Assembly: GCF_003846445.2 (NCBI RefSeq)
Contig: NZ_CP030139.2
Coordinates: 620,001-684,000 of the forward strand
Length of the DNA stretch: 64,000 nt
Reading direction: 5' to 3'
From: Synechococcus elongatus PCC 11801
GTDB lineage: Bacteria; Cyanobacteriota; Cyanobacteriia; Synechococcales; Synechococcaceae
Numbering within the stretch: the stretch's first letter is position 1; every line of letters begins with the position of its first letter. Both the position numbers and the translations under genes were made by a program. The notes under the pieces were generated by a model. It was not told the DNA's origin, did not search any database, and saw only the letters and a list, made by a program, of their open reading frames with translations. Positions 1 to 64,000 of this stretch are shown one piece after another.

Positions 1-17
1 CCTAGGCACCACCACTC

Positions 18-45
18 AGTCCCCGCAAACGCCTCGGCGGGGACT
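18..45 (+). terminator. Hairpin, probable transcription terminator at the left edge
   Basis: A 9-bp perfect stem (18-26 with 37-45, AGTCCCCGC/GCGGGGACT) is followed by a T-rich stretch without a clean T-run. It probably ends a transcript entering from outside the window, which cannot be seen. Confidence 0.5.
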
Positions 46-586
46 TCTACTCAATTTTCAATAGCGCAGCATTTGAGCCAATCAACCGGCTGAGGCTGCA
101 CAACTGGGAACGAAGACAAACTGAGGCGCGATCGTGCCTACTGATCTCCTTCCAGCACCCCAAAAACTCCGAGAGCTGCTCGGTTGGTTGGGTCGGGGTC
201 GCAGTGATGCTGTTTTTGGAGAAGATCGCGTCAATTTTAGTTTTTCTACTGCAATTGCTGGGTTAAATTGGTCAGTTTCCTGATCTTGTCTTCGGTTGAC
301 ATACTAAATCAATGCCAACAGCAACCTATTGAGGACAGAGCACTTGCATCCAGACCATTCCAAGGAGAGGGTTGCAATATCACCATCAACTTGCAAGAGA
401 GCCACCAACACATGGAGCTTTCGATCACTCACAATCAAGCTTCCGATTTGTTGTAAGGCAGCCAGCTCAGCGCTAGGGCGGTGCGATCGCTGAAACAGAC
501 CATACAAGATAGCCACGCAGCAGGCAAAGAAGATGATTCTGTTTTACAATCAAGCCCAATTTCAGTGATGGTTGTTTGATAGCTAA
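46..586. other. Intergenic stretch, no supported gene
   Basis: About 540 bases with only short, overlapping open frames on both strands, none with recognisable protein character. One HIP1 octamer lies near 484. The last 40-60 bases are AT-rich and presumably carry the promoter of the gene at 587, but no clear -35/-10 pair was identified. Confidence 0.5.
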
Positions 587-1360
587 ATGGGCAAAAATGT
601 AATTCTTTCAGCAGTTGTAGGCTATTCTTACGACAAAGTAGATCTGTTCCTATCCTCTGCATTACGTAACACATCTGCAGATGTTATTTTGATAGCATCA
701 AAAACTTCACCTCAGCTTCGCCACCAATTACTGAGTTCGCCACGAGTGAAATTAGTGACTATTGATTTCCAGGGCGAACTAACTGAGATGGTATTTCGAC
801 GCTTCTTTATTGCCAAAGAGATTTTGGCAAAAATTGAAGCAGATGAGGTGCTACTTAGCGATGCACGTGATGTCTATTTTCAATCTGATCCATTTGGTAT
901 AGAGGGAATTGTTTTTGCAGAAGAGCCTCAACTCATTGCAAGCTGCCAAGTGAATAGCAGTTGGGTCAAGAAATACTTAGGAGAAGATGAGTATCAAATA
1001 ATCTCTTCAAATCCTGTTCTCTGTGCTGGCACAATTTTGGGTGAGAGACTAGAGCTCATTAGCTTTCTTGAGCACTTTACACAAAAAATGTCCAGCTTAC
1101 GATCGCGGCAAACTGACTTAGCTTGGGGTGTTGACCAAGCCTGCCTCAACAGTATGGTGTGGAACACCCACTCAAATCCAACTTATAAAACTTCTAGAAA
1201 CTACCAAGGCTTTGCACTAACACTCTTCCATGAACAGTCATTTTTGATCAATGCAGAGGGACGGCTGATCAATCGCGATCGCAGCATCATTCCAGTCATT
1301 CATCAATACGATCGCTTCCCTTGGTTAGCGCAGCATCTCCGCACATTTATCCCATCCTAG
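587..1360 (+). CDS. Putative nucleotide-sugar glycosyltransferase, GT-A-like
   Basis: Protein of 257 residues. It opens with a hydrophobic beta strand (NVILSAVVGYSYDKVDLFL) typical of a GT-A nucleotide-sugar fold. A DARD motif at residues 92-95 (SDARDVYFQSDPF) resembles the metal-binding DxD of glycosyltransferases that read a donor sugar. There is no signal peptide or membrane segment, so a cytoplasmic enzyme is expected. The gene is visibly more AT-rich than the housekeeping genes further right and has few HIP1 sites, which suggests later acquisition. Together with the GT4 gene 160 bases downstream it may build surface glycan; that role is inferred from context. The exact family was not recognised, and the acceptor and donor are unknown. 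Confidence 0.6.
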   Translation: MGKNVILSAVVGYSYDKVDLFLSSALRNTSADVILIASKTSPQLRHQLLSSPRVKLVTIDFQGELTEMVFRRFFIAKEILAKIEADEVLLSDARDVYFQSDPFGIEGIVFAEEPQLIASCQVNSSWVKKYLGEDEYQIISSNPVLCAGTILGERLELISFLEHFTQKMSSLRSRQTDLAWGVDQACLNSMVWNTHSNPTYKTSRNYQGFALTLFHEQSFLINAEGRLINRDRSIIPVIHQYDRFPWLAQHLRTFIPS

Positions 1361-1518
1361 GCTGCGTTGTGACTCTCAACTTTTCAGCCACTTTCGCTTT
1401 TTAGTCGGGTAAGAGTTGAGCCAAGCAGATGTAGCGCCAACTCGCAGTATCATGCCGCAAGGCCCTTGGGCACTTGTTGGCGGCTCTCTTCGGACTTTTC
1501 CTTTCGTCACGCATCGGC

Positions 1519-2748
1519 ATGAATCTGCTGTTCATTCACCAAAATTTTCCTGGCCAGTGGAAGCACCTTGCTCCAGCGATGGCTGCCTTACCCAACTACC
1601 GAGCAGTAGCCTTGGCGATGCACGATCGCCCCATCCATGCACCGGGGGTAGAGGTCCGGCGCTACAAAGCGAAGCGAAGCAGCACACCCAACATTCATCC
1701 TTGGAGTGTTGACTTCGAAAGCCAGATGATTCGGGGTGAATCCTGTGCTGATGCTTGCATTCAGTTACGCAATGAGGGCTTTATCCCGGATGTGATTTGT
1801 GCACACCCAGGCTGGGGTGAAGCGCTATTCCTCAAAGATGTATGGCCTAAGGTCAAGATTCTGGGCTATCACGAGTTTCACTACCACAAGGATGCCTCGA
1901 GTTTCGATCGTGAGTTCGTGGCACCTCCTTCCTGGCAGGATGCTTGTCGTTTGCGAACTAAAAATGCTTCTTTTTTGCTGGGCTACGAAGATATTGACTG
2001 GGGGATTTCGCCGACGCGCTTTCAGTGGGAGACACTACCAACAAGGGTGAAAGAGCGCACCAGTGTGATTCACGACGGCATCGATATTGAACATGTCAAA
2101 CCCAACCCACAGTCGAAGCTGCTGATCCAAAGCCGAGACCTGACGGTCAGCCGGGAGAGTGAGGTAATCACGTTTATTAGTCGTCATTTGGAGCCAACGA
2201 GAGGCTTCCATCGCTTCATGCGAGCCTTACCGAAAATTCAGGCAAATCATCCCAAGGCCCATATTTTTATTGTGGGTAGCGAAGGGAATGGCTATGGTGC
2301 CCCTCACCCGAGTGGCAAGAGCTATAAGCAGGTGATGTTGGAGGAGCTAGAGGGGCAACTCGATTTGCAGCGGCTGCATTTCTTAGGGCCATTGCCCTAT
2401 GGCCAGCTGATTAAGTTGCTACAGCTCACGACGATTCATGTCTATTTCACGATTCCGTTTGTGTTGTCGTGGTCGCTGATGGAGGCGATGGCTTGTGGAG
2501 CGTTGATCATTGGCTCAAAGACGCCGCCACTTGAGGAGGTGATTCAGCATGGCAAGAATGGCTTGCTAGTTGATTACTTCCAAACCTCAGAGCTGGTGGA
2601 GGCGGTGAAGGAAATTTTCCAGCATCCCGATCGCGGTGAGAGTTTGCGGCAGGCAGCTCGGCAAACGATCGTGGAGGGCTATGACTTGCGCTATTCGCTG
2701 AAGCGGCAACAGGCGTTGATTTTGGCGTTAGGTACCCATGTGCTGTGA
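1519..2748 (+). CDS. GT4-family glycosyltransferase (family 1 group)
   Basis: Protein of 409 residues from the ATG at 1519, preferred because homologous proteins begin at the first beta strand MNLLFIHQNFPGQWKHL; an in-frame upstream extension to 1474 adds only 15 unconvincing residues. The N-terminal half carries the acceptor domain. The C-terminal half has the nucleotide-sugar Rossmann domain with strand ITFISRHLEPTRG, an FIVGSEG strand and the E-containing donor motif around residue 322 (SLMEAMACGALIIGS). This is a retaining GT-B enzyme that adds a sugar to a lipid- or polysaccharide-linked acceptor in the cytoplasm. Substrate is not predictable. It follows another glycosyltransferase-like gene on the same strand and faces a surface RTX gene, so a cell-surface glycan role is plausible. 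Confidence 0.85.
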   Translation: MNLLFIHQNFPGQWKHLAPAMAALPNYRAVALAMHDRPIHAPGVEVRRYKAKRSSTPNIHPWSVDFESQMIRGESCADACIQLRNEGFIPDVICAHPGWGEALFLKDVWPKVKILGYHEFHYHKDASSFDREFVAPPSWQDACRLRTKNASFLLGYEDIDWGISPTRFQWETLPTRVKERTSVIHDGIDIEHVKPNPQSKLLIQSRDLTVSRESEVITFISRHLEPTRGFHRFMRALPKIQANHPKAHIFIVGSEGNGYGAPHPSGKSYKQVMLEELEGQLDLQRLHFLGPLPYGQLIKLLQLTTIHVYFTIPFVLSWSLMEAMACGALIIGSKTPPLEEVIQHGKNGLLVDYFQTSELVEAVKEIFQHPDRGESLRQAARQTIVEGYDLRYSLKRQQALILALGTHVL

Positions 2749-2768
2749 AGCTCATAGTACATGTCAGC

Positions 2769-2814
2769 TCACCTCAAACGTTCTAGAAATAGCTTTCTAG
2801 AACGTTTGAGGTGA
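2769..2814. repeat. Perfect 21-bp inverted repeat with 4-base loop
   Basis: Bases 2769-2789 are the exact reverse complement of 2794-2814, separated by TAGC. The stem contains TTCTAGAA-type symmetry. It lies 20 bases after the stop of the GT4 gene. No T-run follows on either strand, so it is either an unusual bidirectional terminator or the remnant of a small mobile palindrome. No second copy was noticed in the window by eye. Confidence 0.85.
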
Positions 2815-2985
2815 TGAATAAGAGTGTTGTCAACTCGTGAGACTTTTGAGAAAAAATCAATTTATAGCGAGGTAGATTAGGCTTTGATATCATTTGTAGT
2901 TCTTGACTTTTTATTCCCTTTACTATCTTTTCTCTGCAATAGCTTTTAAGCAGCCAAGCAAGAAAAATTATTTCTGACACAGATC

Positions 2986-3013
2986 AAAATTCCCCTCCGC
3001 AATGCGAAGGGGA
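2986..3013 (-). terminator. Terminator of the 620-residue RTX gene
   Basis: Stem TTCCCCT (2990-2996) pairs with AGGGGAA (3007-3013), with an inner GC/GC pairing. Read on the minus strand it is followed directly by TTTT. It sits 56 bases beyond the stop of the minus-strand RTX gene. The 170 bases between it and the 21-bp palindrome hold no convincing gene; a 65-codon minus frame there has no recognisable features. Confidence 0.75.
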
Positions 3014-3068
3014 ACAGAACAGTCAGCGATTTACCTATTTTGGTGCTAGTTAGATGACAGCCATCAAT

Positions 3069-4922
3069 CTAGATGAATGTACTGGCAAACACCTCATTAA
3101 CAAGCAGCGCTGCAGGACCAACGTCTTCAAGAATGAAGATACTGGCATTCGTGAATAAGCTGTCATTCTGTCCACTATTACCTCCGCTTTGAGCAACTAA
3201 CGTGTCGCTGCCACCAAAGGCGTTAAAAGTAAACTTATTGGTCACACTATCAAAATCCCCACGCGCTAAGAACAGCGTATTATTAGGGAGGTTGGAAGCA
3301 TTAACTACTAGATTTGCAGCAGTAGTAACACTGCTGACTGCATCGATATCAAGCCTATCAATCCCTACTTGAAAATCAGTAATAACATCAACTCCGCCAT
3401 CAAAAGTGATAACAGTAGCTGGCACATTCCCCACAAAGGGTATCGTCGCGGAATCAAACCTGATGTTTCCAGCAGTCAGATTTTGAATTTGGGTTGGTGC
3501 AACACTGCTAGTAGCACCCTGAACAAAGACATCAGAGTCAGCACCACCTGTTAGGCGATCGGCACCCGCTCCACCATTGAGACTGTCATTTCCTAGATCG
3601 CCACTAATAGTGTCATTTCCTTCACCACCGAGGATGGTGTCATTGTTTTGGCCACCATTCAGGATATCGTTTCCAACTCCGCCATCAACAAGATCATCGC
3701 CCACATTACCGTTGATAGAGTCATTGCCAATCCCACCAAGAATACTGTCATTACCATTCAGGCCACGAATCGTATCGTCACCTTCGCTGCCGACCAAGAA
3801 ATCATTACCGCTACCACCATTAATTGAGTCATTACCTTGACCTGCATTAACGTAGTAATTGACAGTCGCTGAACTAAAGTCAAATGTATCAGCTGCCTGA
3901 GTTCCTAAGACAGCGACCTTGAACTGATCACCGCGCTGGATTCCTGAAATATCACGAACATCGAATGTTGTGACTCCATCAGCGATAAAGGTCACACCTT
4001 CATCGTCAATACGGCCAGCACTCCCTATAAGCCCATCACTGTTGTCTTCGGCTTGAGCACGAACAGCTAAGCCACCATCTTGAGGGGAGTTTGTGGATCC
4101 ATCATTAGGATTGTCATTCCCAACTTCCGAACTAGTAAAGGTTAGTCGGATTTGAGTGGCCACAGTAGCAAACTGAATGATATCTTGGCCCTCGCCACCA
4201 TTGATACTATCAGCACCGCCTGTGTCGAGGTTGTAGTTGATGACATCATCACCAGATCCACCCAAGATGATGTCATCACCAAGGTCACCACTGATCGTGT
4301 CGTTTCCTTCGCCGCCATCAATCGTGTCGTTGTCTCTGCCGCCATTGATAATGTCATTACCAATGCCGCCATTAATCAAGTCAGTGCCTTGATTCCCATT
4401 GATGACGTCATCGCCGTCATTACCGTTGATGGTGTCGTTACCTTCTCTGCCAAGGAGTGTGTCATTGCCATCACCCCCAAACAGCCCATCATTGCCGATG
4501 CCACCAACAAGGTTGTCATCGCCACCAAACCCATACAAGGCTGCTGGATAGTTACTGGGGTTATTGGTTGCTGATGCATCAAAAGTGTCAGCACCGTTAG
4601 TCCCTAAGCCTAGATAGACACCGACATCGACTGTCCTCAAACCATCTGCAATTTGTAGAACTCCACTGCGTGCACTCAGCTGTTCAAACGCACTGAGAGT
4701 AGTCTCAGAACCATTTCGAACGCTCCCTAGACCGTTAAATGGCGAGACATAGGACAGCGGATCTCTAAACAAAGCAAAACTCGTGCCAAAAAGGCGGACT
4801 CGGGTAATGTCTGTCGCAGTAAATCTCACTCCATCCTCGCCTATGGAAAGTCCTGTGACCGTTGGAGGAGTATTGATCAATCTTCTGACTGAAAGTGCTA
4901 ACGAGGAAAGAAATGACGACAT
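3069..4922 (-). CDS. RTX calcium-binding beta-roll protein, probably type I secreted
   Basis: About 617 residues from the ATG at 4922 (an in-frame upstream start adds three residues). Two blocks of nonapeptide RTX repeats (GGxGxDxhx, such as GGEGNDTISGDLGDD) lie at roughly residues 130-250 and 370-470, separated by a 110-residue globular spacer. After the second block comes ITDFQVGIDRLDID, the transition typical of RTX proteins, and then a hydrophobic C-terminal tail, the usual site of an uncleaved type I export signal. The repeats bind Ca2+ and fold outside the cell. No catalytic motif was found, so it is best described as a surface or extracellular structural/adhesin protein. No HlyB/HlyD/TolC genes are in the window. 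GC content is lower than in the flanking core genes. Confidence 0.85.
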   Translation of the reverse strand: MSSFLSSLALSVRRLINTPPTVTGLSIGEDGVRFTATDITRVRLFGTSFALFRDPLSYVSPFNGLGSVRNGSETTLSAFEQLSARSGVLQIADGLRTVDVGVYLGLGTNGADTFDASATNNPSNYPAALYGFGGDDNLVGGIGNDGLFGGDGNDTLLGREGNDTINGNDGDDVINGNQGTDLINGGIGNDIINGGRDNDTIDGGEGNDTISGDLGDDIILGGSGDDVINYNLDTGGADSINGGEGQDIIQFATVATQIRLTFTSSEVGNDNPNDGSTNSPQDGGLAVRAQAEDNSDGLIGSAGRIDDEGVTFIADGVTTFDVRDISGIQRGDQFKVAVLGTQAADTFDFSSATVNYYVNAGQGNDSINGGSGNDFLVGSEGDDTIRGLNGNDSILGGIGNDSINGNVGDDLVDGGVGNDILNGGQNNDTILGGEGNDTISGDLGNDSLNGGAGADRLTGGADSDVFVQGATSSVAPTQIQNLTAGNIRFDSATIPFVGNVPATVITFDGGVDVITDFQVGIDRLDIDAVSSVTTAANLVVNASNLPNNTLFLARGDFDSVTNKFTFNAFGGSDTLVAQSGGNSGQNDSLFTNASIFILEDVGPAALLVNEVFASTFI

Positions 4923-5743
4923 GAGACACAACCTTGATGATAGTTAGTGCAGAACAGACTCAATTAATCTGCTGTTTAGACACTAGAATACTCGGTGTCA
5001 ACAATTATGTACCGCAGAAAACACTATCTTTTTAAGATTCTTGCTAAAGTTCTTGAGAATGAGTCGGCTCTGTCTAGATTACGATCCTCAAACCAAATTG
5101 GATGCATTGAATGTTCAATGTCTGGGCTGACTAGCTTTTCTTAAGGATCTGTTCCTAATGAACTTGAGGGAATGGGTGTAAGTCATAGTGACCAGCGACG
5201 CTTTTTGGGAGTCGCCGGCTTGTGGGGAGGTTGATGAAGATCTGGTGATTGTATCTACCAAGCCCAAATTAAGAAGCTTTTTTCTTGCTACTCAACAGGC
5301 GTATCTATTAAGTATTAAATTCACCTACTTCAACAATTTTTCACGGCTCTAATGAGAGTAATCACCGCCATTTGGGCACACAGTTGGTCAGTTGCGGGGG
5401 AAATCCTTGAGTTCAGCTGAAAATTAGACAGGCTCTAGTAGTACCCAAGTCGTTCCCAGTTTGTATCGGTCAAATCATTGAGATGACAGAGATTAGCCAT
5501 TGATTAGGTTCTGTTTCCTCCTGTCTCTCAGCCAAGTCTCTTCTTCCCAAACCTATCGCTTTTACTTTTCTTCAGCAGTAGTTTTCGTGGAGAGTGACTC
5601 GAGAGACTGTCGTCTCCTTCTTTCCTAGTGAGCTAGGTGTCTATCGGAAAGGCTGGAGCGCGGCGTAGAGACGATTCTGCCAGCTACATAAAGCAAGGGC
5701 ATGGATGATACAGTCGAAGGCTGTTGCATAAGAAAGTTCAACG
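4923..5743. other. Intergenic gap of about 820 bases
   Basis: No supported protein or RNA gene. The part next to 4923 is AT-rich and should contain the promoter of the minus-strand RTX gene. No HIP1 octamer was seen in it. Short frames near 5641-5974 on the minus strand are antisense shadows of the small gene at 5744. Confidence 0.5.
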
Positions 5744-5965
5744 ATGCATATTTTTGCGGATGGTTTTACCCGAGTGTCGCTGTCGGGTGGGGTGGTAAGA
5801 TTGACGCTGGTGCAAAACGGTGCCGACAACCAAAGCAATGAAGTGGGTGAGCTGTTGATTCCGGCGGTGAAGGCGGAGCAGTTTGTGAAGGGTCTGGAAG
5901 CGGCGTTGCGGAAGTTGTCGGAGCAGGTGCAACAGGAGCAACAGGCAGCACAGCGCAATGCTTAG
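5744..5965 (+). CDS. Small conserved-looking hypothetical protein, 73 aa
   Basis: The product has a beta-rich first half (HIFADGFTRVSLSGGVVRLT and then GELLIPAVKAEQF) and a helical, glutamine-rich second half (ALRKLSEQVQQEQQAAQR). The pattern of a hydrophobic strand, an exposed loop with NGADN, a second strand and a helix reads as a genuine small fold, and a proper rho-independent terminator follows 70 bases after the stop. Function unknown. It stands alone between two gaps in the RTX block. No signal peptide or membrane segment. Confidence 0.65.
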   Translation: MHIFADGFTRVSLSGGVVRLTLVQNGADNQSNEVGELLIPAVKAEQFVKGLEAALRKLSEQVQQEQQAAQRNA

Positions 5966-6035
5966 TTCTCTCAAAACTGTAAGTGAAAACGCCTGATTAG
6001 GTTTTTGCTTGATTGTTTTGATTGCTATCTATATT

Positions 6036-6069
6036 GCCTGAGACTTTGTTGAAGTTTCGGGCTTTTTTA
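6036..6069 (+). terminator. Rho-independent terminator of the 73-aa gene
   Basis: Nine-bp stem with two G-U pairs (6036-6044 with 6054-6062), followed by TTTTTT. Located 70 bases after the small plus-strand gene. Confidence 0.8.
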
Positions 6070-6160
6070 TTGCTTAATCAATGTCCTATGCCCCCTCTTC
6101 CCTTAATCCCTTCTTTCACTCAGGGGAGAAGGGAAGCCAAGCCAAAATTAAGATCCGGTT

Positions 6161-6185
6161 CCTCTCTCCTGTTTTGGGAGAGGGG
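6161..6185. repeat. Short C/T-rich inverted repeat between convergent genes
   Basis: CCTCTC at 6161-6166 can pair with GAGAGG around 6178-6183. A second pyrimidine-rich/purine-rich pair lies just upstream (about 6110-6133). No T-run on either strand. It resembles the small C/T-rich palindromes scattered in cyanobacterial intergenic DNA, and it may act as a weak terminator for the minus-strand gene ending at 6195. Confidence 0.45.
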
Positions 6186-6194
6186 TGTGTTGCA

Positions 6195-6518
6195 CTAAGT
6201 GCTGGGGGTATCGTCTTGTAAGGGACGCCGAAAGATAAGGAGATTAACGCCGCTAATTTCTTCGCGGCTGTAGTATTCCCAGCCTTCGGAGCCGAGGCGA
6301 TTGAAGAGATCGATCAGTTGTTGGAGGCCACCGGAGCTGGGCAGGGGGCGCTGGGCTTTATCGCTGTAGTATTCGGGAAATTGTTGTTCGAGGAAGGGTT
6401 TGGAGAACAGTTTTTCGGGTGAGGTGGCGGGAGTGTCTGCCTGGGAGGTTGAGCCAGAGGCTTGAGGTTTGGAAGGGCTGGTGGAGAGATAAACCAAGCG
6501 ATATTGCCAGCGGATCAT
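6195..6518 (-). CDS. Hypothetical protein with DUF4177-like ends
   Basis: About 107 residues from the internal ATG at 6518. A frame start 24 bases earlier would run into the terminator at 6541-6565 and is less likely. The sequence starts IRWQYRLVYLS and ends with LIDLFNRLGSEGWEYYSRE followed by a strand (GVNLLIFRRP). This is the strand, long helix with LNxLGxEGWE, final strand arrangement known from DUF4177-type small proteins. The middle 45 residues are Ser/Thr/Pro/Gln-rich and probably disordered. No catalytic residues are evident and the function is unknown. It lies downstream of the giant RTX gene on the same strand but is separated from it by a strong terminator, so it probably has its own promoter. 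Confidence 0.6.
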   Translation of the reverse strand: MIRWQYRLVYLSTSPSKPQASGSTSQADTPATSPEKLFSKPFLEQQFPEYYSDKAQRPLPSSGGLQQLIDLFNRLGSEGWEYYSREEISGVNLLIFRRPLQDDTPST

Positions 6519-6540
6519 AGTTATCAAAGAGATGTCTAAC

Positions 6541-6565
6541 AAAAAAGAGGGGCTATTGCCCCTCT
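6541..6565 (-). terminator. Terminator of the giant RTX gene
   Basis: Perfect 8-bp stem AGAGGGGC/GCCCCTCT (6546-6553 with 6558-6565) with a TATT/AATA loop. On the minus strand it is followed by TTTTT. It lies 50 bases after the stop of the 1390-residue gene. Confidence 0.88.
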
Positions 6566-6616
6566 TGAACGAGTTACTAGGGTAAGCAAAGTAGCTTACC
6601 CCTAACTGGAAAGAGT

Positions 6617-9600
6617 TTAGAGGTTGATGACTGGGGCTTGGGTTGCTTGGAACAGGAAGTCGTCAGCAGCAAGATTTGCCGTATCGACCAATGCCAGCAA
6701 ACGCAATTCATTAGCTTCAACTTGAGCACCAGCGCCAGAAGCACCAGTCTCATTAACGAAGAAGTAGATTGCGCTTTGGGTTTGACCCTGAGCAATGATC
6801 AGACCACCTTGGCCGCTATCTGCTGTGATACCACCAGTGAGGCCGTTGACCTTGGTAGCGATCGTGCCAAAGTTGGTGAGATCCGCATCTTCGAGGCCCT
6901 GAGCATTGGTCAGGAAGAGTGCTTCCCGAGTGCCAAAGTCAATGCCACGGTCAATCCCGAAGTCGTCAAGGAGGTAGTTGCCGTTGCTTCCAGTGATACC
7001 GGCTAGCAGGTTGCCACCAATCACAATCTTGTCGCCAGTGATGTTGTCAATGTTGACACCATCATTGGCCCCACCAGCGCGATCGACATCAATCTGGTTT
7101 GATAAACCATTTGCATCAATTGTCACGACGTCGTTGAAGTCGCGAACCGGACCAAGGTTGATTGGCTGTCCAGCAGCAGTGCCATAAAGCGTGATGCCAC
7201 CGTTATCAAAGTTACGGATGACATCAAAGCCCGAGGCAACACCTTGTGCAGAGCCGTCGTTGGCAGTGACGTAGCGAACGAATTCGCTGAAGGCATCTGT
7301 TGTAGCTGGGTTTGCGACTGCGGGGGCAGCAGTCAGGGTAATGGTGTCGGCACCGCCGTTCCCTTGGTAGCTGACAAAGCCACGAGTCTTCTCGATCACC
7401 AGTGGATCGTTAAGGCCAATGACCGGCTTGGTACCGGCCGTAATGCTATCAGCACCACTACCGCCCACAACGCCGGCACCCACATTAACGTCTGCAGTAC
7501 CACCGAGGTTATCGGAGAACAGGAAGCCATTAATCAGAGCAAGCTTTTCAATAGCTGTCGTTGCGGTTCCCGGGTTAACAACACTGCCGCCCACACCCGC
7601 AGTGAAAGGAGAATCTTCATTGGTGATACGAGTGACGGTTTCGGGGACTAGCAGTCCAGTGAGTCCCGCTTGGATAGAGCCAGCTGGGGCAATGCTAGGA
7701 GCTGCTCCAAACTGAGGAGTGGGCAATGCAGTAGAGCCGCTGAAGAAGCCATTGCTGATAATGTTCAGACTCTGGCCAACCACAAAACCACCATCGTTGG
7801 CATTGGGTGAGATCAACCCTGCTGTGACAATGGAGTTTGCGGAGTCGGAGCTAGCATTTGCGACAACACTGATGCCGTTGGCTCCATCCGACTGAGCAGC
7901 CACCGTCCGTGCCAAACGCAGGGTAACGTCTGAATCGTCAATGCCAACAACCAACTGCTCGATGCCCGAGATCACAGGGTTGATGTCGTTGGGGCCAAGT
8001 GGCAAGAAGCCAGGTAGCAACGGATTGCCAACACGAGGTGCAAGGTCAGTATCTGTATCGATGGTGAAGCTCAGCGTATCGGTGCCAGCACCACCTCTAA
8101 CCGTATCTGCGCTATCCAGCTCATTGATCGGACTGAAGGTAATAAAGTCGTTTCCTTCGCCACCAAGAATGCTGTTGCTGCCGTTATCAACAGTGATGAC
8201 GTCATCGCCGGCTCCACCGTCAATGGTGTTGTTGCCGTCATCAGCAGTGATGATGTCATCGCCGTCACCACCGAGGATGCTGTTGTTGCCGTCATCAACA
8301 GTGATGACATCGTTGCCAGCACCACCAAGGATGGTGTTGTTGCCGTCATCAGCAGTGATGACATCATTGCCACTGCCACCAAGAATGCTATTGTCGCCGT
8401 CACCAACGACAATGACGTCGTTACCAGTACCACCATCAATGGTGTTATTGCCATTGCCAGCTAGGATGCTGTCGTTACCGTCACCACCAAGGATACTGTC
8501 GTCGCCACCTAGTGCAACAACAACGTCGGCACCATCACCAGCATCAATGATGTTGTCGCCAGCACCAGCCAGCACTTCATCATTGCCAGCACCAGCCAAG
8601 ATGCTGTCATTGCCGTCCTGAGCAATGATGCGATCGCTACCAGCTCCTGCAACAACAATGTTGTTGCCATCACCGACATCGATCTGGTCATCACCGGAGC
8701 CAGTAAGCACAGAGTCATTGCCAGTGCCCGTGGTCACAAAGTTGTCACCATCACCGGCATTAACAATGTCGTTGTCGTTGTTGTCGACAAAATCTACCAA
8801 GGTGGGGCTGAGATCGCCGAAGGGGGGAACGGGGATAGCGAGAGGGTTGCCGGGTCCGAATAGCCCAGGATTAGCTGCTACGAACGCATTCAAAGCTGCA
8901 ATGAAGGCAGCATCAGTAACAGCTGTGCCGGCTGTGTTGATAGTGTCATTGCCTGAACCCGTAACTACAGAATCGCTGCCGTTGCCAGTCACGACACTGT
9001 TGTTGCCGTTACCAGTGGCGACAACGTCATCTTCACCAACGTTATCTGCAGTGATCGTAATGGTGTCTTGCACCACGATAGGGGCATTCGGAGGGTTATT
9101 AATAACTCCGCCATCAACGGTGTCAAAGGCAAAGGAAACAGAACCCGCGCCGGCTGTATTAATAGTGTTGTTACCATCAGCCGCAATTACTGAGTCCTCG
9201 CCATCGCCGGTAACGATGGAGTTGTTGCCTGCACCACCATCAACCGTGTCGCGGTCAAAGGTAACGGTGTTGGCTGGATTGGGTAATGCAAAAGCACCTG
9301 CAACAATCGTGTCGCTACCGCCAGCACCAACAATGCTGTCGCTGCCGTCACCGGTAATCACGCTGTCGCTGCCATCTTGCAGGATGACGTCGAAAGCAGT
9401 TGCTGCAATTGAGTTCGGACGGCTAGTCGGATCGGAGTCAAGGTCCAATCTGTTGCCATTGAGGCCGTTATCAACGGTATCGCCGTCGCCAGTTGCGCCT
9501 AGAACTAGTACCCGACCGCGGAAATCTGAGGTGTACTCGATGTCGAGGTCAGCTGTAAGACCTGAAGCATCGATCGTTGAAATTTGACCGTTGCGATTGC

Positions 9601-10789
9601 CCAGATCTTCAATGATCTCTAGGTTGGCATCGCCGGTGATGTTCAGGGTTTCCAGTGAGTTGCTAACCCGTAGGAAGCCAACGAGGTTGTTGTCAACGCC
9701 ACCAGCCTCAAGCGACTCAATGTTGATCACTTCGATCGCAGCACCTGCCCCGCCAGGACCTTGGGTGAAGTCGAAGGCAACGAAGTCACCGTCAGCATCG
9801 ATCGGCGATTCTGCAAGGCGGATGTCGATCGTGTCGTCACCTAGCAGTGCCGAAGCATCGATATTGACGTTGAACGTTGTAGCGGAATCGAGGATATCCA
9901 AGAAGAGGCCATTGCCAGTTTGGAGATCCGAAAGGGTGATGGTGTCGAGATCACTCTGGTTGACAAAAATGGTTTCTAGGCCATTGGCAGCACCCAGATC
10001 CAAGAACCCAGTGCCACCTAGGGCGTCATTACCCACCCGCAGGTTCAGGGTTTGAACACCATTCAGCTCAAAGTTGCTGATGTCAAAGCTACCCGAAGTG
10101 CTGAGATCAAGTTGTGCTGCGATCGCAGCACCGCGGCTGAGAATGTCGCCTTGGCCCAGCGTTTCTTCATTACCAATGAACTTAAACAGCTCAACGGCAG
10201 TACCGCTGACAATGTTTTGACTGTCGGTCAAAACAAACTGCGCTTCACCCGAAGGAGCAGGGTTGCCTATGGATGCTTGGACTGCTGCTGCAATTGCTTC
10301 TGGGGTGGCAGGCGTGGTGGTCACCCCAAACAAGAAAGCACGCGCTGCTTCGATTGAGTCTGGCCCCGTGTAAGCAGGGATCAGCTCAAGCTCAACAACC
10401 AGATCGGTGAAGGCGTTTGCCGCTTCGACTTTATTGGCGAAAATAGCTGCGTCTGGGCTGCCCTCTTGGATCCCTTCAACAATGCGAATTGCAATGTTGG
10501 CTAGTGTCGCCTCACCGCTAGCTAGCAGTCCCGTGTAAAAAGCTAGCCCGGCATTGTCTGCGTTACGCCCAAAGATTTGCTGATAGAGCAGATTGATCGC
10601 TTGTGCATCGGATAGGCCACCGAACAGCGCTAACGCTTCAGGAGAATTGCCGAAGGCATCGGCGATTGCACCATAGTCAGTGTTTTCGCCGACCTTACTA
10701 TCCCAAAAAGCTTCACCGAAAGGATCGGCTGGGCGACCATAGTAAGCAATGTAGAGCTGCTGAGCCGAAGAAATCTTGAGGGTTGCCAT
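6617..10789 (-). CDS. Giant RTX surface protein with N-terminal DUF4214-like domain
   Basis: 1390 residues. Residues 1-190 carry two copies of the DUF4214-type pattern (LYIAYYGRPADPFGEAFW and LLYQQIFGRNADNAGLAFY), an alpha-helical domain common at the N terminus of cyanobacterial S-layer-like and RTX proteins. A long Asn/Asp/Thr-rich beta region follows, with dispersed repeats such as GDGSDSIVGAGGSDTIV. A dense RTX beta-roll of 9-residue repeats lies around residues 690-880. The C-terminal 500 residues are beta-rich and non-repetitive. There is no classical signal peptide, so type I secretion is expected (inference). The protein is acidic and cysteine-poor, as usual for S-layer or extracellular Ca-binding proteins. 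It is probably an abundant cell-surface component; an adhesin or motility role is equally possible. No exporter genes are nearby. Confidence 0.88.
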   Translation of the reverse strand: MATLKISSAQQLYIAYYGRPADPFGEAFWDSKVGENTDYGAIADAFGNSPEALALFGGLSDAQAINLLYQQIFGRNADNAGLAFYTGLLASGEATLANIAIRIVEGIQEGSPDAAIFANKVEAANAFTDLVVELELIPAYTGPDSIEAARAFLFGVTTTPATPEAIAAAVQASIGNPAPSGEAQFVLTDSQNIVSGTAVELFKFIGNEETLGQGDILSRGAAIAAQLDLSTSGSFDISNFELNGVQTLNLRVGNDALGGTGFLDLGAANGLETIFVNQSDLDTITLSDLQTGNGLFLDILDSATTFNVNIDASALLGDDTIDIRLAESPIDADGDFVAFDFTQGPGGAGAAIEVINIESLEAGGVDNNLVGFLRVSNSLETLNITGDANLEIIEDLGNRNGQISTIDASGLTADLDIEYTSDFRGRVLVLGATGDGDTVDNGLNGNRLDLDSDPTSRPNSIAATAFDVILQDGSDSVITGDGSDSIVGAGGSDTIVAGAFALPNPANTVTFDRDTVDGGAGNNSIVTGDGEDSVIAADGNNTINTAGAGSVSFAFDTVDGGVINNPPNAPIVVQDTITITADNVGEDDVVATGNGNNSVVTGNGSDSVVTGSGNDTINTAGTAVTDAAFIAALNAFVAANPGLFGPGNPLAIPVPPFGDLSPTLVDFVDNNDNDIVNAGDGDNFVTTGTGNDSVLTGSGDDQIDVGDGNNIVVAGAGSDRIIAQDGNDSILAGAGNDEVLAGAGDNIIDAGDGADVVVALGGDDSILGGDGNDSILAGNGNNTIDGGTGNDVIVVGDGDNSILGGSGNDVITADDGNNTILGGAGNDVITVDDGNNSILGGDGDDIITADDGNNTIDGGAGDDVITVDNGSNSILGGEGNDFITFSPINELDSADTVRGGAGTDTLSFTIDTDTDLAPRVGNPLLPGFLPLGPNDINPVISGIEQLVVGIDDSDVTLRLARTVAAQSDGANGISVVANASSDSANSIVTAGLISPNANDGGFVVGQSLNIISNGFFSGSTALPTPQFGAAPSIAPAGSIQAGLTGLLVPETVTRITNEDSPFTAGVGGSVVNPGTATTAIEKLALINGFLFSDNLGGTADVNVGAGVVGGSGADSITAGTKPVIGLNDPLVIEKTRGFVSYQGNGGADTITLTAAPAVANPATTDAFSEFVRYVTANDGSAQGVASGFDVIRNFDNGGITLYGTAAGQPINLGPVRDFNDVVTIDANGLSNQIDVDRAGGANDGVNIDNITGDKIVIGGNLLAGITGSNGNYLLDDFGIDRGIDFGTREALFLTNAQGLEDADLTNFGTIATKVNGLTGGITADSGQGGLIIAQGQTQSAIYFFVNETGASGAGAQVEANELRLLALVDTANLAADDFLFQATQAPVINL
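8168..8491 (-). repeat. 54-bp tandem repeats encoding the RTX beta-roll
   Basis: Units start at about 8168, 8222, 8276, 8330, 8384 and 8438, each 54 bases (two 9-residue RTX turns). Neighbouring units share long identical stretches, including the core TGTTGTTGCCGTCATCA. They lie in frame inside the giant RTX gene. Confidence 0.8.
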
Positions 10790-12169
10790 TTTGGAGAAAA
10801 GTCCTCACTGGAGACAAAAGACGGGAAGGCCTACACCGGATAATAAACTACCCGATCTGGCCCCGGATAACACATCCACTCCCACACACGCATCTACTGT
10901 ACCGCTTATTCTTTGGTGGGCAAGCATCTAGCGCACTGGGATTATGGCACGTGCTTCTCTGAGATGACAAAGAACCTTAGCTCACTTTCTTGCCTGCTCG
11001 CCTAGCTCGCACGGCTACAAAATGAATGCGAGTTCCAGCTTTTTTTTACATTCAGCCCCTACTCCTCGTCGAGTCCCGTAGAGGAGCTGAAATGCAACTC
11101 ACTCTTTCATCCCTCAGACGCTATCTTGAAAGACTTTTGGCCTACTGACGACGTGCAAGGAGAAGAACTGAGACTGCTTTTTGGTTTTCCTGACCCGTTG
11201 TGGGGCTAGCGTTGAATGAGAGAGCGTTTTCAAGAGCAGCAGCACACCCTCAACAAGTTTACAACTCTCTGACCAATCCGCCACAGCGATCAGGGTGGCT
11301 GGCATCCACCCAGTCCAACCTAGATGGACCAGCAGTGCTTCTCATTGGTACATAGCTCTTCTGCATCCACAACTGACCCATTTTTGAAAGCCATCAGCTG
11401 TTCCTAACCCTTACCACACTCATGTTTGACAACACCTCACGACTCTTTGAACATCTTTCAGTATGCCGAGACTATATCTATATCTATTTCCTCTCTGGGT
11501 ACAGCTAGTGAGTCTAAAGTTGTAACCCAGTGACTGTTTTGGAGTAACCAGTTGCTGTTTTTCTGTATCTGCTGACGGTCATCAGTTACAAGGCGCCCTG
11601 CCTTTTGGCTCCCAGACTGCTAGGGAATCAATTGATAGTTGGGGAATGGGTGCTCATAATCCCAGCTCGTAGAAAACGTGGCCATTTCCTTCTGCTATCA
11701 GATTCTGGGTCGTCCAGTTTGCAACTGATGCCATCCGGAAAGCAGAATGGCTGCTTCCACTTTCTGGTGCTCCACACCTACTGACTTAGACAACTAGGGC
11801 AGAGGAGAAATGTCCTCGATCCGTCTTGCATCCTCACCTTCGCAGTTGACCACATGCAATAAGTGAATTAAACGGCATCAGCAGGCTGGGGAGAAGGTCA
11901 CCATCGAGTGCCCTGAACTCTCAGGGGTTGGGCTGGGTGGATAGCACGATCAAAAAGGAGGCGGAATTGATCAGTGCTCGCGCCCCAGTAGCGCTAATTA
12001 CTTTATTGACGCAAACGTCTTGAGTTGGAAGCCTGTGGCTCGGTGGCCAGAGGTGGATCCAGACCAAGCAGTCACAAAGAATCGACCTAACAATTGTAGA
12101 TTCTGTTGTTAGCGATCGCATGTTGTTGGCTACTCTAAAGCCACAAGCAAACATTGGACTGATTGCTGC
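10790..12169. other. Intergenic gap of about 1.4 kb
   Basis: Long stretch with no supported gene on either strand. Small frames at 11114-11305 and 11921-12154 have no recognisable protein character. A 6-bp hairpin (CTCCTC/GAGGAG) lies near 11064-11084 and a short run of tatatc repeats near 11472-11490. The left end should contain the promoter and leader of the minus-strand giant RTX gene. HIP1 is nearly absent until 12114. Confidence 0.5.
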
Positions 12170-15100
12170 ATGCGCTGGATGCGATCGCGCTTTTCATGGC
12201 AAACACCTCAGCGCGCTCTGATGATTGCAGCCTGCTATGGCGTGGCAGGTCTAATTTGGATTCTGGGGACTGACCTTCTCCTACACACTTGGTTTGGTGC
12301 TGAGGAACGCTTCTGGCACTGGTCCACAGTCAAGGACTTGCTCTACTTCTCCTTTTCAGCCCTTGTCCTCTACGTCCTCCTGCGCCATTGGCAAGCCATC
12401 CAGTCCTTACGTCTCAGTCATCAGGAGCGGCGACTGCAGCAGTTAGTCGGCTTGTTTGATGGCAATCCCGCTCCCCTCTGGCTGGTTGAAGCCCAATCCC
12501 TGCGGATTCTCGATCGCAATGCGGCGGCGGCGGCCTGGGGAGGGGTGACCTACCTGCAGGAACTAGCGCCGCGATCGCAACCCTTTAAACAGTGGTCAGA
12601 GCATCCAGACGTTCTCTCGCTTGTGCTGGATCTCCAGACACCCAGTGGCCAAGTGCGGACCATGGAGCTACGGCGTTGCGCTTATCCGGATCCCGCTGCG
12701 TGGCTGGTCACGGCTATAGATAATAGTGAATTGAAGATCTGGCAACAGCTGACTCAGGTCGGCTACTGGGAGCTAGATGCCCAATGCCAACGGCTGCAGA
12801 CTTCGCCTTTGGTTAATCAAATCTTGGGCCGACCTGAGGATCAGGGGATCTGGACTTGGCAGCGATGGCTCGATTGCTTTGACGCTGGCGATCGCGATCG
12901 GCTTCAGCAGGATCTCACCACCGCACTCCAAACAGGGCGATCGCTGCAAGCAACCTATCGCTTGGCAAGCCAAAACACTGAAGTTGAGTTCATTGAACTG
13001 CGTGCTCTGCCGATCAAAGACCTCTCAGGAACCGTGCGATCGCTGCGAGGGGCGCTGGAACCGCAGCATCAAGCGCCGACGAACCCCCTTGACCCTTTGC
13101 CTCTCTCGCTCGATCAACCAGCCGTTTTGCGGCGGATTCTAGAAGCCATCCCCGACCCCGTTTATATCAAAAACTATAAAGGCGAAATTATTCTCCAAAA
13201 TCGAGCTTGTCTAGACCTCACCCCCTTTGTTTCGCCGGAAGTCAATCGACAAGAAGAGATCAGCGATCTGGCAACGATCGCCTCTGGGCTGCCAGTGATT
13301 AATGAAGAGTGGGCTATTAGTGCTGAGAACTGGCCCAGTCAATACTTTCTGATTAGTAAAGTCCCCCTACGCAATGAAATGGGGCAAATTCTGGGTTTGC
13401 TCGGGATTCGCCGCAATGTCACGCGCTGGCGTCGAGCTGAACAGGCTCGCAATGCCCTGTCTGACCAACTAGAGCAGACTCTCGCAGCGGTCAGTGACGG
13501 CGTCATTGTCCTCGATCAAAATTTTGAAATTCGTGCTCTCAATCCTCAGGCCGCTCACCAGCTCCAACAAGACCCTAAGCAGGTGATTGGTCGAATCATC
13601 TGGGAACTATTTCCCACGGAAGTCAGCGTCACTTTTCAAAGTGAATTGCAACAGATCCAAAGTCAGTCACCAACCCGCACCTTTGAAATCTTCATTGACA
13701 CTTTAGAAACTTGTTGGGAAGTCAACGCTCACTTTTCTGGAACTGAGATTTCGCTCTATTTCCGTGACATCAGCGATCGCGTTCTGAGTCGTCGTCTTTT
13801 GGAAGAGATGGCCGATCGCTTCCAATTGGTGACTCGTGCCACCAATGATGCAGTTTGGGACTACAACTTACTCACCAACGAAGCTTGGTATAGCGCCAAT
13901 TACAGTCGTCTTTTTGGGGGAGGAGAGCAAGAGATTACCCACGCACTGACGCAATCGATTGACCTCCATTGGATTGATCGCGTCCACCCCGATCAGCGCG
14001 ATCGCGTCTATGCCAGTTTTTCAGCAGCGATCGCTGATGGTTCGAATACTTGGAGTGAGCAGTATCGCTTTCTACGACAGGATGGCACCTACGCAGATGT
14101 TCTCGATCGGGGTTACATCGTTCGCAACGACAGTGGCCAGGCGATTCGCTTCACGGGCGCCATGCAGGATATCTCTGCGATCGTTGCTGTGAATGAACAA
14201 CTGAGACTCTGGCTCAGGGCGATCGAATCCACTGGCAACAGCATCATCATTGCTGATGCCAAGCAGCCGGATCTGCCCATTGTCTATGTCAACCCAGCCT
14301 TTGAAAAAATCACTGGATTCACCGCGGAAGAAGTCATTGGCCGCAACTGTCGCTTTTTACAAGGAATTGACACGCAACAACCTGAGCTAGAAGAGATTCG
14401 CCGTGCCCTCAGTGAGGGGGTAGCTTGCGAAGTCACCCTACGGAACTATCGCAAAGATGGGTCTCTCTTTTGGAATCAAATTTCGATCGCGCCTGTCCGA
14501 GACCAGCAAGGTCAATTGACGCATATTGTTGCCTCTCAGATGGATGTCAGTGAGAGCAAAGAGTTTGAGTCTATGCTGCTTCAGCAAGCCACTCACGATG
14601 CCCTGACAGGGTTGCCCAATCGTTTGCTCTTTCTCGATCGCCTCGAACAAGCTGCTGCCCGAGCTCGCAGTGGTGGTTCACCCGTCGCTGTTTTATTTAT
14701 TGATCTTGATAATTTCAAAGCAATTAACGATGGCTTTGGCCACAGTGAAGGCGATGTTGTTTTACAGCTGACCGCTGGCCGACTCCAACAATGTATCCAA
14801 GAACATGAAACCGTTGCTCGTCTGAGTAGCGATGAATTTGCCATTCTTTTGATTGGACCTGATGTTCAGAGCCGATCGAAGACCAAAGCCACGGCAATTC
14901 AAAGCTTAATTGCGAAGCCCTTTGAGGTCATGGGTAAGCCAATCGAGTTAACCGCCAGCATTGGGGTTGCGATCTTTCCCAACGATGGTCAGCTCGGGCG
15001 CGATCTCCTACAAGCTGCTGACCTAGCGGTCTGCGCTGCCAAGCAGCAAGGCAAAAATCTTTGGTGCTCTTTCTCGATGGCGATGCGCGAGCAGCTATTG

Positions 15101-15883
15101 AGCCGAATCGATATTGAAAAGGACTTACGTCAAGCACTGGTCGATAACTCCTTTGAGCTATATTTTCAGCCCCAAATTTGCTTGAGTCGCCGCCGGCTTT
15201 TGGGTTTCGAGACCCTCATCCGCTGGAATCATCCCGAGCGTGGTCTAGTCTCACCGGGAGAATTCATAGCGATTGCCGAAGAGTCTGATCTGATTGATGC
15301 GATCGGTTTGTGGGTGATGCGAGCTGCAGGGCAAACCTTGCGTCGTTGGATTGATCAAGAGAGCTTTACCGGCAGTTTCTCCTGTAATATTTCTGCTCGA
15401 CAGTTTCTGCGTCAAAACTTTTTCTTAAAGCTCTTTGAGGTTTTACAAGAGTTTCAAATCCCTCCTCAACAGCTGGAAATTGAACTCACCGAAAGTAGCT
15501 TGATTGAGTCGCCAGAACGCTTTGTACAGTGGCTGCAGGAAGCACGTTCCATGGGCTTCAAGATTTCCCTAGATGATTTTGGAACCGGCTATTCCAGCTT
15601 GGGCTATCTCAAGCGCTTGCCGATTAATACCTTAAAAATCGATCGCAGCTTCATTCGTGACCTCTCACACGATAGTGATGATCAAGCCATCGTGCAGGCG
15701 ATTGTTGCCATGGCCAAGGTTCTGAATCTTCAGACGGTTGCGGAGGGTGTAGAGACACTAGAACAAGCAGCCTTTTTAGAAGCGATTGGCTGCGATGCCG
15801 TCCAAGGTTTCTTCTACAGCCCGCCGCTCCCAGAGGCCGAAGCGATCGCCTTTCTCCATCGCCTCAACACAACCCAGTCCTGA
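12170..15883 (+). CDS. LOV/PAS sensor with degenerate GGDEF and intact EAL domain
   Basis: 1237 residues. Two membrane segments (about 15-37 and 53-70) are followed by several PAS domains and a LOV domain with the photoactive motif GRNCRFLQG (Cys727), which forms a flavin-cysteinyl adduct in blue light. Next are a GGDEF domain whose active-site motif is SSDEF (886-890) and an EAL domain. GGDEF is expected to have lost cyclase activity, although DLDNFKAINDGFGH is kept. The EAL domain retains ETLIR (Glu1014), NIS, ELTES, DDFGTGYSS, KIDRSF and AEGVET, so c-di-GMP phosphodiesterase activity is likely. The protein therefore probably lowers c-di-GMP in response to blue light at the membrane, affecting surface or motility behaviour. 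LOV-GGDEF-EAL proteins are known in Synechococcus; the light response is inferred here. Confidence 0.93.
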   Translation: MRWMRSRFSWQTPQRALMIAACYGVAGLIWILGTDLLLHTWFGAEERFWHWSTVKDLLYFSFSALVLYVLLRHWQAIQSLRLSHQERRLQQLVGLFDGNPAPLWLVEAQSLRILDRNAAAAAWGGVTYLQELAPRSQPFKQWSEHPDVLSLVLDLQTPSGQVRTMELRRCAYPDPAAWLVTAIDNSELKIWQQLTQVGYWELDAQCQRLQTSPLVNQILGRPEDQGIWTWQRWLDCFDAGDRDRLQQDLTTALQTGRSLQATYRLASQNTEVEFIELRALPIKDLSGTVRSLRGALEPQHQAPTNPLDPLPLSLDQPAVLRRILEAIPDPVYIKNYKGEIILQNRACLDLTPFVSPEVNRQEEISDLATIASGLPVINEEWAISAENWPSQYFLISKVPLRNEMGQILGLLGIRRNVTRWRRAEQARNALSDQLEQTLAAVSDGVIVLDQNFEIRALNPQAAHQLQQDPKQVIGRIIWELFPTEVSVTFQSELQQIQSQSPTRTFEIFIDTLETCWEVNAHFSGTEISLYFRDISDRVLSRRLLEEMADRFQLVTRATNDAVWDYNLLTNEAWYSANYSRLFGGGEQEITHALTQSIDLHWIDRVHPDQRDRVYASFSAAIADGSNTWSEQYRFLRQDGTYADVLDRGYIVRNDSGQAIRFTGAMQDISAIVAVNEQLRLWLRAIESTGNSIIIADAKQPDLPIVYVNPAFEKITGFTAEEVIGRNCRFLQGIDTQQPELEEIRRALSEGVACEVTLRNYRKDGSLFWNQISIAPVRDQQGQLTHIVASQMDVSESKEFESMLLQQATHDALTGLPNRLLFLDRLEQAAARARSGGSPVAVLFIDLDNFKAINDGFGHSEGDVVLQLTAGRLQQCIQEHETVARLSSDEFAILLIGPDVQSRSKTKATAIQSLIAKPFEVMGKPIELTASIGVAIFPNDGQLGRDLLQAADLAVCAAKQQGKNLWCSFSMAMREQLLSRIDIEKDLRQALVDNSFELYFQPQICLSRRRLLGFETLIRWNHPERGLVSPGEFIAIAEESDLIDAIGLWVMRAAGQTLRRWIDQESFTGSFSCNISARQFLRQNFFLKLFEVLQEFQIPPQQLEIELTESSLIESPERFVQWLQEARSMGFKISLDDFGTGYSSLGYLKRLPINTLKIDRSFIRDLSHDSDDQAIVQAIVAMAKVLNLQTVAEGVETLEQAAFLEAIGCDAVQGFFYSPPLPEAEAIAFLHRLNTTQS

Positions 15884-15957
15884 GCAGCAGGGCACAGTCG
15901 GTGCGATCGCCGCTCAGTCAGAGCGGTAAGATGAGAGGCTGTCTTCCGCTGATTGGC

Positions 15958-16608
15958 ATGGCTCCTCAACTGCGTATTTTTGTGCCGCCTCATCCGCTCA
16001 TTCGGCACTGGCTGGGGATTGCCCGCGATCACCAAACACCCACTCCTCTCTTTCGCACCGCGATCGCTGAACTCGGTCGTTGGTTGGCCTATGAGGCAGT
16101 TCGGGAATGGCTGCCCACTGTCTCAGCAACCGTGCTGACCCCGTTGGCAGAGACTCCAGCGGAATTTGTCGATTTTTCGCAGCCCCTCGCGATCGTGCCG
16201 GTTCTACGAGCTGGCCTTGGTCTGGTGGACTCTGTGCAGCAGGTGTTGCCCACAGCCCGGATTTTTCACCTCGGGCTGGAGCGAGATGAGGCGACCCTTG
16301 ACCCCCGTTGCTACCTCAATCGCCTACCTGAGCAATTCGACGCCAATACTCGCGTTCTCGTCCTAGAACCAATGCTGGCAACCGGGGGTTCACTGCTCTA
16401 CGTCTTGGATCAGCTCAGCGATCGCGGTATCCCCGCCGACCAAATTCGCGTGCTCTCGATCGTAGCTGCCCCACCCGCCCTGCAAAAACTGAGTCAGCGC
16501 TATCCTGCCCTAACCATTTACAGCGCCATTATCGATGAGCAACTTAATGATCGCGGGTTCATTGTGCCGGGGCTGGGGGATGCAGGCGATCGCCTGTTTG
16601 GAACCTGA
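15958..16608 (+). CDS. upp: Uracil phosphoribosyltransferase
   Basis: 216 residues from the ATG at 15958; the open frame extends 57 bases upstream but homologues begin at this Met. The enzyme converts uracil and PRPP to UMP in pyrimidine salvage. The PRPP-binding loop reads EPMLATGGS, with Glu137 replacing the usual Asp of DPMLATGGS. The conserved C-terminal uracil-binding segment FIVPGLGDAGDRLFGT is complete and ends the protein, as in the family. It follows the sensor gene by about 75 bases on the same strand; the two functions are unrelated. Confidence 0.93.
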   Translation: MAPQLRIFVPPHPLIRHWLGIARDHQTPTPLFRTAIAELGRWLAYEAVREWLPTVSATVLTPLAETPAEFVDFSQPLAIVPVLRAGLGLVDSVQQVLPTARIFHLGLERDEATLDPRCYLNRLPEQFDANTRVLVLEPMLATGGSLLYVLDQLSDRGIPADQIRVLSIVAAPPALQKLSQRYPALTIYSAIIDEQLNDRGFIVPGLGDAGDRLFGT

Positions 16609-16713
16609 TCTCAAAAGTCTTTCCTGCTGCACCCAATGAACCTCAAACAGGTTCAGCCACTCTCCAACAGCAGACTGCACTCGCTGAAGTAGCAACTACG
16701 ATAGCCAGAGTTT

Positions 16714-17418
16714 TCACAATACGCTCAAGCTCAAGCGACAGTCACGGCGGCTGACGGTTTGCTGCTGAGGGTTGGCAGGGGCTGCGGAAGGTGCAAGACA
16801 GGCTGCCATGCCCTTATGAAAGCCCTTGAAAAACGACTGGATGCGTTCTTCGGGGGTACCGTGATGGCTACTGGATGTAATGTCGTAGTCGCCGTAGAGC
16901 CCGTAGGCTGTGACCACTTCATCGAGGTCGTTGGGTTCCAAGAGATCGAGATCGTTGAGGTAGGCCATCTGTACGCCTGCAAAACAGTCGGCCTCCAACT
17001 CAATCGCTTTGAGGGGGCGCTCAGCCTTTAACAGACCCAGGCGATGCTGAATGGCATGGCCATATTCATGAATCAACGCCAAGAAAGCCGCACTGTCGCC
17101 CAGTTCTAGGGCAATCCCACTCAACTCATTTTCATTGAAGTAGATATTGCCATCGCGGACACAGTAGTGGGCAAGAAAGACATCACCGCAGGGGGAATAC
17201 CGCCGCGCACTTTTCTGGGCAACCCAGTTACCACTCGCGTCAATAAAAGCAGGGACTTTAAACTCGCGATCAAGCCGCCGAAACACCGATCGCCAGAGAA
17301 GAACCAGCTTCGTTTCGACGGTATTCTTCGCAGCTGGCGTCCATTCCGCGATCGCAGGCAGGGCTGATCCGAGGACCCAGATCAGGCCACCAAGGGCAAT
17401 CCACTTTCTCCCTAACAT
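16714..17418 (-). CDS. Exported neutral zinc metallopeptidase-like protein (HExxH)
   Basis: 234 residues from the ATG at 17418; a GTG 12 bases upstream is an alternative. An N-terminal signal peptide (KWIALGGLIWVLGSALPAIA, then EW) predicts periplasmic or thylakoid-lumen export. The zinc motif HEYGH lies at residues 117-121, followed about 20 residues later by ELEADCFAG, whose Glu is the expected third ligand. This matches the YpfJ-type neutral zinc metallopeptidase family, including the conserved Y/F-N-E segment (IYFNENEL) before the active site. The substrate is unknown. It is transcribed opposite to upp (convergent) and divergently from murD. Confidence 0.8.
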   Translation of the reverse strand: MLGRKWIALGGLIWVLGSALPAIAEWTPAAKNTVETKLVLLWRSVFRRLDREFKVPAFIDASGNWVAQKSARRYSPCGDVFLAHYCVRDGNIYFNENELSGIALELGDSAAFLALIHEYGHAIQHRLGLLKAERPLKAIELEADCFAGVQMAYLNDLDLLEPNDLDEVVTAYGLYGDYDITSSSHHGTPEERIQSFFKGFHKGMAACLAPSAAPANPQQQTVSRRDCRLSLSVL

Positions 17419-17511
17419 GGACGTTCTCACGCGCGATCGCAGCGGATGAGCTGCTACTACTAGCCTAGGCGAGCGATCGCAACACTGGCGGTACGATCAG
17501 AAATCGTTTGA

Positions 17512-18915
17512 GTGCCAGTGGCTATGCAGCGTGCCCATGTGATCGGTCTCGGGAAGTCTGGCTGTGCGGCGGCGTTGCTGCTGCGGCAGCAGGGTTGGCA
17601 AGTCGAACTGAGCGATCGCAATCACCAAGCCACTGCTCCCCAAACCTTAGTTGAGGCTGGCGTTCAGCTGCGCCTCGGACAAAGTCTCGATCCGATTGCC
17701 TTGGGTTGGGAGCAACCGGAACAGCGCCCTGATTATTTGATTGTGAGTCCAGGCGTACCTTGGGATTTACCAGGTCTAGACCAGTCCCGAAGCTTGGGAA
17801 TCAGCACCTTGGGTGAACTCGAGCTGGCTTGGCGCACCCTCTCCACTGTCCCTTGGGTCGCAGTCACGGGCACCAATGGCAAGACAACAACAACGGCGTT
17901 GATCGCTGCGATCTTTACTCAAGCCGGATTAAACGCTCCAGCCTGCGGCAACATTGGGCTAGCCGCCTGTGAAGTAGCGTTGCAACAGCAATCACCTGAG
18001 GCCAAGCCCCTGGACTGGGTCGTGGCTGAGGCCAGTAGCTATCAAATTGAGGCGGCAGCGACTTTAGCCGCCACGATCGGCGTCTGGACAACGTTCACAC
18101 CCGACCACCTCAATCGCCACTACACCCTCGAAAACTATTTCGCGATCAAGGCCAGTCTGCTCGATCGCGCTCAGCAACAGGTGCTGAATGGCGATGACCC
18201 TTACTTGCGGGAGCGTGCGAATGCCACCAGCCGCTGGCCAGGCGCATTTTGGACCAGCACCCAAGGGGCAGCAGCATTACCCACAGGGCGCGATCGCGGC
18301 TTTTGGATTGAAGACGGCTGGGTGATCGATCGCGGCGATCGCCTCTTTCCGGTCGAACGCTTCAGTATGGTGGGCAACCACAACCAGCAAAACTTGCTGA
18401 TGGCGGTGGCAGCTGCTCGGCTGGCAGGGATTGAAGCCCCAGCGATCGCTGAGGCAATGGCTGAATTTCCGGGTATTCCCCACCGACTGGAACGCGTAGC
18501 AACTTGGCAGGGCATTGACCTGATCAACGACAGCAAGGCCACCAACTACGATGCCGCTTGGGTGGGACTGCAAGCGGTACCGGGACGAACGATCTTGATT
18601 GCGGGCGGCGAAGCGAAGCAAGGTGACGACCAAGCATGGTTGGCGTTAATTCAAGCCAAGGCCAGTGCAGTGCTGCTGATCGGTTCGGCAGCGCCTCTCT
18701 TTGCGCGTCGCTTAGCGGAAGTGGGCTACACCGGCTTGGTAGCAGATGTGGAGACTCTCGATCGCGCCGTACCCCGGGCGGTGGAACTCGCCCAATCCCT
18801 AGGGGCGCAGCAAGTGTTACTCTCGCCTGCCTGCGCCAGCTTCGATCAGTATCCGAATTTCGAAGCGCGGGGTGATCACTTCCGCCGCTGTGCCCAGGCA
18901 ATTACGCAAGGCTGA
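17512..18915 (+). CDS. murD: UDP-N-acetylmuramoylalanine--D-glutamate ligase
   Basis: 467 residues from GTG 17512; an ATG at 17524 is a possible alternative start. This cytoplasmic enzyme adds D-glutamate to UDP-MurNAc-L-Ala in peptidoglycan synthesis, using ATP. The N-terminal Rossmann fold (VIGLGKSGCAAALLL), the Mur ligase P-loop GTNGKTTT (about residues 120-127), the central FTPDHLNRH motif and the C-terminal NDSKATNYDA motif are all present, and the length fits the family. It stands alone, with DUF1350 convergent downstream only 5 bases beyond its stop. Confidence 0.96.
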   Translation: MPVAMQRAHVIGLGKSGCAAALLLRQQGWQVELSDRNHQATAPQTLVEAGVQLRLGQSLDPIALGWEQPEQRPDYLIVSPGVPWDLPGLDQSRSLGISTLGELELAWRTLSTVPWVAVTGTNGKTTTTALIAAIFTQAGLNAPACGNIGLAACEVALQQQSPEAKPLDWVVAEASSYQIEAAATLAATIGVWTTFTPDHLNRHYTLENYFAIKASLLDRAQQQVLNGDDPYLRERANATSRWPGAFWTSTQGAAALPTGRDRGFWIEDGWVIDRGDRLFPVERFSMVGNHNQQNLLMAVAAARLAGIEAPAIAEAMAEFPGIPHRLERVATWQGIDLINDSKATNYDAAWVGLQAVPGRTILIAGGEAKQGDDQAWLALIQAKASAVLLIGSAAPLFARRLAEVGYTGLVADVETLDRAVPRAVELAQSLGAQQVLLSPACASFDQYPNFEARGDHFRRCAQAITQG

Positions 18916-18920
18916 AGTGC

Positions 18921-19709
18921 TTAAGCCAGCGTTGCAGCTTGGGTCAGCCGACGATCGCACCAATCAGCGATTGCCGTTGTCACAACTTCTAAATCACGAC
19001 CGAGCTCGCGGCTGGCAAACTGCGAAACATTGTCCAACCAGGTTAAGCCCGTTTGCTGCGGCAGCGTCTGACCAACAGGAGTGAGGTGGTTCCCCGACAG
19101 CCGCAGCCATTCACTGGTTTCTGGAAAGCGATCGCGCAGTGCCCCAATTAGATCGCGGGTCTGGTCAATCTCGTCGTTGCGGAACTTGACCAGCAGATTA
19201 TGGGCGACGCTGTAGCGATCGCGGATCAGACGCAGGGTGCGGGCGGGTGAGGGCGAAAACTCGACCGTGACATCCAAGGCAGGCGCCAACTGACCCAATA
19301 GGGGAATCGAACGGCGGGCTGAATAGTTATTGAAGGCCAGCAAGACATTGCCGCGGCGATCACTCGTTTGTGCACAGCCCATCAAGAGGTGTAGCTTGCT
19401 GCCCATACTGTGTCCGACCCCAAAAACGGGCAGATCCGACGACAGCAAGTTCAAGGCCAAGAGCCGTTGGTAGGCTAACCGATAGCTGCGATCGACCTCA
19501 TCCGCGAGGGTGGTGTGGTCAAAGGTATTGATAAATGGCGTCGCGATCACCGCAAAGCCGCGATCGCCTAGCCCTTCCAGCAAGCGTCGATAGGTGACTT
19601 GGGGCGCAGCCGCAATGAAGGCACCGCCCAGAAAGTGAACGATCGCCTTGGGCGACTCAGGCAAGAGCACAGCGTTGTCGTAGATCGTTTGCCAGAGCGG
19701 TGTTGCCAT
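18921..19709 (-). CDS. DUF1350 family alpha/beta-hydrolase-like protein
   Basis: 262 residues. The DUF1350 family is conserved in cyanobacteria and plant plastids. The protein contains an HFLGGAF oxyanion-type turn near the start and the nucleophile elbow GHSMGS around residues 98-103, as in alpha/beta hydrolases. A histidine near residue 207 (SGNHLTP) is a candidate for the catalytic triad. No signal peptide, so cytoplasmic. Substrate unknown; a lipid or pigment ester has been proposed for relatives only by fold. The gene lies 3 bases downstream of the zinc-ribbon gene on the same strand, so they are probably co-transcribed. Confidence 0.85.
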   Translation of the reverse strand: MATPLWQTIYDNAVLLPESPKAIVHFLGGAFIAAAPQVTYRRLLEGLGDRGFAVIATPFINTFDHTTLADEVDRSYRLAYQRLLALNLLSSDLPVFGVGHSMGSKLHLLMGCAQTSDRRGNVLLAFNNYSARRSIPLLGQLAPALDVTVEFSPSPARTLRLIRDRYSVAHNLLVKFRNDEIDQTRDLIGALRDRFPETSEWLRLSGNHLTPVGQTLPQQTGLTWLDNVSQFASRELGRDLEVVTTAIADWCDRRLTQAATLA

Positions 19710-19712
19710 CGG

Positions 19713-19958
19713 TCAGGACTCCTCAGTGGACGGAGCAGGGCGATCGCTACTCCAGCTCCACCAACTGCAACCACAGCTGCAATGGTAAAACTCCTGCCAT
19801 TTGCGGCGGCCATCGGAGCCATAGACAGGCGATCGGCGATTGATCCAGACCCTTACCGCTGCCCGTGGCGAAGCCTCACAGACTGGACAGGTAAAGGTTA
19901 GGGAGTGACGGGCAGTTTTGACCCACGGCGGTTGCTCGGCACTAAACGCATCAATCAC
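19713..19958 (-). CDS. Small zinc-ribbon-like protein
   Basis: About 81 residues if the GTG at 19958 is used. This choice avoids overlap with the EamA gene ending at 19978; a TTG at 20030 would give 105 residues and a 53-base overlap. No ATG is available. Two cysteine pairs (CPVC and CSCGC about 45 residues later) suggest a zinc ribbon, with an aromatic tail WWSW. It may be an RNA/DNA-binding or regulatory protein, but no function is recognised. It sits tightly between the EamA transporter and the DUF1350 gene, probably in one operon. Confidence 0.6.
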   Translation of the reverse strand: MIDAFSAEQPPWVKTARHSLTFTCPVCEASPRAAVRVWINRRSPVYGSDGRRKWQEFYHCSCGCSWWSWSSDRPAPSTEES

Positions 19959-19977
19959 GGCAGCGTTTTTTCCGATC

Positions 19978-20952
19978 TTAGCGATCGCGTTGAGCAACCG
20001 GAGACGGCTGGGATGGATCAACGGCAGCAAGCGACAGTCCCGAGGGCTGGATGGTCCCTAAACCCACACCCGCTAAGACCAGCAGACCGCCGACTAGGGT
20101 CAACACCGAGAGCGGTTCCTGCAACAACAGCGCTCCGATCGCACTGCCAAACACCGGCACGAGATTGATAAACAGACCCGCCCGGGCAGCTCCCAGCCGC
20201 TCGATTCCATTGGCATATAAGCAAAACGCCAGGGCTGTGCCGCCCAAGCCGAGGTAGGCGATCGCCGCAGTCGTCGTCAGTGATAGGTCGATTGGCAGCA
20301 GGACTCCCTGCCAAGCCCAAAGTCCGACCAGCAAGAGACTACCCCAGCAACAAGCACCAGTCGTCACTGTCAGGGGACTGAGCGATCGCAGTGCCTGCCG
20401 AGCCAGCAAACTGTAGACCGTCCAACAGAGAACACAGCCGATTAAGGCGAGATCCCCCCAGCCCGGAAGCGTCAATGCCCCAGCTTGCCGACTGCCCAAG
20501 AGGAGGACTGCCCCAATTAGCGACAGTCCCACGCCAGCCCACTGCCACGATCGCAGGCGATCGCCAGTCCAGAGCGCCGCACCCAGCGCGATCGCGGTCG
20601 GATTCAAGGCAATGATCAAGGCGGCACGACTGGCCGGAATCAGACTCAGGCCAATGAAAAACAGCCAGTTATAGAGGGCGATGCCACTGACGCCTAGGCC
20701 GAACAGCAACCCCTGCTGGCGGCGATTGAGACGGGGCCAGCGCTCTCGCTGCAGCATGATCAGCAGCAACACTGCTGTCGCCAGTAAGTAGCGACCACAG
20801 GCGACAGCCAAGGGAGAGAGTTGTTGGACTGCAATTCGCCCAGCGGTGAAGGTACCGCCCCAGAGCGCAGTCGCGATCGCCAGTTGCAACGAGACAGGAA
20901 GTTTCAAGGGTAAACCTGCGCAGCGGAGGCGATCGCTCTGATCATCGCCCAT
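19978..20952 (-). CDS. EamA/DMT-superfamily transporter
   Basis: About 324 residues from the ATG at 20952; an in-frame start at 21012 would almost abut the divergent TPR gene. Ten hydrophobic segments in two EamA repeats are visible, for example LQLAIATALWGGTFTAGRIA and GVSGIALYNWLFFIGLSLIP in the first half and IAYLGLGGTALAFCLYANGI in the second. These drug/metabolite exporters of the inner membrane typically move amino acids, nucleobases or other small metabolites outward. Substrate cannot be told from sequence. Confidence 0.88.
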   Translation of the reverse strand: MGDDQSDRLRCAGLPLKLPVSLQLAIATALWGGTFTAGRIAVQQLSPLAVACGRYLLATAVLLLIMLQRERWPRLNRRQQGLLFGLGVSGIALYNWLFFIGLSLIPASRAALIIALNPTAIALGAALWTGDRLRSWQWAGVGLSLIGAVLLLGSRQAGALTLPGWGDLALIGCVLCWTVYSLLARQALRSLSPLTVTTGACCWGSLLLVGLWAWQGVLLPIDLSLTTTAAIAYLGLGGTALAFCLYANGIERLGAARAGLFINLVPVFGSAIGALLLQEPLSVLTLVGGLLVLAGVGLGTIQPSGLSLAAVDPSQPSPVAQRDR

Positions 20953-21014
20953 CTTGTTGATAAGCTGTGGACGCCGGCTGAGCTCCGGGCAGATGGCACC
21001 CCACCAGGACAAGG

Positions 21015-21485
21015 ATGGAAGACCCTAGCTTGGCAGCGCTGCTGTCGGATCTGAAAGACACTGAACCCCAGGTGCGCGATCGCGCCACCCAACAACTCTG
21101 GCAGCGCTGGTATCGCCAAAAAGGCACCTACGGCTTCAATGAACTCCAACGCGCTGAGGTGCTGATGACCGCTGGCGAGATGGTAGCCGCAGAGCAACTT
21201 CTGAGTGATTTGATTCTGCAACTCCCAGATTTTGCCGAAGCGTGGAACCGCCGTGCTGTTTTGCATTACTTACAGGGTCGCTACTCTGAGTCTTTGTCAG
21301 ATTGCGATCGCGTTATTGATCTCAACTCAGTTCACTTTGGTGCCTTACACGGTAAGGGACTGAACCTAGCGGCACTCGGACAGTATCGCGAGGCGATCGC
21401 TGCCTTTCGTGCTGCCCTCGAGATTCAACCCTACGCCCTGATTAACCAGCGCTTGATTTTGGAATGTACTGCTCGCCTGACCTAA
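21015..21485 (+). CDS. TPR-repeat protein
   Basis: 156 residues. Two to three tetratricopeptide repeats occupy roughly residues 55-150 (AEAWNRRAVLHYLQGRYSES and then GALHGKGLNLAALGQYREAI). The first 50 residues are helical and charged. No signal peptide or membrane segment; it is probably a cytoplasmic protein-interaction module. Partner unknown. It is divergent from the EamA gene and convergent with the GNAT gene. Confidence 0.85.
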   Translation: MEDPSLAALLSDLKDTEPQVRDRATQQLWQRWYRQKGTYGFNELQRAEVLMTAGEMVAAEQLLSDLILQLPDFAEAWNRRAVLHYLQGRYSESLSDCDRVIDLNSVHFGALHGKGLNLAALGQYREAIAAFRAALEIQPYALINQRLILECTARLT

Positions 21486-21559
21486 CCAATTTGGGACTGA
21501 TTGCCGATCGCCAATCGAAAATCAGAAGAGCAGCACTATTCTCCCGTAATCAGAACTGG

Positions 21560-22048
21560 CTACAGGGATTTGTAGTAAACGCGATCGCAGCGCAGGGTGT
21601 GTACATCCGTCGCGGGTTGATAGCCCGCTGACTCGTAGAGACTCACCGCTTCCTTCAGTAGCGAACTGGTTTCGATCCAAACCTGCTGATACCCGGCCGT
21701 GGCAACAGCCTGCTCTAGCCGTTTGAGCAAAGCCCGACCCAGACCCTGCCCGCGCACCTCTGGCAAGAGATACATCTTGCGAATCTCGGCTGCGCTTATT
21801 CCTCGCACTGGCAGCGGATAAAAGGCCCCAGTCCCCACCAAGCGATCGCCCTGCTCCAGCACCCAAAAAGCACCGCCGGTCTGCCAGTAGGACTGCTCAA
21901 CTTCCAGAACATCGCGATCGGCACCCTCCGGCTCCCAGCCCAACCCGTACTCTGCCAACACTTGCGCAATCAGTTGGGCGGCAACCTCGCGATCGCTTGG
22001 CTGCCAAGGTCGTAACGTCACTAAGCCTGCCGCGATCGCATCAGCCAT
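21560..22048 (-). CDS. GNAT-family N-acetyltransferase
   Basis: 162 residues. Acetyl-CoA binding loop RGQGLGRALL at about residues 98-107, preceded by the strand IRKMYLLPEV and followed by the YESAGYQP end motif: a complete GNAT fold. It transfers acetyl from acetyl-CoA to an amine of a small molecule or protein; the substrate is unknown. The start is 2 bases beyond the stop of the miaE-like gene, so aroQ, miaE and this gene form a tight minus-strand cluster. Confidence 0.88.
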   Translation of the reverse strand: MADAIAAGLVTLRPWQPSDREVAAQLIAQVLAEYGLGWEPEGADRDVLEVEQSYWQTGGAFWVLEQGDRLVGTGAFYPLPVRGISAAEIRKMYLLPEVRGQGLGRALLKRLEQAVATAGYQQVWIETSSLLKEAVSLYESAGYQPATDVHTLRCDRVYYKSL

Positions 22049-22050
22049 CG

Positions 22051-22662
22051 TCAGCTATGAACCCGTGGCTCAGGGTGAAGGGTTCTCAAGAGCTGGCTTT
22101 CCAGTGCTGCTAATTCTTGCAGCCGCTCATCGACCTGCGATCGCGGAAAACGGTCTACGGCCAGCAGCCAATAGGCACCGAAATGTCGTGCCTCTGAGGC
22201 CATCAAGGCCCGATAGAAACTCGCGATCGCCGCATCGGGCAAATGCGCCGCGAGTAATCCCAAGCGCTCATGGCTCCGCGCTTCGATCAAGGCTGCAATC
22301 AACAGCTGATCCAATAGGCGATCGGGTTCCGTCCGCCGAATAGCCGCATGCAGACCAGCAGCATAGGGCGGGGCTGGCAACGCTTGCAGAGGAATCCCCT
22401 GGGCTTCCAACAGAGCATTGACCTGCTCGAAATGCTCGAGTTCTTCGCGGGCGATCGCAGTTAAAGTGCGTACCAGCTTGGCATCACTGGGATAGCGACT
22501 GATCAAACTCAGGGCAACGCCAGCCGCCTTCCGCTCACAGTGGGCGTGATCGAGCAGAACCGTTGGGAAATAGGCCAGTGCCTGCTCAATCCAAGCTTGA
22601 GAAGTCGGCTGCTGCAAAAAGCGAATCGTCGCTGGAGCATCGGGCAGAACAGTTGTGGTCAT
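22051..22662 (-). CDS. miaE: tRNA-(ms2io6A)-hydroxylase-like diiron protein
   Basis: 203 residues from the ATG at 22662, which overlaps the aroQ stop in an ATGA arrangement; upstream extension is therefore unlikely. MiaE hydroxylates ms2i6A at position 37 of tRNA with a non-heme diiron centre. The ferritin-like ligands are visible: [28 protein letters not shown] and EARHFG supply the Glu and His residues in the expected order. The family is present in many cyanobacteria. Translational coupling with aroQ is implied by the overlap. Confidence 0.9.
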
Positions 22663-23108
22663 ACGGCTTTGACAGCCTGTAGGTGGTTGATGATCGCCCG
22701 CAGTCCCAGCTGATAGCTGTCTGGGCCAAAACCACAAATCTGGCCGAGGACGACCGCTGCCAAGTAGGAATGGTGGCGGAAAGACTCGCGCTGATGGATG
22801 TTGCTGAGGTGCACCTCAACCGTTGGGATTTGAGTACCGGCGATCGCATCACGAATCGCCACGCTGGTATGGGTGTAGGCACCGGCATTGATCACCAGCC
22901 CATCTTGCTCACCCCGCGCCGCATGAATCGCGTCAACCAAAGCGCCTTCATGGTTACTTTGCAGGATAGAGACTGCTGCCCCAAGACTCTGTCCAAGCTG
23001 AACCAGATCGGTATTGATTTCAGCCAGTGATGTTTGACCGTAAATCGTTGGCTCTCTCAGCCCCAAAAGGTTGAGGTTAGGGCCATGCAAGACAAGAATT
23101 TTCAGCAA
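22659..23108 (-). CDS. aroQ: 3-dehydroquinate dehydratase, type II
   Basis: 149 residues from a TTG start. It catalyses dehydration of 3-dehydroquinate to 3-dehydroshikimate in the shikimate pathway, as a dodecameric cytoplasmic enzyme. HGPNLNLLG, the catalytic Tyr in [14 protein letters not shown] and EVHLSN with the active-site His are all present, and the length is normal. Its stop overlaps the miaE start, and a 42-residue small ORF ends 10 bases upstream on the same strand. Confidence 0.95.
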
Positions 23109-23118
23109 AGCTCAAAAA

Positions 23119-23247
23119 TTAGCGGCGATCGCGCACAGGAACAGGAATAGGCTCGGGCTCAGGCTGGGCTTGGGGACCAAACAGCGCTTCGATCAACCGC
23201 CGTGCCAAATCTTGCAGGCGATCCAGAATTTGATCCACTAATCCCAT
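23119..23247 (-). CDS. Small ORF, 42 aa, upstream of aroQ
   Basis: ATG at 23247 to TAA at 23119. The peptide has an amphipathic helix (GLVDQILDRLQDLARRLIEA) then a Pro/Glu-rich tail (QPEPEPIPVPV) ending in RDRR. The helix resembles a membrane-surface or protein-docking helix. It lies 10 bases before aroQ on the same strand, so it probably shares the transcript. No known family was recognised. Coding status is supported by the regular helix periodicity and the tight spacing only. Confidence 0.5.
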   Translation of the reverse strand: MGLVDQILDRLQDLARRLIEALFGPQAQPEPEPIPVPVRDRR

Positions 23248-23421
23248 GCTGTGCTTGCCCCATACAGGTTTTCAAGAACAGACCCTGCAACAGCAGGCGT
23301 TGCTACTGATGATAGCGAATCGATCTCGCCCGCTTCAAGTCAGCGATTTGCCCCAGAAAATTTCCAGAAAAACTGGCAATCCTCTGTGGCCTGTGCTTAA
23401 ATGTCTTCTTGTGGAAAGCTT

Positions 23422-23503
23422 GGGTCGATGCCCGAGTGGTTAATGGGGGTGGACTGTAAATCCACTGGCTATGCCTACGCTGGTTCGAATCCAGCTCGGC
23501 CCA
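23422..23503 (+). tRNA. tRNA-Tyr (anticodon GTA)
   Basis: Acceptor arms GGGTCGA/TCGGCCC pair (one G-U) with discriminator A at 23503. Anticodon GTA is at 23456-23458 in the loop of the GGACT/AATCC region, and a long class II variable arm is present, as expected for tRNA-Tyr. The T-arm contains GGTTCGAATCC. CCA is not encoded. Confidence 0.95.
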
Positions 23504-23513
23504 CCTTTCCACT

Positions 23514-23585
<72 letters not shown>

Positions 23586-23799
23586 CTGAAAACTTTAATG
23601 ATTCAGCTCGAAGTGATACCTGTCGAGATTGACTGAGTTTTAATCTTGTTTTGAATCGACGGTCAGTAAACGCTATCGATAGCTGGGCGATTGCCAAAGC
23701 TGTCCTGAGCAAATTTGACCAGAGCGCCAAGAACGACAGCGGCATGGTGGACGCCCAACCCTCGACAATGGAAAGGCTGTCCAAGAAACCCTCAACCAG

Positions 23800-26154
23800 T
23801 TGCAGAGTTGCTGGTTGGGTCTCGGGCTGCAATTTCGGTCCCCATCAGGTCTTGATATCCGCTTGCTACGGCCTACTCCACAACAACAAGCTGTCATCGA
23901 TCATGAGCAGGGACGGGCAGTCGTCGTTGCCGTGGCGGGGGCTGGCAAAACCACGACGATCGCGAGGCGCATTGGGCGCTTGGTGCACCAAGTCGAAGTC
24001 CCACCAGAGCGGATTCTAGCCACAACCTTTAACCGCTATGCCCGCAGTCAGATCCGCGAGAAGCTGGACCATCTGACTGTGCCGGCAGGGGTAGCAGTGC
24101 GAACCCTTCATGCCCTGGCGCAGCAAATTCTCAAGCTCGAAGCTGATCCTTGGCCCTTGGCGGCAGACGGGGAAATGCGACGGCTGTTCTACGACATGCA
24201 GTCTGCGATTCGGCAAGGCCGTCTCGATCTACCGACGGATCTCAGCAGTACGGAGCAACGCCAGATTGCGGACTTGACTGAAGACAGCTTCCTTAACTAT
24301 CTGGGCTATCTGAAAGGTGATCTGCGCTTCAGTGCTTGGCAATTTGAACAGCTGCCTCCAGCCTTGCAGGCCGTCGCCACACTGGAAGTTTGGCCGGAGT
24401 CACAGCGTTGGCTGAACATCTGTGTTGATGCTTTTGAGCAATGCCGCCAAGACGCACGGTTACGCAGTTTTGACGATCTGTTGGTCGATGCCTGTCGCTT
24501 GCTCTGTGCCGATCTCGGCATTCGTGAGCGAGTGCGATCGCGCTTTGACTTCCTGATTGTTGATGAATATCAAGACATCAATCGCGCCCAAAACCTTATC
24601 ATTTCTGTCTTGGATGAAGCCCAGCAGAACCTGATGGTGGTTGGGGATGATGACCAAACGATTTATGAATGGCGTGGTGCGCGGCCCCAGTTGATTTTGG
24701 ATAAATTGCGCGATCGCCAGTGGGTGCAATACACCCTTGATCGCAACTTCCGATCGCGTGCGCCCCAGCTCCTGCTGGCCAATGCCCTGATTCGCCACAA
24801 TCGCCTGCGATCGCCCAAGCAACTCCAGGGCACCAAGGCTTGGCAACATCACTGTGAGTGGCGATCGTTCCCGTCCGGTTCTGCCCAAGCGGCGGCGATC
24901 GCCAAGCAAATTCTTGAGTATCGCGATCGCGGCAAGCCCTTGTCTGATCTAGTGATTTTGATTCGCACCTATGCCCAAACGCCGCTGATTGAACAACAGC
25001 TAATGGCAGCACAACTGCCCTACGTGATCCCCGGTAGCCAGCCGTTTTATCTACGGCGGGAAGTCAAACTACTGCTGGCCTACTTGGAGTTTGCAGAGGC
25101 GGAGCGCAACCGTGTCCGGAACGGTCTGACGCCCACGAACCGCGATCGCTACGACCAGTTATTCCGCGAAACATCGAGTCGCCCCAGCCGCTATCTCAAG
25201 CGACCAGAGCTGCTTTCAATGCTTCAAGAAGCCTTGGACAATCCTCATTTGCCCTTGGCGACGATTGTCAGTCAACGCTGTCGCGATCGCCTGGGCCGCA
25301 ACCGATCGCTGCAACGCTGGTTGGATTACCTTGGCTGGGTGTTGGTGGCTCAACCCAGTTCTGCCGCCGCCGCAATCGCCAAACTGGAGCAGCTTCTCGA
25401 TCTGCGCCGCTGGATTATTGATAGCGATATCTCGCCGGAAAGTGGGGCTCAAAAAGCCCTGATTATTGATGCGCTGCAAGCTTTTGCGGGCGATCGTGAT
25501 CTCCAAAGTTGGCTGCAGGAAATGGCCACTCTGCAAGAACAGTCGCCCCTGTCTGATGAAGGCAGTGGCGTCAATCTCCTGACAGTGTTTAAAGCGAAGG
25601 GACTGGAATGGGACACCGTTTTTATTCCTGATCTGGATGCAGGCATTTATCCCTTTGGGGCTAGCCGAGAGAGTGAATCAGGTGCCGGGCGCAACAGCTT
25701 TGATCCACTCGCAGAAGTTGTCCTCGATCGCAGCTTGCAGGAAGAGGAGCGCCGCATTTTGTACGTGGCTCTAACGCGATCGATCAACAATTTGCACCTT
25801 TCCTCCGCCACCACGCAGCGATCGCCCTTTTTGCAAGAAGCGCAGATCAGCAAGATCCAAACACGCCTGCCACGATTGCGAGCCCTTGCGACCGGCCAAC
25901 TCCAACAACTCAACGATCGCCAACGCAGTCAACTGATTCACATCGATCTTGCGTTCTGTGCCCAGCAACGCCTGCATGAAGTATTGGTGACCAGCCTGCG
26001 CCAACTCCCTCCTCAAGCGATCGCCCAGCACTGTCACATGGTTCAGCAGTGGATTCAGGATGCTATCGAAAGCGATCGCCCACCCCTGCGATCGGAACTC
26101 ATCCAGCAGTTTTGGGCCGAGATTACCGCCGAGTTGATGCCGCAGCAGTCTTAA
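23800..26154 (+). CDS. UvrD/Rep-type superfamily 1 DNA helicase
   Basis: 784 residues from TTG 23800; a TTG at 23863 (before LRPTPQQQAV) is an equally good start because conserved sequence begins there. All helicase motifs are present: Q-motif TPQQQAV, Walker A AGAGKTTT (Lys50), motif II VDEYQD, motif III GDDDQTIYEWRGA, motif IV LDRNFRSRAP, motif V FKAKGLEWDTVF and motif VI EEERRILYVALTRS. It is an ATP-driven 3'-5' DNA translocase for repair or replication restart. The C-terminal 130 residues are divergent. Not obviously UvrD or PcrA itself. Convergent with hisD. Confidence 0.92.
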   Translation: MQSCWLGLGLQFRSPSGLDIRLLRPTPQQQAVIDHEQGRAVVVAVAGAGKTTTIARRIGRLVHQVEVPPERILATTFNRYARSQIREKLDHLTVPAGVAVRTLHALAQQILKLEADPWPLAADGEMRRLFYDMQSAIRQGRLDLPTDLSSTEQRQIADLTEDSFLNYLGYLKGDLRFSAWQFEQLPPALQAVATLEVWPESQRWLNICVDAFEQCRQDARLRSFDDLLVDACRLLCADLGIRERVRSRFDFLIVDEYQDINRAQNLIISVLDEAQQNLMVVGDDDQTIYEWRGARPQLILDKLRDRQWVQYTLDRNFRSRAPQLLLANALIRHNRLRSPKQLQGTKAWQHHCEWRSFPSGSAQAAAIAKQILEYRDRGKPLSDLVILIRTYAQTPLIEQQLMAAQLPYVIPGSQPFYLRREVKLLLAYLEFAEAERNRVRNGLTPTNRDRYDQLFRETSSRPSRYLKRPELLSMLQEALDNPHLPLATIVSQRCRDRLGRNRSLQRWLDYLGWVLVAQPSSAAAAIAKLEQLLDLRRWIIDSDISPESGAQKALIIDALQAFAGDRDLQSWLQEMATLQEQSPLSDEGSGVNLLTVFKAKGLEWDTVFIPDLDAGIYPFGASRESESGAGRNSFDPLAEVVLDRSLQEEERRILYVALTRSINNLHLSSATTQRSPFLQEAQISKIQTRLPRLRALATGQLQQLNDRQRSQLIHIDLAFCAQQRLHEVLVTSLRQLPPQAIAQHCHMVQQWIQDAIESDRPPLRSELIQQFWAEITAELMPQQS

Positions 26155-26200
26155 CCCGGCTGCAGTGGCAACAGTCTGAAGCAGCTGTTTTCAACTGCCC

Positions 26201-27505
26201 TTAGCGATCCAACGACTGCTGGCGTAACCGCACCGATTCTGCATGCGATTCCAAGCCTTCAGCGGTCGCCAGAACATCGACTGCTCGCGCCACCCGTTGC
26301 AACGAGGCGGCGGTGTATTCAATCAGGCTAGAGGACTTGAGGAAGGTTTCCACACTCAGGGCTGAGGCATAGCGAGCTGCTCCCGAGGTTGGCAGGGTGT
26401 GATTGGGGCCAGCGACATAGTCACCGATCGCTTCTGGCGTCAGAGAGCCGAGGAAGATCGCCCCCGCATGGCGAATCTTTTCAACGAGTGCCCAAGGATC
26501 TTCGACTTCCAGTTCCAAGTGTTCGGGCGCAAACTGATTCGAGAGCTTCACGGCTGTCTCCAGCGAGTCCACCACGATCGCAAGGCCGTAGTGAGCGATC
26601 GCTTTTTCGGTGACCAACCGGCGCGGATGATCCTGCAGCTGCCGTTCGACTTCGAGGCTGACCTGCGTTGCCATCTCTAGATCGGGCGTGATCAAAATCG
26701 CCGCTGCCAGCGGATCATGTTCTGCCTGAGCGAGCAAATCCGCAGCAACCCAACGCGGGTTGGCACTGCGATCGGCAATGATCAGCACCTCAGAAGGCCC
26801 TGCCAAGGAGTCAATGCCGACGGTGCCATAGACCAATTTCTTAGCCAGCGTCACATAGATATTGCCGGGGCCGCTGATCACATCAACCTTGGGAATGGTC
26901 GCCGTGCCGTAGGCCAAAGCTGCGATCGCCTGTGCTCCACCCACACGGTAAATCTCTTCAATCCCAGCCTCTTGTGCCGCGACAAGAACAGCCGGGTTCA
27001 AGCTGCCATCCGGCCCTGGTGGCGTGGTGATCACCACCCGTTCCACTCCAGCGACCTTGGCAGGAACAGCATTCATCAGCACCGTGCTGGGATAAGCTGC
27101 TCGCCCACCCGGTACATAGAGACCAGCACGGTCGACAGGGGTATAACGCTTGCCCAACACTTCACCATCGGCCCCAAACTGGACCCAGCTTTTGGGTACG
27201 CGCTGACGGTGAAATGCCTCAATTTGACGATGGGCTAACCGGATCGCATCAAGGAGGTCTTTAGGAATTTGCTGATAGGCCGCATCTAGCTCGGCGCCAC
27301 TGACCCGCAGGTTCTCGGCTTGCAACGCAAAACCATCAAATTCTTGGGTGAATTCGATCAGAGCGGCATCGCCGCGACGCTGCACCGCTTGGACAATCTC
27401 CCGAACGCTGGCTTCACGGTGGACGACGGCATCATCATGGGTGCGATCGCAAATTCGCTCAATTTCAGCCTGAGCTTCAGCGAGGTGAGAAACAATTCGC
27501 AGCAT
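26201..27505 (-). CDS. hisD: Histidinol dehydrogenase
   Basis: 434 residues from the ATG at 27505 (an open extension of 33 bases upstream is not needed). The enzyme oxidises L-histidinol to L-histidine in two NAD-dependent steps with a zinc ion. Characteristic segments SGPGNIYVT, SLAGPSEVL, LAQAEHDPLA, FAPEHLELE and GPNHTLPTSGAAR are present. It stands as a single gene, not in a his operon, as usual in cyanobacteria. It is divergent from rpsT. Confidence 0.96.
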   Translation of the reverse strand: MLRIVSHLAEAQAEIERICDRTHDDAVVHREASVREIVQAVQRRGDAALIEFTQEFDGFALQAENLRVSGAELDAAYQQIPKDLLDAIRLAHRQIEAFHRQRVPKSWVQFGADGEVLGKRYTPVDRAGLYVPGGRAAYPSTVLMNAVPAKVAGVERVVITTPPGPDGSLNPAVLVAAQEAGIEEIYRVGGAQAIAALAYGTATIPKVDVISGPGNIYVTLAKKLVYGTVGIDSLAGPSEVLIIADRSANPRWVAADLLAQAEHDPLAAAILITPDLEMATQVSLEVERQLQDHPRRLVTEKAIAHYGLAIVVDSLETAVKLSNQFAPEHLELEVEDPWALVEKIRHAGAIFLGSLTPEAIGDYVAGPNHTLPTSGAARYASALSVETFLKSSSLIEYTAASLQRVARAVDVLATAEGLESHAESVRLRQQSLDR

Positions 27506-27709
27506 GACCCCATCCAGCAGCGGAACCCAGAGTGGCAAGGACTCTCGAAGGATGAAAACTTCTCAATCTTGAGCCCGAAAGTCCTTTCAGCTTATCGCGA
27601 GTCCCAATTGGGCGACTCTCAGCGATTGCGATTACCCTGTCAGCACAATCTCCAAAAACCTGATATGATCGTTGACTGTGCGATCTACAACAGACGGATT
27701 TTCTGAGCT

Positions 27710-28006
27710 GTGGCTAATATCAAGTCTGCCATCAAACGTGTCCAGATCGCGGAGCGCAACCGCCTCCGCAATAAGGCCTACAAGTCAGCAGTCAAAACGC
27801 TGGTCAAGCACTGCTTCACGGCCTTCGACGCCTATGCGGCAGACCCCAACGAAACCGCCCGCCAAGCAGTGAACGAACGCCTCTCGGCGGCCTACAGCAA
27901 AATCGACAAAGCGGTGAAACGCGGCGTTCTGCATGCCAACACCGGTGCGCGCAAAAAAGCTCGTCTTGCCAAAGCCTTCCACCTGAAGGTTGACCCCCAA
28001 GCCTAG
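27710..28006 (+). CDS. rpsT: 30S ribosomal protein S20
   Basis: 98 residues from a GTG start ([18 protein letters not shown]). A small basic helical protein that binds 16S rRNA in the small subunit. Lys/Arg-rich helices fill the length, and the KKARL segment near the end is typical. A TATGAT sequence at 27664-27669 upstream could be its -10 element. Confidence 0.96.
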
Positions 28007-28072
28007 ACCGCGATCGCCCCTCACTGTAGGGCTATTGCTGTTCACTGTTGCTGGGATTGTCGACCTCACTCA

Positions 28073-28870
28073 ATGCAGCTCGTCGATACTCACGTTCACC
28101 TCAATTTCGACTGCTTCGCGGCAGAACTAGATGCCGTGGCTGATCAATGGCGCCAAGCGGGTGTGACTCGCTTGGTGCATTCCTGTGTTACGCCGGCGGA
28201 ATTTCCACAACTGCAAGCGATCGCTGATCGCTTTCCAGAAGTGTCGTTGGCAGTGGGCCTGCATCCCCTTGATGTAGAGCTTTGGCAGGATGACACGGCT
28301 ACAGAAATTGAGGCTTTGGCGCGGGCTGATCGGCGGGTTGTGGCGATTGGTGAGACGGGCTTGGACTTTTTCAAGTCCGAAGACCACGAGCATCAGTACG
28401 CTGCGGTGGAAGCCCAGTTAGCAATCGCGCGATCGCTGGATCTGCCAGTGATTCTGCACTGCCGTGAGGCAGCGACAGCCATGGCCCAAGTCCTGCGATC
28501 GCAGCAGTCCCAGCCCGGGCCCCTGAGAGGGGTGATGCACTGCTGGGGCGGCACGCCGGAAGAAACCCGCTGGTTTTTGGATCTCGGGTTTTACATCAGC
28601 TTCAGTGGCACCCTGACGTTTGGCAAAGCCGAGACGATTCGCGACTCGGCTCGGCTCGTGCCCGGCGATCGCCTGCTGATTGAAACCGATTGTCCGTTTC
28701 TAGCGCCAGTTCCCAAGCGGGGCAAGCGCAATGAACCGGCTTTCGTGCAGCATGTGGCGGCTCGGATGGCTGAAGTCCGTTCCGAAACTCTGGAAGCGAT
28801 CGCGGCAACTACCACCCGCAACGCTTTCGAACTGTTCCGTTTACCGACTGCTCTACCGCAAGTTGCTTAA
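28073..28870 (+). CDS. tatD: TatD-family metal-dependent hydrolase
   Basis: 265 residues. The TatD DNase motifs are present: DTHVHLNF (two metal His), [12 protein letters not shown] (metal Glu), HCRE, HCWGG and [10 protein letters not shown] (metal Asp). A TIM-barrel amidohydrolase-fold nuclease with 3'-5' exonuclease activity in E. coli. It lies between rpsT and rpoB, all on the plus strand. An 8-bp inverted repeat overlaps its stop codon. Confidence 0.92.
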
Positions 28871-28881
28871 TCCTTAAGCAA
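28863..28881. promoter_or_regulatory. Inverted repeat over the tatD stop, upstream of rpoB
   Basis: TTGCTTAA (28863-28870) and TTAAGCAA (28874-28881) form a perfect 8-bp stem with a 3-base loop. It lies about 25 bases upstream of a possible -10 element for rpoB. It could be an operator or a weak terminator; the role is not shown by sequence. Confidence 0.4.
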
Positions 28882-28905
28882 TCAGCAAGGGTTGTCAAAG
28901 ACCGT

Positions 28906-28911
28906 TACAAT
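28906..28911 (+). promoter_or_regulatory. Possible -10 element (TACAAT) for rpoB
   Basis: TACAAT 41 bases before the rpoB ATG. No good -35 box at standard spacing, so the assignment is weak. Confidence 0.35.
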
Positions 28912-28951
28912 TGTAGATTCGCGCTTCGGCGCTAAACGACCGAGGAGACGC

Positions 28952-31900
28952 ATGGCTGAGCAAACGCAACTCGCTCCCGCTGCCTTCCATTTACCTGATC
29001 TTGTTGCCATTCAACGGAATAGCTTCCGTTGGTTCCTAGAAGAAGGACTAATTGAAGAGCTAGAAAGCTTTTCACCGATCACAGATTACACCGGTAAGCT
29101 TGAGCTGCACTTCCTCGGTAAGCAGTATAAGCTCAAGCGCCCGAAGTACGACGTTGATGAAGCAAAACGGCGCGATGGCACCTACTCGGTGCAGATGTAT
29201 GTACCGACGCGCCTGATCAACAAAGAGACGGGCGAAATTAAGGAGCAGGAAGTCTTTATTGGCGATCTGCCTCTGATGACCGACCGCGGCACCTTCATCA
29301 TCAACGGTGCTGAGCGGGTGATCGTCAACCAAATCGTCCGTAGCCCTGGGGTTTACTACAAATCAGAGCGCGATAAAAACGGTCGTCTCACCCACAATGC
29401 CAGCCTGATCCCCAACCGTGGGGCATGGCTGAAGTTTGAAACCGATAAAAACGGGCTGGTTTGGGTTCGGATTGACAAGACCCGCAAACTCTCGGCTCAG
29501 GTGTTGCTGAAAGCCCTCGGCCTCAGCGACAACGAGATCTACGACAAGCTGCGTCACCCCGAGTACTACCAAAAAACGGTTGAGAAGGAAGGCCAGTTTA
29601 GCGAAGACGAAGCGCTGATGGAGCTGTACCGGAAGCTGCGCCCGGGTGAGCCTCCGACCGTTTCGGGCGGTCAGCAATTGCTGGAGTCGCGCTTCTTTGA
29701 CCCCAAACGCTACGACTTGGGTCGCGTGGGTCGCTACAAGCTCAACAAGAAGCTCGGTCTCAACGTTGCTGATACGGTTCGGACGCTGACTTCCGAAGAT
29801 ATCCTGGCGGCGATCGACTACCTGATTAACCTCGAGCTGGATTTAGGCGGCTGTGAGGTGGATGACATTGACCACCTCGGCAACCGTCGCGTGCGATCGG
29901 TTGGAGAACTGCTGCAAAACCAAGTGCGGGTTGGTCTGAATCGCTTGGAGCGGATCATTCGGGAACGGATGACGGTGTCGGATTCCGACAGCCTCTCGCC
30001 GGCCTCGTTGGTCAACCCCAAACCGCTGGTGGCTGCGATCAAAGAGTTCTTTGGTTCCTCACAACTCTCGCAGTTCATGGACCAAACCAACCCCTTGGCG
30101 GAGTTGACCCACAAACGGCGTCTGAGTGCCCTCGGTCCCGGTGGCTTGACACGGGAGCGGGCTGGCTTTGCGGTGCGGGACATTCACCCCAGTCACTACG
30201 GCCGGATTTGCCCGATTGAAACGCCGGAAGGCCCGAACGCGGGTCTGATTGGTTCCTTGGCGACCCACGCCCGTGTCAACGACTACGGCTTTATTGAAAC
30301 GCCGTTCTGGCGCGTCGAAGAAGGACGGGTGCGCAAGGACTTGGCGCCGGTCTACATGACTGCTGACCAAGAAGATGACCTGCGGGTGGCTCCGGGAGAC
30401 GTGGCCACGGATGATGCAGGCTACATCCTGGGAACCACAATTCCGGTGCGTTATCGCCAGGACTTCACCACCACGACATCGGAGCGGGTGGACTACGTTG
30501 CGCTGTCGCCGGTGCAAATCATCTCGGTTGCAACGTCACTGATTCCTTTCTTGGAACACGATGACGCCAACCGTGCCCTAATGGGCTCGAACATGCAACG
30601 GCAGGCGGTGCCGCTGTTGCGGCCAGAGCGGCCTTTGGTCGGGACAGGTCTGGAGCCCCAAGCGGCCCGTGACTCAGGGATGGTGATCACCAGCCCGGTC
30701 GACGGCACGATCTCCTACGTCGATGCCACTCACATTGAAGTGACGGCTGACACGGGTGAGAAGTATGGCTACTCCCTACAGAAGTACCAGCGCTCGAACC
30801 AAGACACCTGTCTGAACCAGCGCCCGATCGTGTTTGAAGGCGATCGCGTTCAACGGGGTCAGGTGATTGCTGACGGTTCTGCCACTGAAAAAGGTGAGCT
30901 GGCCCTGGGGCAAAACATCCTCGTCGCCTACATGCCTTGGGAAGGCTACAACTACGAGGACGCGATTCTGATCAGCGAGCGGCTGGTCTATGACGACGTC
31001 TATACCTCGATCCACATCGAAAAATTCGAGATTGAGGCTCGTCAGACCAAGTTAGGCCCTGAGGAGATTACCCGCGAAATTCCCAACGTTGGCGAAGATG
31101 CCCTGCGTCAACTCGACGAAAACGGGATCATCCGCGTCGGCGCTTGGGTTGAGTCCGGCGACATCTTGGTCGGCAAGGTAACCCCCAAAGGCGAATCGGA
31201 TCAGCCGCCGGAAGAGAAACTGTTGCGGGCAATCTTTGGTGAGAAAGCGCGGGATGTCCGCGACAACTCGCTGCGAGTCCCCAACGGTGAGAAAGGCCGC
31301 GTCGTTGATGTGCGTCTCTTTACCCGCGAGCAGGGTGATGAGTTACCACCGGGCGCCAATATGGTCGTCCGGGTCTATGTGGCTCAAAAACGCAAGATCC
31401 AAGTCGGCGACAAGATGGCCGGCCGCCACGGGAACAAGGGGATCATCTCGCGGATTCTGCCCTGCGAGGATATGCCCTACCTGCCGGATGGCACCCCGCT
31501 GGACATCGTTCTCAATCCCCTGGGTGTGCCCTCGCGGATGAACGTCGGCCAGGTGTTCGAGTGCATGCTCGGCTGGGCAGGTCAGCTACTCGATGCCCGC
31601 TTCAAAGTCACTCCCTTTGACGAGATGTATGGGGCAGAAGCCTCGCGCTTGACGGTCAACGCCAAGCTGTCTGAGGCTCGGGAGCAAACACGACAGCCGT
31701 GGGTCTTCAGCGATGATGAACCCGGCAAGATCCAGGTTTATGACGGTCGAACTGGTGAGCCCTTCGATCGCCCGGTGACGGTGGGTCGAGCTTACATGCT
31801 CAAACTGGTGCACTTGGTCGACGACAAGATCCACGCCCGTTCAACGGGTCCCTACTCCTTGGTTACCCAGCAGCCCCTTGGTGGTAAAGCCCAACAAGGT

Positions 31901-32254
31901 GGTCAACGCTTCGGGGAGATGGAAGTGTGGGCCTTGGAAGCCTATGGCGCAGCCTACATCCTGCAAGAGTTGTTGACGGTCAAGTCAGACGATATGCAAG
32001 GGCGGAATGAAGCCCTCAATGCGATCGTGAAGGGCAAAGCGATTCCACGCCCGGGTACGCCAGAGTCCTTCAAGGTGTTGATGCGAGAGTTGCAATCGCT
32101 CTGCCTCGACATTGCGGTCTATAAGACCTCGACCGAGGACTATGAAGAAGACAAAGAAGTGGATCTGATGGCCGATGTCAATCAACGTCGGACTCCCTCG
32201 CGCCCGACCTACGAGTCAATGTCGGTTGGTGACATTGATGATGATGACGACTAA
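28952..32254 (+). CDS. rpoB: RNA polymerase beta subunit
   Basis: 1100 residues from the ATG at 28952, which has a GAGGAG ribosome-binding sequence starting 11 bases upstream. An in-frame TTG 60 bases earlier is rejected. The subunit forms one side of the catalytic cleft and binds rifampicin in Gram-negative enzymes. The Rif-region segment [20 protein letters not shown] and the C-terminal [15 protein letters not shown] are intact, with length as expected for cyanobacteria. First gene of rpoB-rpoC1-rpoC2. Confidence 0.98.
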
Positions 32255-32267
32255 GTCGTGAGCGATC

Positions 32268-32322
32268 GGGGATGGTCTTGAAGTCGGGGCCATCCCCTTG
32301 CTAGCGGCGATCGGTCGCTAGC
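32268..32322 (+). other. Two hairpins between rpoB and rpoC1
   Basis: GGGGATGG/CCATCCCC (32268-32275 with 32290-32297) and GCTAGCG/CGCTAGC (32300-32306 with 32316-32322) fill the 117-base intercistronic space. Neither is followed by a T-run, so RNA processing or mRNA stability elements are more likely than terminators. Confidence 0.65.
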
Positions 32323-32371
32323 CAAGATTGAGCCAAAGCAGTCTGCCAGTAATTTCGCGAAGAGGGTCAAG

Positions 32372-34246
32372 ATGGCGAAGCAGGAACAGCGGTTTGACTA
32401 CGTCAAGATCGCACTTGCCTCACCGGAGCGCATCCGGCAGTGGGGCGAGCGCACGCTGCCCAACGGTCAGGTAGTCGGTGAAGTGACCAAGCCGGAAACC
32501 ATCAACTACCGGACGCTGAAGCCGGAGATGGACGGGCTGTTTTGCGAAAGAATCTTTGGTCCAGCCAAGGATTGGGAATGTCACTGCGGTAAGTACAAAC
32601 GGGTTCGGCACCGTGGCATTGTCTGTGAACGCTGCGGGGTAGAAGTCACGGAGTCGCGGGTGCGCCGACACCGGATGGGCTTTATCAAACTGGCTGCTCC
32701 GGTCGCCCACGTTTGGTACCTGAAAGGCATTCCCAGTTACATTGCCATTCTGCTCGATATGCCTCTGCGGGATGTGGAGCAGATTGTCTACTTCAACTCC
32801 TACGTTGTTCTCGAACCTGGTAATCACAGCGAGTTGCAATACAAGCAACTGCTGAATGAAGACCAGTGGATGGAGATTGAGGATCAAATCTACGCTGAGG
32901 ACTCTCAACTCGAAGGAATTGAGGTCGGCATCGGTGCAGAAGCCCTACAACGCCTGCTGCAAGATTTGAACCTCAACGAGGAGTCAGAGAAGCTCCGGCA
33001 GGAAATTGCGGAGTCGAAGGGTCAAAAACGCGCCAAGCTGATCAAGCGCCTACGGGTGATTGACAACTTCATCGGCACGGAATCTCGGCCGGAATGGATG
33101 GTGCTCAATGTCATCCCGGTTATTCCGCCGGACTTGCGCCCAATGGTGCAACTCGATGGTGGCCGTTTTGCGACGAGTGACCTCAACGACCTCTATCGCC
33201 GGGTGATCAACCGCAACAACCGGTTGGCTCGTCTGCAGGAAATTCTGGCTCCTGAAATCATCGTCCGCAATGAAAAGCGGATGCTGCAGGAAGCTGTCGA
33301 CGCTCTGATCGATAACGGGCGACGTGGCCGTACCGTGGTGGGTGCGAACAATCGTCCGCTTAAATCCCTCTCCGACATCATCGAAGGGAAACAGGGTCGC
33401 TTCCGGCAAAACCTTCTCGGTAAACGGGTTGACTACTCTGGTCGTTCTGTAATCGTCGTCGGCCCCAACCTGAAGATTCACCAGTGTGGTCTGCCGCGGG
33501 AGATGGCGATCGAGCTGTTCCAGCCGTTTGTGATCCATCGCCTGATCAAAAACCACAGCATTAACAACATCAAACAGGCCAAGAAACTAATTCAGAAAAA
33601 CGATCCCTTGGTCTGGGATGTGTTGGAGGAGGTGATCGAAGGACACCCCGTGATGCTCAACCGGGCACCGACGCTGCACCGTCTGGGTATCCAAGCCTTT
33701 GAGCCGATCTTGGTAGAGGGTCGTGCGATTCAGCTGCATCCCCTCGTCTGCCCTGCGTTTAACGCTGACTTCGACGGCGACCAAATGGCGGTTCACGTGC
33801 CGCTGTCGATCGAAGCGCAGGCCGAAGCACGCATGCTGATGCTGGCTTCTGGCAACATCCTGTCGCCAGCAACGGGGCAGCCGATCGTCACGCCCTCGCA
33901 GGATATGGTCTTGGGCTGCTACTACCTGACAGCCGAGAATCCCAATGCCCAGAAGGGAGCCGGTCGCTACTTTGCCAATCTTGAAGATGCGATTCGAGCC
34001 TTTGAACAGGGCACAGTCGATCTCCATGCCTGGGTCTGGGTCCGCTTCGACGGTGAAGTGGACAGTGACGGCGAAAGCGATGAACCCGAGTCAGTGGTCA
34101 CGGCGGATGATGGCACCGTCACGAGAACTTACCGCTATCGACGCGTTCGCGAGACTGCTGACGGACAGCGTCTATCGCAGTACGTGAAAACCACGCCAGG
34201 TCGCATTCTGTTCAACAACACGGTCCAGACCGCATTGGTTCACTAG
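32372..34246 (+). CDS. rpoC1: RNA polymerase gamma subunit (N-terminal part of beta-prime)
   Basis: 624 residues from an ATG preceded by AGAGGG. In cyanobacteria and plastids beta-prime is split, and RpoC1 carries the active site. The catalytic [12 protein letters not shown] has its Mg-binding Asp at 466, 468 and 470. The N-terminal zinc cluster uses Cys70, 72, 85 and 88 (CHCGKYKR and CERCG). Length matches cyanobacterial RpoC1. Assembles with RpoC2, RpoB, alpha and omega. Confidence 0.98.
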
Positions 34247-34253
34247 TGTCTAA

Positions 34254-34273
34254 GAGGCCTGCCGACAGGCCTC
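34254..34273 (+). other. Hairpin between rpoC1 and rpoC2
   Basis: Perfect 8-bp stem GAGGCCTG/CAGGCCTC with a CCGA loop, 8 bases after the rpoC1 stop. It has no T-run and is probably a processing or stability element. Confidence 0.7.
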
Positions 34274-34316
34274 ACCCGTTTCAAGTTGTCTTGTCCCCGA
34301 GCATTACGCAAGAACC

Positions 34317-37300
34317 ATGGCAGAAGCGAAAAGCACGCCGATTTTCCGCAACCGGGTCATCGATAAGAAACAGCTGAAAAAGCTAATCGGCTGGACCTTT
34401 GCTCACTACGGGACCGCCAAGACGGCTGTGGTTGCCGATGACCTCAAGGCTTTGGGATTCCGCTACGCCACCCGCGCCGGTGTCTCGATTAGTATTGATG
34501 ACCTCAAGGTGCCAGGCTCGAAAGCCGAGCTGTTGGAATCTGCAGAGCAGCGCATTCAAGAGACCGAAGATCGCTACACCCGCGGTGAAATTACCGAGGT
34601 GGAACGCTTCCAGAAAGTAATCGACACTTGGGCGATTACTAACGATGAGCTGACCGAACGTGTTGTTAAAAACTTCCGCGAATCCGATCCGCTCAACTCC
34701 GTCTACATGATGGCGTTCTCGGGCGCCCGGGGGAACATTTCCCAGGTGCGGCAGTTGGTGGGGATGCGGGGTTTGATGGCGAACCCCCAAGGCGAGATCA
34801 TTGACTTGCCGATCAAAACTAACTTCCGTGAGGGATTGACCGTTACGGAGTACATCATCTCCTCCTACGGTGCCCGGAAAGGTCTGGTGGATACGGCGCT
34901 ACGGACGGCTGACTCGGGCTACTTGACCCGCCGCTTGGTTGACGTCTCGCAGGACGTGATCATTCACGAGGAAGACTGCGGAACCAGTCGTGGTTTGCTC
35001 GTGGAAGCAATGACCGATGGCGATCGCATCTTGATTCCGATCGCTCAGCGTCTGCATGGTCGTGTGGCTGCGGAGTCCGTGGTGAATCCGACGACGGGTG
35101 AAGTACTTGCCGAAGCTGGTCAGGACATCGATGAAGGGCTAGCCAATCGCATTGAAAAGGCCGGAATTAAAAAGGTCAAAGTGCGATCGCCTCTGACCTG
35201 TGAAGCAGCGCGATCGGTTTGCCGGAAGTGCTACGGCTGGAGCCTTGCCCACGCCCAAATGGTGGACATGGGCGAAGCGGTTGGGATTATTGCGGCTCAG
35301 TCAATTGGTGAGCCCGGTACCCAGCTGACCATGCGGACTTTCCACACGGGTGGGGTGTTCACCGGTGAGACGGCGCGTTTGTTACGGGCACCCTCTGCAG
35401 GCACGATCAAGCTCGGCAAAAAAGCTCGGACTCGTCCCTATCGGACGCGGCACGGCGAAGAAGCCCTGCTTGCTGAGGCCAACTTTGACCTCGTCCTAGA
35501 AGGCAAAGGCCGTAAGGAGACTTTTGCGATTCTGCAAGGCTCAACGCTGTTTGTGAACGATGGCGATAAAGTCACAGCAGAGACGATCTTGGCGGAAGTA
35601 CCGGTCAGCGGTCGAACCAAACGGACCGTGGAGAAAGCCACCAAGGACGTGGCAACAGATTTGGCTGGTGAAATTCGCTTCCAAGACATTGTTCCGGAGG
35701 AGAAAACCGATCGCCAAGGCAACACCACCCGAATTGCCCAGCGCGGCGGCCTGCTCTGGGTCTTGGCAGGGGATGTCTACAACCTACTGCCTGGGGCAGA
35801 ACCGACCGTCAAGAACGGCGATCGCGTCGATGTTGGTGACGTTCTCGCGGAGACCAAGCTAGTCACCGAGCGTGGTGGCACCGTACGGATGGGTGAGGAC
35901 AACAGCACCAGCACCCACCGAGAAGTCGAAATCATCACCGCATCGGTGGTGTTGGATACTGCCACAGTCAAAGCTGAAGCTAGCCAAGGACGTGAACACT
36001 ATGTGATCGAAACCAAGGCTGGACAGCGATTTAACCTGTTGGCTGCTCCGGGCACGAAAGTGACTACCGGCCATGTCGTGGCGGAGTTAATTGACAGCCG
36101 CTATCGGACGCAAACCGGTGGCATCCTCAAGTACTCCGGCGTGGAGATCTCCAAAAAAGGTCGGGCCAAGGCCAAGCAGGGCTACGAAGTCACCAAAGGT
36201 GGCACCCTGCTCTGGATTCCGGAAGAGACCCACGAAGTCAATAAAGATATTTCGCTGCTGAACGTTGAGGACGGTCAGCTAGTCGAAGCCGGGACCGAAG
36301 TCGTCAAGGACATCTTCTGTCAGACGACAGGGATCGTCTCAGTGACCCAAAACAACGACATCTTGCGGGAAATTGTGATCAAGCCCGGGGATGTTCATGT
36401 GCTGGATGACCCGGACACCGCGGCGAAGTACGACGAAGGTCGCTTGGTCAATGCGGGTGAGGAGGTATTTCCGGGCTTAACTGCGGAGCAGTTGGTCTGG
36501 GCCGAGGCCGTCGATGGAACTGATGGCCCCTTGCTCCTCCTGCGACCCGTGCAAGAGCTGGTGATTCCCGATGAACCGCCGGTGCCTAGCCAAGACTCGT
36601 CCCAAGAGTCGAACAGTCGCTCAATTCGCTTACGCGCGGTTCAGCGTCTGCAGTTCCAAGATGGTGAGCGGATTAAGTCAGTCGAAGGTGTTGACCTTCT
36701 GCGAACTCAGTTGGTGCTGGAATCTGAAGAGGGATCTTCGCAACTCTCAGCAGACATTGAGCTGCTGCCAGATAACAAAGATCCGGAAACCCTGCGGCTG
36801 CAACTGGTGATTATTGAGCCGGTTGTGATCCGTCGCGATGTCGCTTCTGACACGACCCATGGCAGCACCCATACGGAGCTACGGGTCAAAGATGGTCAGA
36901 AGGTGAAGCCGGGTGCTGTCATTGCCTGCACCCAAATTCAGTGCAAGGAATCCGGGATTGTCCGAGGCATCCAAGAAGGTAGCGAAGCAGTTCGTCGCCT
37001 CTTGGTTGAGCGGGAGCGGGATTGCATCACACTCGATCTCGATGTTAGTGCTGCTACGCAGCTGCAGCCGGGCTCTTTGATTGTGGCTGGCACCCAGCTA
37101 GCAGATGGCATCATTGCCCCTGAATCAGGTGAGGTGCGCTCGATCGCTCCGGGTCAACTGCAACTGCGGATTGCGCGTCCTTACCGTGTCTCGCAGGGTG
37201 CCGTGCTCCACGTCGAAGACAAGGGTTTGGTGCAACGGGGCGATAACTTGGTGCTGCTTGTGTTTGAGCGGGCCAAAACCGGTGACATCATCCAAGGTCT

Positions 37301-38273
37301 ACCGCGGATTGAGGAGTTGCTGGAAGCTCGGAAGCCGAAGGAAGCCTGCATTCTGGCCCGCCGTCCGGGTGTTGCCCACATCAACTACAGCGATGACGAC
37401 GCGATCGACATCCAAGTCATTGAGGCAGATGGAACCCAAGCCGATTATCCGGTTGGCCCCGGTCAGCCACTGATCATCAGTGATGGGGAAACCGTGGATG
37501 CAGGTCAAGCCCTGACTGATGGTCCTGCAAATCCCCATGATTTGCTGGAAATCTACTACGACTATTTCCGCGAGCAGTTTGGTAACGATTACGAAGCTGC
37601 TCTCGAGAGTCTGCGTCGGGTGCAAGCGCTGCTGGTGAACGAAGTGCAGTCGGTTTATCAATCGCAAGGGATTGATATTTCGGACAAACACATTGAAGTC
37701 ATCGTGCGGCAGATGACCTCTAAAGTGCGGATCGACGATGGCGGCGACACCATCATGCTGCCGGGCGAGCTGCACGAGCTGCGCGAGGTCTACAACTCCA
37801 ACAACACCATGGCCCTGACGGGTATGGCTCCGGCTCAGTTCACACCGGTTCTGTTGGGGATCACCAAAGCCTCGCTCAACACCAACAGCTTCATTTCGGC
37901 GGCTAGTTTCCAAGAGACCACACGGGTACTTACGGAAGCGGCGATCGAAGGCAAGTCCGACTGGCTGCGCGGTCTCAAAGAGAACGTGATCATCGGGCGT
38001 CTAATTCCGGCTGGCACGGGCTTCAAAGCCTACGAAGAGTCGCTACTGACCGATGTGGACAGTGGCTACGACGATCGCGTCTACGATGACGACCTAGCCG
38101 ACGTGGTGATCGATGATCGGGCTGCTCGCAGCTACACCCTAAACGAAGGCCGCGACTTTAGTCGCTCCATGACCTTTGCAGAAGGGGAGTCGATGATTCT
38201 CGACGACGGTGATGAGCTGATTGATGACAGCAGTGCCAGCCGTCGCAACTTTGTGGATGTTGACGAAGACTAG
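34317..38273 (+). CDS. rpoC2: RNA polymerase beta-prime subunit (C-terminal part)
   Basis: 1318 residues. It contains the second zinc cluster (Cys221, 295, 302, 305), the bridge helix/trigger loop region [20 protein letters not shown] near residues 320-345, and the conserved C-terminal segment with [15 protein letters not shown]. Between the two halves of the trigger loop lies a very large insertion (about 600 residues) rich in beta-sandwich-hybrid repeats. This is the cyanobacterial SI3 insertion, which is known to contact sigma and affect initiation and pausing. The acidic C-terminal tail is typical. The gene ends in a strong terminator. Confidence 0.98.
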
Positions 38274-38300
38274 TCACCATCGCGCAACTTGAAGTGACAA

Positions 38301-38327
38301 GAGGGGGCGATCGCCTCCTCTTTTTTT
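38301..38327 (+). terminator. Rho-independent terminator of the rpo operon
   Basis: Stem of GAGG and GGCGATCGCC folding on itself with CCTC (38301-38320), followed by seven T. The HIP1 octamer is the core of the stem. Confidence 0.9.
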
Positions 38328-38466
38328 GAATCAGTTGACAACTTGGGCGATCGATATCCCAAAGGGATCCAATCGCCAGTAAAATAGTTAGAAAAATACA
38401 CAACTCAAGCTTTCGTTGCTCTTTTAGCCCTGCTCAGCTTGAGGGTTCCTACGCTCGCGGAATTCT

Positions 38467-40260
38467 ATGTCGCTCCCCATTCGCAACGTTGCGATCATTG
38501 CCCACGTTGACCACGGCAAAACAACCTTGGTTGACGCTCTGCTCAAACAATCTGGCATTTTCCGTGAGGGCGAAGACGTTCCGGATTGCGTCATGGACTC
38601 CAACGATCTGGAGCGGGAACGGGGCATCACCATTCTTTCCAAAAATACAGCTGTCAAATACAAAGACACACTAATCAATATTGTCGATACGCCCGGTCAC
38701 GCGGACTTCGGGGGTGAAGTCGAGCGTGTTTTGGGCATGGTGGATGGCTGCATCCTGATTGTGGATGCTAACGAAGGTCCCATGCCCCAGACCCGATTTG
38801 TGCTGAAAAAAGCACTCGAAAAAGGGCTGCGACCGATTGTCGTCGTCAACAAAATCGATCGCCCTCGTGCTGAGCCGATGGTTGCTGTCGATAAGGTTCT
38901 GGATCTCTTCATCGAACTGGGTGCTGACGACGATCAGTGCGAGTTCCCCTACCTCTTTGCTTCCGGTCTGAGCGGTTTTGCGAAAGAGTCTTTGGAAGAT
39001 GAAAACAAGGACATGCAGCCGCTGTTCGATGCGATTTTGCGCCATGTTCCACCGCCAATCGGTGACGTCAGCAAGCCGCTGCAACTGCAGGTGACGACCC
39101 TCGACTATTCAGACTTCTTGGGTCGGATTGTGATCGGCAAGATCCACAACGGCACGATCAACATGGGTCAGCCGACCGCTTTGCTCAAGGAAGATGGCAG
39201 CGTGGTGCGGGGCAAAGTGACCAAGCTTCTGGGCTTTGAGGGTCTGAAGCGGATTGAAATTGAGCAAGCCACCGCTGGCATGATTGTGGCCGTGGCAGGC
39301 TTTGCCGATGCCAACATTGGTGAAACCCTGGCTTGTCCGAACGAACCTTTGGCGCTGCCGCTAATCAAGGTTGACGAGCCGACCTTGCAGATGACCTTCT
39401 GCGTCAACGACTCACCCTTTGCTGGCAAAGAAGGTAAGTTTGTCACCAGCCGCCAAGTCCGCGATCGCCTGCTGCGTGAGCTGGAAACCAACGTGGCGCT
39501 GCGGGTAGAAGAAACGGATTCTCCCGATCGCTTCATGGTCTCGGGTCGGGGTGAACTGCACCTCGGCATCTTGATCGAAACGATGCGTCGCGAAGGCTAC
39601 GAGTTCCAAGTGTCGCAGCCGCAGGTAATCTTCCGGGAAGTCAACGGTCAGCCGGGCGAACCGTTTGAAACGCTCGTGATGGACGTGCCCGACGACGCGG
39701 TCGGTAGCGTGATCGAGCGCTTGGGTACCCGTAAAGCCGAAATGCAGAACATGGAAGCCGTCGGCAATGGCCGTACGATTCTGGAGTTTGTGATTCCGGC
39801 GCGGGGTCTGATTGGCTTCCGGGGCGACTTCATCCGCCTCACCCGTGGCGAAGGGATCATGAACCACTCCTTCTTGGAGTACCGTCCCTTCTGTGGTGAC
39901 CTGGAAATGCGCCGTAATGGGGTGCTGATTGCCTTTGAAGAAGGCACGGCTACCTTCTACGCCCTCAAGAACGCTGAGGATCGCGGTGCTTTCTTCATCG
40001 AGCCGGGCACCAAGGTCTACAAAGGCATGATTGTTGGCGAGCACAACCGGCCCCAAGATCTGGAGCTGAACGTTTGTAAAACCAAAGCACTGACTAACCA
40101 CCGCTCAGCAACGGGCGATGAACTAGTACAGCTGCAAACGCCGATCCAAATGACCCTGGAACGGGCACTGGAATACATCGGTTCTGATGAGCTGTTGGAA
40201 GTGACGCCAGAGTCGATCCGTCTGCGGAAGCTACCGGCGAAGAAACTCGCTAAGCGTTAG
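38467..40260 (+). CDS. typA: Ribosome-associated GTPase TypA/BipA
   Basis: 597 residues. Translational GTPase of the EF-G superfamily that binds the 70S ribosome and supports 50S assembly and stress adaptation. G1 AHVDHGKTT, switch I with ERERGITI, G3 [15 protein letters not shown]4 NKIDRPRA and the C-terminal TypA domain ([22 protein letters not shown]) are all present; the length is standard. Followed closely by a terminator. Confidence 0.97.
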
Positions 40261-40286
40261 GGCCTCATCCCCTCTAAATTGACTTG

Positions 40287-40331
40287 AAAGGGAGCGAGCA
40301 GCCGACTATTGTCGGAGCTAGCTCCTTTTTG
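40287..40331 (+). terminator. Terminator after typA
   Basis: Outer stem AAAGGGAGC/GCTCCTTTTT and inner stem CCGAC/GTCGG (about 40302-40314) are followed by TTTTT. It lies directly in front of the ATG of the next gene. Confidence 0.82.
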
Positions 40332-40341
40332 TTGGCAATTT

Positions 40342-41139
40342 ATGGCGGCCATTCTCGCGGCAGTTACGGCGATCGCTGCGATCGTGCTCTATTTTGTGCG
40401 CCGTCATTATCGGATCAAGCTCCAGAGCTTGCTGTTGGCACAACCTGCCAATAGCCGGCAGCTCAAGGAAATCGCGGATCATGTAGCTGGTGAGATTGGC
40501 GCGGGCAGTTTGCGTCAATACGTCAAAATGTGGGGCGCGATCGAGGTCGACCAGCCGTTGATTTCGGAATTAAAAGAAGAGCCCTGCGTCTACTACAGCT
40601 TTACAGTCAGCCGCGAATACGAAGAGCGTGTCCGCCAAGAAGACAGCGAAGGCAAGGTGACTTGGACGACGGAACGCCGCTCGGAAACAATCAGCCAGAA
40701 CCGTCGTAGTACCCCTTTTTATCTGCGGGATCAGCATGGCCGGATTCGCGTGGAACCTGAGGCTGCTTCGATTGCGACGATTCCTGTCCTAGATGAATTT
40801 CGGCCTGCAAGCTCCACAAACAGTTTGAGTTTTGGCGGCTTTTCGCTCAGTTTGTCGGTCAATGGCGGTACTGGTAAGACCCTGGGCTATCGCTACCGCG
40901 AGGAAATTTTGCCCTGCGATCGCTCGATCCTCGTCGTCGGGGCTGCCAGTGATGAAACGGGTGAATTGACGCTCGGCCCCAGTACGGAAGCGCGCCAGCA
41001 GTTTTTCATTGCTCTCAAACCTGAGAATGCCGTGTTGCAAGAGGTCAAACAGACGATTCAGTGGGTGACGGTTGGTGGGATCGCCAGTGCCGGTGTCGCA
41101 GCTATCAGTGCGATCGCAGCACTCCTCAAGTTGTTCTAA
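40342..41139 (+). CDS. GIDE/BAM-domain membrane protein (MUL1-like)
   Basis: 265 residues from ATG 40342; an in-frame TTG at 40309 lies inside the terminator stem and is unlikely. It has an N-terminal membrane anchor (AAILAAVTAIAAIVLYFV), then a soluble beta-rich domain with CVYYSFTVSREYEE and GYRYREEILPCDRSILVVG, and a C-terminal hydrophobic helix (VGGIASAGVAAISAIAALLK). This is the two-anchor topology of the GIDE/BAM domain of mitochondrial MUL1 E3 ligases, without a RING finger. Prokaryotic function is unknown. The start is only 11 bases beyond a T-run and has no evident Shine-Dalgarno, so expression may depend on readthrough. Confidence 0.75.
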   Translation: MAAILAAVTAIAAIVLYFVRRHYRIKLQSLLLAQPANSRQLKEIADHVAGEIGAGSLRQYVKMWGAIEVDQPLISELKEEPCVYYSFTVSREYEERVRQEDSEGKVTWTTERRSETISQNRRSTPFYLRDQHGRIRVEPEAASIATIPVLDEFRPASSTNSLSFGGFSLSLSVNGGTGKTLGYRYREEILPCDRSILVVGAASDETGELTLGPSTEARQQFFIALKPENAVLQEVKQTIQWVTVGGIASAGVAAISAIAALLKLF

Positions 41140-41247
41140 TACCTGTTTCGGCAGTCAATCCCATCGCTAAGGAAACACTAGGCTGACGAAACCTGCTCCT
41201 GAGAGATCAGCAGCGAGAATGGGAGCACAGCGCTTGTGGGTTGACGG

Positions 41248-43764
41248 ATGGAAACAATCGAGAAACAGCGTTGGCTAGCAGAGAACACTTTATTTTCGGG
41301 CTTATCAGAGCGGGCAATCACGGCGATCGCCACTGAACTGACTGAAGTCCCCATCGAAAGCGGTCAACTGTTGATTGATCACGGTACGGTACCAACCGCT
41401 TTGTTCATTCTGGTGAGCGGCGAACTCGATCGCCAGAATCCTCAAACAGGGACTTGCGATCGCCTCCTGCCAGGTAGCGTGCTCAATTTGCAAGAGATCC
41501 TGCTCCGTCAACCAATCAACCAGCGCGTGACGACTGCTTCCGCTGCCTTGATCTGGCAATTGTCCGCAGATCAACTAAGGGCAATCGCAGCAGACTTCAG
41601 TGAACTCGATCGCCACCTCTCTGTCCAATTGGCGGCAGCTCTAGATGCTGTCACTGCTCAGCTACAGTTTGAGCAGGCACGGCTGCGGGAGTTGCAACCC
41701 TACGTTGTCCCCAAAATGCGGCGTGGGATTGTCGGGAGTAGTCGCTATGCCCAGCGGCTGCGGCAAGACATTCGCCAGGCAGCAGCGCGCCGCGATCGCC
41801 AGCCAGTGTTAATTTTTGGCGAGCCAGGTCTGGGTAAGGACAACATTGCCGCGCTGATCCATTTCGGATCGCGCGATCGCCGTGAGCCCCTGATCAAAAT
41901 CAACTGCAATACGCTGCAACCCAACGGTGTCGAGCTCTTTGGCCGTGCCAACGAACGGCGAGGGCTGCTGGATTGGGTTGGCAAGGGCACAGTGTTGCTC
42001 AACAACGTCCAAGAACTGCCGGCTGATCTGCGATCGCGGGTGATTGAGCTCCTCGCCACAGGCTACTATCGACCGCTGTCGACGCTGCAAGTCCCAGAAC
42101 CGGAACCTCATCCCTGTCTGGCACGCCTGATTTTGGTGGCAGAAACTAATCCCACTGATTTGGCGCGGCACTGTGCTCAAACCATCAAAGTGCCGCCCCT
42201 GCGGATCCGTAAGGCTGATATTGTCGCTAGCGTCAAATACTTCCTCAGTCGCTTTTGCCAAACGCGGCGGCAGCCTCGCCCCAAGCTCACGCCAGAAGCC
42301 GAGCGCCAGCTCCAGAACTACGACTATCCCGGCAACATCACCGAGCTGGAAAGCCTGGTGGAGCGGGCTTTGGTACAAAGCGGGCAAGCAGCCGTGCTGA
42401 CCGAAGATGTCTTTTGGTTTGCCTCGACCAAAGGTGATCGCTTCCGCTGGAATCTACTCAACGCCTATCCTCGCCTGCGGCAACTACTGCGCAGCGATTG
42501 GTGGCCAACGCGCATCAACTACGGTCTGATTCTAGGGGTTTACACCGCCGTCGTGGCCCTGCTGTTTTTAGGACCGCAGACACGCGCCGAGAATGTGGGG
42601 CTGACGCTGTTTTGGGCGGGCTGGTGGCCGCTGATTCTGCTGGCGTTCCCCTTCGTGGGGCGGCTTTGGTGTGCCTATTGCCCCTTCATGATCTACGGCG
42701 AGTTAGTGCAGTGGATATCACTGAAGCTTTGGCCGCGATCGCTTTTACCTTGGCCCCGAGCAGCGGCAGAACGCTGGGGCGGCTGGTTTCTCTTTGGCCT
42801 CTTTGCCCTAATTCTGCTCTGGGAAGAGCTCTGGCACCTCGAAGATGTCGCTTGGTTGTCGGCCTGTCTGCTGCTGCTGATTACCGCTGGAGCGATCACG
42901 TTTTCACTGCTGTTTGAGCGGCGGTTTTGGTGTCGCTATCTCTGCCCCATTGGAGGGATGAATGGGCTGTTTGCCAAATTAGCGGTGATTGAACTGCGTG
43001 CCAAACGCGGCGTCTGCTCGGCCACCTGCAATACCTACCAGTGCTACAAAGGTGGCCCTGAAAAAGGGGAAGGCCAAGAAACGATGGGTTGCCCGGTCTA
43101 TTCCCATCCAGCTCAGCTGGTGGATAACCGAAACTGCGTCCTCTGCATGACCTGTCTCAAGGCCTGTCCCCATCGCTCTGTGGAACTGAATCTACGACCG
43201 CCAGCGATCGAACTCTGGACAACTCATGTGGCAACGCGATCGGAAGCATCGCTTCTATTCCTCTTGCTAGGTGCTGTATTTCTGCACCATCTGCCCCAAA
43301 TTGCCCAGGTCTTTGGGTTAGGCGATCGCTGGCTGACATCCTTAGGGTTGCATGCCATTTTGGCAACGGCTGTGCTGGGTGCCCCAGGACTACTGGCCTT
43401 TTTCAGCGATCGCTTGCTCCACCTGTGGCAACCCCGTCTGAAATCTTTGACAGAACTGGCTTATGGCTACTTGCCCTTGGTGTTGGCAGCAAGCGTGGCT
43501 CATTACCTCTGGATGGGTTTGACGGAATTGGGACAAATTCTGCCTCGGACAGCACTCAGCTTTGGCTGGCCCAGCACGGGGCTACTGCAATACAGCGTTG
43601 ATCCTGCGGTCATTGCCTTTCTGCAAGCGAGCAGCCTGATCTTGGGTCTAGTTGCCACCCTGTTGGTCACGCAAAAAATTGCCCGTCAGCCCTGGCGATC
43701 GCTCTTGCCACAACATGGTTTAGCCGTAGGCTTCACCAGCCTGCTCTGGCAATTGATTGTCTAA
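41248..43764 (+). CDS. Fusion of cNMP-like, degenerate sigma54-type AAA+ and membrane polyferredoxin domains
   Basis: 838 residues. Residues about 10-130 resemble a cyclic-nucleotide-binding domain with an altered phosphate cassette. Residues 165-400 match the sigma54-activator AAA+ fold: Walker A GEPGLGKD at 191-198, but the Walker B acids are replaced by NN (252-253), the GAFTGA loop is missing and no HTH follows. From about 430 a NapH/CcoG-like membrane part begins, with WCAYCP (Cys475/478) and WCRYLCP (Cys562/566). A cluster CNTYQC (594) and a 4Fe-4S motif NCVLCMTCLKACPH (Cys630, 633, 636, 640) follow, then further helices to the C terminus. Cyanobacteria lack sigma54, so a transcription-activator role is unlikely. 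It is better read as a membrane redox protein with a ligand-sensing cytoplasmic head (inference). Confidence 0.85.
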   Translation: METIEKQRWLAENTLFSGLSERAITAIATELTEVPIESGQLLIDHGTVPTALFILVSGELDRQNPQTGTCDRLLPGSVLNLQEILLRQPINQRVTTASAALIWQLSADQLRAIAADFSELDRHLSVQLAAALDAVTAQLQFEQARLRELQPYVVPKMRRGIVGSSRYAQRLRQDIRQAAARRDRQPVLIFGEPGLGKDNIAALIHFGSRDRREPLIKINCNTLQPNGVELFGRANERRGLLDWVGKGTVLLNNVQELPADLRSRVIELLATGYYRPLSTLQVPEPEPHPCLARLILVAETNPTDLARHCAQTIKVPPLRIRKADIVASVKYFLSRFCQTRRQPRPKLTPEAERQLQNYDYPGNITELESLVERALVQSGQAAVLTEDVFWFASTKGDRFRWNLLNAYPRLRQLLRSDWWPTRINYGLILGVYTAVVALLFLGPQTRAENVGLTLFWAGWWPLILLAFPFVGRLWCAYCPFMIYGELVQWISLKLWPRSLLPWPRAAAERWGGWFLFGLFALILLWEELWHLEDVAWLSACLLLLITAGAITFSLLFERRFWCRYLCPIGGMNGLFAKLAVIELRAKRGVCSATCNTYQCYKGGPEKGEGQETMGCPVYSHPAQLVDNRNCVLCMTCLKACPHRSVELNLRPPAIELWTTHVATRSEASLLFLLLGAVFLHHLPQIAQVFGLGDRWLTSLGLHAILATAVLGAPGLLAFFSDRLLHLWQPRLKSLTELAYGYLPLVLAASVAHYLWMGLTELGQILPRTALSFGWPSTGLLQYSVDPAVIAFLQASSLILGLVATLLVTQKIARQPWRSLLPQHGLAVGFTSLLWQLIV

Positions 43765-43863
43765 CGAGACTTGACTGTGAGTGTGGCGGGTCTATTTTCC
43801 AGGTTGCAGGATTCGATGAACCACGAACAATAAGGACGATCGCATTTTACTCAGAGGCTGACC

Positions 43864-44193
43864 ATGAGTTTCCCTCAACCGCCGAATCCTGAGCAATCAT
43901 CGAAACCTTATAACCTATTTGAGATGATTTCAGCGTTGCAAATCACCTTAATCGTGATTGCAATTCTCTGGGGAGTGTACCGGCTCTTTTTTGTTGAAGG
44001 AGGAGGCTACATGGGTTTTGGAACGCTCATTCTCATCGGGGTTTATTTACCTTCTACGCTACTCCTGATCCCTACCTTTTTCCTGATCAAAAAGAACCGC
44101 TACTTTTCTGGGGCGGTCAGAGTCGCTGGCTATTGTTACTATGGCTTGACTGCTGCTTGGGGACTCTTTCTGCTGCGTTTACCCTTGATGTAA
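43864..44193 (+). CDS. Small three-helix membrane protein, unknown
   Basis: 109 residues with three hydrophobic segments: about 22-42 (ISALQITLIVIAILWGVYRL), 52-74 (FGTLILIGVYLPSTLLLIPT) and 86-105 (VAGYCYYGLTAAWGLFLL). The N-terminal 18 residues are Pro/Ser/Gln-rich and polar. Base composition is more AT-rich than neighbouring genes. No family recognised. It follows the fusion gene by 100 bases, and no terminator was seen between them. Confidence 0.65.
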   Translation: MSFPQPPNPEQSSKPYNLFEMISALQITLIVIAILWGVYRLFFVEGGGYMGFGTLILIGVYLPSTLLLIPTFFLIKKNRYFSGAVRVAGYCYYGLTAAWGLFLLRLPLM

Positions 44194-44291
44194 ATAGCAA
44201 AAGTTCACAGCCTGACTGCAGTCAATAGAAGCCAGAAACAGCTAGGAAACGAATGACTCAGAACGACTCTCTAAACTTCCAGCTTTTGTAA

Positions 44292-44981
44292 CTAGTGACT
44301 CCGACCCGGTTGCTGACGCACGATCGCCTGTAACTCTTGGCGGAGACGTTGGGCGATTCGCATCATTTCGCGTCCATCCCGTAAGCAGTCATCGTTGTAA
44401 CCCAGACAGTAACGTTCTAACTCATCCAGCGCATCACTTGTCTGATTCAGGCATTGAAAGAGGAGGCGCGCGATTGCCCCAGCCATAGCTGGTGCAGGTT
44501 CCGATTGCAAATAACGTTCTGCCTGCGCTTGGTATTGACGCGATCGCTCAATGTAGGCTTCAAAGGCCGCCATTAACGCATCGTCGTAGGGATCGGCAGC
44601 TAAGGCAGTGAGCTCAGCTCGGAAGGGACGCAGAATTTTTCCGATCGCAGCCTGAGCTGGTTCATAAACCCGCTTCAGCCAGCGTTCAACGGCCTCATCC
44701 CGATCGCCCTGGCGCCGCCGCTGTTGCCGATAGTGATCTTGGGCTGCCACGGTGCGTTCAGTAGCAGACTGACGGCTACTACCCCGTAACGCATCGTAGC
44801 GACGCCGTTCCTCAGCATTACCCAGCACTTCGTAGGCCGCATTGATCGCAATGATGCGCTCATGGCCTGCCTTGGCATTGCGATCGGGATGGTACTGCTT
44901 CGCCAACTGTCGATAGGCCAGCTTAATCTCTTGCTGGCTAGCGCTAGGCGACACGCCCAACGTTGCGTAGTGGTCTGACAA
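44292..44981 (-). CDS. J-domain protein
   Basis: 229 residues. The N-terminal 70 residues form a J domain (HYATLGVSPSASQQEIKLAYR) with the HPD tripeptide at about 31-33, which stimulates Hsp70 ATPase. There is no Gly/Phe region and no zinc-finger domain, so it is a type III (specialised) DnaJ. The rest is helical and charged. Starts 5 bases after the cysK stop, so it is probably co-transcribed with cysK. Client unknown. Confidence 0.9.
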   Translation of the reverse strand: MSDHYATLGVSPSASQQEIKLAYRQLAKQYHPDRNAKAGHERIIAINAAYEVLGNAEERRRYDALRGSSRQSATERTVAAQDHYRQQRRRQGDRDEAVERWLKRVYEPAQAAIGKILRPFRAELTALAADPYDDALMAAFEAYIERSRQYQAQAERYLQSEPAPAMAGAIARLLFQCLNQTSDALDELERYCLGYNDDCLRDGREMMRIAQRLRQELQAIVRQQPGRSH

Positions 44982-44986
44982 CTGCC

Positions 44987-45949
44987 CTATCCGTTACTGC
45001 TTGCTGCCACCAATTCCGGTTCTTGGAACAGCGGCGTACTCAGGTAACGCTCGCCAAAGCTGGGCAGAATCACCACGATCAGCTTGTCGGCATTCTCTGG
45101 TCGACGGGCAACTTGGACAGCTGCTGCAACGGCAGCCCCACTCGAAATCCCTGACAACAACCCTTCTTCCCGAGCTAAGCGACGACCATAGGCGATCGCG
45201 TCATCATCACTGACAGTCACCACTTCATCAATCAGCTTCGTGGCCAGTACTTCGGGCACAAAACCGGCCCCAATGCCCTGAATTTTGTGCGGGCCAGGAC
45301 GCCCACCCGACAGGACTGGACTATTGACCGGTTCAACCGCGATCGCTTGAAAAGACGGCTTGCGCTGTTTCAAGACCTCAGCAACACCAGTGATCGTTCC
45401 ACCCGTACCCACACCAGCAATCAAAATATCGACAGTGCCATCGGTATCGGTCCAAATCTCTTCTGCGGTGGTTTCGCGGTGAATCTTGGGATTGGCCGGA
45501 TTCTTGAATTGCTGCAGCATGTAAGCCTCAGGATGCGAGGCAACAATTTCCTGCGCCCGCTGGATACAACCAGCCATTCCTTCAATGCCAGGTGTCAGCT
45601 CCAGCGTGGCACCATAGGCCCGCAGCATTGCTCGCCGCTCAGAACTCATCGTGTCCGGCATCGTTAAAATTAGTCGGTAGCCCCGAGCAGCAGCAGCCAT
45701 CGCCAAGGCAATGCCAGTATTCCCCGACGTCGGCTCAACCAGAATGGTGCGATCAGGCGAAATCAGCCCCTGCCGCTCTGCTTCCAGAATCATGCTGATG
45801 CCAATCCGGTCTTTGACTGAAGCCGAAGGATTGAAGCTCTCCAGCTTCACGACAATTCTGGCCAAGCAATCGTCAGCAGCAGGAATGCGGTTGAGCTGTA
45901 CCAGAGGAGTCCGACCAATCAGTTCCGTGATGTTTTGAGCAATTCGCAT
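44987..45949 (-). CDS. cysK: Cysteine synthase (O-acetylserine thiol-lyase)
   Basis: 320 residues from the ATG at 45949; the upstream frame extension is not conserved. PLP-dependent synthesis of cysteine from O-acetylserine and sulfide. PLP lysine at 46 in SASVKDRIG; phosphate loop [10 protein letters not shown], substrate loop TSGNTGI and the C-terminal SGISSGAA are intact. Located downstream of an Rrf2 regulator and upstream of a J-domain gene on the same strand. Confidence 0.95.
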
Positions 45950-46139
45950 GGCTGAGCAGTTGGCGCGTGAAGATGGCATCCCTACAATCATGACCTACAT
46001 CGTTGGCAGTAGGCCCATCAGCTGCGATTCTTTAAGTTCGCATGTCAAAGTAACTGTAATCCCAAGTTGAGTCAGCAAAATTGATGACAGATGAGTGCAA
46101 TCGCGATCGCATCAGTTTGTGTCCGTCATGCCAGCCATG

Positions 46140-46153
46140 GCTTAAATTTAAGC
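46140..46153. promoter_or_regulatory. 14-bp palindrome upstream of cysK, possible operator
   Basis: GCTTAAATTTAAGC is a perfect AT-rich palindrome, 190 bases before cysK and within the Rrf2-cysK space of about 270 bases. Its size and symmetry suit a dimeric winged-helix regulator such as Rrf2. Binding is not shown by sequence. Confidence 0.4.
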
Positions 46154-46221
46154 ACCCACGACTCACTGAGCTTTAGCTAGGGTTAATCAAATAGATAGAA
46201 GTTATCTAACTCTCGCTAATT

Positions 46222-46662
46222 TTAGATGTAATACATCAAGTCAGTACTTGCTCGATTTTCACGAATTTCGAGTAGATCCTGCAGGCTATAGCCTGCTAAA
46301 ACATCCTCAGCCGCTTTGCAAAGCTCATGATTAATATCAACTAGAATCTGGCGTTCAATAGTTACTGACTGTTGATCTGTGCTTTCTATTCGTTGTGGTT
46401 CGGCACCATCAATACAGTAGACGACATCTTGCATGGAAATTTGCCAAGGCTCGCGAGCCAGTAAATACCCCCCTCGCGCTCCACGGACGCTGCGGACAAT
46501 ACCGCCCCGTCGGAGTGTTGCTAACAGCTGCTCAAGATAGCGATCGGGGATATTTTGCTTTTCTGCAAGCTGCTTAATTTGTTGTGGCTCACCATTGTTG
46601 TGACCTCTGGCTAGCTCAATCAAGGCTAGGAGAGCATACTCACACTTTCCAGACAGCTCCAC
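46222..46662 (-). CDS. Rrf2-family transcriptional regulator
   Basis: 146 residues. Winged helix-turn-helix in the first 75 residues (IKQLAEKQNIPDRYLEQLL and RSVRGARGGYLLA). The three clustered cysteines that bind an Fe-S cluster in IscR/NsrR are absent; the only two (about 83 and 114) are isolated. This resembles CymR-type Rrf2 proteins. CymR regulates sulfur metabolism and works with CysK in Bacillus; here the gene lies directly upstream of cysK, so a role in cysteine metabolism is a reasonable inference. A possible -10 box lies about 25 bases upstream. Confidence 0.88.
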   Translation of the reverse strand: MELSGKCEYALLALIELARGHNNGEPQQIKQLAEKQNIPDRYLEQLLATLRRGGIVRSVRGARGGYLLAREPWQISMQDVVYCIDGAEPQRIESTDQQSVTIERQILVDINHELCKAAEDVLAGYSLQDLLEIRENRASTDLMYYI

Positions 46663-46688
46663 GCGATTGATCCATACAGCCGTAGCTG

Positions 46689-46713
46689 ATTATACACCCA
46701 TTCTCCACTGGAG
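46689..46713 (-). promoter_or_regulatory. Promoter of the Rrf2 gene with overlapping palindrome
   Basis: TATAAT on the minus strand at 46694-46689, 27 bases before the ATG. CTCCA-N-TGGAG (46703-46713) lies just upstream, where a repressor could sit. No consensus -35 was found. Confidence 0.45.
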
Positions 46714-46747
46714 ATTGAGGATTTCTGGGTTGCTCATTGTGGCGATC

Positions 46748-46774
46748 AAAAAAGGCTCCCGCAAAACGAGAGCC
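46748..46774 (-). terminator. Terminator of the first porin gene
   Basis: Stem GGCTCCCG/CGAGAGCC (46754-46761 with 46767-46774) followed on the minus strand by TTTTTT. It lies about 65 bases after the porin stop. Confidence 0.85.
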
Positions 46775-46840
46775 GAAAGGGTGAGGAAAGAGTTACACAA
46801 GGATTAAGCGATCGCTCAATCCTTGTGCGGGAATTAAGTC

Positions 46841-48436
46841 CTAGAAACGGAAGACCGTTTTCAGGAATGGAACATAGGTCGTTCCACCATCTTGCTGACC
46901 GTTGGTGTTGTTAAACACATAGATCCCAGGGGTGATGGAAATATTATCCGTCACTTGGAATTTGTAGTAGGTTTCAACGCCAAAGGAGCCCGTATCTTCA
47001 GCTGAGCGAGTCGATGCACTGCTGACCCACGGTTGTTGACCGGCAGCGACCCCAAACTCGTTGCCATCAGCAAAGAGATTCGGGAAGGTCAAACCAATTG
47101 CATAGTTCTGAACGGTTGCATTTTGGTTCGTGCCTTGCTCGTTGACAAAGCCGATGCCATAGCCAGCCGACAGAGTGACAGCATCAGAAATTGCCCAGCC
47201 CAAGGTCAGAGCCAAGTTGTTGCTGTTGTAGTTGGTCGCACCAAACGGCTGGAAGGCGTTGGTGGTACCGAAGTCAGTGGCGTAGCGACCGTTACGCAGA
47301 GCGTAGGCTAGAGCTGCACGGAACTTGTTGTTGTCCGTGTTGAACTTGACTTGGGCATTAACGTCCCAAGAATTGGTGCCGGTACCTGCTGGAGTGAAAG
47401 CGAAGAAGCCACCGCTGTTTGCAGCTGAAACATCAGCCGAGTTGCGGTTGATATAGCCTGCTTGGAAGCTGAAGTTCTTGCTGACTTTCCAGTTGAAGCC
47501 AACACCTGCAGTATCGGCGTCACGGGTATCAGCATAGACACCTGCGCCAACGTATTTGAACGCCTTTGTATTCGCAGGGCTGCTGAAGAAGGTTGCGTCG
47601 CTCAGACCATAGTCTTGAGGCTGAATGCCTGCCGTACCAACGGTGAAGGAAACGTCACCAACTGGGAACCGGTAGAGCAATTTATCGAGGAAGAAGGTAT
47701 TAGCGGAGTTAGGAACACCAGGAGAACCAGTACCATCGTAGTCAAGCCGTGAACCCGAGGGGTTGAAGCCAGGCGACAAGCGCTGTTGGATGGTTTCAAT
47801 GTTGCGAGCCCGTAGGCGGGTCAGCAACAAGTCTTTACCGGTAAAGCTCGTGTTCAGGTTGAGGGTGACACGGTTACCGAAGGAAACAGCCCCATCTTGG
47901 TTCCGCTCATTCCCAGCCGAGTTAGCAACGGCATCCAAGCTGAAGATCACTTCACCTTGAAGTTTCGTAGTGGTCGAGAAGCGAGTAGCTTCAAGCTCTT
48001 TAACGCGAGCTTCGAGGCTATCGACACGGCCGCGGAGGGTTGCGAGTTCAGCTTGGAATTCTTCAGTCAGTCGCTTGAGGGTATCGAGATCCTCTTTCGA
48101 AGCTGCGAATTCAATGACTTTGTCCAAGCAGGCGTTCAAGCCAGCAGCAAACTCATAACGAGTCAGGGCACGGCTGCCACGGTAAGTGCGATCGGGATAA
48201 CCGACGATGCAACCGTAGCGCTCAACCAAAGATTGCAGTGCTTGATAAGCCCAGTCGGTCGGCTTAACATCGCTCAGTTCACCGATTGAGGTGATTTGGC
48301 CTGCCGTAATGCCGTTGGGGGTAACAGCGTCAATTTTTTGGAGTTGGTCGTTGTTCAGACCATTCGCTGATGCTGCGCTTGCAGCTACACCGGCCAATGC
48401 CGGAGCGAGCAACAGCGCCGAGAAAAGGCGTTTCAT
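46841..48436 (-). CDS. SLH-OprB outer-membrane porin (SomA/SomB type)
   Basis: 531 residues from the ATG at 48436. A signal peptide (KRLFSALLLAPALAGVAASA) is followed by an SLH domain (DVKPTDWAYQALQSLVERYG through GYPDRTYRGSRALTRYEFA), a coiled coil (LKRLTEEFQAELATLRGRVD) and a long beta-barrel ending in VFRF, whose terminal Phe is the outer-membrane insertion signal. SLH anchors the barrel to the peptidoglycan-linked polymer. These trimeric porins pass small hydrophilic molecules and are the main outer-membrane proteins in Synechococcus. Tandem with a second copy. Confidence 0.93.
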   Translation of the reverse strand: MKRLFSALLLAPALAGVAASAASANGLNNDQLQKIDAVTPNGITAGQITSIGELSDVKPTDWAYQALQSLVERYGCIVGYPDRTYRGSRALTRYEFAAGLNACLDKVIEFAASKEDLDTLKRLTEEFQAELATLRGRVDSLEARVKELEATRFSTTTKLQGEVIFSLDAVANSAGNERNQDGAVSFGNRVTLNLNTSFTGKDLLLTRLRARNIETIQQRLSPGFNPSGSRLDYDGTGSPGVPNSANTFFLDKLLYRFPVGDVSFTVGTAGIQPQDYGLSDATFFSSPANTKAFKYVGAGVYADTRDADTAGVGFNWKVSKNFSFQAGYINRNSADVSAANSGGFFAFTPAGTGTNSWDVNAQVKFNTDNNKFRAALAYALRNGRYATDFGTTNAFQPFGATNYNSNNLALTLGWAISDAVTLSAGYGIGFVNEQGTNQNATVQNYAIGLTFPNLFADGNEFGVAAGQQPWVSSASTRSAEDTGSFGVETYYKFQVTDNISITPGIYVFNNTNGQQDGGTTYVPFLKTVFRF

Positions 48437-48609
48437 TGATAACCTCACACCATGTAGAGAGAAATGGCTAGACCATCATTCTCGGCTTGTAAATTATCAA
48501 ATCCTTTTTTAAAAAACTAGTCTTCTAGAACACATCCTGCATAGGGGTTCTGCAAAATCTGCAACAGTCATCTTCAATACAAACCCACAAACCCCCAGCG
48601 GACCCACTC

Positions 48610-48648
48610 AAAAGAGATGGGTGGAACAGCGATACTGCTCCACCCACC
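48610..48648 (-). terminator. Terminator-like hairpin of the second porin gene
   Basis: Twelve-base arms TGGGTGGAACAG/CTGCTCCACCCA (48618-48629 with 48635-48646) pair with one mismatch. The minus strand continues TCTCTTTT. It is 30 bases after the stop. Confidence 0.65.
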
Positions 48649-48678
48649 GATTTGACTTAACTAACTAGGCGCTTAGCT

Positions 48679-50322
48679 CTAGAAAGTGAAGACAGTCTTG
48701 ATCACAGGAACCCAGAAGTCGCCGTTAGCCGTGTCGGGGAATTCCAAACCGCCGCCAGCGTTGGTGATCGCGTACAGAGCAGGAGTGATCGAGATATTGT
48801 CGGTCACTTGCAGCTTGTAGTAGATCTCAAAGGCAAAGTTGCCACTGTCTTGGAAAGCAGCACCACGGCTATCGCTGATCACGTAGGGAGCTTGGCCTAC
48901 AGCGAAGCCAAACTCGTTGCCATCAGCAAACAGGTTCGGGAAGGTGAAGCCCACCGTCCAGGACTGAACCGTGTTGCTGGCGTTGAAGCCGTTGCCGAAG
49001 CTGATACCGTAGGAGCCGCTGATGGTGAAGCCATCGGAGACTGCCCAACCCAAGGACAGACCAATGTTGTTGGTGCTGACGAGGTCAGTGCCCGAGTTAC
49101 CAACACCAAGACCTGCCAAGGCACGCGGCGTACCGAAGTTCACACCACCAAACTGGCTGGGCAGGAAGCTGAGGTCAGTTGCAAGGTCTGGGCCTTTGCG
49201 GTAGGCGTAAGCCAATGCACCGATGAAGGTACCGCTGTCGTTTTTGAACGCTAGCTGAGCCGTAGTTTGGGAGTCAGCACCGAAGACACCTGAGGTGGGG
49301 TCGCTTTCCAGGTTGCCACCGGTGGTCGGGCCGTTCTGGTTGATGTAGGCCAGACCAAAGTTAAAGTTCTTGCTCAGCTGCCAGTTGAAGCCAGCACCAG
49401 CCGAGTTGGTAGTGTCAGCATCACCGTAGATGCCCGGAATCGGGTTGCTGAAGAAGTAGCTGATGTAGGGAGCATAGAAAGAACCAGTCGTCGACAGGAT
49501 GTCTTCAACTTGCAGGTTCGAGGTCCCGACGGTGAATTTGAGGTCACCCACCGGGAAGGTGTAGAGCAACGTATCGAGGAAGAAGTTCGCGTTGGGAGCG
49601 TTGGTTGCGTTGTCGTAGTCCAGCGCAGCAGCAGGGCTGATGATACCCGAGCCAGGGACACCGCCGTTGAAGTCACGCAGACCCGGTGAGGTGATGCTGT
49701 TGGAACGCAGGCGCGTTTTCAGCAAGTCTTTACCGGTAAAGCTGGTGTTGAGGTTCAGGCTGACCCGTTGCGAGAAGGAGGTGCCGGTGTCGAGACCGCT
49801 AGGACCAAAGGCGCGATCCAAGCTCAGGATGACTTCGCCTTGCAGCTTGGTCGTCGTGGAGAATTGAGTTGCTTCGAGTTCGGTAACACGAGCTTCGAGA
49901 GCATCAACACGACCACGGAGGGTTGCCAGCTCAGCTTGGAACTCTTCCATCAGCTTCTTGAGGGTGTCGAGATCCTCTTTCGAAGCTGCGAACTCAATAA
50001 CTTTGTCCAAGCAGGCATTCAAGCCAGCAGCAAACTCATAACGAGTCAGTGCTCGGCTACCGCGGTAGGTGCGATCGGGATAACCAACGATACAGCCGTA
50101 GCGCTCAACCAAGGATTGGAGTGCTTGGTAAGCCCAGTCGGTGGGTTTGACGTCGCTCAGCTGGGTAATCGAAGTGACTTGCGCAGCAGGCAGCTCTTCG
50201 TTAGCGATCGCATTGACCTGATTGATCGTTTCGCGGCTCAGGTCGGTCGCTTGGGCTGCACCTGCAAAAGCAACGCCAGCGGCCAATGGGCCAGCCAGCA
50301 TAACCTTGAACAGATTTTTCAT
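48679..50322 (-). CDS. SLH-OprB outer-membrane porin, paralogue
   Basis: 547 residues from the ATG at 50322; longer frames add an unlikely N terminus before MKNLFKVMLAGPLAAGV. Same architecture as its neighbour: signal peptide, SLH, coiled coil (LKKLMEEFQAELATLRGRVD), beta-barrel, terminal VFTF. The SLH and coiled-coil parts are nearly identical to the other porin while the barrels diverge strongly, as in different solute preferences after a tandem duplication. The two genes are separated by about 240 bases, and each probably has its own promoter because a hairpin lies between them. Confidence 0.93.
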   Translation of the reverse strand: MKNLFKVMLAGPLAAGVAFAGAAQATDLSRETINQVNAIANEELPAAQVTSITQLSDVKPTDWAYQALQSLVERYGCIVGYPDRTYRGSRALTRYEFAAGLNACLDKVIEFAASKEDLDTLKKLMEEFQAELATLRGRVDALEARVTELEATQFSTTTKLQGEVILSLDRAFGPSGLDTGTSFSQRVSLNLNTSFTGKDLLKTRLRSNSITSPGLRDFNGGVPGSGIISPAAALDYDNATNAPNANFFLDTLLYTFPVGDLKFTVGTSNLQVEDILSTTGSFYAPYISYFFSNPIPGIYGDADTTNSAGAGFNWQLSKNFNFGLAYINQNGPTTGGNLESDPTSGVFGADSQTTAQLAFKNDSGTFIGALAYAYRKGPDLATDLSFLPSQFGGVNFGTPRALAGLGVGNSGTDLVSTNNIGLSLGWAVSDGFTISGSYGISFGNGFNASNTVQSWTVGFTFPNLFADGNEFGFAVGQAPYVISDSRGAAFQDSGNFAFEIYYKLQVTDNISITPALYAITNAGGGLEFPDTANGDFWVPVIKTVFTF

Positions 50323-50459
50323 GAACTCAATCCTCACACCAGGAGTTAGAAGCTTGGGATTACTGACAAGGAAATCGCAGAACTTCACGGTTGATTATAT
50401 GTTGCCTAGTCAACAATGGGAAGGGGCAAGATCGTGCTAGTTCGCAAACTGGTCCTCGT

Positions 50460-50888
50460 CTACAACTGGCTGATGGTTTCAGCCAAGGCGAAGTCTTTCT
50501 CGGTCAATCCTCCTGCATCGTGCGTCGTCAAACGGATGGTGACTCGGTTATAGGAAACCTCTAGGTCGGGGTGGTGTCCTGCCGCTTCTGCAGGTTCCAC
50601 CAATCGATCCAAGAAGGCGATCGCTTCTGGAAACCCGGCAAAACGGCGATCGCAGACAATCGCTTGTCCATCCAGACGCCACGCCGGTAAGCGCAGTAAG
50701 CGAGTTTGAATCTCGGCAGCACTCAACACTGAGTTCATCTCCACGTTTCGAGCCATCGAGGCGCGAGCAACCGAAGCCGGCGGGCTCGCAACAACTGGGG
50801 GTAGGGTGCCCGCAATCAGGGTAATGGCTAACACTTTGCAGTAAGACGTCCAGCTGAACACTGATATTGAGAGATTTTGAATCACCAT
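50460..50888 (-). CDS. Pterin-4a-carbinolamine dehydratase, possibly exported
   Basis: 142 residues from ATG 50888. The C-terminal 90 residues are a complete dehydratase: LSAAEIQTRLLRLPAW, then the active-site HHPDLEVSYNRV and LTTHDAGGLTEKD. The enzyme recycles the 4a-hydroxy-pterin and can act as a dimerisation factor. Residues 1-45 form a hydrophobic segment (VLAITLIAGTLPPVVAS) that looks like a signal peptide, which is unusual for this family. ATG 50756 or 50738 would give a normal cytoplasmic enzyme. Which start is used decides the location. Confidence 0.85.
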   Translation of the reverse strand: MVIQNLSISVFSWTSYCKVLAITLIAGTLPPVVASPPASVARASMARNVEMNSVLSAAEIQTRLLRLPAWRLDGQAIVCDRRFAGFPEAIAFLDRLVEPAEAAGHHPDLEVSYNRVTIRLTTHDAGGLTEKDFALAETISQL

Positions 50889-50915
50889 TGCCTTCAAACC
50901 TAGCGAGTTGCTCAC

Positions 50916-51273
50916 TCACAACCCGTGTCTTTTGCTACGAAATGAGGCGATCGCAGCTCCTAAAAAACTATCCGCTCCCTGTCAGCTGACAAGGAGCGGT
51001 CTAGTCGGGTCTATGACGTCAGAACCTGGCTGCCGGAAGAACACTCCGACTAAAGTCTGGTTCCAGACCTTAAAGATTACTGGGAATCGTGCTCAGAGGA
51101 CGGTTCCGGCTCACAGCCGGCTTTCTCCAACGATCAGACCCAAGGTTTTACTACATTCCACCATGAGGGCACCACCTCCGCGCAACTACAAGGGTTAACG
51201 GTTTGATTCTAACGACAACGACCTCCTTTGGGGAGGTCGCAGCATGGAAATCTTCCAGATTAGAGAAAAATGC
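50916..51273. other. Hairpin-rich interval between psbD and the dehydratase
   Basis: About 350 bases with several stems: GTCTGG/CCAGAC (51055-51068), CCGGCT/AGCCGG (51106-51120), CGACCTCC/GGAGGTCG (51219-51239) and the terminator at 50961-50999. On the minus strand a transcript leaving psbD would run through all of them. It could be a structured 3' UTR or a separate small RNA. A 96-codon plus-strand frame here has no coding character. Confidence 0.5.
50961..50999 (-). terminator. Terminator at the end of the psbD 3' region
   Basis: Arms CCGCTCCCTGTCAG/CTGACAAGGAGCGG (50972-50999) pair with one mismatch. The minus strand then reads ATAG and TTTTTT (50967-50962). Confidence 0.75.
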
Positions 51274-52332
51274 CTAGAGAGCGTTACCGCGGGGCAGAAC
51301 CTCTTCGGGGAAGACGAATTTTTCGTGCGGTTGGTCTTGCGGTGCCATCCAGGCCCGAATCCCTTCGTTCAACAAGATGTTCTTCGTGTAGAACGTCTCA
51401 AACTCCGGATCCTCGGCTGCACGCAGCTCCTGCGACACAAAATCATATGCCCGCAGGTTCAATGCCAAACCAACAATCCCAATCGAGCTCATCCACAAGC
51501 CCGTCACTGGCACGAACAACATGAAGAAGTGCAGCCAGCGCTTGTTCGAAAACGCAATCCCGAAAATCTGGCTCCAAAAACGGTTCGCCGTCACCATCGA
51601 GTACGTCTCTTCAGCCTGCGTCGGCTCAAACGCTCGGAAGGTGTTCGATTGCTCGGAGTCTTCGAACAAAGTGTTTTCCACCGTCGCACCGTGAATGGCA
51701 CACAGCAGTGCTCCACCCAAAATGCCCGCCACGCCCATCATGTGGAATGGGTTCAAGGTCCAGTTGTGGAACCCTTGCAGGAACAACAAGAACCGGAAAA
51801 TCGCTGCCACGCCGAAGCTCGGTGCGAAGAACCAGCTCGATTGCCCCAATGGGTACATCAAAAACACGGACACGAACACCGCGATCGGACCCGAGAAGGC
51901 GATCGCGTTGTACGGACGGACGCCCACCAAGCGCGCAATCTCAAATTGACGCAGCATGAAGCCAATCAAACCGAAGGCGCCGTGCAGTGCTACGAAGTTC
52001 CACAAACCGCCCAGTTGGCACCAACGCACGAAGTTCCCTTGTGCCTCGGGGCCCCACAGCAGCATCAACGAATGACCAAACGCATCCGCTGGTGTGCTGA
52101 CCGCCACGGTCAAAAAGTTGCCGCCTTCCAAGTACGAAGACGCAATGCCGTGGGTGTACCACGACGTCACAAAGGTCGTCCCAGTTAGCCAGCCGCCCAG
52201 TGCCATGTACGCACAGGGAAACAGCAGCAAACCAGACCAACCCACAAATACGAATCGGTCGCGCTTCAGCCAGTCGTCGAGGACGTCAAACCATCCCCGC
52301 TCCGCTGGCGCTCGCCCCACTGCAATCGTCAT
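51274..52332 (-). CDS. psbD: Photosystem II D2 protein, monocistronic copy
   Basis: 352 residues from the ATG at 52332 with GGAG 11 bases upstream. D2 with D1 holds the photosystem II reaction centre in the thylakoid. [20 protein letters not shown], the chlorophyll/iron region around [12 protein letters not shown], the plastoquinone QA region and the C-terminal [11 protein letters not shown] are present. Synechococcus elongatus has two psbD genes, psbDI overlapping psbC and psbDII alone; no psbC follows here, so this should be psbDII, known for high-light induction. Longer upstream frames are not used. Confidence 0.97.
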
Positions 52333-52447
52333 TGCTTCGGAATCTCCAGGTATTTGCAATATCAGTTCAAAGAAACGTAGCTGGTGACGGACGTAGCTGC
52401 TTGTTGCAACGATGGGCCACAACTTAACGTTTCGTTACTGTCGTCTC

Positions 52448-52453
52448 ATTATA
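52448..52453 (-). promoter_or_regulatory. Probable -10 element of psbD
   Basis: TATAAT on the minus strand, giving a leader of about 105-110 bases before the psbD ATG. No consensus -35 box at normal spacing, in line with a regulated promoter. Confidence 0.45.
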
Positions 52454-52533
52454 GGCAGGCGATCCCCGAACGGGTAGGAGGCGGATCTGAGATACTGGAG
52501 GCGATCGCTGCTGTTGTGTCTTGCAAGGCTCAC

Positions 52534-52800
52534 ATGTACATCCTTGAGATTTCGCTGAAATTCACGCCCATGCCGGTCTCGGTGCAGCGCAAAGAAGCAG
52601 AGGCTGCCCAGGCAACCTATCAGCAGGTGGTTGAAGCGCTGCGGAGCGGCCAACCATCGGTGCTGGAGCTGAATTGTGAGTTCCAAGCTGAGAAAAAATT
52701 AGCAGTGCTGACCAGCGAGATTGCCTCGGTGCAGCTGTATGAAAAGTCGGGCGGCAGCGCAACAGTCAAGCGCCCGGGTTTTGCCGTCATCGGTGAGTAA
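52534..52800 (+). CDS. UPF0367 family protein
   Basis: 88 residues from the ATG at 52534; the open frame runs 150 bases further upstream, but the family starts MYILEISLK. Conserved cyanobacterial protein of unknown function, with strands at both ends and a central helix (KEAEAAQATYQQVVEALRSG). Soluble and without catalytic motif. Divergent from psbD. Confidence 0.9.
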   Translation: MYILEISLKFTPMPVSVQRKEAEAAQATYQQVVEALRSGQPSVLELNCEFQAEKKLAVLTSEIASVQLYEKSGGSATVKRPGFAVIGE

Positions 52801-52931
52801 TCGCTGTCGCTCAATAGGCAATCGCTGAGTGTTTCTTCAGTCTGATGAGCAGTCTCGGTTTGGCAACATGACTGGGGCTGCTTCACTTTTTCTTAAAGCT
52901 TCTCAAGGGGCTGCAGCCTCCTCAAGCATCC

Positions 52932-53612
52932 TTGGAACAGTCATCAACCCCTTCTCCTTTTGCGCTAGACGTGCGATCGCTCAGCTTTGGCTGGTCGCCT
53001 GAGTCACCCATCCTGCAAGATTGCAACCTCCAGATTCCCCGTGGTGAATTTTGGATGCTGCTGGGGGATAACGGCAGTGGCAAATCCACTCTCTTGCGGC
53101 TGATTGCTGGCCTGTTGCCGTTACAGTCAGGCGCCATCACTGGCGATCGCCCGCTGGGATTTGTCTTTCAGAATCCCGATCATCAATTGGTGATGCCCAC
53201 AGTCGGGGCTGATGTTGCGTTTGGACTGGTTGAAGAAGGGCTCTCAGTTGCACAAGCAAAGGAGCGGGTCGCTGAAGCTCTCGCAGCCGTGCGACTGGAG
53301 CACTATGAGCGGCGGCCAGTCTATGCCCTCAGTGGTGGTCAAAAGCAACGGGTTGCGATCGCCGGCGCGATCGCTCGCCACTGTGAATTACTACTGTTTG
53401 ATGAGCCGACAGCCCTGTTGGATGGCGACAGTCAACGAGATTTAGTTCAGCAAGTCAAACAATTGGTGCGCGATCGCGGGTTGACGGCTCTTTGGGTGAC
53501 ACACCGATTGGAGGAACTGGAGGCAGCTGATGGCGCCTGTCTGTTGCAGCAGGGGCGAGTGGTCGTTACGGGATCGGTGGCTACCGTGAAAGCCAAACTT
53601 GAACAGCTTTGA
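52932..53612 (+). CDS. ABC transporter ATPase, ECF/CbiO-like
   Basis: 226 residues from a TTG start. Walker A GDNGSGKST, Q-loop FQNPDHQ, signature LSGGQKQR, Walker B LLLFDEPTALLD and the H-loop VTHR are all intact. The VFQNPDHQLVMPTVGADVAFG segment is typical of EcfA/CbiO ATPases that power vitamin or Co/Ni uptake. No membrane T- or S-component is next to it, so it must work with partners encoded elsewhere. Confidence 0.9.
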   Translation: MEQSSTPSPFALDVRSLSFGWSPESPILQDCNLQIPRGEFWMLLGDNGSGKSTLLRLIAGLLPLQSGAITGDRPLGFVFQNPDHQLVMPTVGADVAFGLVEEGLSVAQAKERVAEALAAVRLEHYERRPVYALSGGQKQRVAIAGAIARHCELLLFDEPTALLDGDSQRDLVQQVKQLVRDRGLTALWVTHRLEELEAADGACLLQQGRVVVTGSVATVKAKLEQL

Positions 53613-53712
53613 ACGTTCAGGACTCAAGAGAAGCAACCAAGGCAGGCTATCCGGCTGCAGGAGATTGTGAAGAAAGTGTCACACTTACAAAGTAAGTGCC
53701 ACTCCTCAGATC

Positions 53713-54246
53713 ATGTCTGCTCTGCTGCTTGTTGATGGCTACAACGTCATTGGCGCTTGGCAACGCTTGCAGCGACTCCGCGATCGCCATGGTTTAGAAG
53801 CAGCCCGGACTGAATTGATTGAGTTATTAAGCAACTACAGCGCCTATCAGGGCTATGCCACCAATCTGGTTTTCGATGCACAGTATCGAGCCACACCCGG
53901 ACAACAGGAGCAAGTGACCGAGCAGCTTGTTGTGAGCTACACCGATCCTGAGCAGACAGCCGATACCTATATTGAAATGACCTGCGCCAACCATCGAGAT
54001 GAACTACGAGCTTCTCGACGGCGAGTCATTGTCGCCACCAGCGATCGCGCCCAGCAATTGACGGTAATTGGCTTTGGAGCCGAGTGGATGTCGACACATC
54101 GCCTTGCCCAAGATGTGGAGACTTCGATTCAGAAAGTAAAACAGTGGCAGGTCGAGCAACGCCGCAAACACCAACCCAAAACCCTCGGCAGTCGTCTCGA
54201 TGATCGCGTTCGTCGTCAGCTGGAATACTGGCGGCGGCAGCCTTGA
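53713..54246 (+). CDS. YacP/NYN-domain nuclease
   Basis: 177 residues. PIN-like NYN fold with the acidic motifs LLVDGYNVIGAW (Asp8), VFDAQYR, TDPEQTADTYIE and VATSDRAQQ. Relatives include Rae1, which cleaves mRNA at the ribosome in Bacillus. C-terminal 40 residues are basic (RRKHQPKTLGSRLDDRVRRQ), suited to RNA contact. Cytoplasmic. Confidence 0.88.
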   Translation: MSALLLVDGYNVIGAWQRLQRLRDRHGLEAARTELIELLSNYSAYQGYATNLVFDAQYRATPGQQEQVTEQLVVSYTDPEQTADTYIEMTCANHRDELRASRRRVIVATSDRAQQLTVIGFGAEWMSTHRLAQDVETSIQKVKQWQVEQRRKHQPKTLGSRLDDRVRRQLEYWRRQP

Positions 54247-54407
54247 GCTCATGGATTGACTTCGCTCCACTCCTGGGTTCCCAGTCGTGAACTTTGGCTG
54301 GTGATTGGTGCGCCACAACACGAATCAGCCCCCTTCCTCGCAAGCCTGCCTAGACTAGAAGCAGTGCCACTTCAGCACGCTTCTGCTCAACATTTCTCCG
54401 TGAACCC

Positions 54408-54866
54408 ATGACATTGTGGTCTCGTTGCCGTCGAGCCGTTGCGCTCGTCCTCATTCCCTTGCTTTCAACGGTTTTGGTTGCTTGCGCAGGTCCAACAGCA
54501 GCAACTGTGCCGACCTATAGCGAGAGCCAGATTCTACAGATCGAAAAATCACAGGCCAATCTCCAAGCAGCGCGCGATCGCTTCCCCGAGTTAGATCAAT
54601 TGATCAATGCTGAAGACTGGACCTTCGTCCAAAACTTCATCCGTGGTCCTTTGGGCGATGTGCGCCGAGAGACGGCAACCGTCAGTCGCACCTTGCTCGA
54701 TCCAGCCCTGAAAGCGGAAACCACTGAGACGGCCCAAGACCTGTTTAATCACCTGATTGCTTTGGATGATGCCGCCAAAGATGGGGATAGCCGTCGGGCG
54801 CGTCAACAGTTCCAAGAAGCGATCGTTGATTTCGACGCTTTCCTAAACGCGATTCCGACCCTCTAG
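54408..54866 (+). CDS. psbQ: CyanoQ, PsbQ-like lipoprotein of photosystem II
   Basis: 152 residues. Signal peptide with lipobox LVAC and lipidated Cys26, then a four-helix PsbQ domain (SQANLQAARDRFPELDQLIN and WTFVQNFIRGPLGDVRRE). CyanoQ sits on the lumenal side of photosystem II, stabilising the oxygen-evolving complex. Only 13 bases separate it from the FAD oxidase gene. Confidence 0.9.
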   Translation: MTLWSRCRRAVALVLIPLLSTVLVACAGPTAATVPTYSESQILQIEKSQANLQAARDRFPELDQLINAEDWTFVQNFIRGPLGDVRRETATVSRTLLDPALKAETTETAQDLFNHLIALDDAAKDGDSRRARQQFQEAIVDFDAFLNAIPTL

Positions 54867-54879
54867 GCGATCGCAGCTG

Positions 54880-55977
54880 ATGTCCAAACAGCGGCTGATC
54901 ATCATTGGTGCCGGTGCGATCGGAGCTTGCTTGGCCTACGAGCTGAGCGCCGATTCGCGCTATCAAATCACCGTGTTTGATCAAGCTGCTGGCCCAGCTA
55001 CGGGTGCCACAGGTGCTGCCTTGGGCGTCTTGATCGGTGTCCTTTGTCAGCGCACCAAGGGCCGTTTTTGGCAGCTGCGTCAACGCACCCTAGCCCGCTA
55101 CCAAAGCTTGATTCCGGAGCTTGAGGCAGCGATCGGCCAGCCCATTCCAGGCCATGAAGGTTTGCTAAAGCTGGTTACCGATCCGACTGAGCGGGAGGGT
55201 TGGGAACAGTTGCAGGCGATTCGCCGCCAGCAGGGCTACGAACTGGAACTCTGGGATCCCTCAGAACTGCGCGATCGCGTCCCGAGCATCGCCGCCGAGC
55301 AGTTTGCCCTGGCGGTCTGGTCACCCTACGATCGCCAAATCAATCCCACTGCTTTGACGCTGGCTTTAGTAAAAGCAGCTCAGCAACGGGGCGTAGAGTT
55401 TTGCTTCAACACGCCGGTACAAACGCTGCAGCGAAACGGCGATCGCGGTCTGTCTGTGGAAGGTCGACCTTGTGATTGGCTGATTCTCAGTGCTGGGCTG
55501 GGGTCAACGGCGATCGCTCAGCAACTAGGGCTGGATTTACCAATGCAACCGGTACTGGGACAAGCCTTGCGGTTGCGCTGGCCGAATAATCGTCTGCCTC
55601 AGCAAGTGATGACAGCTGAGGATATTCACCTCGTGCCGCTAACTGATCGCGAATTGTGGCTGGGGGCAACAGTGGAGATGCCCCCCGATCAAACTGCGAT
55701 CGCGCCACAAGCGGAGTATTTAGAGACTTTGCGATCGCGCGCTGTGCAGTTCTGGCCCGATCTCCAACAGGCAGAAGTTCTCCAAGCTTGGCAAGGCTAC
55801 CGTCCCCGACCGCTGGGGCGACCTGCACCGGTGATTGAATGCCTGACGGACTGGCCCAATGTGATTGTGGCGACGGCTCACTACCGCAATGGACTGTTGC
55901 TAGCGCCGGTTACTGCTGCGATCGTTCAGGAACTGCTTGCTGCTGCGGTGCCCCCGTCCACCGCCGCCATGATCTAA
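54880..55977 (+). CDS. FAD-dependent oxidoreductase, DAO/glycine-oxidase family
   Basis: 365 residues. N-terminal FAD dinucleotide loop IIGAGAIGACLAYEL, then ATGATGAALGVL and a C-terminal substrate cap with TAHYRNGLLLAP, the second FAD-binding motif. Oxidises an amino group (glycine, D-amino acid or similar); the exact substrate is unknown. Probably cytoplasmic. Confidence 0.88.
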   Translation: MSKQRLIIIGAGAIGACLAYELSADSRYQITVFDQAAGPATGATGAALGVLIGVLCQRTKGRFWQLRQRTLARYQSLIPELEAAIGQPIPGHEGLLKLVTDPTEREGWEQLQAIRRQQGYELELWDPSELRDRVPSIAAEQFALAVWSPYDRQINPTALTLALVKAAQQRGVEFCFNTPVQTLQRNGDRGLSVEGRPCDWLILSAGLGSTAIAQQLGLDLPMQPVLGQALRLRWPNNRLPQQVMTAEDIHLVPLTDRELWLGATVEMPPDQTAIAPQAEYLETLRSRAVQFWPDLQQAEVLQAWQGYRPRPLGRPAPVIECLTDWPNVIVATAHYRNGLLLAPVTAAIVQELLAAAVPPSTAAMI

Positions 55978-56008
55978 CCTGACAGCTATCCCCTCCCAAG
56001 TTGTTGCG

Positions 56009-56662
56009 ATGGCTGCTGCCCTCGATCCTCAGCAATTGATTCAGCTGCCTGTGATGGGTGCGCTACTGCGTCGGGCAGTCAGTGATGGCATTCGCTGGGC
56101 CGATCGCCTCTTGGCCGAGACTGATGGTTTAGCCGATCGCCAACAGCTCTGCGATCGCATGATTACCGACAGCGCAATTCGAACAGCAGGCTGGAGCACG
56201 GTCGCTGGTCTCGCCGGCCCCCTAACTTTGCTGGCGGGTCTCTCGTTCGATGCCGGTCAAACCCTCTATGCTCAGGTCAAACTTGCAGCGGCCCTGTTCC
56301 GCGTTCACGGGGTTGAACTGGACGATCGCCGTCATCTGCCGCTGTTGATGGCTGCCGCTGCAGGTATTGGAGTTGCAGAACTAGCCGCCCTGATTGGCAG
56401 TCAGTTGATGCGCAATGCCATTCACCAAGTCTTGGGTCAACTCTCCAAAGCCGCCATGGAACGGACTTTGACCACCTTGGGCAGTCGTCTATTGGCGCGG
56501 GCAGCAGCGACCTCAGTCAGCAGTTTGATTCCTGTCGCCGGTGCGATCGCCAGTGGCGGCGTTAGTGCTGCCTTGATGCTGGCCAGCGGCCGCAACATCC
56601 GCAATTTTCTCAGTGATTATGCCAGCCTGCAGATGGTAACGGTCGAGGTGATCGACGGCTGA
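56009..56662 (+). CDS. Membrane-associated protein, EcsC-like
   Basis: 217 residues, Ala/Leu-rich, with hydrophobic stretches (WSTVAGLAGPLTLLAGLSFD, LPLLMAAAAGIGVAELAALI and VSSLIPVAGAIASGGVSAAL). The pattern, including the SLIPVAGAIASGG motif before the C terminus, resembles the EcsC family of unknown function. No catalytic residues. Confidence 0.6.
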   Translation: MAAALDPQQLIQLPVMGALLRRAVSDGIRWADRLLAETDGLADRQQLCDRMITDSAIRTAGWSTVAGLAGPLTLLAGLSFDAGQTLYAQVKLAAALFRVHGVELDDRRHLPLLMAAAAGIGVAELAALIGSQLMRNAIHQVLGQLSKAAMERTLTTLGSRLLARAAATSVSSLIPVAGAIASGGVSAALMLASGRNIRNFLSDYASLQMVTVEVIDG

Positions 56663-56712
56663 TTATCAGAGTCCTAGTCGAGTGGCAGACTAGGGGCAGA
56701 GAGGACAGAACC

Positions 56713-57198
56713 ATGGCCGATCGCTACAACCTCGAAGATGTGCAGGAAATTCTGCAGCGGGCGATCGCACGATCGACAACCCAAGATGAATTTAGTGCTC
56801 AGCAGCTCCAAGAAATGGCGGCTGAACTGGGAATCACAACCGAGCAGCTCCAGGCGGCTGAAACGGATTGGCGTACGCTGCAACTGCAACGTCAAGACCA
56901 AACCGAGTTTGATCAGCGGCGCTGGCAGCGTTGGCAGGATCAAGCGATTCGCTTTCTCGTCGTCAATGCGGGCCTGATGGCGCTCAACTGGATCACCAGC
57001 CAAGGGCTGGGCTGGAGCTTGTACGTTTTGGTGCCTTGGACAATCGGGTTGGTGCTGAGCTTTTGGCAAACCTGGAAGCCCACACCCGAAGTCTACGAGA
57101 AGGAGTTCCAGTCCTGGCGACGCCAACGCCAACTGCGTCAATCGCTAGGACGTTGGATCGATCGCTGGCTCCCACCGGCGCGATCGCTTAATCGATAA
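56713..57198 (+). CDS. 2TM-domain protein, unknown function
   Basis: 161 residues. The N-terminal 65 residues are helical and polar (LEDVQEILQRAIARS, then EFSAQQLQEMAAELGI), resembling a small DNA/protein-binding helical domain. A pair of membrane helices lies at about 79-115 (IRFLVVNAGLMALNWI, SLYVLVPWTIGLVLSF), and the tail is basic. This is the arrangement of 2TM-domain proteins. Confidence 0.7.
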   Translation: MADRYNLEDVQEILQRAIARSTTQDEFSAQQLQEMAAELGITTEQLQAAETDWRTLQLQRQDQTEFDQRRWQRWQDQAIRFLVVNAGLMALNWITSQGLGWSLYVLVPWTIGLVLSFWQTWKPTPEVYEKEFQSWRRQRQLRQSLGRWIDRWLPPARSLNR

Positions 57199-57310
57199 CC
57201 GCAGCCGATAGGGATCATCACCATTTCCAACGACTCCTATCAGTGGAATGGATAGAGCGGATTCTATAATTCACGTAGACCGTAGAGACGTATTCCTGCC
57301 AGAGGTTGCT

Positions 57311-57622
57311 ATGTCCGAAGAGACGACGCCCCGCACGCCCCGACGCAGCCGCACGGCAGCCAACGCTGAAGAAGCCCTGACTATTGCGGCGCAGCCTGTA
57401 GATCTGGAACCCAAAGCCAGCCTGCAACTGCCCCAAAATCGACCGATTTCTCCCTCGTCGATCGAAGTCGCCAAGACTGTGGCAATAGCAGGTCGCCGTC
57501 CTGTTGCTCGTTGGGAAGCACCCGACAACCGCAATCTGCGTCAAGCACCGAAGCTGTTCAATCGTCCGATCGCTTCGAATGAGCCGGAAGATGCAGCGAG
57601 CTTGATGGGCTACCTCGACTAA
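57311..57622 (+). CDS. Disordered hypothetical protein
   Basis: 103 residues from the ATG at 57311. Pro/Arg/Ser-rich and probably unstructured, with short motifs RPVARWEAPDNRNL and the C-terminal SLMGYLD. Its stop is directly followed by the ATG of the CCB gene, so they are translated from one mRNA. The tail may dock a partner. Function unknown. Confidence 0.7.
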   Translation: MSEETTPRTPRRSRTAANAEEALTIAAQPVDLEPKASLQLPQNRPISPSSIEVAKTVAIAGRRPVARWEAPDNRNLRQAPKLFNRPIASNEPEDAASLMGYLD

Positions 57623-58288
57623 ATGGCCACGGATTCCGGGGTTTGGTTACGGCGGCTCCCCCTGATTGCTGGTGCGATCGGGGGGACGTTGCTGATGGTC
57701 AACCGTGCCCTCACGCCTGAATTGCTGCCAACCCAATCGCGATCGGATGCCTTGGGGATTCTGCTCAGTGCTCTGTTAATTCTGAGTGGATTGCTTTGGC
57801 AACGGGTTCAGCCCGTGCCACCTGAGATAGTCGTCCTGGATGGGGAAGAGGGCTTTGATCTCGATGACCAGCTCCCGGAAGAGATCCGCCAGGAATTAGC
57901 TTGGGCCTCCAAGCTGCTGCTGACCAATACAATTACGGGCTCGCTGCTGCTCTGGTACGACGGGCAGGTGCTGATGCGGCGCGGTATTTTGGCCCCCCCA
58001 GTTCCCGTGCAACCGGGGCCAATCGTCGAACGGGCCATGAAAACGGGCAAAGCCGTCTATCTGGTCGATCTCAAACTCTATCCAGGTCGGATCGAGTTCA
58101 ACTATTTACCCGCTAACAGTCAGGGTTTGATCTGTCAGCCCATCGGCGATCGCGGCGTGTTGCTGCTAGCCGCCCGTGCTCCGCGCAGCTATACCCAGCA
58201 GGATGAACGTTGGATTGCGGGCATTGCCGCGAAATTCGATCAATCACTGAGCCGCTGGCGTACCGCGATCGCCGTAGAACAAGCGTAG
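57623..58288 (+). CDS. CCB-type cofactor assembly factor for cytochrome b6f (subunit B)
   Basis: 221 residues. Two N-terminal membrane helices (IAGAIGGTLLMVNRAL and ALGILLSALLILSGLLWQRV) precede a soluble domain (LPEEIRQELAWASKLLLTNT, then SLLLWYDGQVLMRRGIL). This matches the CCB2/CCB4 family, which attaches heme ci to cytochrome b6 in thylakoids. The 3' end overlaps the convergent VanY gene by 45 bases. Confidence 0.85.
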   Translation: MATDSGVWLRRLPLIAGAIGGTLLMVNRALTPELLPTQSRSDALGILLSALLILSGLLWQRVQPVPPEIVVLDGEEGFDLDDQLPEEIRQELAWASKLLLTNTITGSLLLWYDGQVLMRRGILAPPVPVQPGPIVERAMKTGKAVYLVDLKLYPGRIEFNYLPANSQGLICQPIGDRGVLLLAARAPRSYTQQDERWIAGIAAKFDQSLSRWRTAIAVEQA

Positions 58289-58969
58289 GCTTTCCACATC
58301 TCCGACAAACCGCCAGTGCCAGGGTTCATAGCTGACCTGCTGGGGATTATTGCGGGGAAACGATAGCTCGAAATTAAAGCGCTTGGCATTGGCTTGTAGC
58401 CAGCGGAAAGCTGCCGTTTGCTCAAATGTGGTTTCAAGGTGAGTATTTGGCGCTTGGGCATCGCCAATGTCGATCGCGTAGCCTGTGTGGTGTTCGCTGT
58501 AGCCCGGTGGCGCGCTGACACTCGCCCGCTCAGTCACACTTTGATTGCGCTCGGCCTTGACATCAAAAAAGAGCGATCGCTGCTCTTGCTTAGACCGGAA
58601 GCCTGACAACGGCAGCAGTTGCACGCCATCCCGAGCGGCGGCAGTTTGAAGATCGTTAAACGCTCTGGCCGCAGTCGTTCGCAGACGGATGTCTGGGTTA
58701 CTGGCCAGTGGCGTTAGGACTGCCGCAGGAGCGTCGGCATAGGGGCGATGCCCCAAGAGAGAGTCAGAGGGGGCAGTCAGGGGGTCGGACGGTGCTGTGA
58801 CCGTGTCCGTCTCGGCAGGCGGACGTTGGCTAACTGCCCAAGCCCCGATCGCGAAAACCGCGATCGCACCACCCACGGCCCAAGGCAGCAAGCGGTTGGT
58901 CCGTGCTTTGGGAGCTGGCACCTCGCTGCGGATCGCAACGGGTACGTCATCGTCGTACTGAAAGCCCAT
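58244..58969 (-). CDS. Membrane-anchored D-Ala-D-Ala carboxypeptidase (VanY-like)
   Basis: 241 residues from the ATG at 58969; ATG 59068 would add 33 residues and overlap kdpC by 38 bases. Single membrane anchor (PWAVGGAIAVFAIGAWAV), then a periplasmic domain. The zinc ligands of the VanY/peptidase M15 family are in SEHHTGYAIDIGD and EPWHWRF. It trims peptidoglycan stem peptides. It follows kdpC closely and may be co-transcribed with the kdp operon, but the functions are unrelated. Confidence 0.88.
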   Translation of the reverse strand: MGFQYDDDVPVAIRSEVPAPKARTNRLLPWAVGGAIAVFAIGAWAVSQRPPAETDTVTAPSDPLTAPSDSLLGHRPYADAPAAVLTPLASNPDIRLRTTAARAFNDLQTAAARDGVQLLPLSGFRSKQEQRSLFFDVKAERNQSVTERASVSAPPGYSEHHTGYAIDIGDAQAPNTHLETTFEQTAAFRWLQANAKRFNFELSFPRNNPQQVSYEPWHWRFVGDVESLRLFYGDRGTPAAQ

Positions 58970-59030
58970 AGCAGACAGGATATCGGAGAATTTGGGGATG
59001 GACTGTGTTCTGGCTACGGTCCGGGATGCG

Positions 59031-59642
59031 TTAGCGGTTAGGGCAGGTCTGACCTTCAGCCGGGTCATTGCGATCTAAGGCGCGATTGAGTTGCAAGACG
59101 TTAATGCCAGTCCCACCGATGATCCCCAAGACAGGGCGATCGCGATAGCAGTCGAGCAAGGTGGCAATGGCTTCAGGCGATCGCTGACGAGCCGCAGCCA
59201 CTCGTGGAATCTGCGCTTGGGCAGCAGCAAGGGAAATGTGCGGATCCAGCCCCGAAGCCGAGCTGTAGAGCAAGTCGCTGGGGATCTCAGACAACCCCGT
59301 CGCCTGCCATTGTTGGGCTGCTGCGGCAATGCGATCGCGCAGCAAAGGATTGGTCGGTCCGAGATGTTGATTGCCTGAACGCCCCGTTTGGCGATCGGCG
59401 GGATCGGTGGCATAGGCAATGGCGCTAGGGCGTCCCCAGAAATAGCGATCGCTCTGGAAGGGCTGGCCAATGAGAGATGACCCAATCACCGTTCCCTGGG
59501 CATCAGTGAGCAGACTGCCATTGGCTTGAGCAGGAAAAATCAGCTGACCCATGCCCCAGAGCATCAGCGGATAGATCACCGCAGTCAGTAGCCAGACTAC
59601 GAGCGTGATCCGCAGAGCGGGCTGAATCCGACGCAGGAGCAT
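59031..59642 (-). CDS. kdpC: Potassium-transporting ATPase subunit C
   Basis: 203 residues from the ATG at 59642, two bases after the stop of the small kdp gene. One membrane helix (ITLVVWLLTAVIYPLMLWGM), then the periplasmic KdpC domain with SSLIGQPF, YFWGRPSA, SASGLDPHIS and GINVLQLNRAL. Needed for assembly and K+ affinity of the Kdp complex. Confidence 0.95.
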   Translation of the reverse strand: MLLRRIQPALRITLVVWLLTAVIYPLMLWGMGQLIFPAQANGSLLTDAQGTVIGSSLIGQPFQSDRYFWGRPSAIAYATDPADRQTGRSGNQHLGPTNPLLRDRIAAAAQQWQATGLSEIPSDLLYSSASGLDPHISLAAAQAQIPRVAAARQRSPEAIATLLDCYRDRPVLGIIGGTGINVLQLNRALDRNDPAEGQTCPNR

Positions 59643-59644
59643 GG

Positions 59645-59791
59645 TCAAAACTTCTCGGGAGAGATCATCACGTAAAACAGATAGACCGAGAGGGCAATCA
59701 CGCCCGTAAGCAAGGCGACTTGCAAGCCGGTCGGTGCTGTCGCGATCGCGGCCATCCAAACTGTTGCTGGCGGATCAAGCGGAATCGTCAT
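59645..59791 (-). CDS. Small Kdp subunit (KdpF/KdpG-like) between kdpB and kdpC
   Basis: 48 residues, ATG 59791 to TGA 59645. One hydrophobic helix (LQVALLTGVIALSVYLFYVM) ends in SPEKF, as in KdpF, a lipid-like stabilising subunit. One base separates it from the kdpB stop and two from the kdpC start. In E. coli kdpF precedes kdpA; a small gene between B and C (kdpG) is described for Anabaena kdp operons. The N-terminal 20 residues have no known role. Confidence 0.85.
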   Translation of the reverse strand: MTIPLDPPATVWMAAIATAPTGLQVALLTGVIALSVYLFYVMISPEKF

Positions 59792-59792
59792 C

Positions 59793-61889
59793 TCAGAGAA
59801 TGCCTAAGTGAAAAATGACCCAGTCGATCGCCTTAATCGCTAAAAAGGGCGCGATCAATCCCCCCACGCCATAGAGCAGAAGATTGCGCTGCAACAGTTC
59901 ATTCGCGGTCAGCGGCCGAAACTTCACCCCTTTCAATGCCAAGGGAATGAGGGCTGGAATAATCAACGCGTTGTAGAGCATCGCGGCCAGCAGAGCTGAT
60001 CGCGGCGTCGCTAGTCTCATCACATTCAAGGGGGCGAGGCCGGCATCGATGAATAATGCCGGCAAGATCGCAAAGTATTTGGCGACATCATTGGCGATCG
60101 AAAAGGTAGTCAGTGCCCCGCGGGTGATCAACAACTGCTTGCCAATCGTCACCACATCGATCAGCTTGGTTGGATCGGAATCCAAATCGACCATATTGGC
60201 AGCTTCTTTAGCGGCTTGGGTGCCTGAATTCATCGCCAACCCGACATTCGCCTGAGCTAAAGCTGGCGCATCATTGGTGCCATCACCGGTCATCGCCACC
60301 AGCTTGCCTTGGCGCTGCTCCGCTTGAATCACCGCAATTTTGTCTTCAGGCGTGGCTTCCGCAATGAAGTCATCCACTCCAGCCTCGGCAGCAATCACAG
60401 AAGCAGTTAAATGATTATCCCCAGTCAGCATCACCGTGCGAATCCCCATACGCCGCAGCTGGTCAAAGCGTTCGCGGATACCGGTTTTGATGATGTCCTT
60501 GAGATAGATGACGCCGTAGATTTCAGCACCAATACAGACGGCCAGTGGCGTTCCGCCTAAACGCGAAACCTGTTCAAAGGCAGCCTCTAAATCGGGGGGA
60601 ATCGTTCCTCCCCGCGATCGCGCAAAGCCCTTAATCGCATCGACAGCCCCTTTGCGAAACTCCTGCCCATCCGCAGCATCCGTGCCACTCATCCGAGTTC
60701 GCGCTGAGAAGTCAATTCCCGTGGCGGACTGCCAGTCAAAATCCACCTGAGTCAACTGGCTTTCGGCCAGTCGGACAATCGATTTCCCTTCTGGGGTGTT
60801 GTCGAAATAGCTGGCGATCCAAGCTGCTCTTGCCACGGCTTCAGGCGATCGCCCCGATAAGGGAATGAAGGAATCTGCCAAGCGATTGCCAAGGGTGATG
60901 GTGCCTGTCTTGTCGAGGACTAGCGTGTTGATATCGCCACAGGCTTCAACCGCACGGCCGGAGGTTGCAATGACATTAAATTGCGCAACCCGATCCATGC
61001 CGGCGATGCCAATCGCACTCAATAGCCCCCCGATCGTGGTGGGAATTAAAGCCACCAAGAGAGCGATCAAGGTGGCGATCGCAGTGGGGCTACCCAGATA
61101 GTTCGCAATGGGCGAGAGCGTCGCGATCGCGATCAGAAAAATTTGGGTCAGGACGGCTAGCAGAACCGTCAAAGCAATCTCATTCGGCGTTTTACTGCGT
61201 TTAGCCCCTTCGACCAACTGAATCATGCGATCGATGAAGCCTTTACCCGGCTCTGAGGTGATCTGAATCGTCAGTTGATCGGAGATCACCCGCGTGCCGC
61301 CAGTTACCGAACTCGCCACATCCGAGCCAGCTTCCTTCAGCACTGGGGCAGACTCACCGGTAATCGCCGATTCATCGACCGAAGCAACTCCGGCAATCAC
61401 CTCTCCATCGGCGGGAATCAGCGCTCCTGCCACCACCACCACGCGATCGCCTTTCCGCAGTTCTGGTGAGGGGATCGACTCGATCGTCCCTGCTGTCGTG
61501 AGCCGCTGCGCAAGGGTCTGGGTTTGGGTCGCCCGCAGGGCATCGGCCTGGGCTTTGCCGCGACCTTCAGCGATCGCCTCTGCAACGTTGGCAAACCAAA
61601 CCGTCAAAAACAGGGTCAGACCAATCAGGGCATTAAACGATCGCGCCCCCGGCTCGTGACTGCCGCCAAACAAACTCGGATTCAGCACCAAGAGGAAGGT
61701 CAGAATCGTGCCCAACCAGACCACAAACATCACGGGATTGCGGACCATCTGGCGTGGGTCGAGTTTGCGGAACGCTTCAATGAGGGCGCGCCGGTATAAC
61801 CCCTGACGTTGGGGCTGAGCGAGGTGACGACGCTGCGATCGCGGGCCGCCTGGAGCTCGGTGATGACGGGGGAGTAGAGGCATGGGCAT
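59793..61889 (-). CDS. kdpB: Potassium-transporting ATPase subunit B
   Basis: 698 residues from the ATG at 61889; ATG 61883 is an alternative. P-type ATPase that energises K+ uptake by KdpA. Phosphorylated Asp in DKTGT at about 326, actuator TGES, nucleotide-binding segment [14 protein letters not shown] and hinge [11 protein letters not shown] are intact. It has an Arg/His-rich N-terminal leader of about 35 residues. Starts 18 bases after kdpA. Confidence 0.97.
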
Positions 61890-61907
61890 CGCCGCGAAGG
61901 GTCGCAA

Positions 61908-63578
61908 TTAGCGGTAAAGCTGCAAGGCTTCAGCAATCGGGCCAAGCGCCAAAACGGGGAAAAAGGTCAAAGCGCCCAGAATGGCGATGACGATCGCCGT
62001 GACACCGGTGAACAGGGGAGTATCGCTGCGGAGGCTGCCAGCGGTGGGTGGCAGTTGGGGCTTGTGCCCCATGCCTTCGGCCAAAGCCAAGAGTGCCGCG
62101 ATCGGCAGAAACCGACCGCCCAGCAAACTGACCGTGGTGCTGAGGTTCCACCAAAGGGTGTCATCCTGGAGTCCTTCCAGACCCGAGCCGTTGTTGGCAC
62201 TGGCAGAGGCATATTCGTAGATGGCTTGGCTCAGGCCGTGGAAACCCGCTTGGCTGAGGGTTTGCGTCACTACAGGCTGGGAGAGGGCGATCGCACTGGG
62301 AATTAGGACAAACAGCGGGTGAACGAGCAAAATCAGACTGGCTAAGACCACCTGAGGCTTTTCAATCTTGCGGCCCTGAAAATCGGGGGTACGCCCCACC
62401 ATCAGACCGGTCACAAAAATGCTGAGCAGCACAAAGACAACGAGATAGGCTGCCCCCAACCCTTGCCCACCAAAGATGACCTGCAGAAACAGCGCAAACA
62501 AGGTCGCAAGGTTACTCAAGGGCATCAGGGAATCTAAGTCAGCATTGACCGCTCCGGTCATGGTGCTGGTGGTGATCACCGACCAGAGAGCGGACTGCAC
62601 CCAGTCGAAGCGAATTTCTTTGCCTTCCCAATTGGGGCCTTGCACCCAAGTCTGGAGCCCAGGATTGCCCTGGCCTTCACTGCTGACGGCCAAACCCACC
62701 AGCACCAGCAGTAGACCTGTCGCCAGACCCAACAGCAGCCAAGCCTGTCGCCGATTGCCGAGAAAGCGACCATAGGTATCCAGCAGGGCTGTCGGGATGA
62801 CCAACATGGCGATCGCTTCCAGCCAATTGCTGAGGGCACTGGGATTTTCAAACGGATGGGCAGAGTTCGCCGCCAAGATCCCTCCACCGTTTTCTCCCAA
62901 GAGCTTGATCGCTTCGAGATGGGCGATCGGCCCACGAGCGATCGCTTGGGTTGCCCCGTCTAAGGTCTGAGCGATCGCCACCTCAGCCAAGCTTTCTGGG
63001 ACACCGAGCGCCAGCAAGATCACTGCCAAAACGAGCGAGAGCGGCAGCAGCACCCGCGTCAAACTCAGCAGCCAATCGCGGTAGAAGTTACCGAGTCCTT
63101 GACCCGCCAAGCCCCGCACGAAGGCAATCCCCACTGCCAGTCCTGTCGCGGCAGACGTGAACATCAGAAATCCGATCACCCCAATCTGACTGGCATCGCT
63201 AAGACTTAGCTCACCGCTGTAGTGCTGCTGGTCAGTATTGGTGACAAAGGAAACGATCGTATGCAGGGCCAAATCCCAGCGCAGGGGCGATCGCTGAGTG
63301 GGGTTAAGCGGCAGCCAACCCTGGAGCGACAGCAGACCGGCACTCAAGATGGCGGTGATGGCATTGACGGCAAGCAGCGATCGCAGGTAGGCCCCCGCCG
63401 TCATCGACTGCTGGGGATCTACGCCGATCCACGCCCAGAGACGCTGTTCCCAAGGACGGCAGAGGCGATCGAGCAGGCTGGATTGCTCAGTAAAAACGCG
63501 CCATAGGTATCTCCCCAGAATCGGTGTTGTCAGGAGTAGTGGCGCAAGCGTCAGCCCAACTTCGACAAGAGGCAGCAT
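61908..63578 (-). CDS. kdpA: Potassium-transporting ATPase subunit A
   Basis: 556 residues from the ATG at 63578. K+-selective membrane subunit with four pore loops: SFVTNTDQQHYSG, ENGGGILAANSAHPFENP, TTSTMTGAVNA and ANNGSGLEG. About ten membrane helices. First gene of the operon. The 300 bases upstream contain its promoter, not precisely located. No kdpD or kdpE lies in the window. Confidence 0.97.
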   Translation of the reverse strand: MLPLVEVGLTLAPLLLTTPILGRYLWRVFTEQSSLLDRLCRPWEQRLWAWIGVDPQQSMTAGAYLRSLLAVNAITAILSAGLLSLQGWLPLNPTQRSPLRWDLALHTIVSFVTNTDQQHYSGELSLSDASQIGVIGFLMFTSAATGLAVGIAFVRGLAGQGLGNFYRDWLLSLTRVLLPLSLVLAVILLALGVPESLAEVAIAQTLDGATQAIARGPIAHLEAIKLLGENGGGILAANSAHPFENPSALSNWLEAIAMLVIPTALLDTYGRFLGNRRQAWLLLGLATGLLLVLVGLAVSSEGQGNPGLQTWVQGPNWEGKEIRFDWVQSALWSVITTSTMTGAVNADLDSLMPLSNLATLFALFLQVIFGGQGLGAAYLVVFVLLSIFVTGLMVGRTPDFQGRKIEKPQVVLASLILLVHPLFVLIPSAIALSQPVVTQTLSQAGFHGLSQAIYEYASASANNGSGLEGLQDDTLWWNLSTTVSLLGGRFLPIAALLALAEGMGHKPQLPPTAGSLRSDTPLFTGVTAIVIAILGALTFFPVLALGPIAEALQLYR

Positions 63579-63800
63579 CAGCCGAAACCGATGAAATGGG
63601 TGGAAGGTTGCAGGCCGGCCATTGGCAATGGCGATCACTAGCAAACTTCACAGTGTTGAGAACAACCTGCTTTTCAGGAATCGTCGCGATTTTTTTAACG
63701 TTTGGGGGACTGTCAGGTGAACCGCGATCGCTCACCCAACCTGTCGCGCGTCATGAAATAAAACGCGCTCATCATCCCGCAAGTCACAATTGGGAGCAGC

Positions 63801-63846
63801 GATCGGAGTCCTAGAAAGCTCTCGTTTGGTCAGGACGACTCCGATC
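63801..63846. repeat. Long inverted repeat between kdpA and the NIL gene
   Basis: GATCGGAGTC (63801-63810) and GACTCCGATC (63837-63846) are perfect complements. A further AGGA/TCCT pair can form inside with a small bulge. No T-run; possibly the end of the NIL transcript or a stem in the kdp leader region. Confidence 0.6.
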
Positions 63847-63877
63847 AGCAAGCAGAATTCACCAAGGCTGAGGGCGC

Positions 63878-64000
63878 TTACCAGTCTGTCGGTTCAGACT
63901 CCGTCCAAACTTCCAGGCCATTCGTTCGCAGGAATGCGATCGCCTCTTCAATCCGATCCGAGGGGCCAGCCAGGCTGAGGTCAAACCACCCCTCACCAAT
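63878..64000 (-). CDS. NIL-domain protein, C-terminal fragment
   Basis: The last 40 codons of a minus-strand gene that continues beyond the window: TAA at 63878-63880, open to 64000. The end IEEAIAFLRTNGLEVW followed by a Trp-terminated acidic tail matches cyanobacterial NIL-domain proteins, a ligand-binding fold also found at the end of methionine ABC ATPases. The truncation is only the window edge. Confidence 0.65.
   Translation of the reverse strand: MGEGWFDLSLAGPSDRIEEAIAFLRTNGLEVWTESEPTDW

Follow-up and report, generated by a model that had tools for sequence, protein, structure and literature searches.

The gene and its family

The window analysed here, a stretch of 64,000 nucleotides from Synechococcus elongatus PCC 11801, carries on its forward strand, at positions 41248-43764, a single open reading frame that begins with ATG, encodes 838 amino acids and contains no internal stops. 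Profile searches with Pfam and NCBIfam place in its product, in this order, a weak cyclic-nucleotide-binding (CNB) domain (cNMP_binding, aa 35-115, 2.7e-7), a σ54-activator AAA+ core (Sigma54_activat, aa 161-279, 1.1e-14), an AAA+ lid (AAA_lid_14, aa 319-387, 3.4e-14) and two Fer4_5 matches (4e-8), with the NapH/MauN model of NCBIfam covering aa 469-647 (E about 6e-16 to 2.2e-15). The features are listed below, with the evidence for each in brackets.

41248..43764, + strand: whole gene, fusion of a CNB-like domain, an apparently dead bEBP-type AAA+ domain and a NapH-like membrane Fe-S module (open reading frame, Pfam, relatives)
41275..41595, + strand: CNB-like domain with degenerate phosphate-binding cassette, aa 10-116 (Pfam PF00027, alignment to PKA-R 5j3u, column counts)
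41596..41727, + strand: helical linker between CNB-like domain and AAA+ core, aa 117-160 (AlphaFold secondary structure, helix 119-152)
41728..42198, + strand: bEBP-type AAA+ core, aa 161-317 (Pfam PF00158, Foldseek)
41818..41841, + strand: degenerate Walker A, GEPGLGKD, Asp198 replacing Thr/Ser, aa 191-198 (alignment)
41935..41988, + strand: site of the GAFTGA loop, shortened and without the motif, aa 230-247 (alignment)
41986..42006, + strand: Walker B, GTVLLNN, both acids replaced by Asn, aa 247-253 (alignment)
42199..42423, + strand: AAA+ lid with conserved LR(V/I)RKxD and D(F/Y)PxN, aa 318-392 (Pfam PF25601, alignment)
42508..43005, + strand: four-helix membrane core with cytoplasmic Cys-Pro motifs CAYCP (475-479) and CRYLCP (562-567), aa 421-586 (invariant Cys, hydropathy, positive-inside)
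43006..43197, + strand: cytoplasmic ferredoxin-like domain with 8 Cys and two presumed [4Fe-4S] clusters, aa 587-650 (Pfam, alignment)
43198..43761, + strand: extra C-terminal membrane part of about five helices, past the NapH model, aa 651-838

The structure prediction that the earlier note had proposed, run with AlphaFold on a 17-sequence alignment (mean pLDDT 74.8, pTM 0.47), returned a beta domain of the CNB type followed by a long linker helix, then an AAA+ fold and roughly nine helices in the membrane, and it modelled the ferredoxin part poorly, at a pLDDT of about 30. The fusion protein occurs once in the genome. A defence-system library gave only generic AAA+ (RtcR-type) and CNB matches, and literature searches under guessed S. 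elongatus locus tags for the gene gave no match.

Family matches were found in 107 of 386 genomes of the phylum, with full-length relatives across many cyanobacterial families, and 18 cyanobacterial loci, some partial, were recovered from GTDB contigs. Our alignment holds 97 fused relatives, a few genomes being represented twice; these were counted within genomes and contigs of the cyanobacterial phylum, and the count does not imply that the fusion is exclusive to cyanobacteria. The union of AAA+ and membrane Fe-S parts described in the earlier note is thus a property of the family, and a fusion created by sequencing or assembly error, which that note had named as a danger, is ruled out by these relatives; only a few of the sequences are split or bear stops (L011, L015, L068, L085, L086 and L069). 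In the last of these (genome G276), a large in-frame deletion has removed the interior, so that the beginning of the CNB domain abuts the C-terminal membrane part; it is probably a remnant.

The 97 sequences fall into four groups: a (70 sequences, including the window protein); n, three a-like sequences without the CNB domain; b, 14 sequences from one family with small genomes, likewise without it; and c, ten sequences mostly 38-39% identical to the window protein, with the CNB domain in all but one. Groups b and c each form one clade in the tree.

A bEBP-type head without catalytic residues

Foldseek searches with the head model retrieved NtrX, VpsR and NtrC1 at E-values of 1e-11 to 1e-12, which places the fold among the enhancer-binding proteins, and the departures from that type lie in the functional motifs. 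According to the earlier note, Walker A was kept; this does not hold, since the Thr/Ser that ends the motif is replaced by Asp198, and both this Asp and Lys197 are present in 100% of the 87 sequences that make up groups a, b and n. In these groups the P-loop reads GEPGL[E/G]KD, the second Gly being usually Glu and remaining Gly in the window. The Walker B region, GTVLLNNVQ in the window, has Asn in place of both acids, as had been noted, with Asn252 in 97% and Asn253 in 96% of the 70 group-a sequences and the NN pair in 65 of the 70; the n sequences also carry NN. The full motif state KD/NN/E is found in 65/70 of group a, and KT/DN in most of group c. Group c keeps the P-loop end G-x4-GKT and mostly the Walker B Asp, its Walker B being mostly DN, and all ten of its sequences have Asn where the catalytic Glu would stand. 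In group b, D[Q/N/C] predominates and that position is more variable. There is no conservation at the arginine-finger position in the alignment, and the sensor-II Arg, found in 93% of group b and 36% of group a, is Thr in the window protein.

The spacing from LFG to GTL, within which the GAFTGA loop would lie, is 14 residues in 73 of 85 measured relatives versus 22 in PspF. A GA[FY]T motif occurs in none of the 97 aligned sequences, and GAFTGA is likewise absent from the window protein. The comparison across homologues suggested in the earlier note therefore shows the missing loop to be common to all groups, while the NN pair is conserved only in a and n. A Pfam scan of the window protein found no HTH domain, in agreement with the same note, the lid running directly into the membrane part.

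Within group a, the mean column identity is 0.59 for the AAA+ core and 0.63 for the lid, close to the 0.58 of the C-terminal membrane part; it is 0.79 for the membrane core, highest at 0.87 for the ferredoxin part, and 0.40 for the CNB domain. Because core and lid match the C-terminal membrane part in identity, the head appears to be maintained: by its pattern of conservation it is a pseudo-enzyme under constraint without its catalytic residues, and not a domain in decay. Given the differing P-loop and Walker B states, nucleotide binding is unlikely for the window protein and plausible for group c, and the Asn that a and c share at the catalytic-Glu position suggests that hydrolysis was lost before these two groups split.

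The CNB-like domain was examined by alignment to PKA-R (5j3u). In the window protein the Glu of the phosphate-binding cassette (PBC) is replaced by Leu81 and the Arg by Ile90. In group a, 67 of 70 sequences have Leu at the Glu position, and the Arg position is mostly T, A, S or V, with Arg outside the five commonest residues. Binding of cAMP or cGMP by the group-a domain is thus unlikely, as its pocket lacks the phosphate-binding Glu and a conserved Arg, and the earlier description of a cNMP sensor loses its footing.

The genomes agree with the statement of the earlier note that cyanobacteria lack σ54. The S. elongatus PCC 11801 genome has no match to σ54 (PF04552), control genomes being positive, and only two of the 386 genomes of the phylum pass the cut-off for its DNA-binding domain, strongly in just one; absence of σ54 has been published for 29 cyanobacteria (PMC3162934). 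The sole strong match (62 bits; L141, genome G117) may reflect transfer or contamination. No further strong bEBP-type AAA+ protein was found in the S. elongatus genome. Elsewhere in the phylum, a member outside the window's class (L070, genome G100) encodes a protein with two tandem bEBP AAA+ domains, one with GAYTGA, the other with GSFTNA, and each with DE; G100 is nevertheless absent from the genomes that match the σ54 DNA-binding domain. In the window protein, the AAA+ domain is best read as the reused head of a membrane module for electron transfer.

The membrane Fe-S module and its genomic setting

Twelve cysteines, at positions 475, 478, 562, 566, 590, 594, 599, 615, 630, 633, 636 and 640, are invariant in 97/97 sequences; the earlier count of eight or more was right about their ordered arrangement and is replaced by this number. 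Four belong to the invariant Cys-Pro motifs C475xxC478P and C562xxxC566P, the first of which is CxxCP and not CX3CP. The ferredoxin-like domain holds the other two sets (590, 594, 599, 615 and 630, 633, 636, 640), arranged as an atypical C-x3-C-x4-C-x15-CP (590-616) and a classical CX2CX2CX3CP (630-641), from which two [4Fe-4S] clusters are presumed. Hydropathy and positive-inside counts predict that the N-terminus and every Cys-bearing loop are cytoplasmic. In the C-terminal membrane part, E666, Y739 and E760 are invariant and H752 is largely conserved.

Since the window protein scores 58.7 bits against the curated NapH cut-off of 213, we describe it as containing a NapH-like module and do not file it as NapH. 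We infer from these motifs that the module could oxidise quinol and transfer electrons. Its membrane-only AlphaFold model found no solved relative by Foldseek. The module also exists without the head: a standalone protein on a Deinococcus ficus plasmid matches it in all twelve Cys and in the C-terminal membrane part. Its gene lies near a heavy-metal P-type ATPase gene and overlaps by 4 bp a gene (L140:9042-9968) for a His-rich protein of unassigned family, apparently secreted or membrane-anchored. More distant relatives of the module occur in haloarchaea, in Sulfurovum and in rhizobial FTR1-type iron operons; the rhizobial one, which lacks most of the ferredoxin Cys, sits inside an FTR1/cupredoxin/P19-type operon.

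No conserved neighbours of the group-a gene were found, a link to psbB being confined to one family, and neither a regulator gene nor a metal gene was seen conserved beside the cyanobacterial fusions. Just upstream in the window (40309-41139) lies a gene for a membrane protein with a GIDE domain (MULAN-like 'E3 ubiquitin ligase', Pfam 5e-46), which we rejected as a partner because this neighbourhood is not kept at other loci; a GIDE gene also occurs about 3.5 kb from the haloarchaeal relative of the module (L147). The ffh gene lies 5.8 kb downstream of the family gene in two relatives, a position that the slr1529-slr1531 gene order in Synechocystis presumably fits, and we take slr1529 ('ntrX') to be probably a member of this family.

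Group c has a distinctive setting. At 8 of 13 c loci (L059, L060, L061, L063, L064, L068, L138 and L139) the c gene is immediately followed, in the same orientation, by a gene for a cysteine synthase (cysK), the two being 5-19 bp apart in some of them; none of about 75 other loci has this arrangement (Fisher 2e-8, the Fisher tests ignoring kinship). This cysK is a second paralog, and a canonical copy lies elsewhere in all six sampled genomes that have the c-linked gene. Sulfide:quinone reductase (SQR), the identity of the query being confirmed via PDB 3hyv, is found in 7 of 11 c genomes versus 28 of 375 others. On two plasmids (L138, L139) additional petC and psbA genes lie at most about 12 kb from the c gene, and one of the two also has DsrE, rhodanese and SQR genes near it. 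Sharing an operon with a dedicated cysteine synthase, group c probably has sulfide and cysteine metabolism as its partner pathway. Two c relatives without cysK (L065, L066) adjoin genes whose translations look, by eye, heterodisulfide-reductase-like. The window has a cysK of its own, which was discarded as a functional link: it runs on the strand opposite to the fusion gene and corresponds to the canonical copy (74-80% to the canonical cysK of c genomes), the c-linked cysK being a different paralog at 54-59%.

Interpretation and comparison with known systems

The domain anatomy is firm. We consider it rather probable that the gene product is a membrane electron-transfer protein, linked to quinone or ferredoxin, whose dead head serves as a docking, assembly or regulatory platform and not as a transcription activator. 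It would be a membrane [4Fe-4S] protein of the NapH/NosR/CcoG/FtrD type, in which the membrane part would take electrons from quinol or ferredoxin and, by way of the cytoplasmic clusters, deliver them to a partner. For its part, the head would act non-enzymatically through protein contacts, by assembling a dimer or ring or by docking a soluble redox partner, and these contacts would recruit that partner or tune the transfer. Most likely, an enhancer-binding protein gave rise to the head and was fused with a membrane ferredoxin module within the cyanobacterial lineage. In the proposal of the earlier note, the reuse of the AAA+ domain as a head for such a module is the best fit; the head may bind protein, and nucleotide binding is unlikely in the window protein. 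Against the electron-transfer reading stand the lack of conserved neighbours in group a that would name a donor or acceptor, the low model confidence in the ferredoxin part, the membrane module's lack of a solved relative in Foldseek, the CxxCP form of the first Cys motif, the NapH score far under its cut-off, and possible ATP binding by group c. A more specific idea, which we put forward as tentative and doubtful, is that the dead AAA+ domain organises the membrane [4Fe-4S] module and links that module with a soluble enzyme as its partner, which in group c would be the dedicated cysteine synthase; if so, membrane electron flow and sulfide/cysteine metabolism would be physically linked in cyanobacteria.

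Other readings share parts of this evidence. The protein may be a membrane redox sensor, a minority possibility that we take seriously, and not an electron-transfer enzyme; the Fe-S/quinone module would read the redox state of plastoquinone or ferredoxin, and the head would signal it to a partner such as a kinase, a transcription factor or, in the manner of VpsR, DhaR or TyrR, the σ70-RNA polymerase. The head is indeed of the bEBP type, VpsR, one of the nearest solved structures, likewise has no GAFTGA and reads LLLND at Walker B, NosR and RdhC were initially viewed as regulators (PMC5928378), and the knock-out of slr1529, the probable relative, is among mutants with altered central metabolites at 72 h (PMC5318462). 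However, the protein is membrane-anchored and lacks a DNA-binding domain, no regulator is conserved in its neighbourhood, and the best-conserved part is the membrane module, which stands alone in Deinococcus and haloarchaea. A nucleotide switch, in which binding of ATP without hydrolysis, or of a cyclic nucleotide, gates electron transfer, is rather unlikely. Lys197 is invariant, Asp198, Asn252, Asn253 and Glu299 are strongly conserved together in group a, which would suit the upkeep of a remodelled site, and the sound P-loop of group c, combined with an Asn that replaces the catalytic Glu, gives a hydrolysis-dead, binding-competent pattern; but group a lacks the Mg-coordinating Thr/Ser, both Walker B acids and conserved arginine fingers, Glu and Arg are missing from the CNB pocket, and the 14 group-b relatives have no CNB domain at all.

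That the protein is a metal reductase or another metal-related electron sink of the CcoG or FtrD type, regulated by the head, seems quite improbable, although the rhizobial and Deinococcus relatives of the module have the iron-operon and heavy-metal ATPase contexts described above and CcoG is a cupric reductase (PMC8456105). The slr1529 transcript, which if orthologous would speak for a metal link, falls to 0.29 under copper (PMC4182526) and shifts under iron deprivation (PMC3516471). The cyanobacterial fusions conserve no metal gene, and a fall under copper is unlike the response of a detoxifying reductase. An artefact or a decaying pseudogene has a negligible chance of being the explanation: the few interrupted relatives are outweighed by 97 fused ones with invariant Cys and a constrained head.

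A family matched in about a quarter of the sampled genomes of the phylum, and labelled for example as nitrogen assimilation or sigma-54 regulatory protein, belongs to a phylum essentially without σ54, and membrane iron-sulfur protein is the better description of it. It also offers a well-conserved natural example of a regulator AAA+ domain turned pseudo-ATPase, of which group c, with a sound P-loop and the catalytic Glu lost, may show an intermediate state of degeneration; the operon that unites c and a second cysteine synthase, in SQR-bearing genomes, is a concrete lead on the coupling of sulfide, cysteine and membrane electron flow.

Among known systems, NapH, NosR and RdhC have four membrane segments and two CX3CP motifs in common and a role in quinol-linked electron transfer, NapH receiving electrons from menaquinol, and NapH and NosR bear two C-terminal [4Fe-4S] motifs (PMC5928378). 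The four-helix membrane core with two Cys-Pro motifs is shared with NapH/MauN (TIGR02163), NosR and RdhC/PceC. Unlike NapH, NosR and RdhC, the window protein has an extra C-terminal membrane part and a CNB/AAA+ head and lacks a periplasmic FMN domain, and no nap or nos partner genes were seen conserved near the cyanobacterial fusions. RdhC was itself first taken as a transcriptional regulator (PMC5928378), and by analogy the correction made for RdhC, from a regulator label to a membrane redox protein, appears to apply to the cyanobacterial family too.

The head shares its AAA+ core and lid with the σ54 enhancer-binding proteins NtrX, NtrC1, PspF and NifA (Pfam 1e-14, Foldseek 3e-12), and differs from them in lacking GAFTGA, the Walker B acids, the HTH and conserved arginine fingers, in its Asp for Thr/Ser in the P-loop, in its membrane anchor and in a genome without σ54. 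VpsR, DhaR, TyrR and HupR are promoter-binding regulators. They too have lost GAFTGA (VpsR, PDB 7v2b; PMC3162934), and VpsR has an altered Walker B (LLLND), but none of them carries a membrane Fe-S module as the window protein does. As rare enhancer-binding proteins also lack the HTH (PMC3162934), its absence alone is not decisive.

CNB-AAA_ATPase proteins likewise fuse a CNB to an AAA-type domain, with a variable PBC arginine and, in some, membrane regions; these regions are described as ABC-transporter-like, versus Fe-S in the window's family, where their PBC consensus GEMALLSGQERKASVIA is largely lost (PMC2246266). The FtrD-like protein of FTR1 iron operons is related distantly in sequence, via the standalone Deinococcus module. 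The module presumably also resembles CcoG, as a membrane Cys-Pro protein. CcoG and FtrD-like proteins have no head, and their metal operon context is not found around the cyanobacterial fusions. The individual modules (CNB, AAA+ and NapH-like Fe-S) are known; the three subfamilies and the operon of group c with cysK are new.
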